NCBI GenBank assembly: GCA_017525235.1
Contig: JAFXTC010000029.1
Coordinates: 1 to 64,000 of the forward strand
Origin: Bacteroidaceae bacterium
Lineage (GTDB): Bacteria > Bacteroidota > Bacteroidia > Bacteroidales > Bacteroidaceae
Reading direction: 5' to 3'
Length of the DNA stretch: 64,000 nt
The stretch's first letter is position 1; each line of letters opens with the position of its first letter. The notes beneath the pieces were generated by a model that had not been told where the DNA came from, made no database searches, and was given only the letters and a program-made list of their open reading frames with translations. Position numbers and translations under genes: made by a program. Below are positions 1 through 64,000 of the stretch, one piece after another.

Positions 1-113
1 TACACCTTCTCGCCGTTTTTCTGCCACACCACCAGTCGTTGGGTGGTGTTCTGTGCCCACAGCCCTACGGTCATCGTGAGCAGCAATGTCATTAGGGTTA
101 GTTTAATTTTCAT
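1..113 (-). CDS. Secreted protein, 5' end only (partial)
   Basis: Only the first 37 codons are inside the window; the gene continues past base 1. The start is the ATG read on the minus strand at 113-111. The translation opens MKIKLTLMTLLLTMTVGLWAQ, a signal peptide (Lys-rich start, Leu-rich core, likely cleavage after the Ala of LWA), then NTTQRLVVWQKNGEKV. This opening resembles many short Prevotella secreted proteins, but that is memory, not a search. A TATATTTG box on the minus strand (158-165) could be its -7 promoter element. Function unknown. Confidence 0.6.
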   Translation of the reverse strand, partial: MKIKLTLMTLLLTMTVGLWAQNTTQRLVVWQKNGEKV

Positions 114-273
114 AAGCTTATATTTTGGTATTGGATTTATACACATGCTTCTGGGGGCAAATATACGAAACAATTTCGGATTATTCCTGTTTTCCCAAGA
201 AAACTTCACCTTATTTATTTTATAGCACTATGTTCCCCAAAGATATTTATGCTCGAAAAAGCTCAAGAGAATC

Positions 274-304
274 TTGTTTTTTTCCTTGCTTCATCGTATC
301 TTTG
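274..304 (+). promoter_or_regulatory. Promoter of the SemiSWEET gene
   Basis: TTG at 274-276, a 20-nt spacer, then TATCTTTG at 297-304: the Bacteroidota vegetative pattern. Transcription would begin near 310, which rules out an in-frame ATG at 274 and supports the ATG at 334. Confidence 0.6.
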
Positions 305-333
305 TCCCCAATAAGCTAACATTCTTATTCATC

Positions 334-624
334 ATGGAACAAGGAATCGTTTTTGAGATTTGTGGTTGGGTAGCCACCATCGGCATGATAATGGGTTATC
401 TGCCTCAAGCTATCACCACCATTCGCACTCGCAATACGGATGGCATTGCATTACCTACCTTTCTGATGATGGCGGTGGGTGCCTTTGCCTTTATGCTACA
501 GGGACTGCTTCACCAGCCCACCATCTTATGGTCATTGTTTCTTACCAACTTCGTTACCTGCACTTGCAGCTGCATCGTCTTTGGCATCAAGATATACAAT
601 GACTACTTTAAAAAGAAAAAGTAA
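334..624 (+). CDS. SemiSWEET/PQ-loop small sugar transporter
   Basis: A 96-residue membrane protein with three predicted transmembrane segments (about residues 7-25, 41-60, 66-86) and a basic tail ending KKKK. The PQ-loop signature YLPQ sits at the end of the first segment, followed by TIRTRNTDGIALPTF, the usual loop of bacterial SemiSWEETs. These proteins work as dimers and move mono- or disaccharides across the inner membrane; the substrate here is not predictable. The length fits the family. The start at 334 is chosen because an earlier in-frame ATG (274) lies upstream of the predicted transcription start. Confidence 0.85.
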   Translation: MEQGIVFEICGWVATIGMIMGYLPQAITTIRTRNTDGIALPTFLMMAVGAFAFMLQGLLHQPTILWSLFLTNFVTCTCSCIVFGIKIYNDYFKKKK

Positions 625-646
625 GCCAATCCCCCTCCTTCTTTAT

Positions 647-718
647 CTTGACCTATGGTCAAGCCTTTCCACACAGCCCATAATTAACAAAGCAGAAGGC
701 CCTCCTCTTTGTTAATTA
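647..718. promoter_or_regulatory. Two dyads between SemiSWEET and padR
   Basis: 647-663 is an inverted repeat CTTGACC-TAT-GGTCAAG (7-bp arms). 681-718 is a second one with perfect 12-bp arms, TAATTAACAAAG and CTTTGTTAATTA, around a 14-nt loop. The second could end SemiSWEET transcription, but no U-tract follows it. Both could instead be operators, since they lie upstream of the padR promoter. Role unresolved. Confidence 0.4.
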
Positions 719-751
719 ATGTTATTTCCATAAACTTTTCCAGTACTATGT

Positions 752-783
752 ATTGCAAGGTACTAAGATTTAGCATACCTTTG
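752..783 (+). promoter_or_regulatory. Promoter of padR-pspC
   Basis: ATTG at 752-755, 20-nt spacer, TACCTTTG at 776-783, the Bacteroidota -33/-7 pattern. It leaves a leader of about 45-50 nt before the padR ATG at 836. Confidence 0.65.
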
Positions 784-803
784 CTCTCGCTTAAGCAAAG
801 TAA

Positions 804-831
804 TTGTAAACTGTCAAATTGTAAAACACAA
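804..831. repeat. Degenerate heptamer array (padR leader)
   Basis: Units TTGTAAA, CTGTCAA, ATTGTAA, AACACAA in the padR 5' leader. A weak member of the heptamer family; the CTGTCAA unit recurs inside the GH51 gene. Confidence 0.35.
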
Positions 832-835
832 AACG

Positions 836-1159
836 ATGGATGTAACAAATGCCAAATCGCAGATGCGCAAAGGAATGCTGGAGTACTGCATACTCCTGCT
901 CTTGAAGCAGCAGGCGGCCTATGCCAATGATATCATCCAACGTCTGCGCGAAGCTGAGATGATTGTGATGGAGGGCACGCTCTATCCACTGCTGACGCGT
1001 CTGAAGAACGATGGCCTCCTTGCCTACGAATGGCAGGAGAGCACGCAGGGACCGCCTCGTAAGTATTATAAGCTGACAACAGACGGACAAGAAGCACTTT
1101 CCCAGTTGAATGTCAGTTGGGAAGAAATCTCAAGAACAGTAAATTTTCTTAAACAGTGA
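836..1159 (+). CDS. PadR-family transcriptional regulator
   Basis: A 107-residue PadR-type winged-helix protein. Seen: an N-terminal stretch QMRKGMLEYCILLLLKQQ, then ANDIIQRLREAEMIVMEGTLYPLLTRLKNDGLL, which matches the PadR recognition helix and wing, followed by PRKYYKLTTDGQEAL. It is the short form without a C-terminal extension. PadR proteins are usually repressors that bind inverted repeats in front of their own operon. It is followed after 48 nt by a PspC-domain gene, a pairing common in Bacteroidota and suggestive of envelope-stress control of that membrane protein. Candidate operators are the dyads at 647-718. Confidence 0.9.
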   Translation: MDVTNAKSQMRKGMLEYCILLLLKQQAAYANDIIQRLREAEMIVMEGTLYPLLTRLKNDGLLAYEWQESTQGPPRKYYKLTTDGQEALSQLNVSWEEISRTVNFLKQ

Positions 1160-1164
1160 ATTTG

Positions 1165-1188
1165 GATTAGAGATTAGGGATTAATTAA
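1165..1188. repeat. Heptamer array
   Basis: Units ATTAGAG, ATTAGGG, ATTAATT between padR and the PspC gene. Confidence 0.5.
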
Positions 1189-1207
1189 CATAAAAACTTA
1201 AGGAAAA

Positions 1208-2884
1208 ATGAAAAAGAATATCAGCATCAACCTGTTTGGAACATTATATAATATTGACGAGGATGCCTACAACCTCATGGAGAGCTACCTGCAGAGTATG
1301 CAACGCTATTTCAGTCGTCAGAAAGGCGGCGAGGAAGTTGCCGACGACATTGAGCATCGTGTAGCCGAACTGCTTTGGCAGAGACGCGAGGCTGGAATGA
1401 CTGCCATCAACATCGAAACAGTGAAGGAAATCATTGATACCATCGGCAATGCCGAACAGATAGCTGAAGACAGTGGCGAGGGTCAAGGAGCCATAAACGA
1501 AGGACAGGACGGGACCTTCAAGGAAAGCTTCTCGCAGTTCACAAAGGAAGCAGGTAGGTTTACCCGCGATGCATACGACAGGGGACGCGAGCATGTAAAC
1601 ACACATCATTTCTACCGTCGGACTGACGACAAGATTCTGGGTGGTGTATGCTCCGGAGCAGCTACTTATTTCAATTCCGGTGACTCTCTGGTATGGCGAC
1701 TCAGTGCTGTTGCAGGAACACTGTTGCTAAGTTGTATTGGCATTGGCCTTATCATTCCCGTTATCTATATTGTTTTGTGGCTCCTGGCTCCTATGGCTGT
1801 TACACCTGAGGACCGCTTGCGTATGCAGGGCAAGGAAATCACACCCGAGAATCTGGCTCAGCAAGTGAAGGAAGAATCCCAGCAGCCTGTTGTACAACCA
1901 AACAACAACGGTTGTGCCAGCGGATGCCTGAAGGTACTGCTCGTCTTCATAGGCGTGATAATCCTATTCCCCATCATCTCTTTTGCCATTGGCCTAATTC
2001 TTGCCATTATCGTTGTTGCCGGAATTGGAACGGCTATGGTGGGAGGCTTATTGGGCGGCATGCAGTTCTTCCCAGAATTCTCTGCCTTTGTCAGCACCTG
2101 CCAACCTTTGTTCCTTACTGCACTAATCTGCGGACTTATAATAGTAGTGCTTCCCATCTATGGTATCGTACGTTTACTGCGTGGCGGCAAGAAGATACGT
2201 GCCTCTGTCCTTTCTACCCTTATTATAGTATGGCTCATGGCTATAGGACTGGGTATTGCCTGCACGATAGGTACTGCTATCAAGGCCGATGAATGGCAAC
2301 GTACCGGCAGAGATAAGATAGAGTTCAAACAAAGCCAAAAGGAACTGAAGTCCATTGGATGGGAGTTGAAAGACTACACCAACCTTGATGAGGACTTTGC
2401 TGACAACAGAACAGGCTTTGCCGGTCTTCCCCGCTATGCCTTCAGACTTAACACAGACAAATACAGGGACCTTACCTATACAGCCGTATTTGAGAAAGAG
2501 GTGAATCTGCCCGAGGAAGGTGCATATCTCTTCATGTCTCTGACAGAAGGCTACGATGCAGGAATCACATACACCTTCAGCTATATGGATGGCGGGAAGG
2601 AGAAGGAAGCCGTGTTGCACCCTTCAGAATCGGGCCTTCACCTGAACAAAATGGAATGGGAAAAACTGGATGGCAGCTACATCTTCCCCCATCTTGACAG
2701 AGAAGACGAAAACAGTTGGTATCATTTCTCTCAGGAAGGAGAGGACTGGGTTTACCACTGGGAGAGTCTCCCCCATGTTGATGCCGGCAAGTTTAAAATC
2801 ACCATCATTGCCCGAGACTGCTCAGAAGATATCAAGATCCGCGATGTAAAAGTAGTAAAAACTGAAGAACAAGAAGCCAAATAA
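1208..2884 (+). CDS. PspC-domain multi-pass membrane protein
   Basis: 558 residues. Residues 1-95 form a soluble helical region (MKKNISINLFGTLYNIDEDA...) typical of Bacteroidota PspC proteins. Residues about 135-200 are a PspC domain (YRRTDDKILGGVCSGAA, then a long hydrophobic segment ending WLLAPMA). Three further hydrophobic regions follow at about 240-285, 300-325 and 330-355. The last 200 residues are soluble and probably lie outside the inner membrane. PspC domains are linked to membrane-stress sensing; the exact job here is unknown. It is the second gene of a padR-led operon, with only 7 nt before the next gene. Confidence 0.85.
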   Translation: MKKNISINLFGTLYNIDEDAYNLMESYLQSMQRYFSRQKGGEEVADDIEHRVAELLWQRREAGMTAINIETVKEIIDTIGNAEQIAEDSGEGQGAINEGQDGTFKESFSQFTKEAGRFTRDAYDRGREHVNTHHFYRRTDDKILGGVCSGAATYFNSGDSLVWRLSAVAGTLLLSCIGIGLIIPVIYIVLWLLAPMAVTPEDRLRMQGKEITPENLAQQVKEESQQPVVQPNNNGCASGCLKVLLVFIGVIILFPIISFAIGLILAIIVVAGIGTAMVGGLLGGMQFFPEFSAFVSTCQPLFLTALICGLIIVVLPIYGIVRLLRGGKKIRASVLSTLIIVWLMAIGLGIACTIGTAIKADEWQRTGRDKIEFKQSQKELKSIGWELKDYTNLDEDFADNRTGFAGLPRYAFRLNTDKYRDLTYTAVFEKEVNLPEEGAYLFMSLTEGYDAGITYTFSYMDGGKEKEAVLHPSESGLHLNKMEWEKLDGSYIFPHLDREDENSWYHFSQEGEDWVYHWESLPHVDAGKFKITIIARDCSEDIKIRDVKVVKTEEQEAK

Positions 2885-2891
2885 ACACACA

Positions 2892-5800
2892 ATGAAGAAA
2901 ACATTAATCATCGCCTTGTTGGCGATTACATTCTCGCTGACCACAAGCGCCACAAATTGGAGTGAGTTTATTGGCAAGCCACTGATATTGTATCGGTTTG
3001 GCGAGTTTCAGAACCATTGGTTCTCACGCTTTATCCCTACAAACCCCGCAGGGGCAAGGCCTGTGGAACAGCTGGTGCTTACCGACTCTACACACCTGGA
3101 GTGGAAATATGCCATGACTGGCGATTTCAAGCGCGAGTGCACCCTGCAAGATTCCATGTTGCTCTTAAAGGAGCCGTTACACGAGAATAACCACTTCAGA
3201 ATAGTTGAATGTAATGGAGAAGTCTTGCTGACGCAAGGTGATGATGGGTTGACGCGTGCCTTTTTCGTTCAGCAATCTCAGCCAGAGCTTTCTATGTTGC
3301 CTGCCTCGGTGGGAAGCAAGACAGGTTTCTGCAACGGGAAGTTGGACGACCTGCTGCCTGCTGTCACGGACATTACCTATAGCAGCCAGACGCCCATGGG
3401 AAGGAATTTCCTGTTCCACCTTCAGCCTTCCAACGAGGACAAGGCTTGGCTGCAAAGCACAAAGGAGGTCTTTGACGAAGCAACCGAACAGATAAAGGCA
3501 TTCGACATCAACCTCTTCCCTCATGGAAAACCCGTATTGGCAGATGTTCACCAGAAGGGCGTTGACGATTGCAATGCTATGTCGGTGCTGGCTGATATGG
3601 CTTTCCTGTACCCGGACTTTATCAAATCCATTATTCACAAGGAGGCGGCAGATTCGTTCCGAGTGGATATGTTCGACCCTGAGGGCCGTCCCATCATGGT
3701 GTGTGTTAGCAACCGGTTCCCTGTCATGGAGGGCGGCTATCCTATCTTCTGTGTAGGAGAGGATGACAGCTACAACTGGATTTCCATCATGGAGAAGGCA
3801 GCCATGAAGTGGATTAAGGTATATAATCACATCAACACCATCAGTGGCTGTAATGCCGAGATGATTACGCCTATGTTTACGGGCGATGGCCGGAGCTTCT
3901 GCATTCAGCCGGGTCGTCTGGAAAGTAAGGATCTGGCGCGTATGGTAAACACTTGTCTGGAACACGGCATGATGGTAAATGGTGGTTTCCTGAATTCCGA
4001 TATTCCACTGGACGGACACAAGACGATAGCCAAACACGGCCATTCGTTCCTTCCTCCGCAGCGTAAGGGCGCCCTTTATGCCATCCGTAATCCCTGGGGA
4101 GGCGGAGCAAATGATCATGTGATGAATGTCATGAGCGACAATACCGTTGTTCCCCCATTGATTGACATCCGCGTTATCAGTCCCGGTGCAGCTGCCCAAT
4201 TCTTCGACAAGAAGGCTATCCGCAAGAATCTCCCAAGGACAAAGGACGCAAGGGAAGAAAACTTCTATTCCAGCAACTGGCGCAATACAGCAACGGGCGA
4301 CTGGGAGATTGGTTTCTTCGACAGCCTTGCCATCTACGACTGCCAGTTCTGGAACTATAAACAAAAGCAGCAGAAGGGCGACAAGTACTCCTTTGTTCTG
4401 GAGAACAATGGTAAAGAGGTAACCGTTAACGTAGGAAACCTGAAGCATGGTCTGCGCAATATTGTCATAGACGGCAAGAAGGGGGAATATGAGGTTATCA
4501 CCTCCAGCACCCTGCCTGACTATCCCACCAAGGACAGCAGAAAAGGCTTTGTGGATAGCGGTTACAACCCAACGGACAGCGTGACCATCGTCGGCTGGCT
4601 AAAAGACATGCCCGATTGGGCTTGGCAAGGAGGTCACGAGTTCTCAGTAGCCTTCGATGACTTCTTCAAGACAAAAGAAGAGGGCGAATATACTAAAATG
4701 GACTCCCTAGGGCGATTCTGTTTCAAGATGTCGCTGCTTAACTCCTCACAAGTGTTTGTCGACTGGGGCCGCACTACTGCAAGCAGTGTACTGGAACCCG
4801 GTAAGACCTACTTCCTCCTGAACGACTTCAAGACAGGACAAAAGCTATGGATGGGTGATGACGTGCGCCTGCAGAACGAACTGCTGACATACCCGCATTC
4901 ATGGGATCAAGTGAGAATAAACCATGGAGAAGATGTTAAGATTGATGCTATGGTGCACTGGAGTCAAGCAGACAGCATCAGGAACAAGCAGACCGAAGAA
5001 TTGCGACAGCTCCTCGGCGCCCATCCCAACCTTTCAGAGCGTTATCTGGATTATATAAAGGGCTACCACCAAAACCTGCAGTTCTCTTCGATGATGACTG
5101 CACGTTTCTACACCACATTGCCACAGGGATACATGGACTACGTGACCCAGGAATTCTGGCTGAAAGCGCCAAAGCCCTATACGCTTTATCGCGATTTTGT
5201 CGACAGTAAAGCTGGCTACTTGAGGCAGGCTATGAACAGCCAGGGAAATATCGACGTCTCAGACCTTCTCATGCGCTACGAAAAAGAGGGGAAGCTTACC
5301 TTGAGTGCCGAGGAGAAGAGTAATCTGAAACAATACAAAACAGCATTAGAGCAAGTGATGGATGAAATCAATGCCGCCCAGACGAATGAAGACCGCCAGC
5401 GCATCGCCAAGCAGTTTAACGAAGGTCCATTGGTAGCAGCCGTTTCTGCATTGGCTCAGAAATACCCTGACCTTCTGCAGACCTATAGCTATCAGAGAGA
5501 TTTGGACTACATGGATTCCATCGGCACGGACCGACAACTGCGCGACCTCTGCCTCGCCTGTCTGCTATACGGTCAGATTGACGGCACACGTTCCCCTCTC
5601 AACCCCGCTGTGCTTTCCTTTGCCAAGGAGGAAATACAGATCCCGTCAGCCTTCGCTGCTGTCGAGACGCTCAACGACAAGTACCTTGCCATACAGCAAA
5701 AGGACATCTCCAAGGCTGCGAACCTCAAATCCAATGAGGATGTGGCCAACATGAGTGATGGTGAGCAGCTCCTGCGTAAGATAATAGAGCCTTACAAGGG

Positions 5801-6152
5801 GAAAATCATTCTGCTGGATATCTGGGGCACATGGTGTGGTCCTTGCAAGGAAGCCCTATCACACAGCCAGGAGGAATATGAGCGGCTGAAGGACTTTGAC
5901 CTCGTCTATCTCTACCTGTGCAACGGTAGCAGCGATGAATCATGGAAGAACGTAATCAAGGAATACGATGTAATGGGCGACAACGTAGTCCATTACAATC
6001 TGCCAAGAGAACAACAGAGTGCCATAGAGAATTTCCTCAAGGTGAACGCTTTCCCCACTTACAAGCTCATTGACCGCGACGGCAATGTCCTAGACGTAAA
6101 TGCCGATCCTCGTGACCTGGAAGGCTTAGCCCAACTGCTGGAAAAAATGTAA
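2892..6152 (+). CDS. Secreted calpain-like cysteine protease fused to a TlpA-like thioredoxin
   Basis: 1086 residues with a signal peptide (1-20, MKKTLIIALLAITFSLTTSA). Residues about 215-410 resemble the calpain (C2) protease core: Cys227 in VDDCNAMSVLADMA, a strand like V.V.NRFPV..GG, an EKAAMKWI helix, FTGDG, His384 in KHGHSF and Asn400 in IRNPWGG. Cys-His spacing is 157, the same as in mammalian calpains, and all three catalytic residues are present. Residues about 470-900 resemble the linker region of Bacteroidota TlpA proteins (YDCQFWNY, VVGWLKDMP-like, MGDDVRLQNELL). Residues about 950-1086 are a thioredoxin fold with WCGPC (Cys982, Cys985). It would act in the periplasm or outer envelope. 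It follows the PspC gene by 7 nt. The paralogue at 9651-12011 lacks the protease. Protease activity is inferred, not shown. Confidence 0.8.
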   Translation: MKKTLIIALLAITFSLTTSATNWSEFIGKPLILYRFGEFQNHWFSRFIPTNPAGARPVEQLVLTDSTHLEWKYAMTGDFKRECTLQDSMLLLKEPLHENNHFRIVECNGEVLLTQGDDGLTRAFFVQQSQPELSMLPASVGSKTGFCNGKLDDLLPAVTDITYSSQTPMGRNFLFHLQPSNEDKAWLQSTKEVFDEATEQIKAFDINLFPHGKPVLADVHQKGVDDCNAMSVLADMAFLYPDFIKSIIHKEAADSFRVDMFDPEGRPIMVCVSNRFPVMEGGYPIFCVGEDDSYNWISIMEKAAMKWIKVYNHINTISGCNAEMITPMFTGDGRSFCIQPGRLESKDLARMVNTCLEHGMMVNGGFLNSDIPLDGHKTIAKHGHSFLPPQRKGALYAIRNPWGGGANDHVMNVMSDNTVVPPLIDIRVISPGAAAQFFDKKAIRKNLPRTKDAREENFYSSNWRNTATGDWEIGFFDSLAIYDCQFWNYKQKQQKGDKYSFVLENNGKEVTVNVGNLKHGLRNIVIDGKKGEYEVITSSTLPDYPTKDSRKGFVDSGYNPTDSVTIVGWLKDMPDWAWQGGHEFSVAFDDFFKTKEEGEYTKMDSLGRFCFKMSLLNSSQVFVDWGRTTASSVLEPGKTYFLLNDFKTGQKLWMGDDVRLQNELLTYPHSWDQVRINHGEDVKIDAMVHWSQADSIRNKQTEELRQLLGAHPNLSERYLDYIKGYHQNLQFSSMMTARFYTTLPQGYMDYVTQEFWLKAPKPYTLYRDFVDSKAGYLRQAMNSQGNIDVSDLLMRYEKEGKLTLSAEEKSNLKQYKTALEQVMDEINAAQTNEDRQRIAKQFNEGPLVAAVSALAQKYPDLLQTYSYQRDLDYMDSIGTDRQLRDLCLACLLYGQIDGTRSPLNPAVLSFAKEEIQIPSAFAAVETLNDKYLAIQQKDISKAANLKSNEDVANMSDGEQLLRKIIEPYKGKIILLDIWGTWCGPCKEALSHSQEEYERLKDFDLVYLYLCNGSSDESWKNVIKEYDVMGDNVVHYNLPREQQSAIENFLKVNAFPTYKLIDRDGNVLDVNADPRDLEGLAQLLEKM

Positions 6153-6203
6153 TAACAATATTTGGCTTATAGTTAGTTTTAAGGTTAACAGATTGGCGCC
6201 ACA

Positions 6204-6237
6204 ATCCCTCTGCATTGAGAAATGCAGGGGGATTTTT
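6204..6237 (+). terminator. Rho-independent terminator of the padR operon
   Basis: 13-bp stem (6204-6216 with 6221-6233, one G-U pair), GAGA tetraloop, then a T-run at 6233-6237. It sits 52 nt after the stop of the calpain-thioredoxin gene. Confidence 0.85.
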
Positions 6238-6239
6238 CG

Positions 6240-6276
6240 CCCCTCTCCCCATCCCTCCTCCAAATGGGAGGGAGAA
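6240..6276. repeat. GC-rich palindromic element, intergenic copy
   Basis: CCCCTCTCCCCATCCC, TCCTCC, AAAT, GGGAGGGAGAAC. It aligns closely with the copy inside the histidine kinase (8799-8833), including the CCTCTCCCC start and GAAC-like end. It lies between a terminator and the 3' end of the GDPD gene. Confidence 0.65.
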
Positions 6277-6279
6277 CAG

Positions 6280-7062
6280 TTATTGGTTAACGGGCTCTTC
6301 GCACAGTGTGGGTTTGTTGGTAGTGATGTAGTCAACGCCCAGTTGCTTCATGACCCGTATATCCTCGGCCTCATCAACCGTCCATACATTGACATTCATA
6401 CCCAGGGCATGAGCTTCTGAAACCCACTCAGGGTGCTGGCGGAAGACTTTGATATGATAGTCGATACCCGTTATCCCCATTGCATGAAGCTCCTTGGGAG
6501 CACGGTTGCCGGAGAGATAGGCGACATCAGCCTTAGGGGCCAACTGGTGGAGGGTCTCACAAGCCTCGATTGAAAAGGAAATATAGAGCACACGGTCTTC
6601 CAGTCCGTACTTACGGATGGCGGCAACGGCAGCGGCTGCACAGTCGCGACTCCGTTGTGGAAGGCTATGGCTCTTGACCTCCACTACCAGGCGTGTGGGG
6701 CTCTTGCTCTTCTTAAGAATCTTGAGCAGATCTTTCAACTGCGGCATACGCTCTCCGTTCTTCAGTCGTATCTTCTTGCAGGCAGCATAGGTAGTATCCT
6801 CGGGAGTAATACCTTGAAAGGTGCGGTCGTGATTGACCATAATATGTCCGTCGCGGGTAAGCCAAATATCAATCTCGGAACCAAAGATGCCAAGATCAAG
6901 AGCCCGCTGCAGCGAGGCACGAGAGTTCTGGGCGGAGCCTTCCGGCTTCCAGTCGCCACGATGAGCAATGGTTTGGGTACGAGGTGTCTGTGCAAGACAG
7001 TCATTTGCAGTACAAAAAACAATAAGGATGGACATCAAGGCCAATAAACGAGTATGTCTCAT
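6280..7062 (-). CDS. Secreted glycerophosphodiester phosphodiesterase family protein (GDPD)
   Basis: 260 residues, signal peptide 1-24 (MRHTRLLALMSILIVFCTANDCLAQ). The GDPD TIM-barrel motifs are visible: HRGDWKPEGSAQNS (metal-binding and catalytic His; the usual P-E-N-T is altered here), GSEIDIWLTRDGHIMVNHD (metal-binding Glu and Asp plus the second catalytic His), and VEVKSHS further on. Family members hydrolyse glycerophosphodiesters to glycerol 3-phosphate and an alcohol, here in the periplasm. The gene is alone, divergent from the porin-like gene at 7196. The substrate is not predictable; some relatives act on lipids or other phosphodiesters. Confidence 0.85.
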   Translation of the reverse strand: MRHTRLLALMSILIVFCTANDCLAQTPRTQTIAHRGDWKPEGSAQNSRASLQRALDLGIFGSEIDIWLTRDGHIMVNHDRTFQGITPEDTTYAACKKIRLKNGERMPQLKDLLKILKKSKSPTRLVVEVKSHSLPQRSRDCAAAAVAAIRKYGLEDRVLYISFSIEACETLHQLAPKADVAYLSGNRAPKELHAMGITGIDYHIKVFRQHPEWVSEAHALGMNVNVWTVDEAEDIRVMKQLGVDYITTNKPTLCEEPVNQ

Positions 7063-7144
7063 GGTTCAATAAGGTATTAAACAGGTTATTTTTCTTCGCA
7101 AAAATAAGAAATAATATGAAACGAAAGTTTTTCTACATGTTATA

Positions 7145-7176
7145 TTTGCTTAAACACAAAAAACTCAGTATCTTTG
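7145..7176 (+). promoter_or_regulatory. Promoter of the porin-like gene
   Basis: TTTG at 7145-7148, 20-nt spacer, TATCTTTG at 7169-7176. It predicts a short leader to the ATG at 7196. Confidence 0.75.
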
Positions 7177-7195
7177 TGTACATAAGCGTAAAAAA

Positions 7196-8569
7196 ATGAC
7201 AAGGAAAAGACTTCTTATCAGCTGCGTGCTGGCATTCATCTCTGTTGGGACACTGCAAGCGAAAGACAAAAAAAGTGAGAAAATAAAGGAACACATAAGC
7301 AACCATTATAAACTCTCCGGCTTTGTGCGTAACTACTTCTCTGTGGATACACGCGAGAACGTAGCAGGTACAGGTGACCTTTTCAACTATCTGCCCAAGG
7401 ATAACAATTGGAACCAAACAGAGGCTGAGGCTGCCGTTTCCGGCGTACGACGCGAGGATCTGAACGCTCAGACCACCATGCGTTTCCTGTCGCTGACAAC
7501 ACGCGTGGGACTGGACATTAAGGATTATCACTGGGGAAAGACTAACTTTGGTGGTAAGATAGAGGCCGACTTCTATGCAGGCTTGACAGGCAGTACAGGA
7601 ACCGCCCAACTGCGTCTAAGACAGGCCTACATGACCCTTTCGTGGGACAGCCTGCGTATGAATGGCAATGCCCTAGCACGCGTAGACCTGCAACTGGGAC
7701 AAGCTTGGCATCCCTTGGCTGCCGACATGCCCGATGTGATATCACTTAACACGGGAGCACCTTTTAACCCCTTCAGCAGAACCCCGCAGATAAAGATGGA
7801 TGCAAGGCTGGGTAAATACTTCACCCTGACTGCCTCAGCACTTTGGCAGATGCAGTACACATCTGCCGGCCCTGAAGGCGCATCGGCCAACTACCTGAAG
7901 TATGCCTGCACGCCCGAAGCCTATCTGGGTCTTTCGTACCACCCTAACACAAATGTCTTGCTGAGGGGCGGAGTGGATATCTTGAGTATCTCGCCCCGAC
8001 ATACAGGAACTGTACAGGACGCTCAGGGGAACAAGGTAGACGTGAAAGTGAGCGACCGTATCACCACCTTCTCACCCTTCCTGTACCTGCAATACAAGTA
8101 CAAGGATTTCAGTCTGAAGGCCAAGACGGTATTTGCCCAGGCAGGCGAACACATGAATCTGAACGGCGGCTATGGCGTGAAGCGCATCAACGACGACGGC
8201 TCTTGGGAATATACCCCTACGCGTAACTCGTCTTCATGGATATCCCTGACCTACGGCAAGCAGGTGAAGGGTATTCTGTTTGCAGGCTACGTGCGTAACT
8301 TCGGTACTAAGGACGCTCTGGCCACCAATGCAAACGGCGACATTCAGGGCTTCTACTTCAGCAAGAACAGCTTTGCCACCATGAACCGTCTGTGGCGCCT
8401 CTCCCCCACTGTTCTGTTTACGTGGGGCAAATTCCAACTGGGTGCCGAATACGAGATAACATCGGCACAGTACGGAAAAGACCAAAAGGCCGACAACGGA
8501 CTGGCAGAAACAGACTTGCACTGGGTAACCAACCACAAGGTGCAGCTTATGACCAAATTCAACTTCTAA
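7196..8569 (+). CDS. Outer-membrane beta-barrel, porin-like
   Basis: 457 residues with a signal peptide (1-22, cleavage after LQA). The mature part alternates polar and aromatic residues as in a beta-barrel (KLSGFVRNYFSV, TNFGGKIEADFYAG, LRLRQAYMTLSW) and ends in VQLMTKFNF, a C-terminal aromatic typical of barrels recognised by the BAM machinery. The region YMTLSWDSLRMNGNALARVDLQLGQAWHP resembles DcaP-type trimeric porins. It likely mediates passive uptake across the outer membrane; the substrate is unknown. It is a single gene with its own promoter. Confidence 0.7.
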   Translation: MTRKRLLISCVLAFISVGTLQAKDKKSEKIKEHISNHYKLSGFVRNYFSVDTRENVAGTGDLFNYLPKDNNWNQTEAEAAVSGVRREDLNAQTTMRFLSLTTRVGLDIKDYHWGKTNFGGKIEADFYAGLTGSTGTAQLRLRQAYMTLSWDSLRMNGNALARVDLQLGQAWHPLAADMPDVISLNTGAPFNPFSRTPQIKMDARLGKYFTLTASALWQMQYTSAGPEGASANYLKYACTPEAYLGLSYHPNTNVLLRGGVDILSISPRHTGTVQDAQGNKVDVKVSDRITTFSPFLYLQYKYKDFSLKAKTVFAQAGEHMNLNGGYGVKRINDDGSWEYTPTRNSSSWISLTYGKQVKGILFAGYVRNFGTKDALATNANGDIQGFYFSKNSFATMNRLWRLSPTVLFTWGKFQLGAEYEITSAQYGKDQKADNGLAETDLHWVTNHKVQLMTKFNF

Positions 8570-8588
8570 AATACAGAAGCCGTAAGAT

Positions 8589-9488
8589 TCAGTTCTTCTG
8601 AATCAGAAAAGTAACATTGTAGCCTCGTAGGGGATTCTCTGCGAGGCTTAATGTCATGCCCTGCATCATCAGTATCTGGCGCGAAAGAGACAATCCTATA
8701 CCCGAACCACTTTGTTTGGTAGTAAAGAAAGGTATGAATATCTCCTGCGCTACATCCAAGGGGATTACGTGACCATCATTGGAAAAAGACAGCCCCAGCC
8801 TCTCCCCTAACCCCTCCTCCGTGAGGGAGGAACTTTTGCTTATGCCTATTGTTTTTGCGGTGGCCTCGATTGCATTCTTTGTCAGATTTATGAAGACTTG
8901 GCGCAATAGGCTTTCGTCGGCTGAGAGGATAAAATCAGCAGGGATGTCTATATTCCACTGTAAATCGGGGTAAAGAGAGGCTATCCGCTTGCAGAACTCC
9001 AACATATTTACATCGGCTATCACAGGCTCCTGCAACTGGGTAAGTTTGCGATAGCTTTCCACAAAAGCGGCCAACCCAGAACTGGTATCATGAATGGCCC
9101 GAATACCCTCCTCGTAGGGTGAATCCTTAATGTTTGGATTCTTCAGATATGCCTGACTGATACTCTGTATGGGTGTAGTGGCATTCATGATTTCGTGCGT
9201 CAGCACACGTGTCAGCCGCTGCCACGATTCAACCTCACTATGTGCCACCAGCTTTTGTATTTCCTGCCCCATATCGTTCAGCACATTTTGCAGCGCCCGT
9301 TCGCCAAAGAACAGTCCCCGTGTAGGCAATCTGAATGTGAAATCCCTATGCCTGATGGCATCGCGCATAATCTCAGCTCGCTCCCTAAGCAGGCACTGGT
9401 GCCGATACCAATACACTATAGCCGCAATGGCAACAATAGCGGCAATAACACATATTATAATAATGTAAGGAATCAATGCTTTATCCAC
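8589..9488 (-). CDS. Short sensor histidine kinase without a periplasmic sensor
   Basis: 299 residues. One transmembrane segment (about 5-27) replaces the usual sensor region, followed by a linker, the H-box with His98 (LTHEIMN), N-box LTKNAIEAT, G1 box NDGHVIP, F-box FIPFFTTKQSG and G2 box GSGIGLSLS, so the catalytic core is complete. The start codon is GTG (9488-9486), 16 nt from a good -7 box. Residues about 219-230 (SSLTEEGLGERL) are encoded by a repeat element inserted between the N-box and G1 box, where most kinases have a short turn. Its likely partner is the response regulator at 15744, on the other side of an ABC exporter; this pairing is inferred from context. Confidence 0.85.
   Translation of the reverse strand: MDKALIPYIIIICVIAAIVAIAAIVYWYRHQCLLRERAEIMRDAIRHRDFTFRLPTRGLFFGERALQNVLNDMGQEIQKLVAHSEVESWQRLTRVLTHEIMNATTPIQSISQAYLKNPNIKDSPYEEGIRAIHDTSSGLAAFVESYRKLTQLQEPVIADVNMLEFCKRIASLYPDLQWNIDIPADFILSADESLLRQVFINLTKNAIEATAKTIGISKSSSLTEEGLGERLGLSFSNDGHVIPLDVAQEIFIPFFTTKQSGSGIGLSLSRQILMMQGMTLSLAENPLRGYNVTFLIQKN
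8799..8833. repeat. GC-rich palindromic element inside the histidine kinase gene
   Basis: CCTCTCCCCTAACCCC, TCCTCC, GTGA, GGGAGGAAC. It is homologous to 6240-6276 and is read in frame within the ATPase domain of the kinase. Confidence 0.7.
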
Positions 9489-9504
9489 TTTCTATTGTTA
9501 TGTG

Positions 9505-9536
9505 CAAAGATACCGTTAATTCCGTTTACCACCAAA
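9505..9536 (-). promoter_or_regulatory. Promoter of the histidine kinase gene
   Basis: On the minus strand: TTTG (9536-9533), 20-nt spacer, TATCTTTG (9512-9505). The leader would be about 10 nt before the GTG start. Confidence 0.65.
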
Positions 9537-9572
9537 TATTTTGGGGATTTGTTTATGGTTCACAAACAAAAC

Positions 9573-9606
9573 GAAAGCCCCCACGTTTCGCAACGCAGGA
9601 GCTTTC
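9573..9606 (-). terminator. Terminator of the thioredoxin gene
   Basis: Read on the minus strand, a 15-bp stem (with G-U pairs) closed by a GCGA tetraloop, then TTTTG. It lies 45 nt beyond the stop at 9651 and separates that gene from the kinase. Confidence 0.8.
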
Positions 9607-9650
9607 TTAGGCGCCAATAACTTTATTATTACTAAAACCTCAAACTAATA

Positions 9651-12011
9651 TCATTTCAATTTATCCAATAAGCGAACCAAGTCATCGATATCGCGAGCAT
9701 CTACTTCCAAGTCAAGCAGGTTGCCGTTACGGTCGATGAGTTTGAAGGTGGGATAACCATCAATATCAATGTAGCGTTCGATGGCTTGCTGCTGTTCGCT
9801 GGGCAAATTGTAGTGCGCAACATTATCACCGGTAACATTGTATTCCTTAATCACATTCTCCCACGCTTGCTGCGGACTGCCGTTGGCAAGATATAGAAAC
9901 TCTATGTCATAATCCTTCAGTCGTTCGTATTCCTCCTGACTATGCGAGAGAGCCTCCTTACAGGGGCCGCACCATGTTCCCCAGATGTCCAGCAAGACGA
10001 ACTTCCCTTTGAAGGGTTCAACAATCTTTTTCAACAGCGCTTCGCCCTCAGAGATATCTTTGAGATTGTCAGAAGACTTCAGTACCAGCTTATCAAATTC
10101 TCGATTTTCAATGGCCAGGTAGTGGTCGTTCTTCTTTTCTACCATTTCAATGCCAATGGGATTGCTTATCATTGCTTTTAACGTATCCAATATTTCGGGG
10201 AGCAATGGAGTGCGGTCGTGGTCTATCTCTTCATAAACCTGCTGAGAAATCCAAAGGCTTTTGAGGAACGGGTCGGCTCCCAGCGAATCCAGCCTGTGCT
10301 CCTGGTCTCTCATTTTGGATAAAAGTGCATACCCCTCAAATAATTTTTGTGCTTTTGCACCATTAAGTATGCCCCCTACCTTTTCTATAAGGTCGGCATT
10401 CTTTGTGTTTTCCTCCTCTGCAATACGTTTTTTCTCTTCTTCTGTGGAGGCTGCATTAAGGCGGGCAGTGGCCTCTTCAACAAAAGACTTCCAACACATC
10501 AGCAAGTCCAGTTCTTCGTCGTTTGCTGCTATTTCTTTCAAATGATCCATACTACTCATACTGAAAGTATAGCTGCGCTGTTCTACCGCATCGCCAAGAT
10601 AGTCTCGCAAGAAACGTCTGAGTTCGCGATGTAATGTGTAGGGCTTTTCTAGTTTTGTCCAGAAAGTGTCGTATGCATATTTGCGAGCGTTTTCAGGGAA
10701 CTGATAGTCTTTGCCTCTGAAGCGTGCCTGACCAAAATTGGCTGCCTGCTGCCAAAGTGTATTACCCTTCCTATACAGATTGTAGCGAGTGGAGAGTGTG
10801 GGGTGCTCCGTACACAGCTGGTCAATCTTAGCGTACTGTGCTTTTATTAGACTGTCAGACGAGGCAATATATCTATCGAAATCAGAATCCCCCCTCTCCA
10901 TGCGGATTGATTCCCAATCCACAGGGAACTTAAAGAGCTCGTTCTGCAAGCGGCAGTCGTCTCCCATAAAGTAACGACGTCCTTCTTTGAAGTCGTAGAG
11001 CAGGAAGTATGTCTTTCCAGGCTCAAGCATCGTCCGCATGAAGCAGCGCGACCAGTCGCAGAAGAACTCCGAACTGTTCAGCAATGGGAACTTAACTGTA
11101 AAACGACCCTGCTCGTCCAAGTCGGCATGAACACTCTCCTGTTCATCTGTGAAGATGTTCTCGTAGTCGAGATCGAAAGTCTTTTCTTTCTTATACTTCT
11201 CAGGCATATCCTTTATCCAACCCACAACGGTTACAGAATCAGCTTTATAGTTGGTATCCACAAAGCCTGAGCGAGTATCTTTTTGCGGGTAGTCGGGCAT
11301 GAAGCGGCTTGTTATCATATTGTACGAAGCCTTCTGGTCGCCAATCTGTATGGTGCGAGTACCTTTCTTGTCCTTGCCCACACTGACTATCAGCTCGTCG
11401 CTTCCGTTACTCATGACAATCTCTGCCTCCCCCGTCTTAGGGTTCACCTTTGATTTGCTGTAGTTCCAGAACTGGCAGTCGTAGATGACACAATCCTCAA
11501 AGAAGGCAATCTTCCAATCGCCCTTATCGTCGCACCAATACGAGGGGAATAACTGCTTCCAACGTTCCTCTACAGGCTTGATTCCCCAAATCTGCCAAGC
11601 TCCGTTGAAATCACCCTCAGAGAAGTCGAAGACCTTGGTGTCCTGTGGTAGCGGATGGAAATGAAGCACGACATCAGCCTTGCCATCCTTCCCTGTTTGG
11701 CAATGTTTGTCCAGTTCCGTTCCATCGGCAGAAATGAGGAAATACTGTATGTCGCCAACTTTCAAGAACGTTTTACTGGCGAACTGATACCAGTAATCAG
11801 AGTAATCCGACCGCTGCATTACAGTCATATACACCAATGTTTCTTTTTCCTTCAGTTCCACCTTGGTAATGTCAAGGGCAACATTAAAGTATCCGTCTCC
11901 GTAACTGGTTCCATACTCTGTGGTGGGATTCTCCCACACAACTGTTTTTTCTTTTGAGTGCCCTGTTGCAACGATGAGTGCCAGCAAAGCGATGATGAGT
12001 GTCTTTTTCAT
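9651..12011 (-). CDS. Secreted TlpA-like thioredoxin protein, paralogue of the calpain fusion
   Basis: 786 residues, signal peptide 1-19 (MKKTLIIALLALIVATGHS, the first 11 residues identical to the 2892 protein). Residues about 25-150 form a different N-terminal domain, beta-rich, with no calpain motif. From about residue 165 the two proteins align to the end: YDCQFWNY, SGFVD, VVGW-IKDMP, FPLLNSS, LEPGKTYFLL, MGDD-RLQNEL, and the thioredoxin domain with WCGPC (Cys681, Cys684) and EALSHSQEEYERLKD. Probably a periplasmic thiol-disulfide reductase. A strong terminator follows it. A TAACTTTG box (12095-12088) may be its promoter. Confidence 0.8.
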   Translation of the reverse strand: MKKTLIIALLALIVATGHSKEKTVVWENPTTEYGTSYGDGYFNVALDITKVELKEKETLVYMTVMQRSDYSDYWYQFASKTFLKVGDIQYFLISADGTELDKHCQTGKDGKADVVLHFHPLPQDTKVFDFSEGDFNGAWQIWGIKPVEERWKQLFPSYWCDDKGDWKIAFFEDCVIYDCQFWNYSKSKVNPKTGEAEIVMSNGSDELIVSVGKDKKGTRTIQIGDQKASYNMITSRFMPDYPQKDTRSGFVDTNYKADSVTVVGWIKDMPEKYKKEKTFDLDYENIFTDEQESVHADLDEQGRFTVKFPLLNSSEFFCDWSRCFMRTMLEPGKTYFLLYDFKEGRRYFMGDDCRLQNELFKFPVDWESIRMERGDSDFDRYIASSDSLIKAQYAKIDQLCTEHPTLSTRYNLYRKGNTLWQQAANFGQARFRGKDYQFPENARKYAYDTFWTKLEKPYTLHRELRRFLRDYLGDAVEQRSYTFSMSSMDHLKEIAANDEELDLLMCWKSFVEEATARLNAASTEEEKKRIAEEENTKNADLIEKVGGILNGAKAQKLFEGYALLSKMRDQEHRLDSLGADPFLKSLWISQQVYEEIDHDRTPLLPEILDTLKAMISNPIGIEMVEKKNDHYLAIENREFDKLVLKSSDNLKDISEGEALLKKIVEPFKGKFVLLDIWGTWCGPCKEALSHSQEEYERLKDYDIEFLYLANGSPQQAWENVIKEYNVTGDNVAHYNLPSEQQQAIERYIDIDGYPTFKLIDRNGNLLDLEVDARDIDDLVRLLDKLK

Positions 12012-12044
12012 ACCTTATTTATTTGTGTTTGTTTTTACTAATAC

Positions 12045-12068
12045 CTAAAGTCTAACGCTTAACGTCTA
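12045..12068. repeat. Heptamer array
   Basis: Units CTAAAGT, CTAACGC, TTAACGT upstream of the thioredoxin gene. Nearly identical to the array at 12930-12953. Confidence 0.6.
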
Positions 12069-12196
12069 TTTTTCGTGTGCGTGGACACAAAGTTAGGACG
12101 TTCCTTTGGGATTTCCACAGAAACGCCCCAAGAATTTTCTAATTATTTTGTTTTCTTAACGAATATTCTTAGATATTAAGACATTATTAGTCAAGG

Positions 12197-12232
12197 GTTA
12201 GAGTCTAAAGCCTAAAGTCTAGAATCTAAAGC
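12197..12232. repeat. Heptamer array overlapping the ABC ATPase stop codon
   Basis: Five units: GTTAGAGT-like start, then CTAAAGC, CTAAAGT, CTAGAAT, CTAAAGC. The last unit contains the stop codon (TAG on the minus strand at 12228-12226) and the preceding Leu codon of the ATPase. Confidence 0.65.
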
Positions 12233-12909
12233 TCCGCTTGCTCCACTATCTGACCGTCAAAGAGGTTGATGATACGGTCAGCATAGCTGGCATTGTGCTG
12301 TGAGTGCGTAACCATAACGATGGTGGTGCCCTGCTCGTGAAGCTGGAGCAGAAGATCCATCACCTCCTTGCTGTTCTTAGAGTCCAGATTGCCTGTGGGT
12401 TCATCAGCCAGGATAATCTTGGGATTGGAAACTACGGCACGAGCTACGGCGACACGCTGCTGCTGACCTCCTGAAAGCTGACAGGGGAAATGTTTGCGGC
12501 GATGCGACATAGCCATACGGTCAAGTATCTCCCCTACTCGCTTCTTGCGCTCCTTGGCAGGAACACCCATATAGAGCAAGGGAAGTTCCACATTCTCATA
12601 CACGTTCAGTTCGTCTATCAGGTTGAAGCTCTGGAACACAAAACCTATTACGCCCTTGCGGATATTGGTGCGCTCGCGTTCGCTGAGTTGGCTCACATCC
12701 TTGCCATCGAGCAAGTAAGTGCCTTCTGTGGGTGTGTCCAGCAGACCCATTATATTTAATAAGGTAGTCTTGCCGCAACCCGATGGACCCATGATGCTGA
12801 CAAATTCGCCGTTCTTAACTTCCAGGCTTACTTCGCGCAAAGCCCAGGTATCAATCTCTTCCGTACGGAAAACTTTCTTAATGTTTTGTAATTGTATCAT
12901 TGTATTCAA
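12226..12909 (-). CDS. MacB/LolD-type ABC transporter ATPase
   Basis: 227 residues. Walker A GPSGCGKTTLLN, Q-loop VFQSFNLI, signature LSGGQQQRVAVARAV, Walker B IILADEPTGNLDS and the H-loop VTHSQHN are all intact. The long Q-loop region and the ELNVYENVELPLLY segment place it in the MacB/LolD/FtsE class that powers mechanotransmission permeases rather than classic importers. It pairs with the permease directly upstream on the same strand (42-nt gap). Its stop codon is part of a heptamer array, and homologous arrays lie on both sides of the gene. Confidence 0.93.
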   Translation of the reverse strand: MNTMIQLQNIKKVFRTEEIDTWALREVSLEVKNGEFVSIMGPSGCGKTTLLNIMGLLDTPTEGTYLLDGKDVSQLSERERTNIRKGVIGFVFQSFNLIDELNVYENVELPLLYMGVPAKERKKRVGEILDRMAMSHRRKHFPCQLSGGQQQRVAVARAVVSNPKIILADEPTGNLDSKNSKEVMDLLLQLHEQGTTIVMVTHSQHNASYADRIINLFDGQIVEQAEL

Positions 12910-12929
12910 AAATTTTAATTCAAAATCAA

Positions 12930-12953
12930 CTAAAGTCTAACGCCTAACGTCTC
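12930..12953. repeat. Heptamer array overlapping the permease stop
   Basis: Units CTAAAGT, CTAACGC, CTAACGT, running into the permease stop codon. Same sequence class as 12045-12068, 885 nt away. Confidence 0.6.
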
Positions 12954-15501
12954 ATTCCTTCTTAATTATTGTTGCAGGATCTAATTTTGAAACTCGGTAT
13001 ATCTTGTACCCTACGGTCAGAAGGGTGACGAGGGCTATGAAAAGGATAGAGAAGGGTATGGGGAGCAGGAATTCCTTCATGTCGTCTGTATCTGTAATGG
13101 CAATCTTATCTCCCATTGCCAAAGCAAAGGCAACACATAAAATCAAGGAAACGAGGATGCTGATGAACAGGCAATAGATGTAATGCTTTCCGAACAACCA
13201 GATGATTTGCCATTGGCTGGCACCATGCGCCTTGCGGATGGCAACTTCCTTCTGACGTCCTCGTACATCCAGCGACACGCTGGAGAAGAGTGTCAGCACA
13301 ATGCACAGAACGGCTATGGCGGTCAGGATGGCAACTATCTGTAGTATCAACTCTAACATGCGAAGTTCTTTGAAGCAGACATCATAAAGGTTGTCCAACG
13401 GGGGGCGTGAAGTGGTGTAGCGGCTCAGCTCCTGATAACGTTCGCTCAGTTCTTTAACAGCCTCTTCATACTGTCCCTGCTTGGCCTGAACCACAACATA
13501 GTGGTGAAGTGACCAGCCTGTATCGCCATTCACAAAGTCCTCTCGCACACGGAAGTCAATCAGATAACTTTCAGAGAAGTAGCCCCGTTCTGTCACATAG
13601 AAGAATACAGGATGAAAATCGTTCCACATCAGAGAAGTAAACAACTTTCCCTGGAAGTAGCCCACACATTCTGCCTCTTTATCTTTCTCGATGATACGAT
13701 GTTGGGGGTACTTGGGTGCCTTCACGCCAAGTTTCTGTCGCAACTGTGCGGCACGCTCTGTGGGAACGTAGATGGGAATCATATCCTTGAGGGCAATCTC
13801 CCCCTTGGTAGCCGTTGGTTGAACCTCAAGGTCCAGTATCTCAAACAGGTGCTCGTCTGTCAAAACCGCCTGATAAACGTAGAAGCGCTGACCGTTCTCA
13901 TCCGTTTGTTCCCAATGGCGTCCTGGAGGTGTCTCTCCATCCTTTAGATACTGGCACAAAGGTAACGTAACGATGCTGGTGTAGTTCTGAACATGTGGAT
14001 AGTATGCCATTGAATCCAATACGCTGGTTCTCCATTCGTGCATATCCGAGACGATGCAGTTGCGGAAAGCCTCTGTGTTGGTGACTTTTGGCTGCATTTG
14101 TGATGAGTTGAACAAATCAGTGCCGAAACCAAAGGCAATGAACAGAAAAATGATACACACCGTCATCTGCAAGACGATGAGCAAAGTACGCCCTCGAGTG
14201 GAGGCTTTGTGGCTCTTGCCCACCACTTCGCTCAGAGGCTTCTTCACTACCTGTCGGATAGACAGTAAGGCTATAACTATCGTCAACAGGAATACAGCCA
14301 GACAAATCCACAACTCAGTTGTGTAAGTCAGAGGCATATTAAAATTAAAGAATTTTCCTGAAGCAATATTCTGGATGATGGGTATGGCATAGGACGCCAA
14401 CAGGTAGGTAAGACCCAACGTGAGCAGAGTGACAAAAAGGAATACAATTGCAACCTCCCACATCATCAAACTGAAAAGTTGACTCTGTTGTGCTCCCATA
14501 CACTGCCGCAGTCCCATCTCGCGCTGACGCAAACGGAAGAGTTGAATTTGCATCTTCAAGAAGCCGAACAATCCTATCAACAGAATGCTGCTAGCAACAA
14601 TCATAAGGAGCGAGAATTCCAACGCGCCGTTTCCTCGGTCGCGCCCTTCAAGCCGCACTTCATATTCAGGGAAAGCATTCTGCAACTCTCCTAACAAATC
14701 TGTTGGCTTTTTCCCTTTGGCCAAAATAAAACAGAAAGTCTTCTTATAGGGGCGGAAATGATGCCACTTATCTGCATTCAAAAACTCCTGCATCAGGTTG
14801 GTCACCACCAGCAGATTGTCCATAGCCAGCATCCAGTCACCAGTATCCACCACATCTATAATCTTGCCGTAGGCGGCTGTGGTGTCCACAACCACATCAT
14901 CGTCGTAATAGATGGTGTCGCCAACCTGATATTCTTTCAGAGTTGTACCAATCCTCCAGTCCCGCTTCAACTCGTCCGTGGTATAGCCGATGGGATTCAC
15001 ATCCAATCCGAAGGTGCGCTCCAGCATGCCTTTTGTCATAATCAGATCGCCAGGCTTCAGCACGGGAATACGCTTGCCCGTGATGACAGACCGCAACCCC
15101 AGATAGTGGAGGTATTCGGGTGTAATCAGGTTGATTTGGGTTGAGACGGAATGCGAATCGCCCTGCAAATCAAAAAAGGTGGCGATGGTTCCAAGCCAAC
15201 CATAGTTGAGATCGATGCACTCGATACTTCCGAGATGTTTGTCGTTGATGCGCTTCAGGATTTCAGGTCCCACGCACACAAGGCTGTCACCCTTTTGGTC
15301 GTAGAGTTGTACACTTTGGCGTTTGGGGTCGCCGTCGGTTCTGTAGAAACTTTCCCATGCTCTTTGGGTAAAAAGAAAGCCGATGCTGAAGCATACCATT
15401 CCCACTGCCAGGCAGAGCACCGCTATGATGTTCTGCAGCTTGTACTTCATAAGATTGCGCCATGCAATCCGAATGTTGTGAAAAGTTAGTTTCATCTTCA
15501 T
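12952..15501 (-). CDS. MacB-like/FtsX ABC transporter permease, duplicated form
   Basis: 849 residues. One transmembrane helix near residues 20-45 (NIIAVLCLAVGMVCFSIGFL), a large extracytoplasmic MacB-type domain, then an FtsX block of helices at about 300-425 (EFSLLMIVASSILLIGLFGFLK; REMGLRQCMGAQQSQLF). A further helix follows (about 435-455), then a second periplasmic domain and a final FtsX block at about 725-840 (VAIRKAHGASQWQI). Proteins of this size and layout are common in Bacteroidota. It likely exports a small molecule or peptide, or transmits force to a periplasmic partner; the substrate is unknown. The gene is divergent from the response regulator at 15744 across a 242-nt region with candidate operators. 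Confidence 0.88.
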   Translation of the reverse strand: MKMKLTFHNIRIAWRNLMKYKLQNIIAVLCLAVGMVCFSIGFLFTQRAWESFYRTDGDPKRQSVQLYDQKGDSLVCVGPEILKRINDKHLGSIECIDLNYGWLGTIATFFDLQGDSHSVSTQINLITPEYLHYLGLRSVITGKRIPVLKPGDLIMTKGMLERTFGLDVNPIGYTTDELKRDWRIGTTLKEYQVGDTIYYDDDVVVDTTAAYGKIIDVVDTGDWMLAMDNLLVVTNLMQEFLNADKWHHFRPYKKTFCFILAKGKKPTDLLGELQNAFPEYEVRLEGRDRGNGALEFSLLMIVASSILLIGLFGFLKMQIQLFRLRQREMGLRQCMGAQQSQLFSLMMWEVAIVFLFVTLLTLGLTYLLASYAIPIIQNIASGKFFNFNMPLTYTTELWICLAVFLLTIVIALLSIRQVVKKPLSEVVGKSHKASTRGRTLLIVLQMTVCIIFLFIAFGFGTDLFNSSQMQPKVTNTEAFRNCIVSDMHEWRTSVLDSMAYYPHVQNYTSIVTLPLCQYLKDGETPPGRHWEQTDENGQRFYVYQAVLTDEHLFEILDLEVQPTATKGEIALKDMIPIYVPTERAAQLRQKLGVKAPKYPQHRIIEKDKEAECVGYFQGKLFTSLMWNDFHPVFFYVTERGYFSESYLIDFRVREDFVNGDTGWSLHHYVVVQAKQGQYEEAVKELSERYQELSRYTTSRPPLDNLYDVCFKELRMLELILQIVAILTAIAVLCIVLTLFSSVSLDVRGRQKEVAIRKAHGASQWQIIWLFGKHYIYCLFISILVSLILCVAFALAMGDKIAITDTDDMKEFLLPIPFSILFIALVTLLTVGYKIYRVSKLDPATIIKKE

Positions 15502-15502
15502 A

Positions 15503-15520
15503 ATTGAAAGTTGAAAGTTG
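15503..15520. repeat. Heptamer array
   Basis: Units TTGAAAG, TTGAAAG, TTG immediately upstream of the permease start. Confidence 0.5.
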
Positions 15521-15563
15521 TTATTTGTTTGTTTTCTGATTTCGTAATGTGATTATCACGATG

Positions 15564-15571
15564 CAAAGGTA
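15564..15571 (-). promoter_or_regulatory. -7 box of the permease-ATPase operon
   Basis: TACCTTTG on the minus strand. No good TTTG lies at the usual distance; the upstream sequence is a heptamer array (15577-15608) that supplies a TTG every 7 bp, the nearest with a 17-nt spacer. Confidence 0.5.
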
Positions 15572-15576
15572 AAGCA

Positions 15577-15608
15577 ATTTTCAACTTTCAACTTTCAACT
15601 TTCAACTC
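15577..15608. repeat. Heptamer array
   Basis: Four units: TTTTCAA, CTTTCAA, CTTTCAA, CTTTCAA, then CTC. It fills the -33 region of the permease promoter. Confidence 0.65.
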
Positions 15609-15620
15609 AGAATTGCAGTT

Positions 15621-15661
15621 TGTCCAAACTTTAGACACACTTGTGTCCAATTATTTGACAC
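15621..15661. promoter_or_regulatory. Tandem 18-bp dyads, candidate response-regulator operator
   Basis: Copy 1 (15621-15638) TGTCCAAACTTTAGACAC; copy 2 (15644-15661) TGTCCAATTATTTGACAC. They match at 14 of 18 positions, and each is an imperfect inverted repeat (TGTC...GACA). They repeat every 23 bp, about two helical turns. The position is about 65-105 bp upstream of the permease start of transcription and about 80-120 bp upstream of the response regulator start. Binding by the adjacent Fis-type regulator is inferred. Confidence 0.55.
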
Positions 15662-15693
15662 TATAGGGTTTCTAGCCTCCTCGAAAAGAAATA

Positions 15694-15726
15694 TTTTTCA
15701 ACTTTCAATTTTCAATTTTCAATTAA
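15694..15726. repeat. Heptamer array
   Basis: Units TTTTTCA, ACTTTCA, ATTTTCA, ATTTTCA, ATTAAAG, ending 4 nt before the -7 box of the response regulator gene. Confidence 0.65.
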
Positions 15727-15729
15727 AGT

Positions 15730-15737
15730 ATTACTTT
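15730..15737 (+). promoter_or_regulatory. -7 box of the response regulator gene
   Basis: TACTTTTG matches TAnnTTTG. It ends only 6 nt before the ATG at 15744, so the transcript may have almost no leader. No clear TTTG is present at -33; the heptamer array occupies that place. Confidence 0.5.
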
Positions 15738-15743
15738 TGTACC

Positions 15744-16262
15744 ATGAAATACGGAACAATACTTGTTATAGACGACAATCCTGCCATCCTGACGGCTGTG
15801 AAGATATGCTTAGCCGGCACATTTGAACGTGTAGTAACTCTCAACTCACCAGAGAAAGCCCTTGTGATTATTGCGCAAGAGAATCCTTCCGCGATTCTGC
15901 TGGACATGAACTTCTCGCTTGGCGTAAACTCGGGCCAAGAGGGTATGATGTGGCTCTCGGCCATTCACCGTAAGTTCCCTGATATTCCCATTGTTCTAAT
16001 CACAGCATACGCCGATGTTAAATTAGCGGTACGCGCGTTGAAGAATGGTGCAGCCGACTTCGTGACCAAGCCCTGGGACAACGACGAGCTTATCCGTGTG
16101 CTAAAAGATGCCATCGATAAGGCGGGCGAAATTATTCCTTTGGATCAGTTGGAAAGCGAGCACGTGCGAAAAGTGCTGAACAAATGCGACGGCAACATGA
16201 AAAAGGCAGCCGACCTCCTAGGCATCAGTCGCCAAACATTATATAATAAGATTAAACCTTAG
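15744..16262 (+). CDS. Response regulator, receiver plus Fis-type HTH (no AAA+ domain)
   Basis: 172 residues. Residues 1-125 are a receiver domain: acidic Asp10-Asp11, phospho-acceptor Asp54 in ILLDMNF, Thr in LITAYAD, Lys in FVTKPWD. Residues about 133-172 are a Fis-like helix-turn-helix (LNKCDGNMKKAADLLGISRQTLYNKIK), as at the end of NtrC-type proteins. The central sigma-54-activating ATPase domain is absent, so the architecture is that of RegA/ActR proteins and it should not need sigma-54. Its likely kinase is the gene at 8589-9488, and the likely targets are the divergent ABC genes. It is followed 3 nt later by an esterase-like gene. Confidence 0.9.
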   Translation: MKYGTILVIDDNPAILTAVKICLAGTFERVVTLNSPEKALVIIAQENPSAILLDMNFSLGVNSGQEGMMWLSAIHRKFPDIPIVLITAYADVKLAVRALKNGAADFVTKPWDNDELIRVLKDAIDKAGEIIPLDQLESEHVRKVLNKCDGNMKKAADLLGISRQTLYNKIKP

Positions 16263-16265
16263 AAA

Positions 16266-16838
16266 ATGAAACTGATTTACTTTCATGGCTTTGGCTCCTC
16301 GGGTGCCAGCGGTACGGTGGAGCATCTGCGCAACCTGTTGCCCGAATTTCAGGTGGTAGCACCCGATATCCCTGTTGACCCTGTGGAGGCCCTACCCTAT
16401 CTGAAGCAACTCTGCCAAGAGGAGCAACCCAACATTATTGTTGGAACCAGCATGGGCGGTATGTATGCGCAGCAGATGAGGGGATTTGTGAGAATATGCA
16501 TCAACCCGGCCCTGAACATGTCGACCATGAGCAATGCCTTGCGCACAGGGGAACATAAGTTTTTCAACGGACGAAAGGACGGGCAGAAGACTTTCCGCAT
16601 TACTCGCGATATCATTCAGCACCACAACCAGATGGAGCGTCAACAGTGGAAAGATATCACCGACTGGGACCGTGAACATTGCTACGGACTCTTTGGCATT
16701 CATGATACGGTGGTAAACACATACGACCTCTTCCACAAGCATTACCCTCATGTCATCCGTTTCGACGGCGAGCATCGTCTGAACGAGAAGGTTCTGCGTA
16801 AAGTGGTCATTCCCCTCATTAAGGAACTGACCATGTAA
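16266..16838 (+). CDS. YqiA-like alpha/beta-hydrolase (esterase)
   Basis: 190 residues. It opens MKLIYFHGFGSSGASGT (oxyanion-type HG motif) and has the nucleophile elbow GTSMGG with Ser62. Asp147 in GIHDTVV and His170 in DGEHRLNE complete a plausible triad. The size and motifs fit the YqiA/UPF0227 group of small cytoplasmic esterases. It lies 3 nt after the response regulator and is probably co-transcribed; a functional link is unknown. No signal peptide. Confidence 0.8.
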   Translation: MKLIYFHGFGSSGASGTVEHLRNLLPEFQVVAPDIPVDPVEALPYLKQLCQEEQPNIIVGTSMGGMYAQQMRGFVRICINPALNMSTMSNALRTGEHKFFNGRKDGQKTFRITRDIIQHHNQMERQQWKDITDWDREHCYGLFGIHDTVVNTYDLFHKHYPHVIRFDGEHRLNEKVLRKVVIPLIKELTM

Positions 16839-16926
16839 TGTACAACTTGACAGTTCACCGAACACTTACCCTTGAGCATAACATAGGCATAGGTAGCGCT
16901 GAATACCATTATGTAAATAACAACAC

Positions 16927-18354
16927 ATGATAAAGAAAAGCATCATATTCGTCTTACTCGCTGTTTTTGCATTGCCATTGCCGGCACAGCAAGATACAGA
17001 AAAGAAGATTGTTGCCTATGTCACCTCATGGACATCGATAACGCCAGATCCTATGGTGATGACACACATAAACTATGCGTTCGGGGGTGTGGGAAACGAC
17101 GGGAAAAGCGTATATGCCGACAATGTTTCACGTATGCAACAGCTTGTCCGCCTGAAGAGCAAGAACCCCAAACTGAAGGTACTGCTCTCAATAGGTGGAT
17201 GGGGACGAGGTAACTTCTCGCCGATGGCAAAGGATGAGGAAAAGCGACTGGCCTTTGCCAAAGCATGCCGCACCTTCTGCGAAAAATATAATCTGGATGG
17301 CATAGATATCGACTGGGAATTTCCCGGCAACAACTCCAGCGGCGAAACTTCACCCTCTGACGAGAAGCAGAACTACACGCTGCTGATGCGCGACCTGCGC
17401 GATGCACTGGGCAACGACCTGCTGCTGACAATGGCCTCATCGGCCGACCCTGGGTATTACGATTTTAAGAACTGCATCCAATACCTTGATTTCGTAAACG
17501 TAATGACCTATGATATGTCGGGGCCACCCAACCATCACTCAGCCTTGTATCGGGGCGGAAAAGTGGGTAACGGCTGGCTGGTGCAGTCAGAATCCATCCA
17601 GAAGCACAAAAATGCGGGCATTCCCGTCAGCAAGTTGGTTATGGGCTTGGCTTTCTATGGTAACAGCGGCTCTGGCAGCCAGATATCGTTGCAGGAAATC
17701 AAGAACGGCATTGCCAGCGGAAAGTGGAAAGACAACTGGGACGATACGGCAAAAGTTCCTTACGTAACGGATACCAGCAACAAGTTTGCCTATGGCTACG
17801 ACGATGACCGCTCGCTCACGATAAAATGCCAGTATATCGTCAAACAGAAACTGGCAGGTGCCATGTATTGGGAATATGCCAACGACGACAACAAGGGAAC
17901 AGAGCGCAATACCGTTTACGAATGCCTGCTGGGCAAGACATACGACAACCTGAAAATCGGAGAAACACCGCTCAACCATTCGGGAAGCAACACATACACT
18001 GCCGGATTCGGCAACGGCGGTGAGTTCACGCCTCGCGGAACTTACCGCATCTCCATAGGCGGACGTCTGTTTACCATCACCAATACCACAACGGAGAAGG
18101 GCAACATCCAGTTGCGGTCAACATCCAAGATAACGGAAGGACAGACATTCATCTTTACGCTCGACACCAGCGATATTGCCAAATCCATCCTTACCGTTGA
18201 GGACAGCGAGACAGGAGTGGCAGAGACCTACGAATGCGCATCTGCCCCCACCCTATTCTACAATCTGCAGGGCCAACGCATCTCAAAACCTCACAGCGGA
18301 AACATCTATATTGCTCCCCCTGAGAAAGGAGGATGGAATAAGGTGCTGAGATAA
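16927..18354 (+). CDS. Secreted GH18 chitinase-like glycosidase
   Basis: 475 residues, signal peptide 1-20 (cleavage after LPA). GH18 hallmarks: LLSIGGW (88-92) and DGIDIDWE (124-131), with Glu131 as the catalytic acid; VMTYDMSG and GAMYWEYANDD also fit. Members cleave chitin, chitooligosaccharides or, in Bacteroidota, the GlcNAc-GlcNAc core of N-glycans. The barrel ends near residue 345. The C-terminal 130 residues are beta-rich and close with a segment FYNLQGQRISKPHSGNIYI often seen at the end of Prevotella secreted proteins. The stop lies in a heptamer array. Near the gene end, 18309-18333 resembles the GC-rich element family. Confidence 0.85.
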   Translation: MIKKSIIFVLLAVFALPLPAQQDTEKKIVAYVTSWTSITPDPMVMTHINYAFGGVGNDGKSVYADNVSRMQQLVRLKSKNPKLKVLLSIGGWGRGNFSPMAKDEEKRLAFAKACRTFCEKYNLDGIDIDWEFPGNNSSGETSPSDEKQNYTLLMRDLRDALGNDLLLTMASSADPGYYDFKNCIQYLDFVNVMTYDMSGPPNHHSALYRGGKVGNGWLVQSESIQKHKNAGIPVSKLVMGLAFYGNSGSGSQISLQEIKNGIASGKWKDNWDDTAKVPYVTDTSNKFAYGYDDDRSLTIKCQYIVKQKLAGAMYWEYANDDNKGTERNTVYECLLGKTYDNLKIGETPLNHSGSNTYTAGFGNGGEFTPRGTYRISIGGRLFTITNTTTEKGNIQLRSTSKITEGQTFIFTLDTSDIAKSILTVEDSETGVAETYECASAPTLFYNLQGQRISKPHSGNIYIAPPEKGGWNKVLR

Positions 18355-18377
18355 AAGATAAAAGGGAAAAGATAAAA
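18351..18377. repeat. Heptamer array overlapping the GH18 stop
   Basis: Units ATAAAAG, ATAAAAG, GGAAAAG, ATAAAAT. The GH18 stop codon (18352-18354) is in the first unit. Confidence 0.6.
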
Positions 18378-18387
18378 TCGATATATT

Positions 18388-19143
18388 ATGAAATTCATCA
18401 GTTGGAATGTGAACGGCCTAAGAGCCGTAGTAGGAAAAAACTTTAAGGAAGTGTTTGAAGGGCTGGATGCCGACTTCTTCTGCCTGCAAGAGACTAAGAT
18501 GCAAGAGGGACAACTGGACCTTCAGTTCCCTGGATACCAATCCTATTGGAACTATGCCGAGAAGAAAGGCTACTCGGGAACAGCTGTCTTTACCAAACAC
18601 CAACCCCTGAATGTAACATACGGCATAGGTATTGCCGAGCATGATACAGAAGGGCGTGTGATAACGCTCGAGATGCAGGACTTCTATATGGTATGCGTCT
18701 ATACACCTAATAGCCAGGATGAGCTGAAACGACTCGACTACCGCATGAAGTGGGAAGACGATTTCCGAGCTTATCTGCTACAGCTGGATGCCAAGAAACC
18801 CGTATTGGTTTGCGGTGACATGAATGTGGCACATCAGGAGATCGACCTGAAGAACCCGAAGACCAATCACATGAATGCGGGCTTTACGGATGAGGAGCGC
18901 GAGAAATTCACACAACTCCTTGCTGCAGGCTTTACAGATACCTGGCGAACGATGAATCCTGATGTAAAGGATGTTTATTCGTGGTGGAGCTATCGATTCC
19001 AAGCCAGAGCCAAGAACACAGGGTGGCGCATCGACTACTGGCTAGTCAGCAACCGCCTTTTCCCCCAAGTTACAGGTGCCAAGATTCACACAGAAATCAT
19101 GGGTAGCGACCACTGCCCGGTGGAGGTCGAAGTCGCACTGTAA
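18388..19143 (+). CDS. xth: Exodeoxyribonuclease III
   Basis: 251 residues, the family length. Exonuclease/endonuclease/phosphatase fold: KFISWNVNGLRA with the metal-site Asn, FFCLQETKM with the metal Glu, VCVYTPNSQ, CGDMNVAHQEIDL, WRIDYWLVS and GSDHCPVEVEV with the catalytic Asp-His pair. The enzyme acts on abasic sites and recessed 3' ends in base excision repair. It has no operon partner of related function; GH51 follows after 26 nt and may be read through. Confidence 0.95.
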   Translation: MKFISWNVNGLRAVVGKNFKEVFEGLDADFFCLQETKMQEGQLDLQFPGYQSYWNYAEKKGYSGTAVFTKHQPLNVTYGIGIAEHDTEGRVITLEMQDFYMVCVYTPNSQDELKRLDYRMKWEDDFRAYLLQLDAKKPVLVCGDMNVAHQEIDLKNPKTNHMNAGFTDEEREKFTQLLAAGFTDTWRTMNPDVKDVYSWWSYRFQARAKNTGWRIDYWLVSNRLFPQVTGAKIHTEIMGSDHCPVEVEVAL

Positions 19144-19169
19144 TTAACTAACTACCATATACTATTCCC

Positions 19170-21221
19170 ATGAAACTAAGAAACATACTATTCAGCGCAG
19201 CCGTATTTGGTTTGCCCGCTTTTCACCTGTCATCTGTCAGCTGTCAACTGTCAACTGTCAGGGCACAGGAAAATATTATCACAGTAAACGCAAAGAAACT
19301 TGGTGCCCCCATCCAGCCGACAATGTACGGCATCTTCTTCGAGGATATCAACTACGCTGCCGATGGCGGCCTCTATGCCGAACTGGTGAAGAACCGCAGT
19401 TTCGAGTTCCCCAATCCCTTCACAGGATGGGACATATCAGGCCAAGTGTTGCTGAGGAACGACGGTCCCTTCGACCGCAACCCTCACTATGTACGACTGG
19501 CACCTTCGGGGCATCGCGACAAACACTCGATGATTGAAAACCACGGCTTCTTCGGCATCGGTGTGAAAAGCGGCGAAGAATACCGCTTCTCTGTATGGGC
19601 TCGTGTGCCGGATGGCGGAAATGCCAAGATTTGGATTGACCTAGTGGATAACGCCACGATGGAGGAAGACCAGAAACTGGGCAACGTAGGCTTGGACATA
19701 AGCGGTAAAGAGTGGAAGAAATACACTGCCACCATTAAGTCGAAACGCACCTTTGCTAAGGCTCACCTGCGAATATGGGGCGACGGCAAGGTAACAACAG
19801 ACCTGGAGCACATCAGCCTCTTCCCCGCGAAGACTTACAAAGGTCACGAGAACGGGTTGCGCATGGATGTGGCACAGACGCTAGAAGATTTACATCCGGG
19901 CGTATTCCGTTTCCCTGGCGGCTGCATTGTGGAAGGAACAGAGTTGGCAACCCGTTACCAATGGAAGAACTCTGTAGGTCCTGTGGAGAACCGACCGCTG
20001 AACGAGAACCGCTGGCACTATACCTTCACCCAACGTTACTTTCCCGATTACTTCCAAAGCTATGGCCTCGGCTTCTTCGAATACTTCCAACTTGCTGAGG
20101 AGATTGGTGCCGAGCCGCTGCCCGTGGTGAACGTAGGTATGGCCTGTCAGTTCCAGAACAATGACGATGCTCACGCACCGGCCACTAAGGAAGGCCTGCA
20201 GCAATTCATCGACGACTGTATAGACCTCATCGACTTTGCCAACGGAGATCCTACCACTAATCAATGGGCCAAGCTTCGTGCCGACATGGGGCATCCCGCG
20301 CCCTTCAACCTGAAGTTCCTGGCCATCGGCAACGAGCAATGGGAGAAACCTTTCTTCGACCGTCTGGCCATCATCGCTCCCGAGGTTCGCAAGGTGCATC
20401 CCGAAATCAAACTCATCGGTACCAGTGGTCCCAATGCCGAGGACGACCACTTCCGCAATGGATGGAAAGCGATGCGTGAACTGAAAGCCGACCTGGTAGA
20501 CGAGCACTTCTATCGCGATATTCAGTGGTACAAGGACTGGATGAACCGCTACAGCGACCGCGAGTTCTACACCAAGGACGGGCCACGTGTCTTTGCCGGC
20601 GAATGGGCTTGCCACGACCGGGGCAAGAAATACAACCATGCAGGTGCCAGCATTTACGAAGCTGCTTTCATGACCAACATCGAGCGCAATGCCGACCTCG
20701 TTCACATGGCTACCTATGCACCGCTCTTTGCCCACATGGAAGGCTGGCAGTGGCGCCCCGACCTCATCTGGTACGATAACCTCGGCACCGCCCGCACTGC
20801 CTCGTATTATGTACAGCAACTCTATATGCTCAACCGCGGTACGAATGTCCTGCCCACCACCATTAGCCTGAATGGCGGCACACCCGTTGCCAATCCCGTA
20901 GAGAAAGGGAAGGATGGTGTCTTTGCCAGCGCAGTGATGGATAAGGACAAGAACGAAATCATCGTGAAAGTCATCAATACTCAGGAGAAGGCCAGCACCA
21001 CAAGCATCAACATCACGGGTCTGAAGCTCAAGGGCTTCCCCACTACAGCCGAGGTCGTCACCTTAGATTGCAGCAACTATGATGCAGAAAATGTGCCCGG
21101 AAAGCCCGAAGTAATAAGTCCAAAAAGCAGCACTACAGCCATCAATGCCGAGAAGGGTAATCTCACTCTCTCACCCACCATTCCAGCGAAGACCTTCCAA
21201 CTTTTCAAAGTGAAACTGTAA
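19170..21221 (+). CDS. Secreted GH51 alpha-L-arabinofuranosidase
   Basis: 683 residues. After the signal region comes the GH51 N-terminal strand (GAPIQPTMYGIFFEDINYAADGGLYAELVKNRSFE). Residues about 95-225 form a CBM4-like insert (WIDLVDNATMEED...). The TIM barrel has acid/base Glu389 (AIGNEQWEKP) and nucleophile Glu478 (FAGEWACHD), and a C-terminal beta domain follows. It releases arabinose from arabinoxylan or arabinan side chains. Residues 20-31 of the signal region are encoded by five perfect CTGTCAN heptamers; without them the leader would be an ordinary signal peptide. The start at 19170 is the first ATG. Confidence 0.93.
   Translation: MKLRNILFSAAVFGLPAFHLSSVSCQLSTVRAQENIITVNAKKLGAPIQPTMYGIFFEDINYAADGGLYAELVKNRSFEFPNPFTGWDISGQVLLRNDGPFDRNPHYVRLAPSGHRDKHSMIENHGFFGIGVKSGEEYRFSVWARVPDGGNAKIWIDLVDNATMEEDQKLGNVGLDISGKEWKKYTATIKSKRTFAKAHLRIWGDGKVTTDLEHISLFPAKTYKGHENGLRMDVAQTLEDLHPGVFRFPGGCIVEGTELATRYQWKNSVGPVENRPLNENRWHYTFTQRYFPDYFQSYGLGFFEYFQLAEEIGAEPLPVVNVGMACQFQNNDDAHAPATKEGLQQFIDDCIDLIDFANGDPTTNQWAKLRADMGHPAPFNLKFLAIGNEQWEKPFFDRLAIIAPEVRKVHPEIKLIGTSGPNAEDDHFRNGWKAMRELKADLVDEHFYRDIQWYKDWMNRYSDREFYTKDGPRVFAGEWACHDRGKKYNHAGASIYEAAFMTNIERNADLVHMATYAPLFAHMEGWQWRPDLIWYDNLGTARTASYYVQQLYMLNRGTNVLPTTISLNGGTPVANPVEKGKDGVFASAVMDKDKNEIIVKVINTQEKASTTSINITGLKLKGFPTTAEVVTLDCSNYDAENVPGKPEVISPKSSTTAINAEKGNLTLSPTIPAKTFQLFKVKL
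19227..19261. repeat. Heptamer array inside the GH51 signal-peptide region
   Basis: Five units CTGTCAT, CTGTCAG, CTGTCAA, CTGTCAA, CTGTCAG (35 nt), read in frame as residues 20-31. It is the cleanest array of the window. Confidence 0.85.
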
Positions 21222-21265
21222 CAATCAAGTTACATAAGTAGTCTTTACCAGTCGCGAAAACAGTC

Positions 21266-21787
21266 TCAAAGTTTGAGAAATGATTTTACCCGTTGGTATT
21301 CGCTTTCGAAGTTGGGGGTGAAGATGCCCTTACCTAAGGAGGCTTCTATCTCTGGGATAGACCAGAAACGGCCACCGTCGGTCTCGGCACTGGGCTTAAT
21401 ATCACCATCATAGACGGTACGGAAAGGAAAGACAAGCTCGCGTTCCCTATCAGACTGAAAAACATAATGAGGCAGTTGCTGCGGTTCAAAATCCGAGATT
21501 CCCAACTCCTCTTGCACTTCACGACGGAGTGCTTGCTGAATGCTCTCGCCTAAATCTACATGTCCGCCTACGGCTGTATCCCACTTGTCTGGTTGGATAT
21601 CCTTCCATGCCGGACGTTTCTGAAGATACAACTGCCCCTCTGAATTAAAAACATGAAGGTGCACAACGGGGTGCAGCAACATACTGCCGCTGTGACACTC
21701 GCCTCTGGTGGCAGCAGAAAGGATGTTGCCTTCTTCATCCACCACGGGGAACAACTCCTGACTGTTATCTTTTCCTTCTGCTATCAT
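21266..21787 (-). CDS. NUDIX hydrolase, IDI/YfcD-like
   Basis: 173 residues. A complete Nudix box is visible (GGHVDLGESIQQALRREVQEELGI; pattern GX5EX7REUXEEXGU). The preceding LHVFNSEGQLYLQKR and DKWDTAVGGH are typical of the isopentenyl-diphosphate-isomerase-like/YfcD subgroup, most of which hydrolyse nucleoside or other pyrophosphates. The start codon overlaps the queA stop by 4 nt (ATGA), so it is translationally coupled to queA. The substrate is unknown. Confidence 0.88.
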   Translation of the reverse strand: MIAEGKDNSQELFPVVDEEGNILSAATRGECHSGSMLLHPVVHLHVFNSEGQLYLQKRPAWKDIQPDKWDTAVGGHVDLGESIQQALRREVQEELGISDFEPQQLPHYVFQSDRERELVFPFRTVYDGDIKPSAETDGGRFWSIPEIEASLGKGIFTPNFESEYQRVKSFLKL

Positions 21788-23064
21788 GGTATAAGAAGTG
21801 AGCTGTCGCCATAACTGAGGAAACGGAAATCGTGCCCCAAGGCATAATCATAAATCTTTCGCCAGTCGCCATGCACAAAAGCACTTACCAACAATAGCAA
21901 GGTGCTCTGCGGCTGATGGAAATTGGTAACCATCATCTGCACGATATGAAACTGATACCCTGGGGCAATGATAATCTGGGTACTGCTGTGTAAGACATCC
22001 AACTTGTGACGGCCTAGATAATCCCTTAGGGATTTCAATGCCGACACAGTTGAGGGTTGAGAATTGAGAGTTGAGAGTTGAGAGTAAGGCATCCACTGTT
22101 CAACGTGCAGTTCTTCGGCATCGCCGGTGTCCTTGCCTGCATCCATAAGCTGCCGGGCTTTGATGCCCATATAATAAAGGCTTTCGAGGGTACGTACACT
22201 GGTGGTGCCGACGGCGATGGCCTTACCCTCGTGAGCAATGAGTTTCTGAATGGTCTGCAAACGGACGGCAATATGCTCGGTATGCATCTCGTGATCGCCA
22301 ATCTCCTCGCTCTTGACAGGCTTGAAGGTACCGGCTCCTACATGAAGGGTCAGTTCTTCGCGCTCTATACCATGTTTGTCCAAATCGGTCAGCACACGCT
22401 CTGTGAAGTGAAGCCCGGCCGTTGGTGCAGCCACAGAGCCCTTAATCTTGGAATAGACAGTCTGGTAGGTGCGAAGGTCGCTCTCCTCGGTCTTTCTATT
22501 TAAATAAGGTGGGATGGGCAGTTCACCCAAAGATTCCAACACCTCGGAAAAGGCAAAGTTGCCTTCCCATTGGAAACGTATCTCGAAACTGGTGCCGTGA
22601 GGCGCCACACGCTCTGCCGTGATGATATAGGAAGTCCCGTTTATCCGAAACTCGCCGCTGAGCAATCCCTCTTTCCACTTCTTAGAGTTACCCACCAAGC
22701 AGTACCAAGAACATGCTGATGTGGCAATGAAATTCTCTTGATACTCGACAGGTGAAGCGGGCTCCAAAAGGAAGATTTCAATAAGCGCACCAAGAACACC
22801 ATCATTTCTCCCTCCCGAGGGAGTTAGAGAGGGGTTGCTCTTGCGGAAATGCAGGCGGGCACGAATCACCTTGGTATTATTGAAAACCATGAGGGCACCT
22901 TTTGGCAGATAGCTAGGCAAGGAACGGAAGGTGTCCTCCGATACCTCTCCCCTATTATACACCAACAGTTTGCTACTGTCGCGCTCTGGAAGGGGGAATT
23001 TGGCTATCCGCTCGTCAGGCAACGGGTAGTTGAAATCCCTTATCTGTATCTCTTTCGTATCCAT
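21784..23064 (-). CDS. queA: S-adenosylmethionine:tRNA ribosyltransferase-isomerase
   Basis: 426 residues, versus about 340-360 usual. QueA makes epoxyqueuosine in tRNA from 7-aminomethyl-7-deazaguanine and SAM. Family motifs: FNYPLPDERIAKFPLPERDSSKLL, VFNNTKVIRARL, PTAGLHFT, EELTLHVGAGTFKPV, TSVRTLESL, TNFHQPQSTLLLLVSAF. Two insertions come from repeats. Residues about 76-91 (SNPSLTPSGGRNDG) are from a GC-rich element between strands HFRK and GALIEIFLL. Residues about 328-339 (LSTLNSQPSTV) are from five heptamers after VEQWMPY. Both fall in likely surface loops, and the frame stays open. TATCTTTG at 23088-23081 (minus) is a likely -7 box. Confidence 0.95.
   Translation of the reverse strand: MDTKEIQIRDFNYPLPDERIAKFPLPERDSSKLLVYNRGEVSEDTFRSLPSYLPKGALMVFNNTKVIRARLHFRKSNPSLTPSGGRNDGVLGALIEIFLLEPASPVEYQENFIATSACSWYCLVGNSKKWKEGLLSGEFRINGTSYIITAERVAPHGTSFEIRFQWEGNFAFSEVLESLGELPIPPYLNRKTEESDLRTYQTVYSKIKGSVAAPTAGLHFTERVLTDLDKHGIEREELTLHVGAGTFKPVKSEEIGDHEMHTEHIAVRLQTIQKLIAHEGKAIAVGTTSVRTLESLYYMGIKARQLMDAGKDTGDAEELHVEQWMPYSQLSTLNSQPSTVSALKSLRDYLGRHKLDVLHSSTQIIIAPGYQFHIVQMMVTNFHQPQSTLLLLVSAFVHGDWRKIYDYALGHDFRFLSYGDSSLLIP
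22049..22083. repeat. Heptamer array inside queA
   Basis: Units GTTGAGG, GTTGAGA, ATTGAGA, GTTGAGA, GTTGAGA (35 nt on the plus strand), read in frame on the minus strand as QueA residues about 328-339. Confidence 0.8.
22809..22842. repeat. GC-rich palindromic element inside queA
   Basis: Plus strand: TTCTCCCTCCCGAGGGAG, TTAGAGAGGGGTTGC. Its reverse complement aligns with 8799-8833 (CCTCTC, TAAC, CCC, GGGAGGGAG). The CTCCCTCCCGAGGGAG core is nearly self-complementary. Read in frame as QueA residues about 76-86. Confidence 0.7.
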
Positions 23065-23101
23065 TTTTCCAAATTTTGTGCAAAGATATAAATAAAAATG
23101 C

Positions 23102-23109
23102 TAATTTTG
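23102..23109 (+). promoter_or_regulatory. -7 box of cutC
   Basis: TAATTTTG matches TAnnTTTG and lies 20 nt before the ATG at 23130, supporting that start. The nearest TTTG (23075-23078) has a long 23-nt spacer. Confidence 0.5.
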
Positions 23110-23129
23110 CAGGAAAAATAACAAAGAGC

Positions 23130-23843
23130 ATGGATTTTAAGTTAGAAGTTTGTTGTGCTGACCTGCCAAGTCTACGTGCTGCCATTGCCGGCGGAGCACA
23201 CAGAGTGGAGTTGTGCCAAGCCCTTGATGTAGACGGACTGACCCCATCGGCAGGCATGATAGAGATGGCTGTGAACAGCGGCATTACGACGCATGTGCTT
23301 ATCCGTCCCCGGAAAGGTAACTTTGTGTATACAGAGGACGAGGTGGATTGTATGATTTACGACATACAGATAGCTCGCAAACTGGGTGCCCAAGGTGTGG
23401 TGATAGGTGCACTTACACCCAATGGCAATATAGATTTGCAAGCTTGCCACCGTATGGTAGAAGCAGCCGGTGACAAGATGCACATTACTTTCCACCGTGC
23501 TTTTGATGTCTGCAAGAATCCCAAGGAATCATTACTGGAGATTTATTCCCTGGGGTGTGACCGTCTGCTAACCAGTGGATTAGCCGCAAAAGCCGAAGAA
23601 GGCATTGGCCTACTGAGAGAACTGGTGGCAGAAACCAAGACTTTTGAACCCAGGGAAGGCTGCGGCGTTAGGGGAAGCATCTTGCGAATTATGCCTGGAG
23701 CCGGTGTAACACCTGAGAATGCAGCCCGTATTATAAAAGAAACGGGAGCCACAGAAATCCATGGCTCCCTTAGGAAGAACGGTCATACCGATGCCGTTAT
23801 GGTGCACGAGACTATTTCTCGTGTATTGTCAGCTGTCGGATGA
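23130..23843 (+). CDS. cutC: CutC family protein
   Basis: 237 residues, TIM-barrel CutC family: FKLEVCCADLPSLRAAIAGGAHRVELC, GLTPSAGMI, HVLIRPRKGNFVYT, GVVIGALTPNGNID, HITFHRAFDVC, CDRLLTSG and ILRIMPGAGVTPENA. The family is called copper homeostasis protein, though a direct copper role is disputed. A longer in-frame start at 23076 is rejected because it lies upstream of the -7 box at 23102. The last 32 nt overlap the convergent transglutaminase gene. The end (TTGTCAG, CTGTCGG) weakly resembles the heptamer repeats. Confidence 0.92.
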   Translation: MDFKLEVCCADLPSLRAAIAGGAHRVELCQALDVDGLTPSAGMIEMAVNSGITTHVLIRPRKGNFVYTEDEVDCMIYDIQIARKLGAQGVVIGALTPNGNIDLQACHRMVEAAGDKMHITFHRAFDVCKNPKESLLEIYSLGCDRLLTSGLAAKAEEGIGLLRELVAETKTFEPREGCGVRGSILRIMPGAGVTPENAARIIKETGATEIHGSLRKNGHTDAVMVHETISRVLSAVG

Positions 23844-26286
23844 CACTCATTATCTGATCTACAACACCTATAGTATATCCCTGCTGGAACCACACCACCC
23901 TATTGAAGGTATCAGCCATTATTAGAATGGGCAATTCCTGACTACCATGTGTGAGTTCCTGAATATGCATAGCCTCTAAGGTCTCAGGGTCGGCAACACC
24001 AAAGATGAAGTTATCGGGAAGTCCATCAAAATCCTTACGGTGTGAGCGGAATGACTGGAACTCTTCCCATGAGGGGAACAACATCATAAAATTGTGAGGC
24101 CACTGAGAGAGGTAGATGTTGGCCTCCTCACATTCATGCAAGATATGTGCGCTGGGTTCGTGATTGTCACGAATCAAGGCTACCAGATAATAGCCGCGCC
24201 CTGTACTCTCGAGCAAAGTCTTATGGACTCCCTTGTAGTTGGTGAAATAATTTTCACAATTGAAGTTGCCAATCACACGCAACTCATCGGCATTGTCGCG
24301 CAATTTGAGTACTTGCTTCTGTAAAGCATTGGCCTTCAGGCCAAAGAACTCGAGATGTGCCAACACGCTACCGTCTGCCATACGGGTACCTGAAACAAGA
24401 AGATATTGTCCGGCATCCATCTGGACTCCCTGGGAGAAAGTATCTTTCCAGGTTGCATCTTCCGGAAATTCCTGAAGTGAAAGCGTGCCGTTTTGCAGAC
24501 GCGACAAACTGAAATGCGAATAGTAAGATGGATTCTCCTTGATGGCAAAGTCATTATAAGTAAGGTATAGGGTTCCTTGAGGGGCACTTTCCTGAACAGC
24601 CTCACCAAAGTTCACATCATGCCATGTTGATTCTTCATCAGCCCATTGTACCTTACCCGTTACCTCATCTACACGCGCAGCAATTCCTACACTGCGGCAG
24701 GCTGCCACAAAGAAAATGTCACGGCTGTGAGCATCTGTAGTACGATGACGATAAACACCCTCAGGGCTCATACAAAGCTTCTGCGGATTGCGTGTATCAT
24801 CAATGTTGACACTGTCTGTCACCCATTGGGCAATAGCTGCGGCATCTTTTCCGACAAACACCTTATTCAACACCTGACGGTATGGGGTAAGCATTTCGTT
24901 GCTGATACGAGGTGCCAGCACATATTGTTGCCAAAGAGAAGAAGCAGAAGCCGGAGTATTATCGGTAGCGTCAGAAAGAACTTCTGTAGTGACGTCACAA
25001 AGGTCTTTCGGACGCAAGGTACTAATTACCTGCTTGCCATTCTTATGTGACTGGAAATCTTTTATCACATACCAGTTCTGACGGGCAGTCTTCAAACCCT
25101 CCTCCTTACTGAAGGCCTGCTCCATATAGGCATTACGAAGGCTGTCTTCGCGCAGCAGACGTTCTCTGTTCCTGCGTATCTGCGTATCAGTAAGATCGGG
25201 AATATACTCTTTGGAAGGAGGAGGAACAAGGTCGAAGTCGAACGAGCCCGTAAAACTGTCGTCCTTATCCACAACAACCGTTACCGTATCCATCTGGTCT
25301 GCACTGGCTTTCTCGAAACCAAACAAACCATCTTTGCCGGCCCATACAACAAGGTCGCCTTTGCCGCATCCTAAACTGGCATTCCCGTTTTCGTCAGTTT
25401 GCTTGGAAACCAACGTATAAAACTCTGCATAGTTATACAGGCGGAAATCAACCTTTGCATCCTGTAGCGGAGCACCCTGGGCATCTACGACCTTAACAAA
25501 GACAGTTGAAGTCTCAGCATAGTTAGAGGTAACGTTAATCTCTGTGTAGCAGTTGTTTCTACTTACCACTTCCTCAGGACCATTATAGTTGCCGAAAACC
25601 TTGGTATGCATGAGCATGCCACGTGAAGCAGGTTCGTTGAACCAACCCATATTCAATGCAGGAAGTGGTTCGCAGGCACCTAAAAAATACCAGCGACCAT
25701 TTACCCATGCCTCCACCCAAGCATGATTATCATCAGTATGTGCCCAACGAGGTGTATAAACCTGACGGGCAGGAATACCCACAGCTCTAAGGGCGGCAAC
25801 AGTGAAAGTACTCTCTTCACCACAACGACCCGTAGCAGAACGCATGGTAACAAGGGGTGATTTGGTACGACTGTCAGAAGGAGCATACGTAACATGTTCA
25901 TGACACCAATGGTTCACCTCCTGAACTGCATCATACATATTCAAATCCTTTACACGGTCTTTGAGCATTTCATAGAAAACAATTCGCGCTGAGTCGAGGT
26001 TCTCGTTGTTTACACGCAACGGGAGCACAAAATGTTTCCACTCGCGCTCAGGAACCTTCTCACCCCAAGGCATTTCACGACGAGCCTTTAGCGTAGCCCT
26101 AACGCTAGCTTCCCAGAACTCACGAGGATAGTCCACACTGTCGGGCAACGGCATATTGGCATACAAGAAGTCCATTGCCTCTTGTACCTGTTGTTCCGAC
26201 TGGTTACTGCATCCTACTGTAAAAACCATGAGGAGCCCTAAAGATAAGGCTCCCCATAAAGTATGTTTCTTTCTTATCATATACAT
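23812..26286 (-). CDS. Lipoprotein with transglutaminase-like domains
   Basis: 824 residues. Lipoprotein signal: hydrophobic stretch then FTVGCS, with Cys about residue 26. Residues about 130-215 are a transglutaminase core: SATGRCGEEST (catalytic Cys), PRWAHTDDNHAWVEAWVNG (catalytic His), then FLGACEP, where the usual Asp-Pro is replaced. A second, weaker copy (YRHRTTDAHSRDIFFVAACRSVGIAARV) lies near 520. A beta-sandwich segment (FVKVVDAQGAPLQDAKVDFRLYNYAEF, about 265-310) sits between. It is followed at the end of the operon by no further gene and preceded 3 nt upstream by GH125 and then GH92, so it may trim or bind glycopeptides before mannose removal. That role is inferred from context only. 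Confidence 0.8.
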   Translation of the reverse strand: MYMIRKKHTLWGALSLGLLMVFTVGCSNQSEQQVQEAMDFLYANMPLPDSVDYPREFWEASVRATLKARREMPWGEKVPEREWKHFVLPLRVNNENLDSARIVFYEMLKDRVKDLNMYDAVQEVNHWCHEHVTYAPSDSRTKSPLVTMRSATGRCGEESTFTVAALRAVGIPARQVYTPRWAHTDDNHAWVEAWVNGRWYFLGACEPLPALNMGWFNEPASRGMLMHTKVFGNYNGPEEVVSRNNCYTEINVTSNYAETSTVFVKVVDAQGAPLQDAKVDFRLYNYAEFYTLVSKQTDENGNASLGCGKGDLVVWAGKDGLFGFEKASADQMDTVTVVVDKDDSFTGSFDFDLVPPPSKEYIPDLTDTQIRRNRERLLREDSLRNAYMEQAFSKEEGLKTARQNWYVIKDFQSHKNGKQVISTLRPKDLCDVTTEVLSDATDNTPASASSLWQQYVLAPRISNEMLTPYRQVLNKVFVGKDAAAIAQWVTDSVNIDDTRNPQKLCMSPEGVYRHRTTDAHSRDIFFVAACRSVGIAARVDEVTGKVQWADEESTWHDVNFGEAVQESAPQGTLYLTYNDFAIKENPSYYSHFSLSRLQNGTLSLQEFPEDATWKDTFSQGVQMDAGQYLLVSGTRMADGSVLAHLEFFGLKANALQKQVLKLRDNADELRVIGNFNCENYFTNYKGVHKTLLESTGRGYYLVALIRDNHEPSAHILHECEEANIYLSQWPHNFMMLFPSWEEFQSFRSHRKDFDGLPDNFIFGVADPETLEAMHIQELTHGSQELPILIMADTFNRVVWFQQGYTIGVVDQIMSVIRQLTIHEK

Positions 26287-26289
26287 TAT

Positions 26290-27723
26290 TTACTGAGCAT
26301 ACATATCAACGATAAGCTCGCCAAACAAGGTGTTGGCCCATGCAAACCAAGAACGTGTGAAGTCCTTGGCATCGTCCTTATTGAAAGACTCGTGCATGAA
26401 ACCTGTATCGCCATCAGTCTTCAAGATCTGCTGTACACACCATTCCTTCTCGGCACGGTCGTTGGTAGTGAAGGCCTTCATTACCAAACTCATAGGCCAA
26501 GGTTTGTTCAGACCACAATGAGGACCACCGATTCCCTCGCCAGCTTTACCCTTGAAGAAGTAAGGATTATCCTCGCTCCAGACAAACTTACGGGTGTTCT
26601 GGTAGATGGGGTCGTCAATAGATACATCAGTCAGATAAGGCAGACAGAGCAGGCTAGGTGCATTGGAATCGTCCATCAGAAGAGCTGAGCCATAAGCATC
26701 TACCTCGAAAGCATAAATCTTACCATACTTGGGGTGCTCTACAACCGCATACTTCTGCAAAGCCTCTTCCACCTGGGTTGCCATACGACGGCAGTCACTG
26801 GCCAGTCCGTACTCTTTGTTTACATCGTTCAGGATGATGGCAGCCTTGCGCAATACGCTAACAGCAAAGAAGTTGCTGGGTACCAGATATGGGAAGATGG
26901 TACTATCGTCAGAAGGACGGAAAGCGCTGGCTATCAGTCCACAAGGCTTGCCAGGATGACCATAACCTCTGTTGGAACGTGTGTCGTGCAATGCCTCCGT
27001 CTTACGGGTAAAACGATAATTGGTGATGGGGCCGTTCCAATTCTGCTGGTCCTGGAAAACATGCAGGATCTCACGGATAGCTTTAATCCACTTCTCGTCG
27101 AAGATACTGGTATCACCCGTCTGCTGCCAATAGGCATATGCTAGACGCAGGGGGTAGCAGAGCGAATCAATCTCGTACTTACGCTCGTGCAGTTCCTTCT
27201 TCATCTTGGTATTGTCAGACATCCAATGACCATTCTCGATAGCCTTGATATTGAAGGCATTGGCGTAAGGGTCTATAAGGATGCAGTCCAACTGACGACG
27301 GATGACGCCACGGATAAGGTGACGCAAAGGTTCATCTTGGTTCACATAACGAAGGTAAGGCCATACCTGTGCAGCGCTGTCGCGCAACCACATAGCCTCG
27401 ATGTCGCCTGTGATGACAAAAGTATCATCATCTCCACTCTCCTTGCTGTACCAAACAGTTGTATCAAGTGTGTTGGGGAAACAGTTTACAAACATCCAAT
27501 AGAGCTTGGGATCAATAGCCGTAAGCTTTGACTTGAGGTCCAGAATCTGTTTCTCAACAGCCTCGCTACGGAAAAGGCGCTTCTCTGGAGCAGGACGCAG
27601 GTCCTTAATGGTAGACTGTACAGCCACTTCCTGCTTCTTGGCTTTAGCAGGGGCCTCGTAGTAATTGGCGCTGTTTGCAACCAGGGGAGCGCCCAGCAAC
27701 ATGGTTAAAAGAATTCTTTTCAT
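26290..27723 (-). CDS. GH125 exo-alpha-1,6-mannosidase
   Basis: 477 residues, signal peptide 1-19 (MKRILLTMLLGAPLVANSA). Family GH125 (formerly DUF1237) motifs: MFVNCFPNTLDTTV, DIEAMWLRDSAAQVWPYL (catalytic acid Asp region), CYPLRLAYAYWQQTGD, GLIASAFRPSDD and GIGGPHCGL. These metal-independent enzymes remove alpha-1,6-linked mannose from the non-reducing end, for example the N-glycan core arm. The gene sits in an operon between GH92 (39 nt upstream) and the transglutaminase lipoprotein (3 nt downstream). Confidence 0.93.
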   Translation of the reverse strand: MKRILLTMLLGAPLVANSANYYEAPAKAKKQEVAVQSTIKDLRPAPEKRLFRSEAVEKQILDLKSKLTAIDPKLYWMFVNCFPNTLDTTVWYSKESGDDDTFVITGDIEAMWLRDSAAQVWPYLRYVNQDEPLRHLIRGVIRRQLDCILIDPYANAFNIKAIENGHWMSDNTKMKKELHERKYEIDSLCYPLRLAYAYWQQTGDTSIFDEKWIKAIREILHVFQDQQNWNGPITNYRFTRKTEALHDTRSNRGYGHPGKPCGLIASAFRPSDDSTIFPYLVPSNFFAVSVLRKAAIILNDVNKEYGLASDCRRMATQVEEALQKYAVVEHPKYGKIYAFEVDAYGSALLMDDSNAPSLLCLPYLTDVSIDDPIYQNTRKFVWSEDNPYFFKGKAGEGIGGPHCGLNKPWPMSLVMKAFTTNDRAEKEWCVQQILKTDGDTGFMHESFNKDDAKDFTRSWFAWANTLFGELIVDMYAQ

Positions 27724-27762
27724 TGTTATTTCTGATTATTTTGGGTAATCTGATTTTTCCGA

Positions 27763-29925
27763 TTATTTAGCTGTCATATAAACATCCAGTACGCCACCAG
27801 CCATAATCTGGTCGTGTGTGATGGTAGTACCTTTCAACTGCTTGCCGTTCAGCACATATTTCTTAACATAGACAGCTTCTTTGCTGCCACCATGTGTACG
27901 GATGGTAAAGGTTTTGTCTTCGCCAACGGGAATGACTGCCTCCTCTACGATGGGAGAACCCAACTGATAAACGCCACCGCAAGGTTCAACCTGATAAAGC
28001 CCCAGAGCAGAAAGGATGTACCATGCAGACATCTGACCAACATCCTCGTTACCGCAAAGACCGGCAGGCTGGTCAGTGTAAAGCTCATCCATCACATAGC
28101 GAACCCATTTCTGCGTCTTACGTGGCTGACCAACATAGTTATACATATATAATACGTGATGACTGGGCTCGTTTCCATGTGCATACTGGCCAACCAGACC
28201 AGAGATATCTGGAGCTGCACCCTCGCCAAGGTCGCTATCAGCAGCCAACAATGCATCCAAGTGATCGGCCAAAGCCTTGTCACCCCCCATCAGATTAGCC
28301 AGCCCCTTTACATCGTGGGGCACCAGGAAGGTATACTGCCAGGGATTACCCTCAGTATAGTCGCGCGTCTGACGATTGGGGTTAAAGTTTTCAGGCAGAG
28401 GACGGAACTCACCCTTCATATCCAAAGCTCGCATGCACTTAACGCGTGCATCCCAAAGTTTTCTGTAACCCTGGCTGATGTTGTAGAAACGAACACTGTC
28501 TTCTTTGTGACCCAACTTGCCAGCAACCTGAGCAGCAGCCCAAGCAGCAATATAGTACTCCATACTCTTACCTACGACCTCTCCTTCACGACCGTCATAG
28601 GGCAGGTAACCTAGCTCAGCCAGATAATCTTTTCCACGCAAGGGAACACGGCGGTTCTTAGCAAACTCTGTGGGCAGCATACTGGCCTTGATAGCTTCAT
28701 ACATCTTCTCGGCATCAATGTCGTTGCATTCACCCTTCAGGATGATGTCAGCCAAAACGGGAACGCCCGGTTCGCCCACCATACAATAAGTATCGTTGCT
28801 TACCAAGTGCCATACGGGCAGTTCGCCCCATTCATAATACATATTCATCATGGTATGTGCATAATCGCGCATACGGTCGGGCATGATAAGAGTTGCCAAG
28901 GGATGTGCAGCACGGTAAGTGTCCCAAAGACTCCATGTCGTAAGATTTGTGAAGTCAGCACCGCGGTGAACCTTAAAGTCGCACCCCATATAGTCGCCTG
29001 TTACATCGTTCCAAATCTGAGGAGCTACCATATAGTGATACATAGCAGTATAGAAGATGGTACGCTCACGCTCTGTGCGGAAGGTTGCCTGGATACGCCC
29101 CAATTGTTTATCCCAAGCCTGGCAGGCTGCATCAGCAATGGCATTAAAATTGAAGTCAGGCATCTCGGCATTCATATTGATAAGAGCATTGGCCTCACTG
29201 GTGGGCGAAATAGCAACCTTAGCCAGAATCTGATCGCCAGGACCTACTTCAAAAGTTGCCTCACCATAATTAGCATCCAGACCACTGGAAAGCCAGTGAT
29301 GCATGGGATGGCTAAAACGTATGCAGAAGTATACCATCTGGTCTGAGGCCCATCCTGCGCTGCGACGGTATCCCATCAATGTGTAGTCATCTATTCGTAT
29401 AGCTCTTGCCTCACGGGTATCATCGCCAACGGTATTCTCCAAGTCGATGATAATACGTGCATTATTACTGCCCTTAGGATAAGTAAAACGGTAGAGTGCC
29501 ACACGCTCTGTTGCCGTTACTTCGGCCTGAATGGAAAAACGATCGAGCAATACACGATAATAGCCAGGAATCATAACCTCCGTCTCATGGCGGTAGTCAC
29601 TTGCCAATCCCTTGCGAGAGTGTTCAACATCACCATAAGCTGGCATCAGGGAGATATCACCAAGGTCGCCACAACCAGTTCCACTAAGGTGCATCTGTGC
29701 AAAACCAATAATCTGCTTACCACTCTCGTGATAACCAGAACACCAGTCCCAACCCTGTTCAATTTGAGTAGGTCCGGCATTTACCATTCCAAAGGGAACA
29801 TTAGCGCCAACAAACACATGACCATGATCGCCAGTTCCGATACGAGGGTCAACATACTTGGAAAGATTGTCGGCCATTACAGACATACTCAAGAGCAAGC
29901 CGACAAATAAGAATTTACTTTTCAT
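27763..29925 (-). CDS. GH92 alpha-mannosidase
   Basis: 720 residues, signal peptide 1-18 (cleavage after SVMA). GH92 is a calcium-dependent exo-alpha-mannosidase family, mostly alpha-1,2 but also 1,3, 1,4 and 1,6. Motifs seen: YVDPRIGTGDHGHVFVGANVPFGMVNAGP, the beta-sandwich domain, then FYTAMYHYMVAPQIW, TTWSLWDTYRAAHPL, GNEPSHHVLYMYNYVGQP and LCGNEDVGQMSAWY. Length is usual. It is the first gene of a three-gene operon with its own promoter; linkage specificity cannot be read from sequence alone. Confidence 0.95.
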   Translation of the reverse strand: MKSKFLFVGLLLSMSVMADNLSKYVDPRIGTGDHGHVFVGANVPFGMVNAGPTQIEQGWDWCSGYHESGKQIIGFAQMHLSGTGCGDLGDISLMPAYGDVEHSRKGLASDYRHETEVMIPGYYRVLLDRFSIQAEVTATERVALYRFTYPKGSNNARIIIDLENTVGDDTREARAIRIDDYTLMGYRRSAGWASDQMVYFCIRFSHPMHHWLSSGLDANYGEATFEVGPGDQILAKVAISPTSEANALINMNAEMPDFNFNAIADAACQAWDKQLGRIQATFRTERERTIFYTAMYHYMVAPQIWNDVTGDYMGCDFKVHRGADFTNLTTWSLWDTYRAAHPLATLIMPDRMRDYAHTMMNMYYEWGELPVWHLVSNDTYCMVGEPGVPVLADIILKGECNDIDAEKMYEAIKASMLPTEFAKNRRVPLRGKDYLAELGYLPYDGREGEVVGKSMEYYIAAWAAAQVAGKLGHKEDSVRFYNISQGYRKLWDARVKCMRALDMKGEFRPLPENFNPNRQTRDYTEGNPWQYTFLVPHDVKGLANLMGGDKALADHLDALLAADSDLGEGAAPDISGLVGQYAHGNEPSHHVLYMYNYVGQPRKTQKWVRYVMDELYTDQPAGLCGNEDVGQMSAWYILSALGLYQVEPCGGVYQLGSPIVEEAVIPVGEDKTFTIRTHGGSKEAVYVKKYVLNGKQLKGTTITHDQIMAGGVLDVYMTAK

Positions 29926-29979
29926 TGAAATTGGTAGTTTTATCTATTATAGTTTTTAATAATGGTCCAAAAGTTGGCA

Positions 29980-30010
29980 CAAAAGTACAAATAAGTGAGC
30001 GGAAAAGCAA
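29980..30010 (-). promoter_or_regulatory. Promoter of the GH92-GH125-transglutaminase operon
   Basis: On the minus strand: TTG (30010-30008), 20-nt spacer, TACTTTTG (29987-29980). It sits just beyond the groEL terminator. The leader is about 50 nt. Confidence 0.6.
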
Positions 30011-30020
30011 GAGAAAATAT

Positions 30021-30059
30021 AAAAAAAAGCCCTCGGCAATCTTATTTCGATTGCTGAGG
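30021..30059 (-). terminator. Terminator of groES-groEL
   Basis: Minus strand: CCTCAGCAATC, a 7-nt loop, GATTGCCGAGG (11-bp stem with one G-U), then TTTTTTTT at 30028-30021. Confidence 0.85.
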
Positions 30060-30088
30060 ACTAATCTTTCTGTCTACTGTGAGAAACA

Positions 30089-31783
<1,695 letters not shown>

Positions 31784-31825
31784 TCACTTTTCGATGTTTA
31801 TAATCTGTATTTTATGAATTAATCA

Positions 31826-31857
31826 ATCCTCTTTTGGGGGGAGTCAGGAGGGGGCTT

Positions 31858-31859
<2 letters not shown>
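31826..31859. repeat. GC-rich element downstream of groES
   Basis: Reverse complement reads AAGCCCCCTCCTGACTCCCC, CCCAAAAGAGG. Similar in composition and layout to the element family, but more distant from the 8799 copy. It abuts the groES stop. Confidence 0.45.
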
Positions 31860-34501
<2,642 letters not shown>

Positions 34502-34520
34502 AGAGTGCACAATATAAAAG

Positions 34521-34562
34521 AATTGCCCGCAATCTCACATTCTACGAAGATTGCGGGCAATT
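34521..34562. terminator. Bidirectional terminator between GH10-CE1 and asnS
   Basis: Perfect 15-bp stem (34521-34535 with 34548-34562) and 12-nt loop, followed by TTTATTA on the plus strand and by TCTTTTAT on the minus strand. It serves the convergent genes on both sides. Confidence 0.85.
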
Positions 34563-34590
34563 TTATTATGAATAATATGATCTATTTCTT

Positions 34591-36030
34591 TTAGAACTCT
34601 GCGTTCTTGGGAGTACGTGGGAAAGGAATAACGTCGCGAATGTTCTGCATGCCGGTAACGAAGAGTATCAGACGCTCGAAACCGAGACCGAAACCAGCAT
34701 GTGGACAACTTCCGTACTTGCGGGTATCAAGATACCACCACAGGTGAGTCATATCCATTCCACGACGCTCTATCTCAGCCATCAGCTTATCGTAACTTTC
34801 CTCACGGACGGAACCACCGATAATCTCGCCTATAGAGGGGAAGAGCACATCGGTACCCTGCATGGTAGGACCTGGAGCCACGCAACCACGATAACCAATA
34901 GAACCACCATCGGCTGTGGCCTGATTCTGTTTCATATAGAATGATTTGATGGCTGTGGGATAGTCTGTCATGATGACGGGCTTCTTGAAATGCTCCTCTA
35001 CCAAGTAGCGCTCGTGTTCGCTGGCAAGATCGTCACCCCAGTTGCAGGGGAACTCGAACTTCTTGCCGTTCTTGATGGCTTCTTGCAGGATGTTGATACC
35101 CTCGGTATATGGCAGACGGACAAAATCTTCCTTCAGAACACCTTCAAGACGTTCAATGAGGGTCTTATCAATCATTTTATTAAGGAACTCCAAATCATCC
35201 TTGCAGTTTTCCAGTGCCCAACGTACGCAATACTTGATGAAGTCTTCTTCCAAATCCATCAACTCCTCCTGATCAAGGAAAGCTACCTCGGGCTCAATCA
35301 TCCAGAACTCAGCCAGATGGCGAGGAGTATTGCTGTTCTCAGCGCGGAAAGTAGGGCCGAAAGTATAGATGGCACCCAATGCGGTAGCCCCCAATTCGCC
35401 TTCGAGCTGACCGCTTACGGTAAGCGATGTCTGCTCGCCAAAGAAATCATCATCATAGATAATCTTTCCGTTCTCGTCCTTCTTAAGGTCGTAGAGGTTC
35501 TTGGTGGTTACCTGGAACATGTTTCCTGCACCCTCACAGTCTGATGCGGTAATGAGAGGGGTATGGAAATAGAAGTATCCGTGTTCGTGGAAATAGGTAT
35601 GGATAGCCATTGCCATGTTATGACGGATACGCAAGATAGCACCAAAGGTATTGGTACGGGGACGCAGATGAGCTACGGTACGAAGGAATTCCCAACTGGC
35701 ACCTTTCTTCTGAAGAGGATAGGTATTGTCGCAGTCGCCAAGAATCTCAATCGTTGTAGCCTGCACCTCGCTGGCCTGTCCGGCAGCCGGGCTCTCAACA
35801 AGTTTACCCACAACACTCAAGCAAGCACCTGTGGTGATACGCTTAACAGTCTCCTCGGGGAAATTGGACTCATCGCCCACAATCTGTATATTCTTAATGG
35901 TGGAACCATCGTTCAGAGCAATGAAGAAAATACCCTTTGAACCGCGCTTAGAGCGGACCCAACCCTTTACACATATTTCAGCCCCATATTCGGTGCTCTT
36001 CAGTGCGTCAATTACTTTTGTACGTTTCAT
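34591..36030 (-). CDS. asnS: Asparaginyl-tRNA synthetase
   Basis: 479 residues. Class IIb synthetase: N-terminal OB-fold ([23 protein letters not shown]), then the catalytic core with motif 2 ([25 protein letters not shown]) and motif 3 ([15 protein letters not shown]). The NTPRHL segment with PEVAF distinguishes AsnS from AspS. The length is close to the usual 465-470. Downstream of the pseudouridine synthase gene with a 37-nt gap that carries a heptamer array; probably in the same operon. Confidence 0.97.
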
Positions 36031-36042
36031 AACCTATTATTT

Positions 36043-36070
36043 GAATTATGAATTGAGAATTATGAACTTA
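36043..36070. repeat. Heptamer array overlapping a stop codon
   Basis: Units GAATTAT, GAATTGA, GAATTAT, GAACTTA. The last contains the stop codon of the pseudouridine synthase gene (TAA on the minus strand, 36070-36068). Confidence 0.65.
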
Positions 36071-37246
36071 CTCAAACGCTCCCATGCGCAGCATGTTAAC
36101 CTCCTGCTCTGTGAGGAAACGCCAGTCACCTCTGCGAACATTCTTTTTCGTAAGACCAGCAAAGAATACGCGGTCTAGTTTGACAACCTTATAACCAAGA
36201 CTCTCGAAAATACGACGCACAATACGATTACGACCACTGTGAATCTCTATCCCTACCTGCTTACGGTCGGTCTCACTAGCATATTCAATGGCATCTGCAT
36301 GTATCTCGCCATCTTCTAGTTGAATGCCATCAGCAATCATACGCATATCAGCCGCAGTAACGTTTTTATTAAGATAAACATGATAAACCTTCTTCTTCAT
36401 GAACTGAGGATGAGTAAGTTTACTTGCCAACTCACCGTCATTAGTAAGCAGAAGTACACCAGTAGTATTACGGTCAAGACGTCCTACAGGATAGATACGC
36501 TCGCGACAAGCACCCTTTACAAGGTCCATAACGGTCTTGCGGTTCTGGGGATCGTCACTGGTAGTAACATAATCCTTGGGTTTGTTGAGCAGGATGTACA
36601 CTTTCTTCTCAATGCTAACCAACTGATCGTGGAAGAGAACAGCATCTGAGCGCTTAACCTTGGTACCCAATTCTGTTACGACCTGACCGTTAACAGACAC
36701 AACGCCAGCCTCGATAAAGCTATCTGCCTCACGACGGCTACATACGCCAGCATTTGCCAGGAATTTGTTCAGACGGATTGGTTCGTCGGGATCTATGTGA
36801 GTCTCCTTGTATTCTATTTGCTTTTTCATGCTATATTTAGCATTGGGATTATAGCCTGCTGTACGGGGACGACGATTAAAACCGCCACCCTGCTGACGAG
36901 GCTGATAACCTGCATCCCGACGAGGACGTTGTTGGTAGCCGCCTTCACCACCTGCATTATAACGGGGACGAGGCTGATATCCTCCCTCTCGTGGTTGTCG
37001 AGGTTGGTAAGCGCCTTCACCACCTGCATTATAACGGGGACGAGGCTGATATGAGCGGGTTCCCTGCCCCTCTGAATTACTACTGAATGCTGGTCGGTTT
37101 ATACGTGGACGCATAACACGCCCCTGACTATTGTATCTAATATTACGATTGTTCTCACTGCCATACTGAGGGCGATAGCCATCACGGCCTGCACTCTCAT
37201 TCTTCTCGGAGAATTTTTCTCTCCAACTTTCTTCTTCTGTAATCAT
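36068..37246 (-). CDS. RsuA/RluB-family pseudouridine synthase with a repetitive N-terminal extension
   Basis: 392 residues. Residues about 1-150 are a basic, Gly/Arg/Tyr/Gln-rich low-complexity tail with repeats of the type YQPRPRYNAGGEG. After it come an S4 RNA-binding domain (IRLNKFLANAGVCSRREADSFIEAGVVSVNGQ) and the synthase core with the catalytic Asp in GRLDRNTTGVLLLTNDG and RMIADGIQLEDGE later. It modifies a uridine in rRNA, probably 23S. The tail resembles RGG-type RNA-binding regions. Its DNA holds a perfect 40-nt direct repeat (36941-36980 and 37013-37052). Confidence 0.92.
   Translation of the reverse strand: MITEEESWREKFSEKNESAGRDGYRPQYGSENNRNIRYNSQGRVMRPRINRPAFSSNSEGQGTRSYQPRPRYNAGGEGAYQPRQPREGGYQPRPRYNAGGEGGYQQRPRRDAGYQPRQQGGGFNRRPRTAGYNPNAKYSMKKQIEYKETHIDPDEPIRLNKFLANAGVCSRREADSFIEAGVVSVNGQVVTELGTKVKRSDAVLFHDQLVSIEKKVYILLNKPKDYVTTSDDPQNRKTVMDLVKGACRERIYPVGRLDRNTTGVLLLTNDGELASKLTHPQFMKKKVYHVYLNKNVTAADMRMIADGIQLEDGEIHADAIEYASETDRKQVGIEIHSGRNRIVRRIFESLGYKVVKLDRVFFAGLTKKNVRRGDWRFLTEQEVNMLRMGAFE
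36941..37052. repeat. 40-nt direct repeat within the pseudouridine synthase gene
   Basis: 36941-36980 and 37013-37052 are identical; the period is 72 nt (24 codons). It encodes the repeated tail motif YQPRPRYNAGGEG, so copy-number change would keep the frame. Confidence 0.85.
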
Positions 37247-37287
37247 AAGTCTTTTTTCTTTTTAAAAGTGTTTCTAATAAAAGTGTC

Positions 37288-38634
37288 TTAAATACCTATA
37301 TATGTATGTGGGGTTATGGTACGCAGTTCTTCCTTCACGGATTCACTGACGTTAAGTTCCTCAATAAAATTCTTTATTGTTGCCTCATCAATACCTCTGC
37401 CCGTGCGGGTAAGAGCCTTGAGAGCCTCATAAGGATGGGGATAAGCCTCACGACGAAGAATGGTCTGGATAGCCTCGGCACAAACAGCCCAACAATTATC
37501 CAGATCGCGATTGATAGCCTCCTTATTCAGGACCAACTTACGTAAGCCCTTAAGTGTGCTATTGATACTAATGAGCATGTGCCCCACAGGAACACCTACA
37601 TTGCGTAATACGGTGCTGTCTGTAAGGTCACGTTGTAAACGACTCACGGGAAGTTTTTGGCTCAAATGCAATAGAATAGCATTGGCAATGCCCAAATTAC
37701 CCTCGCTGTTTTCAAAATCTATCGGGTTAACCTTATGAGGCATTGCACTGGAGCCGACTTCACCAGCCTTTATTTTCTGGCGGAAATATTCCATAGAAAC
37801 GTACTGCCAGAAATCACGATCAAGGTCGATAATAATCGTGTTGATACGCTTCATGGCATCAAAGACAGCTCCTAAACAGTCATAATTACTAATTTGGGTG
37901 GTATACTCTTCACGTTCCAGACCAAGTTTCTCTGCAACAAATTTGGCCCCGAACTGACGCCAATCATACTGAGGATAAGCTACATGATGTGCATTAAAGT
38001 TACCTGTTGCTCCGCCAAATTTTGCTGTTATAGGACTCTGACGCAACATTTCCAACTGGCGTTGCAAACGATACACAAACACCATTACTTCCTTGCCTAA
38101 ACGAGTAGGACTAGCAGGCTGTCCGTGTGTCTTGGCAAGCATAGGAACATCCTTCCACTCCTCAGCGTAAGTAGCAAGTTGGTCTATCAACTCTTGTAGC
38201 AAAGGGTAGTATACCTGCTCAAGAGCCTCCTTAACACTCAATGGTACACTGGTATTATTAATATCTTGCGAAGTAAGACCGAAGTGGATAAACTCTTTGT
38301 AAGGCTCCAATCCACCAATAGCATCAAACTGCTCCTTGATGAAGTACTCAACAGCCTTGACATCATGGTTGGTTACCTTCTCTATATCCTTTACACGCTG
38401 TGCATCCTGCTCAGAAAAACTCTGATAGATGTTTCTCAGACGAGCAAACAAATCTTGAGGAAAAGATGCTAGCTGAGGAAGAGGCAACTCGCAAAGCGTA
38501 ATGAAATACTCTATTTCAACTCTTACACGATAACGGATAAGAGCATACTCAGAAAAATAACCAGCCAAAGATTCTGTTTTACCACGATAGCGACCATCAA
38601 TAGGGGAAATCGCTGTCAACAAATCTAATTCCAT
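37288..38634 (-). CDS. purB: Adenylosuccinate lyase
   Basis: 448 residues, class-II fumarase/aspartase superfamily. Signature GSSAMPHKVNPIDFENSEGN with the catalytic Ser loop, TSQDINNT and KTHGQPASPT with the catalytic His. It catalyses two steps of purine synthesis (SAICAR to AICAR, adenylosuccinate to AMP). The PIDFEN variant matches the E. coli-type PurB. The upstream neighbour is tRNA-Val, from whose promoter it may be read; downstream is the pseudouridine synthase, 41 nt away. Confidence 0.97.
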   Translation of the reverse strand: MELDLLTAISPIDGRYRGKTESLAGYFSEYALIRYRVRVEIEYFITLCELPLPQLASFPQDLFARLRNIYQSFSEQDAQRVKDIEKVTNHDVKAVEYFIKEQFDAIGGLEPYKEFIHFGLTSQDINNTSVPLSVKEALEQVYYPLLQELIDQLATYAEEWKDVPMLAKTHGQPASPTRLGKEVMVFVYRLQRQLEMLRQSPITAKFGGATGNFNAHHVAYPQYDWRQFGAKFVAEKLGLEREEYTTQISNYDCLGAVFDAMKRINTIIIDLDRDFWQYVSMEYFRQKIKAGEVGSSAMPHKVNPIDFENSEGNLGIANAILLHLSQKLPVSRLQRDLTDSTVLRNVGVPVGHMLISINSTLKGLRKLVLNKEAINRDLDNCWAVCAEAIQTILRREAYPHPYEALKALTRTGRGIDEATIKNFIEELNVSESVKEELRTITPHTYIGI

Positions 38635-38676
38635 AGCGAAAAACTAATACGTGCTTCAAATATATTTGTGCAAAAG

Positions 38677-38754
38677 TGGTGGGCGTTGACGGATTCGAAC
38701 CGCCGACCCTCTGCTTGTAAGGCAGATGCTCTGAACCAGCTGAGCTAAACGCCC
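38677..38754 (-). tRNA. tRNA-Val (anticodon UAC)
   Basis: Minus strand. The 7-bp acceptor stem (GGGCGTT with AACGCCC), D-arm (TAGCTCAGCTGGTTCAGAGC), anticodon stem TCTGC/GCAGA with loop CTTACAA (anticodon TAC), and T-arm GGCGGTTCGAATCCGTC all fold. The CCA end is encoded (38679-38677). Confidence 0.97.
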
Positions 38755-38782
38755 AAAACAAGCCCTCTCAAGAAATGCGGAA

Positions 38783-38813
38783 CAAAGGTATTACAATTCT
38801 GTGGACTTGCAAA
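38783..38813 (-). promoter_or_regulatory. Promoter of tRNA-Val
   Basis: Minus strand: TTTG (38813-38810), 19-nt spacer, TACCTTTG (38790-38783). Exact consensus spacing; likely also feeds purB. Confidence 0.85.
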
Positions 38814-38831
38814 ATATTTCCCTAATTATTT

Positions 38832-39932
38832 TTATTTAGATGCGAAACGACGAGACTGCTCCTCAATCAGAGTGTAATCTTGGAAATAGTTAATCTTCAT
38901 TGCACGACGCACCTCATCCATTGTCTGGCAGGCAACCTCACGCGCCACCTCACATCCTTTCTTGAGAATTTCATATACCTGTGGAATGTCCTTTTCAAAC
39001 TCAGCACGACGCTGGCGAATCGGCTCCAGAGTCTCTTGCAACACACTCATCAGCAACTTTTTACATTTCATGTCACCCAAGCCGCCACGTGTATAATGGT
39101 CCTTCATCTCCTGAAGCGTTTGGTAATCTGCTGTCATAGCGGCAACCATTTCATCTGTTGCAAAAGCATCAAGATAGGTAAAGACCGTATTACCCTCAAG
39201 ATGTCCAGGGTCGTTAACCTGAAGGTGAGTGGGGTCTGTATACATGCTCTTTACCTTTCTATTAACCTCATCGGCAGAATCGGAGAGATAAATGCAGTTT
39301 CCAAGACTCTTGCTCATTTTAGCCTTTCCATCAGTGCCAGGCAAGCGCAAACAGGCAGCATTCTCGGGCAACAAAATATTGGGCTCAATAAGTGTATCAC
39401 CATAAATGTTATTGAACTTACGAACTATCTCACGACACTGCTCCAACATAGGTTCTTGATCTTCACCTGCAGGAACCGTTGTGGCCTTAAACATGGTAAT
39501 ATCAGCAGCCTGAGAGATTGGATATGTAAAGAAACCCACAGGGATACTCTCTCCACTGAAACCACGCATTTGAACCTCTGTCTTTACTGTGGGGTTACGT
39601 TGCAAACGACTAACGCTTACCATGTCCATAAAATAGAATGACAGTTCACACAGTTCTGGAATCTGACTCTGAATAAACAGGGTACTCTTTGATGGGTCAA
39701 GTCCTGCTGCCAAATAATCAAGGGCTACCTCAATGACATTCTGGCGAACTTTCTCTGGGTTCTCAATATTGTCGGTCAGCGCTTGAGCATCAGCCTCGAA
39801 GATAAAAATCTTATCGTATAAACCAGAATTTTGCAACTCCACCCTACGGCGAAGAGAGCCAACATAATGGCCAATGTGAAGTTTTCCGGTTGGGCGGTCG
39901 CCCGTAAGAATAATCTTTTCTTTTGGTTCCAT
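38832..39932 (-). CDS. trpS: Tryptophanyl-tRNA synthetase
   Basis: 366 residues. Class I synthetase: [12 protein letters not shown] (HIGH motif), [27 protein letters not shown] and AKMSKSLGN (KMSKS motif). It charges tRNA-Trp. The length is slightly above the usual 330-350. It follows mutL by 35 nt on the same strand; no promoter is seen between them, so they may be co-transcribed. Confidence 0.97.
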
Positions 39933-39967
39933 TGTATTTTTATTGTTAATTCATTTTCTTTTAGTCA

Positions 39968-41800
39968 TCAGCGGCCAAACATTTTCTCAATTTGGGCATG
40001 TTCCAAGATAGAAACAATCACCTTTCCTGTTGGCGTAAGGTTGGGATTCTGACACTGGAAGAGTTCTCCTAAAAGTGACTCCATTTCTTGATTAGTTAAA
40101 AATTGCCCCACAACAATAGCAGCATTACGAGCCATTACCAAGGCTATGCGGTGTTGCAATTCATTTTCCATCCCCGTTTCTTTTTCCTTAATAGCCTCTA
40201 CCATTTGAGTTAGTACTAATAATGGATTCACACCATCCAAATCAGAGGGTACGCCGTTAACAGAGAAACTGCCACCTCCCAACGATTCAATATCAAATCC
40301 AAGCAAAAGCAATTCATCTGTCATGTCTTGAAACAGGACAGCGTCTGAAGGAGACAATTGCAACATTTCAGGAAAGAGGAGTCCCTGCGAGGAAGCTCTC
40401 TGTCCTTCTATCTGCTTATAAAACTTCTCATAAAGAATACGGAGATGAGCCCTATGCTGATCTATTATCATCAATCCCGTCTGAACAGGAGTAAGAATAT
40501 ACTGACCACGATACTGGAAATGACTGTTGCTCACCTCTATGTTCTCTTGCCTTTCCTCAGAAAAGAGGTTCCCTGTTTCTACAGATGACTCCTCAATGTG
40601 ATTATTTGTAATAGAGTCGGCTTTCTGAATATTTGCATATAACTGTTCCCAATCAACAGGTACTTGCTTTTGACGTTTTCCTTGATCCAAGCGGAACGGA
40701 TTATAATTGCTATCAACCTGAACATGAGGTGCGTGGACATCGGCACCACGGTGGAAATCGAAAGCAGGAATATCAGGACGCCCTTCAACATCAAAATCAA
40801 TAGTGGGTACAGCATTGAACTTACCCAACGAATCCTTGATGGCTGCTACCAATATCTGCCAAATAGCCGAATCGTTCTCGAATTTTATCTCCGTCTTTGT
40901 GGGATGGATGTTGACATCTATGTTAGAAGGATCTACCTCGAAATATAGAAAATATGGAATTTGCTCACCCTCTGGAATAAGATGGGCAAACGCCTCAACA
41001 ACAGCCTTGTGAAAATATGGATGTCGCATGAAACGACCATTCACAAAGAAATACTGATTGGCATTTTTCTTGCGTGCTGCTTCTGGTTTACCCACAAAAC
41101 CAGTGATGCGAGCAAGAGTAGTATCAACATCTACCGATAGTAATTGCTCGTTCAATTTCTTCCCAAATACATTTACTATACGCTGTCTGAGATTACTGGC
41201 AGGAAGTTTTGTTATTAACGTGCCGTTATGGGAGAAAGTAAAACTTACAGTTGGATTAACCAAAACGATGCGTTCGAACTCTTGAATGATATTGTTAAGC
41301 TCCGATTGGTTGGATTTCAAGAACTTCCTACGAGCTGGCACATTAAAGAAAAGGTTACGAACCTCAAAATTAGCACCTACGGGACAAGAACAAACCTCTT
41401 GGCTAGTAATATGGGAGCCCTCGATGGTTAAATCCGTACCTAACTCATTTTCTATAGTTCTTGTGAGAAGGTGTACTTGAGCAACAGCAGCAATAGAAGG
41501 AAGAGCTTCACCCCTGAAGCCCATTGTATGAAGAGAGAACAAATCCTCTGCCTGTCTAATTTTAGATGTTGCATGACGTTCAAAAGCCATACGGGCATCT
41601 TGTTCACTCATTCCCTTTCCATCATCTATTACCTGAATTGATGTCCGACCAGCATCAACAACCAAGACATCTACCGTTGATGCGCCAGCATCAACAGCAT
41701 TTTCCATTAGTTCTTTGATAACAGACGAGGGGCGCTGAACCACCTCTCCAGCCGCGATCTGATTGGCAACCGAATCTGGAAGAAGATGAATAATGTCCAT
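39968..41800 (-). CDS. mutL: DNA mismatch repair protein MutL
   Basis: 610 residues. GHKL ATPase N-terminus: IAAGEVVQRPSSVIKELMENAVDAGA, DDGKGMSEQDA, RHATSKI and GFRGEALPSIAAV. The C-terminal dimerisation domain is intact in length. The endonuclease motif DQHA(X)2E(X)4E of many MutL proteins appears here as DQHRAHLRILYE, with the first metal Glu missing, so nicking activity is doubtful. That makes this MutL more like the E. coli type. The ATG overlaps no upstream gene; a small membrane-protein gene ends 3 nt before it. Confidence 0.96.
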   Translation of the reverse strand: MDIIHLLPDSVANQIAAGEVVQRPSSVIKELMENAVDAGASTVDVLVVDAGRTSIQVIDDGKGMSEQDARMAFERHATSKIRQAEDLFSLHTMGFRGEALPSIAAVAQVHLLTRTIENELGTDLTIEGSHITSQEVCSCPVGANFEVRNLFFNVPARRKFLKSNQSELNNIIQEFERIVLVNPTVSFTFSHNGTLITKLPASNLRQRIVNVFGKKLNEQLLSVDVDTTLARITGFVGKPEAARKKNANQYFFVNGRFMRHPYFHKAVVEAFAHLIPEGEQIPYFLYFEVDPSNIDVNIHPTKTEIKFENDSAIWQILVAAIKDSLGKFNAVPTIDFDVEGRPDIPAFDFHRGADVHAPHVQVDSNYNPFRLDQGKRQKQVPVDWEQLYANIQKADSITNNHIEESSVETGNLFSEERQENIEVSNSHFQYRGQYILTPVQTGLMIIDQHRAHLRILYEKFYKQIEGQRASSQGLLFPEMLQLSPSDAVLFQDMTDELLLLGFDIESLGGGSFSVNGVPSDLDGVNPLLVLTQMVEAIKEKETGMENELQHRIALVMARNAAIVVGQFLTNQEMESLLGELFQCQNPNLTPTGKVIVSILEHAQIEKMFGR

Positions 41801-41803
41801 ACT

Positions 41804-42097
41804 TTATCTTGTACCCGTCATTATAAATTTCCATATAATCAGCAAGACAATAATAAGAATGACAGCCAAAGGCCATCCTATTCTTGCGCCATTCTCCTTG
41901 TAGCGCTGAGCACGAGGCGTAAAGTTTATAAAGGTGCCTTTAAATTTATCCGTATGGTAAGAGTTGTCATCGAGTGAGATTTCACCGTTCTCACGCTTAG
42001 CCTGCTCAACTAACTTCTGCAACTTTTCCTTGCGTTCATCAGTATAAATGCTCACTCGTCTGAACTTTCGAGGCTGTCTGGTGCTGAACATTCCCAT
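41804..42097 (-). CDS. Conserved small membrane protein of unknown function
   Basis: 97 residues. A basic cytoplasmic N-terminus (RQPRKFRRVSIYTDERKEKLQKLVEQAKRE), a middle region with FKGTFINFTPRAQRYKENG and a single C-terminal transmembrane helix (about 74-93, WPLAVILIIVLLIIWKFIM). I recognise the layout from a hypothetical protein next to mutL in other Bacteroidales, but know no function. It lies between the OstA-like gene (12 nt) and mutL (3 nt), so it is surely in the same operon. Confidence 0.8.
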   Translation of the reverse strand: MGMFSTRQPRKFRRVSIYTDERKEKLQKLVEQAKRENGEISLDDNSYHTDKFKGTFINFTPRAQRYKENGARIGWPLAVILIIVLLIIWKFIMTGTR

Positions 42098-42109
42098 ATC
42101 CTTACTTTT

Positions 42110-43771
42110 TTATTCTTGCTTAATATCTGATAGTTTCTGTTTTGGTGCTACACGCTGAACACTCTTTTTCAATTCACTTCCGGCTTTCTTCCCTCGCCAA
42201 TTAAACACGTCCATTTTATCTACAGGACGAATATAATCAAACCACGCAAAATTTGAAAGATATAAGGCATCGGGCGGTATCAATGGAACAGGATACATTG
42301 TACCCGTAGCAGCTGGCATCCATACATAGTTTACTTTGCGATTCTCAACAAACAGTTTCAGTAAAGTGGTTTCTGTATGATTCATCTCTACCATGACGCT
42401 GTCTTCGTCAAAAGGATAATAATTGAAATACACATTACCTATTGTCGTTGAAAGGTACATATTGCCTTCCTTAAAATAGAAATGCATTTCATGGCCAGCT
42501 ACCTGATTGTAGTGAATACTGTCAATCTTTTCTACAGACAAAGCCTGACGCAAGACCTGTACACTATCCAACGTACTGTCGTTAAAGAAATATCTTATCT
42601 CCTCACCTAACATCTGCTGCCCTTCTTGCCAAAGGATTGGGTCATAATACATTACCAGACACGAATCCTTTGAATTATAGACCATAGAATCGCAGACCGC
42701 CTGAGCATCTTCTCTGTATGCACGCACATGTCTGTATGCATGCAAAACCCTATACATACTATCAGTATCAATATAGTATGTAAATACCTTGAAGGTGTCT
42801 GCATGAGCATACAAAGTGTCTTTCTGAGAGAAGTCAATTACCATAGCACTATCATATGCCTCGCAATATCCTATACTGTCAACATAATAACAATAATTAC
42901 CCGTAAGCATATTCTTGTTCTCGTCATCAGTATAAACAAAGTCTCCAAAAGCCTCACCAATCTTTGTTTCACCATTCCATACGACGCTATCCCCTACCAA
43001 GTGTTTTCCTTCATTGACAAGAATACTCCTGTTAAGCATATATGACTCATCCGTTTTGGAATTGTAATAACCAAGTTCTGAATAAATGTGACTCTCCCCA
43101 TTCTCAATGTTAGATGGGCCAACAACATGAGCAATGGCTGTAATGGTATTATAATATAAGGTATCTGATATCAAAACTGTTTTAGGAGGTTCGGGAGGCT
43201 CTGGATTAACTAGCTTAACATTATAATTAAAGACCGCCTGGCGAGTTGATGGCTGGTATTCTCCCCAATCGCTCGTCAACTCGTTTCCTTGATCTAACAA
43301 ACGTCCTCCCTCAAAAAAATATCCAAGGTCATAAAGGCGGTCATAATCAAGACTATCCGTATAAAGAATTGTTTTTAAATGCTTCAACACGACATTGTAA
43401 CGGGCACGTGCCAATCTATCCAAACCATTATAATACAACACATCACTTGTAAGCGAGAGCGTATCACCCTGTATCATTCGAACATGTCCAAAAGCATCAA
43501 ACGAATTTGAAGCCTCATAAAAAAGAGCACTATCACAATACATAAGCGTACCCTCATGACTAAATCTGACATCTCCTACCAAAAACTGAGCTGTCCGATG
43601 AAGCCGCTCATCATAGAATAACTTGTCAGCATGTAACAGATGTACACGGCTATCTTTGCTTGACGTTGCTCTTCTGTTGTTATTCGTAGTTTTACGGACA
43701 GGGGTAACAGCAAGTAACAAGCAAACACCAAACAAAATGAGTGTACATATTACAGACAGACGACGATCCAT
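42110..43771 (-). CDS. OstA-like envelope protein (LptA/LptD N-terminal-type fold)
   Basis: 553 residues with an N-terminal membrane anchor or uncleaved signal (7-24, VICTLILFGVCLLLAVTP). The rest is a long run of OstA-type beta repeats: LHADKLFYDERLHRTAQFLVGDVRFSHEGTLMYCDSALFYE, DTLSLTSDVLYYNG, LTGNYCYYVDS. Each unit carries a D-x-L/A-x-Y pattern. OstA folds bind and bridge lipopolysaccharide. In Bacteroidota such proteins accompany SurA-like chaperones. The ATG overlaps the stop of the SurA-like gene by one base (TAATG). Confidence 0.82.
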   Translation of the reverse strand: MDRRLSVICTLILFGVCLLLAVTPVRKTTNNNRRATSSKDSRVHLLHADKLFYDERLHRTAQFLVGDVRFSHEGTLMYCDSALFYEASNSFDAFGHVRMIQGDTLSLTSDVLYYNGLDRLARARYNVVLKHLKTILYTDSLDYDRLYDLGYFFEGGRLLDQGNELTSDWGEYQPSTRQAVFNYNVKLVNPEPPEPPKTVLISDTLYYNTITAIAHVVGPSNIENGESHIYSELGYYNSKTDESYMLNRSILVNEGKHLVGDSVVWNGETKIGEAFGDFVYTDDENKNMLTGNYCYYVDSIGYCEAYDSAMVIDFSQKDTLYAHADTFKVFTYYIDTDSMYRVLHAYRHVRAYREDAQAVCDSMVYNSKDSCLVMYYDPILWQEGQQMLGEEIRYFFNDSTLDSVQVLRQALSVEKIDSIHYNQVAGHEMHFYFKEGNMYLSTTIGNVYFNYYPFDEDSVMVEMNHTETTLLKLFVENRKVNYVWMPAATGTMYPVPLIPPDALYLSNFAWFDYIRPVDKMDVFNWRGKKAGSELKKSVQRVAPKQKLSDIKQE

Positions 43772-45141
43772 TATTTAATCCAGCCAGGATATTGGAACTC
43801 ACAATCGCGCCAATCGGGATTAATCCGAATATATGTTGTGCGCTGTTTTTCCTTTATCCAATCAAGAATAACCTTTTCGCTCTTACTTTCTTCAACCTCT
43901 GCCTTCAAAACCTGAAAATCTTCTGATATGCTTGCCCTATGAGAATTAATGCGACTCTTTAGCTTAACAATAGCACAAACTGTTTTGCCCTTACTATTAA
44001 CCATTGTGAAAGGCTTAGAGATTTCCCCTACTTCCATTGTGTTAACCACACGGGCTAATTCCGATGAAAGAGCAGAGAGTTCTCCCATCTCAAATTTTGT
44101 TGTTGTAACTTGATCACCACCCTCAATTTTAATATTGGACAGAATTCCACGATTATTGCGCGTATCCTTATCATCAGAAGCAAGCCTTACAGCATCTTCA
44201 AAAGAAATCTTCTCCTCGCGAATATGCTCAGCGATAGAATCAAGATGAGCCATTGCCGTATCGACATCTTCCTGCAAGATTTCTGGGCGTTTAAGAATAT
44301 GCCTGCATTTTATCTTGTCGCCACGTTTGTCTATTAACTGAATAATGTGAAAGCCAAACTCGCTCTGCGCAATCTTGCTAACCTTAGCAGGATCAGACAG
44401 ACTAAATGCAACATTAGCAAAGCCCGGGTCTAATTCACCTCGTCCCATATATGGCATCTCACCACCTTGACGGGCAGATGCAGGATCCTCTGAGTACAAA
44501 CGTGCCAAAGTAGAGAATGAGGTAGTTCCTGAGTTCACACGTTCGGTATATTCGCGAAGTGTGTTTTTTACCCGGTCTATTTCTTCTTGATGAATACGAG
44601 GTTGCTGAACCAAAAGCTGAACTTCCACTTGTGTTGGAATTAATGGCAAACTATCCTCTGGAATATTTTTGAAATACCGACGAACCTCTGCGGGAGTTGC
44701 CTTTACATCTTCAGTTAACTTCGCGCGCATTTTTTTCTCTGTTATCTTATTCTTATACAGTTCAAAATACTCCTCGCGAATCTGAGTCAACGTCATTCTC
44801 ATGTATTCTTCCAGTTTCTCTTTTGACCCAGCCAAAAGAATTCTCTCATTAATCTCTGGTTCAACATACATATTCACCTCTGCATCCGTCACATCAATAC
44901 TATCTATGGCTGCTTGATGAAGAAAAAGTTTCTGAACCGCTAACTGCTCAGGAATAACACAATACGGATTACCAGAGATAGAGCCACCAAGCTCTAAGCG
45001 GAGTTTCTCAACCTCTGATTTTAGAATAGCTTCATCACCTACCACCCATACTACTTCGTCTATCACATTGTTCTGTGCGAAAGAAGAGATATTATAGATG
45101 GATAGCCATATTATGCATATATATCTGCCGAAGATCTTCAT
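43771..45141 (-). CDS. SurA-like periplasmic chaperone/peptidyl-prolyl isomerase
   Basis: 456 residues, signal peptide about 1-22. SurA_N-like region to residue about 160 (VIDEVVWVVGDEAILKSEVEKLRLE), then two parvulin (PPIC) domains: about 170-275 (FSTLARLYSEDPASARQGGEMPYMGRGELDPGFA, FGFHIIQLIDKRGDKI) and about 280-390 (KCRHILKRPEIL). It should help fold outer-membrane proteins. It is preceded by another PPIC protein with an 8-nt gap and overlaps the OstA-like gene by one base. In E. coli surA and lptD are also neighbours. Confidence 0.92.
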   Translation of the reverse strand: MKIFGRYICIIWLSIYNISSFAQNNVIDEVVWVVGDEAILKSEVEKLRLELGGSISGNPYCVIPEQLAVQKLFLHQAAIDSIDVTDAEVNMYVEPEINERILLAGSKEKLEEYMRMTLTQIREEYFELYKNKITEKKMRAKLTEDVKATPAEVRRYFKNIPEDSLPLIPTQVEVQLLVQQPRIHQEEIDRVKNTLREYTERVNSGTTSFSTLARLYSEDPASARQGGEMPYMGRGELDPGFANVAFSLSDPAKVSKIAQSEFGFHIIQLIDKRGDKIKCRHILKRPEILQEDVDTAMAHLDSIAEHIREEKISFEDAVRLASDDKDTRNNRGILSNIKIEGGDQVTTTKFEMGELSALSSELARVVNTMEVGEISKPFTMVNSKGKTVCAIVKLKSRINSHRASISEDFQVLKAEVEESKSEKVILDWIKEKQRTTYIRINPDWRDCEFQYPGWIK

Positions 45142-45148
45142 AAAAAGA

Positions 45149-46579
45149 TTAATGATTATTCACGGTTTTCAAAACATCCTGATGAATCTCCACAGGATAG
45201 CGCTTACGTAATGCTGCCACGTACTCATCCTCACGCATACGTTGGTAATCCGTTACAACCAGATTACTTACATCAGTCCAGTCTGCAGGACCTTTTTTCA
45301 AAACTTTTCCCACAACAGCAACATATGGATAATCCTTCAGTGGGTTCAATTTTGCTTTCTTGTCTTTCAGGGCCAACACATCAACATTGGCATTCTCTCC
45401 CTTCTTGAAGAGACGACGCTCCATACGCACCATCACACTATCCTTGTTAAACTGTTCACGTATCTTGACTGTCCACTTATCCTCAGGAACACCTTTCAGA
45501 CACTTTTTGACAGCCTTTATGTCAGTGTTGTTTTTGCAATAATAAACTAGGCCACGGAAATGAGGTTCCTTCCAAGCATATTTCTTCTTGTTTGCTTTAA
45601 AATAAGACACCAAACCTGTAGTATCCTTGCTAGCAGGTTCCCATACACTTCTACTACACTCCTCAAAAAGCAACAGGCCATCGTGATATTCCTGTACCAG
45701 ATATTTCAGTTCATTATCTTGGGCACAGAGACGTTCTGTTTCTTCATCAAGTATTTCCTCTACCGTCTTTTGAGGAGAAGAGTGCTGTGCCATAGAATCC
45801 AAAACCTGAGCTGCAAGTTGATTCTCTAAACCTTGACTTTCCAGATAACGACGAATATTTGCCTTCAATTCGTCATAACTCTCTAAAGGCTTCTTGCCCA
45901 TCAATTTTATAATATGGAATCCTACCGTAGAAAGGAAAGGCTCTGAAATCTGACCCACCTCCAACTTGTAGGCAACATCCTCGAACTCCTTCAGTGTCTG
46001 GTTTGGTCCTATCCAAGGAAGCATACCCCCGCGGGCAGCCGAGCCTGGGTCTTGAGAAACCTTTTTTGCCAATTCTGCAAAGTCTGCTCCATTTTTCAAT
46101 TCTTGGTACACAGAATCTATACGATTCTTTGCTGCAGTTTGCACATCCTCTGTCGAAGTTTGAGGAACACGTAAAAAGATATGTGCAGGTTGCAAAAGCT
46201 CCTTCCCTTGCAAACTCGCCAGCATCTGCGCATAATACTTCTGACACTCTTCTTCCATAGCATTCTGAGGAATTAGCAGAGGTCGGATTTGTTGATCGCG
46301 GTACTGACGAAACTCTTTTTGATAGCTTGAAAGGGTATCCAGATGATTATCTAACGCAGCAAACACCTTTAACTTATAATTGACAAAAAGTTGAGCATAC
46401 TCTTCAACACTCTTCTTGTCCAATACACCATCAGAATTATTCTTGTTGAAATTGTATTCGAACTCACTTCGAGGAACTGGTTGTCCATTCACATGCATCA
46501 CAACAGGATCATCCTGAGCGAAAGCAGAAAAAACAATCCAAGAATTAATAATCAAAAAAAAGATACGTTTCATATCCAT
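45149..46579 (-). CDS. PpiC/parvulin-domain periplasmic foldase
   Basis: 476 residues, signal peptide (to SAFA, about residue 21). An N-terminal chaperone-like part (VVMHVNGQPVPRSEFEYNFNKNN), one clear parvulin domain at about 130-235 (QPAHIFLRVPQ, FAELAKKVSQDPGSAARGGMLPWIGP, VGFHIIKLMGKKP) and a degenerate C-terminal part with KANKKKYAWKEPHFRGLVYYCKN. The start is either 46579 or the ATG two codons in (46573); both give a good signal peptide. First of a pair of foldase genes leading the OstA-mutL run. Confidence 0.88.
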   Translation of the reverse strand: MDMKRIFFLIINSWIVFSAFAQDDPVVMHVNGQPVPRSEFEYNFNKNNSDGVLDKKSVEEYAQLFVNYKLKVFAALDNHLDTLSSYQKEFRQYRDQQIRPLLIPQNAMEEECQKYYAQMLASLQGKELLQPAHIFLRVPQTSTEDVQTAAKNRIDSVYQELKNGADFAELAKKVSQDPGSAARGGMLPWIGPNQTLKEFEDVAYKLEVGQISEPFLSTVGFHIIKLMGKKPLESYDELKANIRRYLESQGLENQLAAQVLDSMAQHSSPQKTVEEILDEETERLCAQDNELKYLVQEYHDGLLLFEECSRSVWEPASKDTTGLVSYFKANKKKYAWKEPHFRGLVYYCKNNTDIKAVKKCLKGVPEDKWTVKIREQFNKDSVMVRMERRLFKKGENANVDVLALKDKKAKLNPLKDYPYVAVVGKVLKKGPADWTDVSNLVVTDYQRMREDEYVAALRKRYPVEIHQDVLKTVNNH

Positions 46580-46606
46580 TGTTAATTGTTAATTATTAAT
46601 TAAAAA
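46579..46606. repeat. Heptamer array
   Basis: Units TTGTTAA, TTGTTAA, TTATTAA, TTAAAAA between guaB and the PpiC gene, reaching its start codon. Confidence 0.55.
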
Positions 46607-46609
46607 CAA

Positions 46610-48091
<1,482 letters not shown>

Positions 48092-48164
48092 TCAAATAGA
48101 ATTTATTGCGTGCAAAAGTACAAAAAAAAACTGATTATTCCGACACAAAAAGTGCCAAATTTTC

Positions 48165-50336
48165 TTAATTAGCCATTTCGGAGAGGAACTTGATACGAAC
48201 CAGCCTGATTTCTATCTCTGTGTAGTCTTCTCCCAAAGCATCCAAAGCTTCGTCCAAGTCATCTGTTTCAGATTCCTCCATGAAGTAGTCATAGATATCC
48301 TGCATGTCGTCTTCGTCCATTACATCCTCGATATAATAGTCGATGTTCAGTTTTGTTCCACTATATACAATAGTTTCTATTTCATCCAACAGCTCTTCAA
48401 GGGTAAGGCCCTTTGCCTTTGCAATATCTTCAAGAGCCAGTTTTCTGTCTATACCTTCGATAATGCTAACCTTATTCTTACTCTTGTTTGCCAACGTCCT
48501 GACACGCAAATCCTCCAAACGCTCTATCTCGTTCTCCTCACAATATTTTGCAATCAGTTCACAAAATTCCTTACCATATCGGACAGCCTTACCATCACCG
48601 ACACCTCTTATATTCTTTAGTTCCTCTATTGAGATAGGATAAGTCGTAGCCATATCTTCCAAGGAAGGATCCTGGAAAATAACATAGGGCGGCACACCCT
48701 TCTTTTCTGCAATGCTCTTCCGTAAAGATTTTAGCATACTAAACAACGTTTCATCCAAAACGGAAGATTCACCCATAGAGGGTTCTTCATACTCATCAAA
48801 CTCATTGTCTTTGGATATCCAGAACTCAACAGGCTTGCGCATGAATCGTCTGCCCTCTTCTGTAACCCTCAACAAACCGTAGTTTTCAACTTCTTTCTCA
48901 ATGTAGCCTGATATCATTCCCTGACGAATAACAGCATTCCAGAAACTTGCTTCATGCTCATCACCACAGCCAAAGCACTCTAAATCTTCATGCCTATGCG
49001 ACACAACCTCCTCCGTTTCACGTCCTACAAGAATATCAACCACATGATTCACTTTAAAGTTTTCCTTTATGGCCTCTATCACCTTCAATGCCAAGACGAG
49101 TTCATCTGATGCCTCTTGTTTTTCTTTAGGGAATCTGCAGTTGTCACAATTGCCGCAATTATCAGACTCATATTCTTCTCCAAAATAATGAAGAAGAAAT
49201 TTCCTTCTGCATATAGAAGTCTCTGCATAAGCAGAAGTCTCCTGCAACAACTGCCGACCGATATCCTGTTCAGCAACAGGCTTTCCTTCCATAAATTTCT
49301 CCAGTTTTCTTAAATCCTTTGGAGAATAGAATGTCAGGCAATACCCTTCACCACCATCACGCCCGGCACGTCCGGTTTCCTGATAATAGCCCTCCAAACT
49401 CTTTGGTATATCATAGTGAATCACAAAACGCACGTCTGGTTTGTCAATTCCCATACCAAAGGCTATCGTCGCCACAATAACATCCAAACGTTCCATAAGG
49501 AAATCGTCTTGGGTCTCACTTCTGACCTGCGATTCCATACCCGCATGATATGCCCGTGCATTAATTTGATTGGCACGCAAGACCTCTGCCAGTTCTTCAA
49601 CCTTCTTACGACTTAAGCAATAAATAATGCCGCTCTTGCCTTTATGCTGCATGATAAAACGAATGATGTCTTTATCCACATCCTTTGTTTTCGGGCGAAC
49701 TTCGTAATACAAATTGGGACGATTGAACGAGCTCTTGAATTCCGTAGCATCCAACATTCCCAGATTCTTCTTTATATCACCACGAACCTTGTCTGTTGCC
49801 GTAGCAGTTAAAGCAATAACGGGGGCTTCACCTATTTGATTTACAATAGGACGTATACGTCTGTACTCAGGACGGAAATCATGTCCCCATTCCGATATAC
49901 AATGTGCCTCGTCCACTGCATAGAATGAAATTTTTACATTTGTCAGAAAACTGACATTATCATCCTTTGTCAAGGATTCTGGAGCCACATAAAGCAACTT
50001 CGTCCTACCTGCTTTCACATCGCGTTTGACAATGTCAATTTGTGTCTTAGTAAGAGAAGAATTCAGGAAATGGGCAATGCCGTCATCTTCACTGACCTGA
50101 CGAATGGCATCAACCTGATTCTTCATCAATGCAATAAGTGGAGATATAACAATTGCCGTTCCCTCCATCAGCAAGGCAGGTAATTGGTAGCACAGAGACT
50201 TTCCTCCTCCAGTAGGCATTAACACAAAAGTATCATGCCCAGCTAGAACATTACGAATAATGGCTTCCTGATCGCCTTTGAAGCAGTCAAAGCCAAAGTA
50301 ATGTTTCAGTTGTTCTGTCAGATTCAAATTCTCCAT
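48165..50336 (-). CDS. recQ: ATP-dependent DNA helicase RecQ
   Basis: 723 residues. Helicase motifs: MPTGGGKSLCYQLPALL (Walker A), YAVDEAHCISEWGHDFRPEY (DEAH box and aromatic loop), ATIAFGMGIDKPDVRFVIH and QETGRAGRDG. An RQC zinc region follows with four Cys (CRRKFLLHYFG, CGNCDNC), then a winged helix and an HRDC domain (about 540-605). The C-terminal ~110 residues are an acidic extension (DDMQDIYDYFMEESETDDLDEALDALG). RecQ unwinds DNA in recombination repair. TAACTTTG at 50368-50361 (minus), with TTG 21 nt upstream, is a probable promoter. Confidence 0.97.
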   Translation of the reverse strand: MENLNLTEQLKHYFGFDCFKGDQEAIIRNVLAGHDTFVLMPTGGGKSLCYQLPALLMEGTAIVISPLIALMKNQVDAIRQVSEDDGIAHFLNSSLTKTQIDIVKRDVKAGRTKLLYVAPESLTKDDNVSFLTNVKISFYAVDEAHCISEWGHDFRPEYRRIRPIVNQIGEAPVIALTATATDKVRGDIKKNLGMLDATEFKSSFNRPNLYYEVRPKTKDVDKDIIRFIMQHKGKSGIIYCLSRKKVEELAEVLRANQINARAYHAGMESQVRSETQDDFLMERLDVIVATIAFGMGIDKPDVRFVIHYDIPKSLEGYYQETGRAGRDGGEGYCLTFYSPKDLRKLEKFMEGKPVAEQDIGRQLLQETSAYAETSICRRKFLLHYFGEEYESDNCGNCDNCRFPKEKQEASDELVLALKVIEAIKENFKVNHVVDILVGRETEEVVSHRHEDLECFGCGDEHEASFWNAVIRQGMISGYIEKEVENYGLLRVTEEGRRFMRKPVEFWISKDNEFDEYEEPSMGESSVLDETLFSMLKSLRKSIAEKKGVPPYVIFQDPSLEDMATTYPISIEELKNIRGVGDGKAVRYGKEFCELIAKYCEENEIERLEDLRVRTLANKSKNKVSIIEGIDRKLALEDIAKAKGLTLEELLDEIETIVYSGTKLNIDYYIEDVMDEDDMQDIYDYFMEESETDDLDEALDALGEDYTEIEIRLVRIKFLSEMAN

Positions 50337-50424
50337 ACAAACTTTCCCATTTTTCCTTTACAAAGTTATAATATTTTTTCAATACAAAGCAAGTTTTAAG
50401 ACAACATTTTTAATATTAAACGTC

Positions 50425-50462
50425 AAAAAAAATGGAAGGAACTTTATCTCTTCCCTCCATTA
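50425..50462 (-). terminator. Terminator of the tig-clpP-clpX operon
   Basis: Minus strand: 11-bp stem with one mismatch (50462-50452 with 50441-50431), then TTTTTT (50430-50425). It lies 18 nt beyond the clpX stop. Confidence 0.75.
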
Positions 50463-50480
50463 TTCTTATTTTTCCATCTT

Positions 50481-51710
50481 CTACGCTATAAGGCGATGCG
50501 ACTTTTCTATCTGTTTACGCGCATAATCCGCGGTCACCACAAATGTTGTCATCTTCCCGGAAGGCGCGTCATATTGTGCATCTATCATTACGGCCTCCAT
50601 AATACTACGCAAACCTCTAGCACCGAGTTTGTATTCCACGGCCTTGTCTACCATATATTCCAGAGCTTCCGATTCATACGTCAACTTTATGCCATCCATC
50701 TCGAAAAGTTTCACTTGTTGCTTGACCAGAGAATTCTTGGGTTCCGTAAGAATATTACGCAGAGCCTTCCTGTCAAGTGGGTTTAGATAGGTAAGCACAG
50801 GAAGACGACCAATAATCTCAGGAATAAGCCCAAAACTCTTCAAATCCTGTGGAACTATGTATTTCATCAGATTCTTGGAATCTATCTTCTGTTGATGCTG
50901 TACACTGTTATATCCAACCACATGAGTGTTTAGGCGCTGAGCGATTTTCTTCTCTATACCATCAAAAGCACCACCACAGATAAAGAGAATATTTTTTGTA
51001 TCGACTTCTATGTAATCCTGGTCAGGATGCTTTCTGCCGCCCTTGGGTGGAACATTTACCTTGGCGCCTTCCAACAATTTCAACAAACCTTGCTGCACGC
51101 CCTCCCCACTTACATCACGCGTTATGCTCGGATTATCGCTTTTACGGGCAATCTTATCTATTTCATCTATAAATACTATGCCTCGTTCTGCAGCATTAAC
51201 ATCGTAATTGGCAACCTGAAGCAGACGGCTCAAGATACTCTCGACATCCTCACCCACATAACCAGCTTCAGTAAATACCGTAGCATCCACAATGGTAAAA
51301 GGAACTTTCAGTAAGTTGGCAATAGTTCTTGCAAGTAAGGTTTTGCCCGTACCAGTAGAACCTACCATAATAACATTACTTTTCTCTATCTCAACGCCAT
51401 CGTCATTCTTCTGCTGACCCAATCTTTTATAATGATTGTATACTGATACTGAAAGATAACGTTTGGCATCGTCCTGTCCTATTACATATTGGTCAAGATA
51501 TTCTTTAATCTGCTTAGGTTTGGGAACATCACTCATACCAAAATCACCATTTGAATGAGTAGACTTGGCGCCCATATTCTCCTGCACAATATGATATGCC
51601 TGCATGGCACAATCACTGCAGATGAAGCCATTGATTCCAGACAGCAACAAAGGAACTTCTCCCTCGGGACGTCCGCAGAATGAACATTTATCCGTCTTAT
51701 GTACAGCCAT
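50481..51710 (-). CDS. clpX: ATP-dependent Clp protease ATP-binding subunit ClpX
   Basis: 409 residues. The N-terminal C4 zinc finger has Cys9, Cys12, Cys31 and Cys34. AAA+ core: [11 protein letters not shown] (Walker A), [12 protein letters not shown] (Walker B), GYVGEDVES (pore loop), and sensor/arginine regions further on ([15 protein letters not shown]). It unfolds substrates and feeds them to ClpP. It follows clpP by 3 nt. Confidence 0.98.
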
Positions 51711-51713
51711 TCT

Positions 51714-52382
51714 TTATTGCTTCTTAGCCAAAACTTGATCTATCATGCCGTACTCCTGAGCTTCCTGAGCTGTCATCCAATAATCACGATCACTATCAGC
51801 CCAAACCTTGTCAAAGTCGGTATGTGAATGATTAGCAATGATAGTATAAAGCTCTTTTTTCAACTTTAGGATTTCACGCGCAGTGATTTCGATATCGCTT
51901 GCCTGCCCCTGAGCACCACCCATTGGCTGATGAATCATCACCCTACTATGTGTCAATGCACTGCGCTTGCCCTCAGTACCTGCCACCAGTAGCACAGCAG
52001 ACATACTTGCCGCCATACCCGTACAGATAGTAGCCACATCACTACTGATAAACTGCATAGTATCATAAATTCCCAATCCAGCATACACACTACCACCAGG
52101 ACTATTAATATAGATACTAATATCCTTACCAGGGTCTACGCTATCAAGATACAACAGCTGAGCCTGTAAAGTATTAGCAGTATAATCGTCAATCTGAGTA
52201 CCAAGGAAAATGATACGATCCATCATCAAACGACTGAACACATCCATCTGAGTAACATTCAACTGACGTTCCTCCAAGATATAAGGATTAAGATATTGGT
52301 TCTGTGCGCTAATCACATCATCCAATACCATGCTATTAACTCCCAAATGACGGGTAGCATATTTTTTAAAGTCGTTGTTCAT
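51714..52382 (-). CDS. clpP: ATP-dependent Clp protease proteolytic subunit
   Basis: 222 residues from ATG at 52382 (MNNDFKKYATRHLG, the usual Bacteroidales start; an ATG four codons upstream is possible). Catalytic triad: Ser126 in GMAASMSAV, His151 in MIHQPMGG and an Asp near 200 in ADSDRDYW. It forms the tetradecameric serine protease chamber with ClpX. The gene lies between tig and clpX in the classic order. Confidence 0.98.
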   Translation of the reverse strand: MNNDFKKYATRHLGVNSMVLDDVISAQNQYLNPYILEERQLNVTQMDVFSRLMMDRIIFLGTQIDDYTANTLQAQLLYLDSVDPGKDISIYINSPGGSVYAGLGIYDTMQFISSDVATICTGMAASMSAVLLVAGTEGKRSALTHSRVMIHQPMGGAQGQASDIEITAREILKLKKELYTIIANHSHTDFDKVWADSDRDYWMTAQEAQEYGMIDQVLAKKQ

Positions 52383-52424
52383 TTTTGTTATCATTAATTT
52401 AAAATGCGCACGCGCAAGGACAGA

Positions 52425-53837
52425 TTACTTTTTGCTTTTTGCAGTTTTGGTCGTCTTAGCGGGCTTTTCAGCCTTGTTCTCTTTCTCAAAGAGTTTGTTG
52501 AACTCCTCCAGCGAAACAGCTTTTTCTGTCAGTTTAACAGTCTCTTTTGCCTTGGCAACAATTTTATTCTCGACAGTACGGGCTACCAAGCCTTCTGCCT
52601 GCTGCTGATTCTTCAGCATCTCATTGGCATAGTTTGTCAGCACGTCATCAGGCAGATTTGTCATACCATACTGAGCAAACTGCATACGTGTGGCAGCCTT
52701 GGCAGTCTCCAGTACATCTGCCTGCTCCACTTTCAACTCAAATTGGTCAGAAAGCTGCTCCTTGATAAGATGCCAAGTCAACTCATCTAAGCTGGCCTTG
52801 AAGTTCTCATTAATATATGCGTCATCCTTATCGGCATTGTTTTTCTGCATAATGCGCTTGAGCATAGCCTCAGGATATTCCAATTCACCAATTCGATTAA
52901 CTAGATAAGCACGCAAATCCTGCAGGAACTTATAGTCGCTGTCTGCCACGAAACTCTGTTTCATGTCTTCTGCTATTCTTGCACGAAACTCTTTCTCGTT
53001 CTTAACGATGCCCTCGCCCAAAACCTGATCAAAGAGAGTCTTATCAAGAGCTGCAGGCTCGAAGCGGGTTATCTCTGTAACCTGGAAACTGAAGTCCGAC
53101 TTCACGTTAGCAGCCTCTTCCTTGCTAATCTTCAGCAAGCTTGCCAATTCAACATCGCTACCATTGTAAGCCTTGTGAGGATTTAGTACAATTACGTCGT
53201 TAACCTTAGCGCCCTCAAACTTAGCCTTCTCTTCATCATTCTTCATGTAATTGGGTAGCATAACAGCATTTTCTACCTGAATGCCGCCTTCCAAGGTGTT
53301 ACCTTTCTTGTCTAATTGAGCCAAAAGACCCTTCACCATGTCGTTATTCTGGTAGCTGTCAACTTTCTGATACTGACCACCACGCTGGCAGTATGCCTGA
53401 ATCTGCTGGTCTACCATCGCCTCATCCACGCTAATGGTGTAGTAGCTCAACTTATCCTTAGCTGAAAGTTTGGCATCAAACTCGGGAGCCAATGCAATGT
53501 CAAACGCAAAAGTAAACTCTTCTTGAGAAGCGAAGTCGATAGCGGGAGTTTTCTCCTCATTAGCCATAGGCTCACCCAAGATGTTAACCTTCTGCTCACG
53601 GATGTACTTATAGAGTTCGTGACTCAAAATCTTATTTATCTCTTCTGCAAGAATTTCTGTACCGAAGCGCTTCTTCAATAAGCCCATGGGCACCTGACCG
53701 GGACGGAAACCTGGCAAATTTGCTTTTTTGCGGAAATCTTTCAGTGCTTTTTCTACTTTTTCCTCGTAATCTGCTTTCTCTACTTTCAGTGTGAGCAAGG
53801 CGCTCACTTTGTCTACGTTTTCGAATGAAATATTCAT
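52425..53837 (-). CDS. tig: Trigger factor
   Basis: 470 residues. Ribosome-binding N-terminal domain with the loop LPGFRPGQVPMGLLKKRFG (the GFRxGxxP signature, about residues 42-60), a poorly conserved central region in place of a typical FKBP domain, and the C-terminal chaperone arms with a Lys-rich end (KPAKTTKTAKSKK). It meets nascent chains at the ribosome exit. First gene of tig-clpP-clpX; TACCTTTG at 53888-53881 (minus) is the -7 box, and the -33 region is filled by a heptamer array. Confidence 0.95.
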   Translation of the reverse strand: MNISFENVDKVSALLTLKVEKADYEEKVEKALKDFRKKANLPGFRPGQVPMGLLKKRFGTEILAEEINKILSHELYKYIREQKVNILGEPMANEEKTPAIDFASQEEFTFAFDIALAPEFDAKLSAKDKLSYYTISVDEAMVDQQIQAYCQRGGQYQKVDSYQNNDMVKGLLAQLDKKGNTLEGGIQVENAVMLPNYMKNDEEKAKFEGAKVNDVIVLNPHKAYNGSDVELASLLKISKEEAANVKSDFSFQVTEITRFEPAALDKTLFDQVLGEGIVKNEKEFRARIAEDMKQSFVADSDYKFLQDLRAYLVNRIGELEYPEAMLKRIMQKNNADKDDAYINENFKASLDELTWHLIKEQLSDQFELKVEQADVLETAKAATRMQFAQYGMTNLPDDVLTNYANEMLKNQQQAEGLVARTVENKIVAKAKETVKLTEKAVSLEEFNKLFEKENKAEKPAKTTKTAKSKK

Positions 53838-53896
53838 TGCTTATCTGTTAAATAATTATACCTCTTTCTAAAATTGGGTGCAAAGGTACGACAAAT

Positions 53897-53931
53897 AATT
53901 TATAATTCATAATTCTGAATTCATAATTATC
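53897..53931. repeat. Heptamer array upstream of tig
   Basis: Five units: AATTTAT, AATTCAT, AATTCTG, AATTCAT, AATTATC, at the -33 side of the tig promoter. Confidence 0.65.
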
Positions 53932-53962
53932 TGTTAACATACCTTATTTATAATAAGAACGT

Positions 53963-54751
53963 CTATTCTGCGGAGTTACGCTCTCTGTCCATTGCCTCAA
54001 AATCCTTCATTCTCAGCACAAAACTGTTGGTTAGATACTTCTCTTTTACAATGGGATTTGCAGCCAATTCGTCAGGTCGGCCCTTGAATAGAATCTGTCC
54101 CTCAAAAAGCATGTAGGCACGGTCTGTTATACAAAGTGTTTCTTCAACGTTGTGGTCGGTTATCAGTACGCCAATATTGCGTTGTTTCAGTTTCCAGACA
54201 ATATACTGAATATCTTCTACAGCAATGGGGTCAACGCCAGCAAAAGGCTCATCTAGCATAATAAATTTGGGGTCAATGGCTAAACAGCGAGCAATTTCAG
54301 TACGTCTGCGTTCACCACCCGAAAGCTGGTCGCCCAGATTCTTACGTACTTTCTCCAAATGAAATTCACTTATCAGGTTCTCCAACTTTTCACGCTGGTA
54401 GTCCCTTGGCTTACCCGTCATTTCCAAAACACTGATGATATTATCCTCCACGCTCATCTTACGGAAAACGCTTGCCTCCTGGGCCAAATAGCCTATACCC
54501 AAGCGAGCACGCTGATATACAGGAAGTTTTGTTATCTCCTGACCGCCTAAAAAGATATGTCCATCGTTGGGAAGAACAAGGCCAGTAGTCATATAGAACG
54601 AAGTGGTCTTTCCAGCTCCGTTGGGGCCAAGAAGGCCTACAATCTCACCCTGCTTAACGCAAAAGGTGACATTGTTCACCACCATACGCTTGCCGTAAAT
54701 CTTGACAAGCCCCTCGCTTCTTAATTCCAGTTTATCTGTTTCGTTCTCCAT
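53963..54751 (-). CDS. lptB: LPS export ABC transporter ATPase LptB
   Basis: 262 residues. Walker [18 protein letters not shown]-loop [12 protein letters not shown], signature [16 protein letters not shown], Walker [16 protein letters not shown] and H-loop [19 protein letters not shown] match LptB closely, including the [14 protein letters not shown] segment. It powers extraction of lipopolysaccharide from the inner membrane. The partners LptF/LptG are not in the window. TACTTTTG at 54777-54770 (minus) is its -7 box; the divergent mlaE promoter is about 95 bp away. Confidence 0.95.
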
Positions 54752-54820
54752 TCTCGTTCATTTTGAATGCAAAAGTACTAAAAAAAGGGAGTTCAAACCA
54801 CTTTTACCCTCATTTTTGTC

Positions 54821-54869
54821 TTTTCGCTTTTCATTTTTCACTTTTCATTTTTCATTTTTAACTTTTCTT
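54821..54869. repeat. Seven-unit heptamer array between lptB and mlaE
   Basis: Units TTTTCGC, TTTTCAT, TTTTCAC, TTTTCAT, TTTTCAT, TTTTAAC, TTTTCTT. It ends 3 nt before the mlaE -7 box. Confidence 0.75.
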
Positions 54870-54871
54870 GG

Positions 54872-54879
54872 TACTTTTG
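54872..54879 (+). promoter_or_regulatory. -7 box of mlaE-mlaF
   Basis: TACTTTTG. Transcription would start near 54884, after an in-frame ATG at 54881, so the real start is the ATG at 54902. No TTTG at -33; the heptamer array occupies it. Confidence 0.55.
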
Positions 54880-54901
54880 CATGCAAAAAGTTGAGAAATT
54901 C

Positions 54902-55645
54902 ATGTTTATAACCAATTTTCTGTCCGCTTTCGGACGTTATCTCATGCTCATGGGGCGCACTTTCAGTATCCCTGAAAGGTGGAGAATGTTCTTGAAGCAA
55001 TACATAAAAGAACTTACACAGCTTGGGGTAGACTCCATAGGCATAGTACTGCTTATATCTTTCTTTATTGGTGCCGTTATCTGCATACAAATTAAACTGA
55101 ACATAGCTAGCCCTTGGATGCCCAATTTCACCACAGGTTATACCACACGTGAAATTATGGTGCTGGAATTCTCCAGCAGTATCATGTGTCTGATTCTATC
55201 AGGCAAGGTGGGCAGTAACATTGCCAGCGAGATTGGCACCATGCGAGTGACCCAGCAGATTGATGCCTTGGAGATTATGGGCGTTAACTCTGCTTCCTTT
55301 TTGATTCTGCCCAAGATTATGGGACTTATGGCCATGATTCCTTGTCTGGTTGTTTTCAGTATGGCTGCCGGATTCCTCGGTGCATACGCCAGTGCTTTGG
55401 TGGGCATTGTTTCTGTTGACGACCTTACCATTGGATTGCAACATGACTTCCGCCAATGGTTCATCTGGATGTCTATGATAAAAAGTTTTGTCTTTGCCTT
55501 CATTATTGCCAGTGTTAGTTCCTTTTACGGATATACCGTCGAAGGAGGCTCATTTGATGTAGGAAAGGCCAGCACTGATGCTGTGGTACGTAGCAGCATG
55601 CTCATTCTATTTGCCGATATCTTCCTTACGCCCCTACTCTCGTAG
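54902..55645 (+). CDS. mlaE: MlaE-family phospholipid transport permease
   Basis: 247 residues, MlaE/DUF140 family with about five transmembrane helices. Recognised by SIGIVLLISFFIGAVICIQ, SGKVGSNIASEIGTMRVTQQIDALEIMGVN (the family's conserved coupling motif) and FGYTVEGG-like FYGYTVEGGSFDVGKASTDAVV. With MlaF it forms the inner-membrane part of a system moving phospholipids between membranes. The start at 54902 is chosen because the ATG at 54881 precedes the predicted transcription start. No mlaD is seen next to it. Confidence 0.93.
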   Translation: MFITNFLSAFGRYLMLMGRTFSIPERWRMFLKQYIKELTQLGVDSIGIVLLISFFIGAVICIQIKLNIASPWMPNFTTGYTTREIMVLEFSSSIMCLILSGKVGSNIASEIGTMRVTQQIDALEIMGVNSASFLILPKIMGLMAMIPCLVVFSMAAGFLGAYASALVGIVSVDDLTIGLQHDFRQWFIWMSMIKSFVFAFIIASVSSFYGYTVEGGSFDVGKASTDAVVRSSMLILFADIFLTPLLS

Positions 55646-55648
55646 TGG

Positions 55649-55704
55649 CTTAAGCCTTAGGCGTTAGGAGTCAGTTTATAACCTATGACCAATAACCAAT
55701 GATA
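55649..55704. repeat. Heptamer array with the mlaF start codon
   Basis: Eight degenerate units: CTTAAGC, CTTAGGC, GTTAGGA, GTCAGTT, TATAACC, TATGACC, AATAACC, AATGATA. The final unit holds the mlaF ATG (55699), so the repeat forms the whole mlaE-mlaF spacer and the ribosome-binding area. Confidence 0.65.
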
Positions 55705-56454
55705 GAAATCAAACATCTATACAAATCGTTCGAGGACAAAGACGTCCTTAAGGATATCAACGCCGTTTTCGAGGAGGGCAAGACCAACCTCATCATTGGT
55801 CAGAGCGGTAGCGGCAAGACGGTGCTGATGAAGAACATTGTGGGACTTTTTGAGCCCGACAAGGGAGAAATTCTGTATGACGGACGCGACTTTGTTAAAA
55901 TGACCAAGCGCGAGAAAGTGCTTATCCGTAGAGAGATGGGCATGATTTTTCAAAGTGCAGCCCTGTTCGACTCTATGTCGGTCCTTGATAATGTAAAGTT
56001 TCCCTTGGACATGTTCTCCGACAAGAACGAGGTCGACCGCATCCGCCGTGCCAAATTTTGCCTGGACCGTGTGAACCTGGCTGGTGCAGAAGAAAAGTTC
56101 CCTGGCGAGATTAGTGGTGGTATGCAGAAACGTGTGGCTATTGCTCGTGCCATTGCTCTAAATCCTAAGTATCTTTTCTGCGACGAGCCCAACTCTGGCC
56201 TTGACCCAAAGACCAGCCTTGTCATTGACGACCTCATCCACAGCATCACTGAGGAGTACAAAATGACTACCATCATCAATACCCACGACATGAATTCCGT
56301 GATGGGTATTGGCGAGAACATTATCTATATATGCGAGGGCCGTATGGAATGGCAGGGCAACAAAGACCAGATTATGACGAGCACCAACGAACGACTCAAC
56401 TCATTTATCTTTGCCAGCGACCTCTTCCGCAAAGTAAAGGAAGCTAATAGCTAG
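55699..56454 (+). CDS. mlaF: MlaF-family phospholipid transport ATPase
   Basis: 251 residues. Walker A GQSGSGKTVLMKN, Q-loop MIFQSAALFDSMSVLDNV (typical of MlaF), signature ISGGMQKRVAIARAIA, Walker B YLFCDEPNSGLDPKT and H-loop NTHDMNSVMGIG. It forms the ATPase of the MlaFE inner-membrane complex. The 3' end lies only 6 nt from the convergent M16 protease gene, with no terminator between. Confidence 0.95.
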   Translation: MIEIKHLYKSFEDKDVLKDINAVFEEGKTNLIIGQSGSGKTVLMKNIVGLFEPDKGEILYDGRDFVKMTKREKVLIRREMGMIFQSAALFDSMSVLDNVKFPLDMFSDKNEVDRIRRAKFCLDRVNLAGAEEKFPGEISGGMQKRVAIARAIALNPKYLFCDEPNSGLDPKTSLVIDDLIHSITEEYKMTTIINTHDMNSVMGIGENIIYICEGRMEWQGNKDQIMTSTNERLNSFIFASDLFRKVKEANS

Positions 56455-56460
56455 TGACGA

Positions 56461-59268
56461 TTATTTCTGGGGAGTCTTCATTCCTACAACCAAACGGTTA
56501 CCACTCTTAAAAATCTTCTGAGCCAGTTCCTTCAAGTCTGAGGTGGTGATACTCTGAACCATTTCATCGTAACCCGTTACATAATCTACATGGAAACGGG
56601 TAAGATTAATCATCTGATTCATCCAATAACCGTTCTTCTTCAGGTTCTCTGCATGTGAACGAATTAAATATTCCTTTATCTTCTGCAAATAATCATCTGA
56701 AGGACCTTCGGAGCAAACCTTTTCTATACCATTATAAACCACCTCCATCATACGCTCCAGTTTGTCTGGTGCTGTAGGCAACTTAATCCGGATGGTGGCA
56801 ATCTCCTCAGGATAATCAGAAAGAGAAGCACTGACAGGTACGCCATAGGCTCCGCCCTCGTCCTCACGAACAGTTTCTGTATACAGCATAGACATGGACT
56901 GCTCCAGCATATCAACGAGGATATCATTGCGTAAATTATCCTTAAGGGGAGCATGATATACAAAGTTTACTGTTGCGCTAGGCGTATCCTGTTCCTTCTC
57001 AAAAATGCAGGTACGTTCACCCTTGGTAAGACGACGGTCAATAACCTTGGCCTGCTCCATCTTTTTGCTTACAGGCAGTGCCCCTAAATACTTAGCCAAC
57101 AGAGGAGCAACGGAATCTGCGTTCAGGTCACCCACAAAGTAGAAGTCAAAGTCTGCCGCATTAGCAAAACGCTCTTTATAGATGTCCAAAATACGATCGT
57201 AGGAAATCTTTCCAAGATCCTCTGTACGCATGCGCTTAGCACGAATATTGTTACTATACAAAACACTTGCTATACTATCACTAAGAGCTGTCTGAGGATT
57301 CAAGTCCTGATTCTTCAAGGCATCTTGCAAACGGGCCATAGTGCTTTGAAATGCCTCATCGTCACGGTGAGGAGCCGTAAAGCAAAGATAAGTAAGCTGC
57401 AGAAGGGTCTCGAAGTCTTTTTTCACGCAACCACCACCCAAACTCTCCACACGATCACTTACAGAGGGATTAACAGAAACCTGAATACCTGAGAGTTTCT
57501 TGCTCAACTGGGTAGCAGTGAAGGTTCCCCAACCACCCAGACTTACCATATCTGCATTGCTTGAGCAATAGAATTCCTCATTGGGATAGAGGCTACTTCC
57601 GCCCCAGCTGGTAGCCTTCATAGAAATCTGATTAGGTGAATAATCAGTCTGCTTGACGCGAACCTTGATGCCGTTGCTCAAGGTTATCAGTTTGGAACCA
57701 AACACATCATCAGTAATGCTCTTTACCTTTGCCTTAGACTTCAACTTTGGTACCAAGGGGTCTGTATTTATTTCTTCTTTAAAGACCTCGATTTCCTCTG
57801 CATCCACATCGGCAAGGGTTTTAAGGATTTCCTCTTTTGTGGGATACTGAAGGTCTTCCTTTTCTGGCATGAAAAGTGCAATGGCACGATTCTTATCAGT
57901 AATCAGCATCGGAAAAGCCTGGTTGATGGCATCCAAAGGCAGCATGGGAATAATAGTCTTCATATTCTGATGTTCCCACTCAACACCTGGCGTAGGCTCA
58001 TTATCCAGGAAATAACGCACATAATTATTTACGTAACTGGTATTCTGCACTTTGTCGCGAGCTTCGTACCGGGCATCCAGACGCGATATATACTCTTGTT
58101 TGTAACGCTCATACTCGGCCTCTGTAAAACCACCACGCTTGGCACGAAGCAACTCGCGGTAAACTGCTGCGATTCCCTGCAGGTACTGACCTTCCTTCAT
58201 TACAATTTGGGCAATCACGCTTTCTTTTGACTTAGCCACCAAATATTCGCCAAAACCTATGCCAGCCTGCATGAAAGGACAATCAGGTTTCTGCGAGAGT
58301 TCAGACAAGCGCTCGTCAAACATGCCAGATACTGCACCCAACAAATATTCCTGAAAAAGATATGGCATGGTGCTCTTCATTTCGCGAGGGGTAGCATCAT
58401 GTTTGAACATAAGCAACGCATAAGCGGCAGTCTGCTCCTTATCCTTTTGGATAGAAATCAATGGCTCGTCGTTGTCAGGAACAGGTATTACCTCGCGTTT
58501 GGCAGCATCGGTTGGAGCTGGAGCAATATCGGCAAAGATTTCCTTTATCTTCTGTTCTATTTCATCGGGGTTTACATCGCCCACAATGACAAGGCCCTGC
58601 AAATCGGGACGATACCAACGACGGTAGTAAGAACGTAAGTCGTCATAGGGAAAGTTCATCACAATATCCATAGTACCAATGGGCATGCGATCTGCATAAC
58701 GGCTACCTACGAACAAATCCTTGAAAGCTGCCTCCTGCATACGCATCATAGCAGAGCGGCGCAGACGCCATTCCTCGTTGATGACACCACGCTCTTTGTC
58801 TATTTCCTTATCCTCAAGCAGGAGGTCGTGACTCCAGTCGTGCAGAATTAACAGACAAGAATCTATGGCACCAGCAGTCTCTACATTTACATTATTAATA
58901 TTGTATACAGTCTCATCGAAAGAAGTGTAGGCATTCAGGTTTTCGCCAAATTTAACACCAATGCGCTCAAGATACTGCTTCAAGGCATCACCAGGAAAAT
59001 GGGTGGTGCCATTAAAACACATGTGCTCCAAAAAGTGGGCCAATCCCCTCTGGTTATCTTCCTCCTGAATGGATCCTACCTTTTGGGCAATGTAGAAATC
59101 AACACGTTTCTCAGGCCACTCGTTATGGCGAATATAATAAGTAAGACCGTTAGGCAAAACACCCACCTTTACTGCAGGGTCAAGGGGAATGTTAGGCATC
59201 TGCTGCGCATAGACACCCATCGTACTAGCAAGCACAGCAATAACAATAGCCAATAATCTCTTTATCAT
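56461..59268 (-). CDS. Secreted M16-family zinc protease (two-domain)
   Basis: 935 residues, signal peptide 1-21 (cleavage after VYA). The inverted zinc motif HFLEH (His78, Glu81, His82) in GLAHFLEHMCFNGT is intact, with a downstream Glu in the NEEWRLRRSAM helix. Two M16 repeats are present: an active N-terminal half and a second half (about 530-935) lacking the zinc motif (YFVGDLNADSVAPLLAKYLGALPVS; FVYHAPLKDNLRNDILVD). It belongs to the large PqqL-type peptidases of Bacteroidota and would degrade peptides in the periplasm or outside. Confidence 0.93.
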   Translation of the reverse strand: MIKRLLAIVIAVLASTMGVYAQQMPNIPLDPAVKVGVLPNGLTYYIRHNEWPEKRVDFYIAQKVGSIQEEDNQRGLAHFLEHMCFNGTTHFPGDALKQYLERIGVKFGENLNAYTSFDETVYNINNVNVETAGAIDSCLLILHDWSHDLLLEDKEIDKERGVINEEWRLRRSAMMRMQEAAFKDLFVGSRYADRMPIGTMDIVMNFPYDDLRSYYRRWYRPDLQGLVIVGDVNPDEIEQKIKEIFADIAPAPTDAAKREVIPVPDNDEPLISIQKDKEQTAAYALLMFKHDATPREMKSTMPYLFQEYLLGAVSGMFDERLSELSQKPDCPFMQAGIGFGEYLVAKSKESVIAQIVMKEGQYLQGIAAVYRELLRAKRGGFTEAEYERYKQEYISRLDARYEARDKVQNTSYVNNYVRYFLDNEPTPGVEWEHQNMKTIIPMLPLDAINQAFPMLITDKNRAIALFMPEKEDLQYPTKEEILKTLADVDAEEIEVFKEEINTDPLVPKLKSKAKVKSITDDVFGSKLITLSNGIKVRVKQTDYSPNQISMKATSWGGSSLYPNEEFYCSSNADMVSLGGWGTFTATQLSKKLSGIQVSVNPSVSDRVESLGGGCVKKDFETLLQLTYLCFTAPHRDDEAFQSTMARLQDALKNQDLNPQTALSDSIASVLYSNNIRAKRMRTEDLGKISYDRILDIYKERFANAADFDFYFVGDLNADSVAPLLAKYLGALPVSKKMEQAKVIDRRLTKGERTCIFEKEQDTPSATVNFVYHAPLKDNLRNDILVDMLEQSMSMLYTETVREDEGGAYGVPVSASLSDYPEEIATIRIKLPTAPDKLERMMEVVYNGIEKVCSEGPSDDYLQKIKEYLIRSHAENLKKNGYWMNQMINLTRFHVDYVTGYDEMVQSITTSDLKELAQKIFKSGNRLVVGMKTPQK

Positions 59269-59296
59269 TTTATTATCTATTTTAGATGTTATTCAG

Positions 59297-59324
59297 TTTT
59301 CACTCTTCACTTTTACTTACTTCA
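59297..59324. repeat. Heptamer array
   Basis: Units TTTTCAC, TCTTCAC, TTTTACT, TACTTCA between the M16 gene and the small lipoprotein gene, covering the latter's stop codon (59319-59317). Confidence 0.5.
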
Positions 59325-59754
59325 TCCTCCACTTGCTCCTCTGGAATACCATAGGCAAGCCCACTTGTTCATGAACACTATCGGCAAAGACCAAATCCAA
59401 GAAAACATAAGCCGTAGAATCTACAGTATAAAGACTGTCTGAAAGTGCTTCTACGCGTACCACTCCACCCTTTCGGGCAAGTTCTTTTGACGCCTGTGCA
59501 ATAACATCCTGCATTTGCCGACTGTAATCCTCTGAGAATGTCTGAGCATCAGCCATTCCTTCCACAAACTGTTTAGTCTCTCCTTGAACAAATAGGGTAT
59601 AGTAACGCTTGGCTGCATGCTGCACACTCTCATGGGTAAAAGTATCTAATTCGTGACTTGTGCAAGCAAAGAAGAGGAATGCAAGAAAAAGAAGCCCCCA
59701 TCCCGCTCCACCTTTGGGGAAGTGCTTTTTATTACTTCTGTCTGATGAACACAT
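59317..59754 (-). CDS. Small lipoprotein, DUF4878-like
   Basis: 145 residues. Start ATG at 59754 lies inside the last codons of der (23-nt overlap). The N-terminus is unusual: residues 10-21 ([12 protein letters not shown]) come from a GC-rich repeat element and lead into the hydrophobic core [11 protein letters not shown], a plausible lipobox with Cys about 31. The mature part ([27 protein letters not shown]...[11 protein letters not shown]-like end) resembles NTF2-like/DUF4878 lipoproteins. Function unknown. The overlap suggests co-translation with der. Confidence 0.7.
59694..59725. repeat. GC-rich element in the lipoprotein signal peptide
   Basis: Plus strand GCCCCCATCCC, GCTCC, ACCTTTGGGGAAGTGC. 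It shares the CCC-ATCCC-(T)CC layout of the copy at 6240-6276 and is read in frame on the minus strand as [11 protein letters not shown]. Confidence 0.55.
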
Positions 59755-61042
59755 TTATGGGCGTACCGTTAAAGTTCCAACGTTCACGAATTTTATTCTC
59801 AAGAAAACGGCGATAAGGTTCCTTCACATATTGCGGCAGGTTAGCATAGAACACAAAAGTTGGCACATATGTCTCAGGCACCTGCATACAATATTTTATT
59901 TTGATATACTTACCCTTCATGGATGGAGGCGGATAAGCCTCTATCAAAGGAAGCAGCTCCTCGTTGAGCTTGGCAGTAGAAACACGTCGACAACGGTTCT
60001 CGTAAACGTCTTTTGCAGTTTCCAGCACTTTAAAAATGCGCTGCTTGGTTAGGGCCGAAGCAAAAATGATGGGGAAATCTACAAAAGGAGCCATACGGTC
60101 GCGAATGGCATCTTCCATCGTCTTCATCACCTTTGTGTCCTTATCCGGAACCAAATCCCACTTGTTTACTACCACCACCAGACTCTTCTGGTTCTTCTGT
60201 ATCAACTGGAATATGTTCAAATCCTGACTCTCAATGCCGCGTGTAGCATCTATCATCAGTATGCAGACATCGCTGTTCTCAATAGCACGGATAGAACGCA
60301 TCACGCTGTAGAACTCCAGATCTTCAGTAACCTTGTTCTTTCTGCGGATTCCGGCAGTATCCACCAGATAGAAGTCGAACCCGAACTTATCATAGCGGGT
60401 ATAGATGCTGTCGCGAGTGGTCCCTGCAATATCCGTAACGATGTTACGATCCTCACCGACAAAAGCATTTATCAGCGAGCTCTTGCCTGCATTGGGGCGA
60501 CCCACCACAGCAAAGCGGGGTATGTTCTCATCCGGCAGTTCATTGCTTTCCTTGGGGAAAAGGCTCACAACAAAGTCCAGCAAATCACCCGTACCGCTTC
60601 CTGTAGCGGCCGAGATACACTGAGGATCACCCAATCCCAGCGAATAGAACTCGGCAGAGAGGTAAGTCTCGTTATTATCCGTCTTGTTGCAAACCAGTAC
60701 AACAGGCTTCTTGGTACGACGAAGGATACCTGCAACAGCCTCGTCAAGGTCAGTCACTCCATTATGAATATCCACCAGGAAGAGAATGACATCAGCCTCG
60801 TCTGTGGCCAGTGTTACCTGCTTACGAATCTCCTCTTCAAAGATATCATCACTGTTTACTACCCATCCGCCTGTATCAATCACAGAAAACTCTCTCTGCC
60901 CCCATTCGCACTTACCGTACTGGCGATCACGCGTAGTACCGGCCTCATCACTCACAATGGCGTGACGGGTTTGTGTAAGTCGGTTAAAAAGTGTCGACTT
61001 GCCCACATTAGGGCGTCCTACTATAGCTACTATGTTGCTCAT
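59732..61042 (-). CDS. der: Ribosome-assembly GTPase Der
   Basis: 436 residues from ATG at 61042. Two tandem GTPase domains: [17 protein letters not shown] and NKTD in the first; [25 protein letters not shown] and NKWD in the second; then a C-terminal KH-like domain (about 350-436). Der is needed for 50S subunit assembly. An upstream in-frame extension to 61144 precedes the promoter at 61060-61090 and is rejected. Confidence 0.97.
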
Positions 61043-61059
61043 AACTTCAAATTCGTGTG

Positions 61060-61090
61060 CAAAGGTACGAAAAGTCGAGAGCAGAACAAA
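61060..61090 (-). promoter_or_regulatory. Promoter of der
   Basis: Minus strand: TTTG (61090-61087), 19-nt spacer, TACCTTTG (61067-61060). Exact consensus; fixes the der start at 61042. Confidence 0.8.
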
Positions 61091-61111
61091 AAAAACGCGT
61101 TTCTTTTTTGC

Positions 61112-61160
61112 CGAGACGGAGTAACTTCGCGACTTTTGTCGCAAAGTTACAATAATCTCG
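61112..61160. other. Large dyad between der and the SLC13 gene
   Basis: GTAACTTCGCGAC (61121-61133) pairs with GTCGCAAAGTTAC (61138-61150; one mismatch, TTTT loop); outer arms CGAGA and TCTCG (61112-61116, 61156-61160) extend it. It could end SLC13 transcription, but the T-run on that strand is about 20 nt further on. It also contains a TAACTTTG box (minus). Role unclear. Confidence 0.45.
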
Positions 61161-61188
61161 ACTAAATTTGGAGATATATTTATTATAT

Positions 61189-62985
61189 CTATTGCAAAGG
61201 CGTCAATGGATATACGAGGTTCACTATGAAGATGTTCGCAGCCAAGATGATGAAATTCATCAGCAAACCAATACGCATAAAGTCGCTGAATCGGTAGCCG
61301 CCTGGACCATAGACCAGCATGTGGGTAGGCGAACCAATAGGCGTGGCGAAACTGCTGCTAACGCTTATCATCAAGGCTATAAGGAACGGATATGGCTCGT
61401 AGCCCAACTTCTCGGCAGCCTGATACATGATGGGGAAGAACATGGCACCTGCTGCTGTGTTAGAGATAAACTCGGTAATGAAGGTGCCAACGAAACATAT
61501 TGCAGTCATCACTACAAACGGATTGGTGCCGCAGACATTCAGGATACCATTAGCCATCCACTCGGCGATACCGGTTTTCTGAATGGCAAGACCCAGGACG
61601 GCACTTCCGGCAAAGACCATAAGAATCTCCCAGTTGACGGCACGCATGGCCTGCTCCATATTGCAGCAACGGCAGATGAGCATAGCTGCTGCGGCTAGGA
61701 AGGCACATTGTAACAGTGGCATGATGCCAAGTGCCGATACCACCACCATCGCTATCATAATGGCTGTGGAGATGAGTGTGCCGTATCCGATGTTGGGCAC
61801 ATCGTCGGAGTCGAAGAACTGGATTTTATCCTTCAAGGTTGAGCTGTCTGGGTCGAAATGCTTCGGGCATACTAACAGCAACGTGTCACCAGCCTGCAGA
61901 ACCACATCGCGAGGTGCTTCCTTAATACGTTCACTCAGGCGGGATACTGCCACCAGTACCATGTTGTTTTTCTTCTCAAACCCACTGTCGGCTATTGTAC
62001 TGCCTATCAGGCTGCTGCCAAAGGTAACGTATGCCGTGCGTACTTGGTCTTCCATATCTTTCTCATTAATAGAGAAGGCATGGTGATCGGCGGAGACCAA
62101 CTGATGTTTCACAGTCATCTCATATAACTCGTCAATCTGTCCGGCATATATCAGATGGTCACCGCCCATCAGGGGCTCGTCCTCGGTGACAGGCAATGGG
62201 GTATCATCAAAGTGATACATCTTTATCAGACTGCCACCTTTGATATGGTAGAGACCTGCCTCACCCAGTGTCTGCCCAATGAACGGATTGTCCGATGGTA
62301 CCTGCAGTTCAACGGTGTACTCGCCTGTCGACTCAAATGCCGATTCAGGTGCCTTGCGGTCTGGCAACAACTTACGCATGGCGATTATAGACAGCACGCC
62401 TATTGCCAGACAGAATAGTCCGGGAATAGTGGTGGCCAGAATGTTCATGGCATGGCCTGTATTCTCTTCGTAAAGTCCGCTTATAATCAGGTTTGGCGGC
62501 GTACCGATGAGGGTACATACACCACCCATACCCGAAGCGTAACTGAGGGGGATAAGCAGTTTAGAGGGCGAGACTCCAAGTTTCTTAGCCCACATCTTGA
62601 CGATTTTCACAAAGAGAGCTACGACGGTGGTGTTGCTGAGAAACGAACTGAGAAAGGCAACAGGCAACATCAGTCGCGTTACCGCTTTTGCATAGCTGTT
62701 TGGCTGCCCCAGCAAATACCTCACCATATAATGCAGTACTCCTGTATGCATCAGTCCCGCTACAACCACAAACAACACACCTACCGTTACCACAGATGTC
62801 CCGCTAAAGCCCGAGAAGGCCTCTTTTGCATCGAGTACACCAGTGACATACAGAATGCCTATAGCTCCGAGGAACACTATGTCTGAGCGCCACTTGGTGA
62901 ACAACAAAATACTGAACATACCTAGCACCGTGACGATGGTTATCCAGGCATCAAGGCCGAAGCCTAAAAATATGAACTCCTCCAT
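61189..62985 (-). CDS. SLC13/DASS-family anion permease with RCK_C domains
   Basis: 598 residues. About 11-13 transmembrane helices in two halves, with family motifs [14 protein letters not shown] and [23 protein letters not shown] in the first and [14 protein letters not shown] and [23 protein letters not shown] in the second. Between them, residues about 225-400 are two TrkA_C/RCK_C-like domains ([34 protein letters not shown]), often regulatory. Such permeases carry sulfate, dicarboxylates or other anions with Na+ or H+. A paralogue (63381-64000) lies upstream with a STAS gene between them. Confidence 0.9.
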
Positions 62986-63017
62986 TTCTCCCTTAATTTC
63001 TTTAACTTCTTAACTTC

Positions 63018-63320
63018 CTATTTAAACTCAAAGAGGTTTATGAAGCCAGTCATGGCAAATACGGCACGGATATCATTCGAGATGCCCCTAATGTACACGT
63101 GGTCCCCTTTGGGTTTAGCGCTCTTAAGGATGCTAAGGAAAATACGCAGACCTGCTGATGAGATGTAGTCCAGTTTCGAGCAGTCCAGAATGATGTCATG
63201 GCCAGAGCTTTCCTTCAGGGGTATTACGGCCTGATCTGCTTCAGGAGCAGAAGCCGTATCTAAGCGGCCCTCAAAATACATCACTAAATCGTTGTTTTCT
63301 TCTCTTAATTCTGTTTTCAT
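63018..63320 (-). CDS. STAS-domain protein (anti-sigma-factor-antagonist type)
   Basis: 100 residues, one STAS domain. LVMYFEGRLDTASAPEADQAV, IILDCSKLDYISSAGLRIFLSILKSAK and GDHVYIRGISNDIRAVFAMTGFINLFEF match SpoIIAA-type proteins; the Ser in SSAGLR is the usual phosphorylation site. Normally these bind a serine kinase/anti-sigma factor; none is seen here. Its place between two SLC13 permeases recalls SLC26 carriers, where a STAS domain is fused to the transporter. A regulatory role on the permeases is an inference. Confidence 0.88.
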   Translation of the reverse strand: MKTELREENNDLVMYFEGRLDTASAPEADQAVIPLKESSGHDIILDCSKLDYISSAGLRIFLSILKSAKPKGDHVYIRGISNDIRAVFAMTGFINLFEFK

Positions 63321-63356
63321 ATTCTATATATTTTTGTTTTGTTTTCGTTCCCGTAA

Positions 63357-63377
63357 TTAATTGTTCATTGTTAATTG
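63357..63377. repeat. Heptamer array
   Basis: Units TTAATTG, TTCATTG, TTAATTG between the STAS gene and the second SLC13 gene, at its 3' end. Confidence 0.5.
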
Positions 63378-63380
63378 AAT

Positions 63381-64000
63381 CTACAAATATAGTGGATAAA
63401 TAAGATTTACTACAATCAAGGCTATGGTAAGCAGCACAATGTGCATGCAGATACCCAGACGGGCAAAGTCCGTAAAGCGGAACGAGCCTGGGCCGTAAAT
63501 AAGCATGTGAGTACCGCTGCCAATGGGTGAGGCAAAGCTAATAGACACACTCAGCATGAGCGAAATAGCGAATGGCATGGGGTTGCATCCCAAAATCTCA
63601 GCTTGCTGATACATAATGGGGAAGAAGATTGCTGTAGCACCCATGTCACTTACCAATTCACTTACTATTGATGCCAGCAGACACATCACAGTCATCACCA
63701 CATAGGGATTACTGCCGCACATATCCAGCACATTTTCTGCAATGCTATCGGCAATACCCGTTTTGGTGATAGCCGTCGAGAAGACCACCGTAACACCCAG
63801 CACAATCAGTAACTCCCACTCTATGTACTTGGTGATGCCAGTCATACGGCAGCATCCAGTAAGAATCATCAATCCAGCGGCCAGCATAGTAGCTGCCATA
63901 AGTGGTATCAGGTGGAAGGATGAAATCACAAACATCATGGCAAAGATGATAGCCGAGGTGATAGTCTTCGGACCCAATTGAGGCACAAAATGGCTGTCGA
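63381..64000 (-). CDS. Second SLC13/DASS permease, 3' part (partial)
   Basis: The frame stays open to the window edge; about 206 C-terminal residues are visible, and a GTG at 63986 is a valine, not the start. Residues align with the C-terminal half of the 61189 protein: DSHFVPQLGPKTITSAIIFAMM, WELLIVLGVTVVFSTAITKTGIADSIAENVLDMCGSNPYVVMT, then VSDMGATAIFFPIMYQQAEILG and ASPIGSGTHMLIYGPGSFRFTDFARLG. It is a true paralogue, not a fragment of the first. The N-terminal half lies outside the window. Confidence 0.88.
   Translation of the reverse strand, partial: DSHFVPQLGPKTITSAIIFAMMFVISSFHLIPLMAATMLAAGLMILTGCCRMTGITKYIEWELLIVLGVTVVFSTAITKTGIADSIAENVLDMCGSNPYVVMTVMCLLASIVSELVSDMGATAIFFPIMYQQAEILGCNPMPFAISLMLSVSISFASPIGSGTHMLIYGPGSFRFTDFARLGICMHIVLLTIALIVVNLIYPLYL

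Follow-up and report, generated by a model that had tools for sequence, protein, structure and literature searches.

The window analysed here, a stretch of 64,000 nucleotides from a Bacteroidaceae bacterium, carries close to its start an open reading frame with an ATG start and no internal stops, the product of which is predicted to combine a calpain-like (C2) protease domain and a TlpA-type thioredoxin in one secreted protein (Table 1). A sequence-only reading of the same DNA had proposed such a protein, and had placed the catalytic residues C227 and N400 and the thioredoxin motif at 981-985. These points are borne out: Pfam finds Peptidase_C2 above its cut-off and Thioredoxin_8 at E 6.2e-13, a signal peptide can be recognised by eye, and the three positions are as claimed. 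Several of the relatives discussed below have an N-terminus resembling that of the window protein, with SASA followed by TDW across the probable cleavage site. We refer to residues 1-456 as the head, to residues 456-950 as the chassis, and to the chassis together with its thioredoxin as the tail.

Table 1. Features of the calpain-thioredoxin locus and its surroundings, with positions in the window.
Feature	Position	Strand	Basis
PadR-family regulator, upstream of the fusion, probably in the same operon	836..1159	+	Pfam; also upstream in G122 and G047
PspC-domain membrane protein, 7 nt before the fusion	1208..2884	+	ORF, Pfam
Fusion gene, calpain-like and TlpA-type, 1086 aa	2892..6152	+	ORF and domain matches
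Signal peptide, residues 1-20, probable cleavage between TTSA and TNW, lipobox Cys absent	2892..2951	+	By eye
N-terminal domain, residues 21-140, mostly β, no Pfam family, in 9 of 9 head-clade proteins	2952..3311	+	
Calpain-like (C2) domain, residues 141-440	3312..4211	+	Peptidase_C2 at 215-403; calpain-1 match in PDB
Q221, Gln of the NQxxxxDC motif	3552..3554	+	C2 alignment
C227, predicted catalytic Cys; Thr, Val, Gly and Thr in G109, G159, G051 and G047	3570..3572	+	C2 alignment
C320, aligned with the second Gly of calpain-1 LSGG (moderate alignment confidence)	3849..3851	+	
Residues 364-403 including H382, N400 and NPWG: 40 residues absent from 4 of 4 dead relatives	3981..4100	+	
H382, predicted catalytic His, first H of KHGHSF	4035..4037	+	C2 alignment
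N400, predicted catalytic Asn of IRNPWG	4089..4091	+	C2 alignment
Tail I chassis, residues 456-950, β-rich and then a long helical part	4257..5741	+	AlphaFold2; also in tail-only proteins
ResA/TlpA-type thioredoxin domain, residues 951-1086, WCGPC at 981-985	5742..6149	+	Pfam, PDB sequence search, Foldseek
Paralogue with the same chassis and thioredoxin and a different N-terminal domain, in an FtsX-ABC-TlpA gene row	9651..12011	-	

The Peptidase_C2 model matches residues 215-403 of the protein with E 1e-7 and 31.8 bits (cut-off 23.8), which is the profile match that the earlier reading had said should be looked for. A profile of 12 sequences (A1), made up of the window head with head relatives and stand-alone C2 proteins, matches calpain-1 chains in the PDB at E 7.3e-8, and a PDB search with the window protein alone gives solely thioredoxin-type structures among the 60 matches listed. 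The predicted homology of the head to calpains is one that rests on sequence profiles, namely Pfam and A1 against the PDB. At the other end of the protein, Thioredoxin_8 covers residues 970-1066, and the Redoxin, AhpC-TSA and Thioredoxin models of Pfam are each slightly above their own cut-offs. Residues 951-1086 match 2lja at E 1.1e-12 by sequence and at 4.3e-6 by Foldseek, and ResA (1su9) at a Foldseek E of 2.6e-5, with TMt values of 0.63-0.68 for the ResA structures; in general the C-terminal end groups, in the Foldseek results, with ResA and with thiol-disulfide oxidoreductases of Bacteroides. The NCBIfam models for ResA (NF002854, 50.6 of 170 bits) and TlpA (NF047696, 28.2 of 230 bits) are both below cut-off, as are all the NCBIfam models listed for the window protein. 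By its sequence matches the thioredoxin domain is related to ResA and TlpA, and is assigned to neither by NCBIfam. No Pfam family is over its cut-off in residues 456-950.

In the full-length AlphaFold2 prediction (55 aligned sequences) residues 456-950 are mostly at pLDDT above 90 and the thioredoxin domain is at about 77-91. Values are about 49-81 across residues 51-130 and below 50 for most of residues 133-456, including nearly all of residues 200-420, and a model of the head alone, with three head sequences in the alignment, has a mean pLDDT of 39.6. Foldseek with the full-length model has no calpain among the 50 matches listed. Acetyl-CoA carboxylase chains are near the top of that list and were set aside, their TM-scores being less than 0.1.

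Alignment with other C2 proteins indicates that the window head carries a complete triad, C227, H382 and N400, and it is predicted to be protease-competent. The catalytic histidine had been read as H384, with a Cys-His spacing of 157 residues; the alignment places it at H382 instead, which gives 155 residues, and most of the aligned proteins have Phe or Tyr at position 384. The distance from H382 to N400 is 18 residues, the same as in most stand-alone C2 proteins. Q221 is presumably the oxyanion-hole glutamine, and the second glycine of the calpain LSGG motif, with which C320 is aligned, is one that we take to line the substrate cleft. Cys, His and Asn are all kept in 41 of the 47 other C2 regions aligned against the window, this set being the 48 aligned rows minus L002 (the window itself) and not every C2 gene of the genus. 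In two further regions (G105 and G151) Cys and His are retained, the Asn is replaced by Asp and NPWG is absent, and four regions are without Cys, His and Asn.

Sixty-four of 139 genomes of the genus, that of the window included, match residues 1-456 at E up to 1e-20. The heads most closely related to that of the window form a clade of nine (the window, G122, G124, G105, G151, G159, G109, G051 and G047), and a tenth genome, G032, has an isolated head fragment only. Six of the nine are linked to a TlpA-type thioredoxin, five as fusions and one (G159) as two overlapping frames, and the heads of G124, G105 and G151 have no thioredoxin attached. These six are the only TlpA-linked heads known, and the two that have named records are metagenome bins: the G159 gene is identical in DNA to L024 (Bacteroidales bin RUG13701) and the G109 gene to L003 (Bacteroidaceae bin RGIG3417, goat reticulum). 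The window bacterium has relatives in the ruminant gut. The fusion had been described as an unfamiliar one, and this is correct in so far as no description of a calpain-thioredoxin fusion was found in the open-licence literature, as judged from titles and abstracts; it is not unique, there being five fused genes and one split gene in the genus.

Among the C2 proteins inspected outside the head clade the frames are of 399-666 residues, with one of 904 (G1107). The thioredoxin tails described here are absent from all of two sets of such proteins, 25 of 25 and 7 of 7 (one genome is shared). Among the matches in the sampled family, order and phylum, the sole other C2 frame longer than 700 residues is that of G1107, which has no thioredoxin match. 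Four order and phylum loci (L191, L197, L198 and L199), which match neither the window C2 query nor either thioredoxin, are outside the count of 25. C2 matches were found by protein search in 33 of 399 sampled genomes of the family, in 7 of 30 genera, and with the Pfam profile in 6 of 393 genomes of the order and 6 of 395 of the phylum, the window's own genome being included in each count. Outside the genus, this part of the bacterial tree has few calpain-like proteases. Spread of the head by viruses was considered and rejected, since none of 201 stretches fitting a pattern in a viral contig collection could be confirmed as an A1 relative.

In the head tree, the six TlpA-linked heads group together (100/99), with G124 and the G105/G151 pair branching outside. 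Within the six, four heads form one clade (100/100), sister to the window and G122 (98/97). These four, from L003/G109, L024/G159, G051 and G047, are here called dead heads: the catalytic Cys is replaced by Thr, Val, Gly and Thr respectively, and the same 40 residues are missing from all of them, with H382 and NPWG. It is striking that all four are linked to a TlpA-type thioredoxin, and therefore account for four of the six heads that are so linked. None of them is over the Pfam C2 cut-off, two having E about 0.03 and two being unmatched at E up to 1. The head alignment has 372 gap-free columns. A single residue occupies 106 of them throughout the nine proteins; another 16, including 226, 227, 319 and 320, do not vary among the five non-dead heads but differ in every dead head. 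At position 320 the non-dead heads (5 of 5) have Cys and the dead heads (4 of 4) have Tyr.

The dead heads hold long open frames, show purifying selection and do not look like drifting sequence. By the NG86 method, dN/dS is 0.24 for G051-G159 and 0.17 for G051-G109, compared to 0.09 for the window and G122; by YN00 the values are 0.25, 0.19 and 0.11. For the N-terminal part of G051-G159 alone the constraint is weaker (0.43). Non-synonymous changes are below the neutral expectation in four of four dead-head pairs (p = 1.8e-7, 4.4e-25, 1.6e-31 and 1.3e-30). The p values assume independent codon differences, and the pairs have branches in common. In pairs at greater distance, synonymous sites have reached saturation, and G051-G047 gives no dS.

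The tails are of two kinds. Tail I is found on the window protein and on G109, and tail II on G122, G051, G047 and the split gene of G159; the window and G122 thus differ in their tails despite having heads that are 88% identical. The CxxC motif is kept in all six TlpA-linked tails. In a tail tree of 106 rows made by a quick method, the tail I sequences of the window and of G109 are in different branches, G109 and the window paralogue fall together in a starred set of 12, and both also belong to a starred set of 81 that does not include the window tail. On this evidence a single fusion event followed by co-inheritance was rejected, and tails of two kinds have been joined to the head more than once. 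L003/G109 is the top full-length match of the window protein, despite the different tail branch. Sequence comparison at the junction of head and tail I in the window revealed no stretch shared between the two. Tail II without a head has ten close relatives, in frames of 498-581 residues, and tail-only proteins are far commoner than heads among the fetched loci, in a search that leaned towards the tail.

It is worth adding that the split gene of G159 is a mosaic. Its head is 87-100% identical in nucleotides to that of G051, and across roughly 1,000 nt its tail is 97-100% identical to that of G047, with a drop to about 0.8 at the end. Its two frames share the four letters ATGA at a point where the frame is continuous in G051 and G047, beside a loss of ~37 nt relative to G051, and for this reason G159 is not preferred as the ancestral split state. 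No signal peptide can be recognised by eye at the start of the separate tail frame, so that this copy of the reductase is possibly not exported. Chimeric assembly might explain mosaic genes of this kind, G159 included.

PadR and PspC are envelope-stress genes, and they precede the fusion in the window, G122 and G047; the window and G047 also share the GDPD and porin genes that follow it. The G051 fusion sits after FtsX and ABC genes, in the slot held in the window by the paralogue at 9651-12011. The fetched stretches of G109 and G159 show neither set of neighbours. Both slots also occur with chassis proteins whose N-terminal region is a different one. The PadR-PspC slot has such a protein in L019, in L090 and, behind one intervening TlpA-like frame, in L057; the FtsX-ABC slot has one in L025, L035 and L098, besides the window paralogue, and in L176 it holds a tail II protein that has no such front. 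Among 145 loci with either tail, a PspC gene is present within the fetched stretch in 13 and an FtsX gene in 13. Given that these counts include overlapping fetches of the same places as well as short stretches, the association of the chassis with the PspC and FtsX slots is suggestive rather than measured. The paralogue is 45% identical to the window tail. It is not supported as a recent source of that tail, because the nucleotide identity between them is mostly about 0.4-0.65, rising to 0.76 around the CxxC and to 0.78 in the last three codons.

We tentatively favour, at somewhat less than an even chance, a reading in which the protein is an extracytoplasmic thiol-disulfide reductase with a client-handling front. 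That front would be protease-competent in two of the six TlpA-linked proteins, the window protein and G122, and would be a pseudoprotease in the remaining ones. Its location would probably be periplasmic. The constant part would be the ResA/TlpA-type thioredoxin on its long scaffold, and the front an exchangeable module that grips client proteins, presumably for the thioredoxin to open their disulfides. In the window lineage the calpain-like protease may then cut these clients, in a process of 'reduce and cut', and the likely job of such a protein would be envelope quality control; in the sister lineage, the pseudoprotease front would probably be just a client-binding adaptor for the reductase. 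Several observations together suggest this proposal: the domains themselves, the retention of the tails with their CxxC where the protease centre can be dispensed with, the purifying selection on the dead heads, the repeated joining of heads and tails, and the similar operon slots. Against the proposal, the strong constraint on the window protease (dN/dS 0.09-0.11) suggests that cutting still matters in that lineage, which leaves room for a protease-centred reading, and the G159 tail, if it is not exported, would be contrary to the idea that the reductase is what is kept.

The sequence-only reading had favoured a different role, with the thioredoxin keeping the catalytic Cys of the protease reduced. 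As a general reason for the fusion this is not supported, because the catalytic Cys is missing from four of the six TlpA-linked heads while all six tails keep their CxxC; it is possible for the window protein and G122. The genus also has calpain-like proteins with a complete triad that occur singly, without these thioredoxins. In its wider form, this explanation makes the protein a redox-gated protease, the thioredoxin acting in cis either to keep C227 reduced or to free a regulatory disulfide, possibly C227-C320. The window and G122 would fit, with their complete triad and strong constraint, as would the change of C320 to Tyr in every dead head, which is expected if C320 serves C227. However, C320 is also present in the three stand-alone heads (G124, G105 and G151), the triad is kept in 41 of 47 other C2 regions, and this thioredoxin is absent from all 25 C2 proteins checked outside the clade, so that taken with the missing Cys we consider a redox gate rather unlikely. 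The most specific version, in which a C227-C320 disulfide in the cleft is opened by the thioredoxin of the same chain, and the sister lineage was left with a pseudoprotease adaptor for the reductase after losing C227, C320 and the His/Asn segment, has only a slight probability.

It is also possible to regard the protease as the business end, maturing or degrading envelope proteins, with the TlpA part mainly a scaffold that provides location and partners. The large chassis, predicted with high confidence, the position of the head after PadR-PspC in three genomes and the constraint on the active head would all agree with this, but the dead lineage has retained the tail and its CxxC and not the protease, and tail-only proteins outnumber heads, with the search bias noted above; we judge it unlikely. 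At the other extreme, the head could be evolutionary debris, a functionless front left by a chance fusion, with the protease decaying in the dead lineage. The loss of the triad in four relatives, the split G159 gene whose tail has no signal peptide, and the isolated head fragment in G032 are what decay might look like. However, the dead heads keep long open frames under purifying selection, 106 head positions are invariant in nine proteins, and the head has been joined to tails of separate origin, all of which make debris quite improbable.

The family is of wider interest. In it a calpain-like head has been attached more than once to a thiol reductase, active as well as inactive versions are found after PadR-PspC, and the two versions are a natural pair for asking whether the reductase needs the protease or just a binding surface. 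Reduce-and-cut quality control outside the cytoplasm would thereby become directly testable.

Like Tpr of Porphyromonas gingivalis and other bacterial C2 peptidases, the window protein has Peptidase_C2 over its cut-off and the order Cys-His-Asn. According to the parts of PMC4631099 consulted, most bacterial calpain homologues consist of the peptidase domain alone, usually at the C-terminus, and lack Ca-binding sites; a signal peptide was predicted for 3 of 66, all except one were predicted peptidases, and Tpr was the sole one with any biochemical work at that date. The word thioredoxin occurs 0 times in its main text, and no such domain is among the partners in its bacterial section. Compared to the proteins described there, the window C2 domain is N-terminal, probably exported and fused to a thioredoxin, and the triad is absent in four of the nine members of its clade. 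A possible precedent for calpain folds kept without a working triad is found in the trypanosomatid calpain-like proteins, the title of PMC7912814 asking whether these are devoid of proteolytic activity; they are eukaryotic, unlike the head clade, and its title and the start of its abstract make no link to thioredoxin. With the ResA/TlpA-type oxidoreductases the protein shares the sequence and fold of residues 951-1086 and the WCGPC motif, to which it adds a 500-residue scaffold that matches no Pfam family and the calpain-like front. It is also like the tail-only chassis proteins of its own and related genera, for instance that at 9651-12011, which have the same scaffold, thioredoxin and similar operon slots, and differ in having as their front a different region, about 140-150 residues long in most.

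A row of genes containing FtsX, ABC and TlpA members, together with a divergently oriented regulator, spans window positions 8589-16262, and taken together these genes resemble a unit for sensing and export that carries its own reductase. The short response regulator matched receiver and Fis-type HTH profiles, with no AAA match. A putative porin lies closer to the calpain-thioredoxin fusion; Pfam gave no significant match for it, and in G047, a genome of the same genus whose fused head is dead, a homologue is found past the GDPD gene that adjoins the fusion.

Coordinates of the features (window positions unless a locus from a relative's genome is named)
Feature	Position	Strand	Remark
FtsX	12952-15501	-	
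ABC	12226-12909	-	
TlpA paralogue	9651-12011	-	
Histidine kinase-like gene	8589-9488	-	HATPase_c the sole Pfam match over cut-off
Short response regulator	15744-16262	+	divergent to row
Putative outer-membrane porin	7196-8569		457 residues; identified by eye
Tail I chassis, short preceding segment	L021:894-2963		
Tail I chassis, short preceding segment	L022:661-2730		
Upstream neighbour of stand-alone head	L151:4805-6067		420 residues
Upstream neighbour of stand-alone head	L152:7296-8558		420 residues

Stand-alone heads with the altered Asn (G105 and G151) have immediately 5' of them a 420-residue protein, for which Pfam gave no match. An isolated 66-residue frame in G032 (L155:6340-6540) matches the head at its His/NPWG end only, with 67% identity, and is perhaps the leftover of a lost intact copy.

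The tail I chassis, the scaffold preceding the thioredoxin, is also found behind other sequences. In L021 and L022 the segment before it resembles by eye the membrane helix at the N-terminus of FtsX-type permeases rather than a signal peptide, and looks like another kind of front for this chassis. In the 1675-residue frame L013:2947-7974 the C-terminal tail I is preceded by about 1000 residues of a different, cytoplasmic-looking protein, this being either two genes read through or another fusion.
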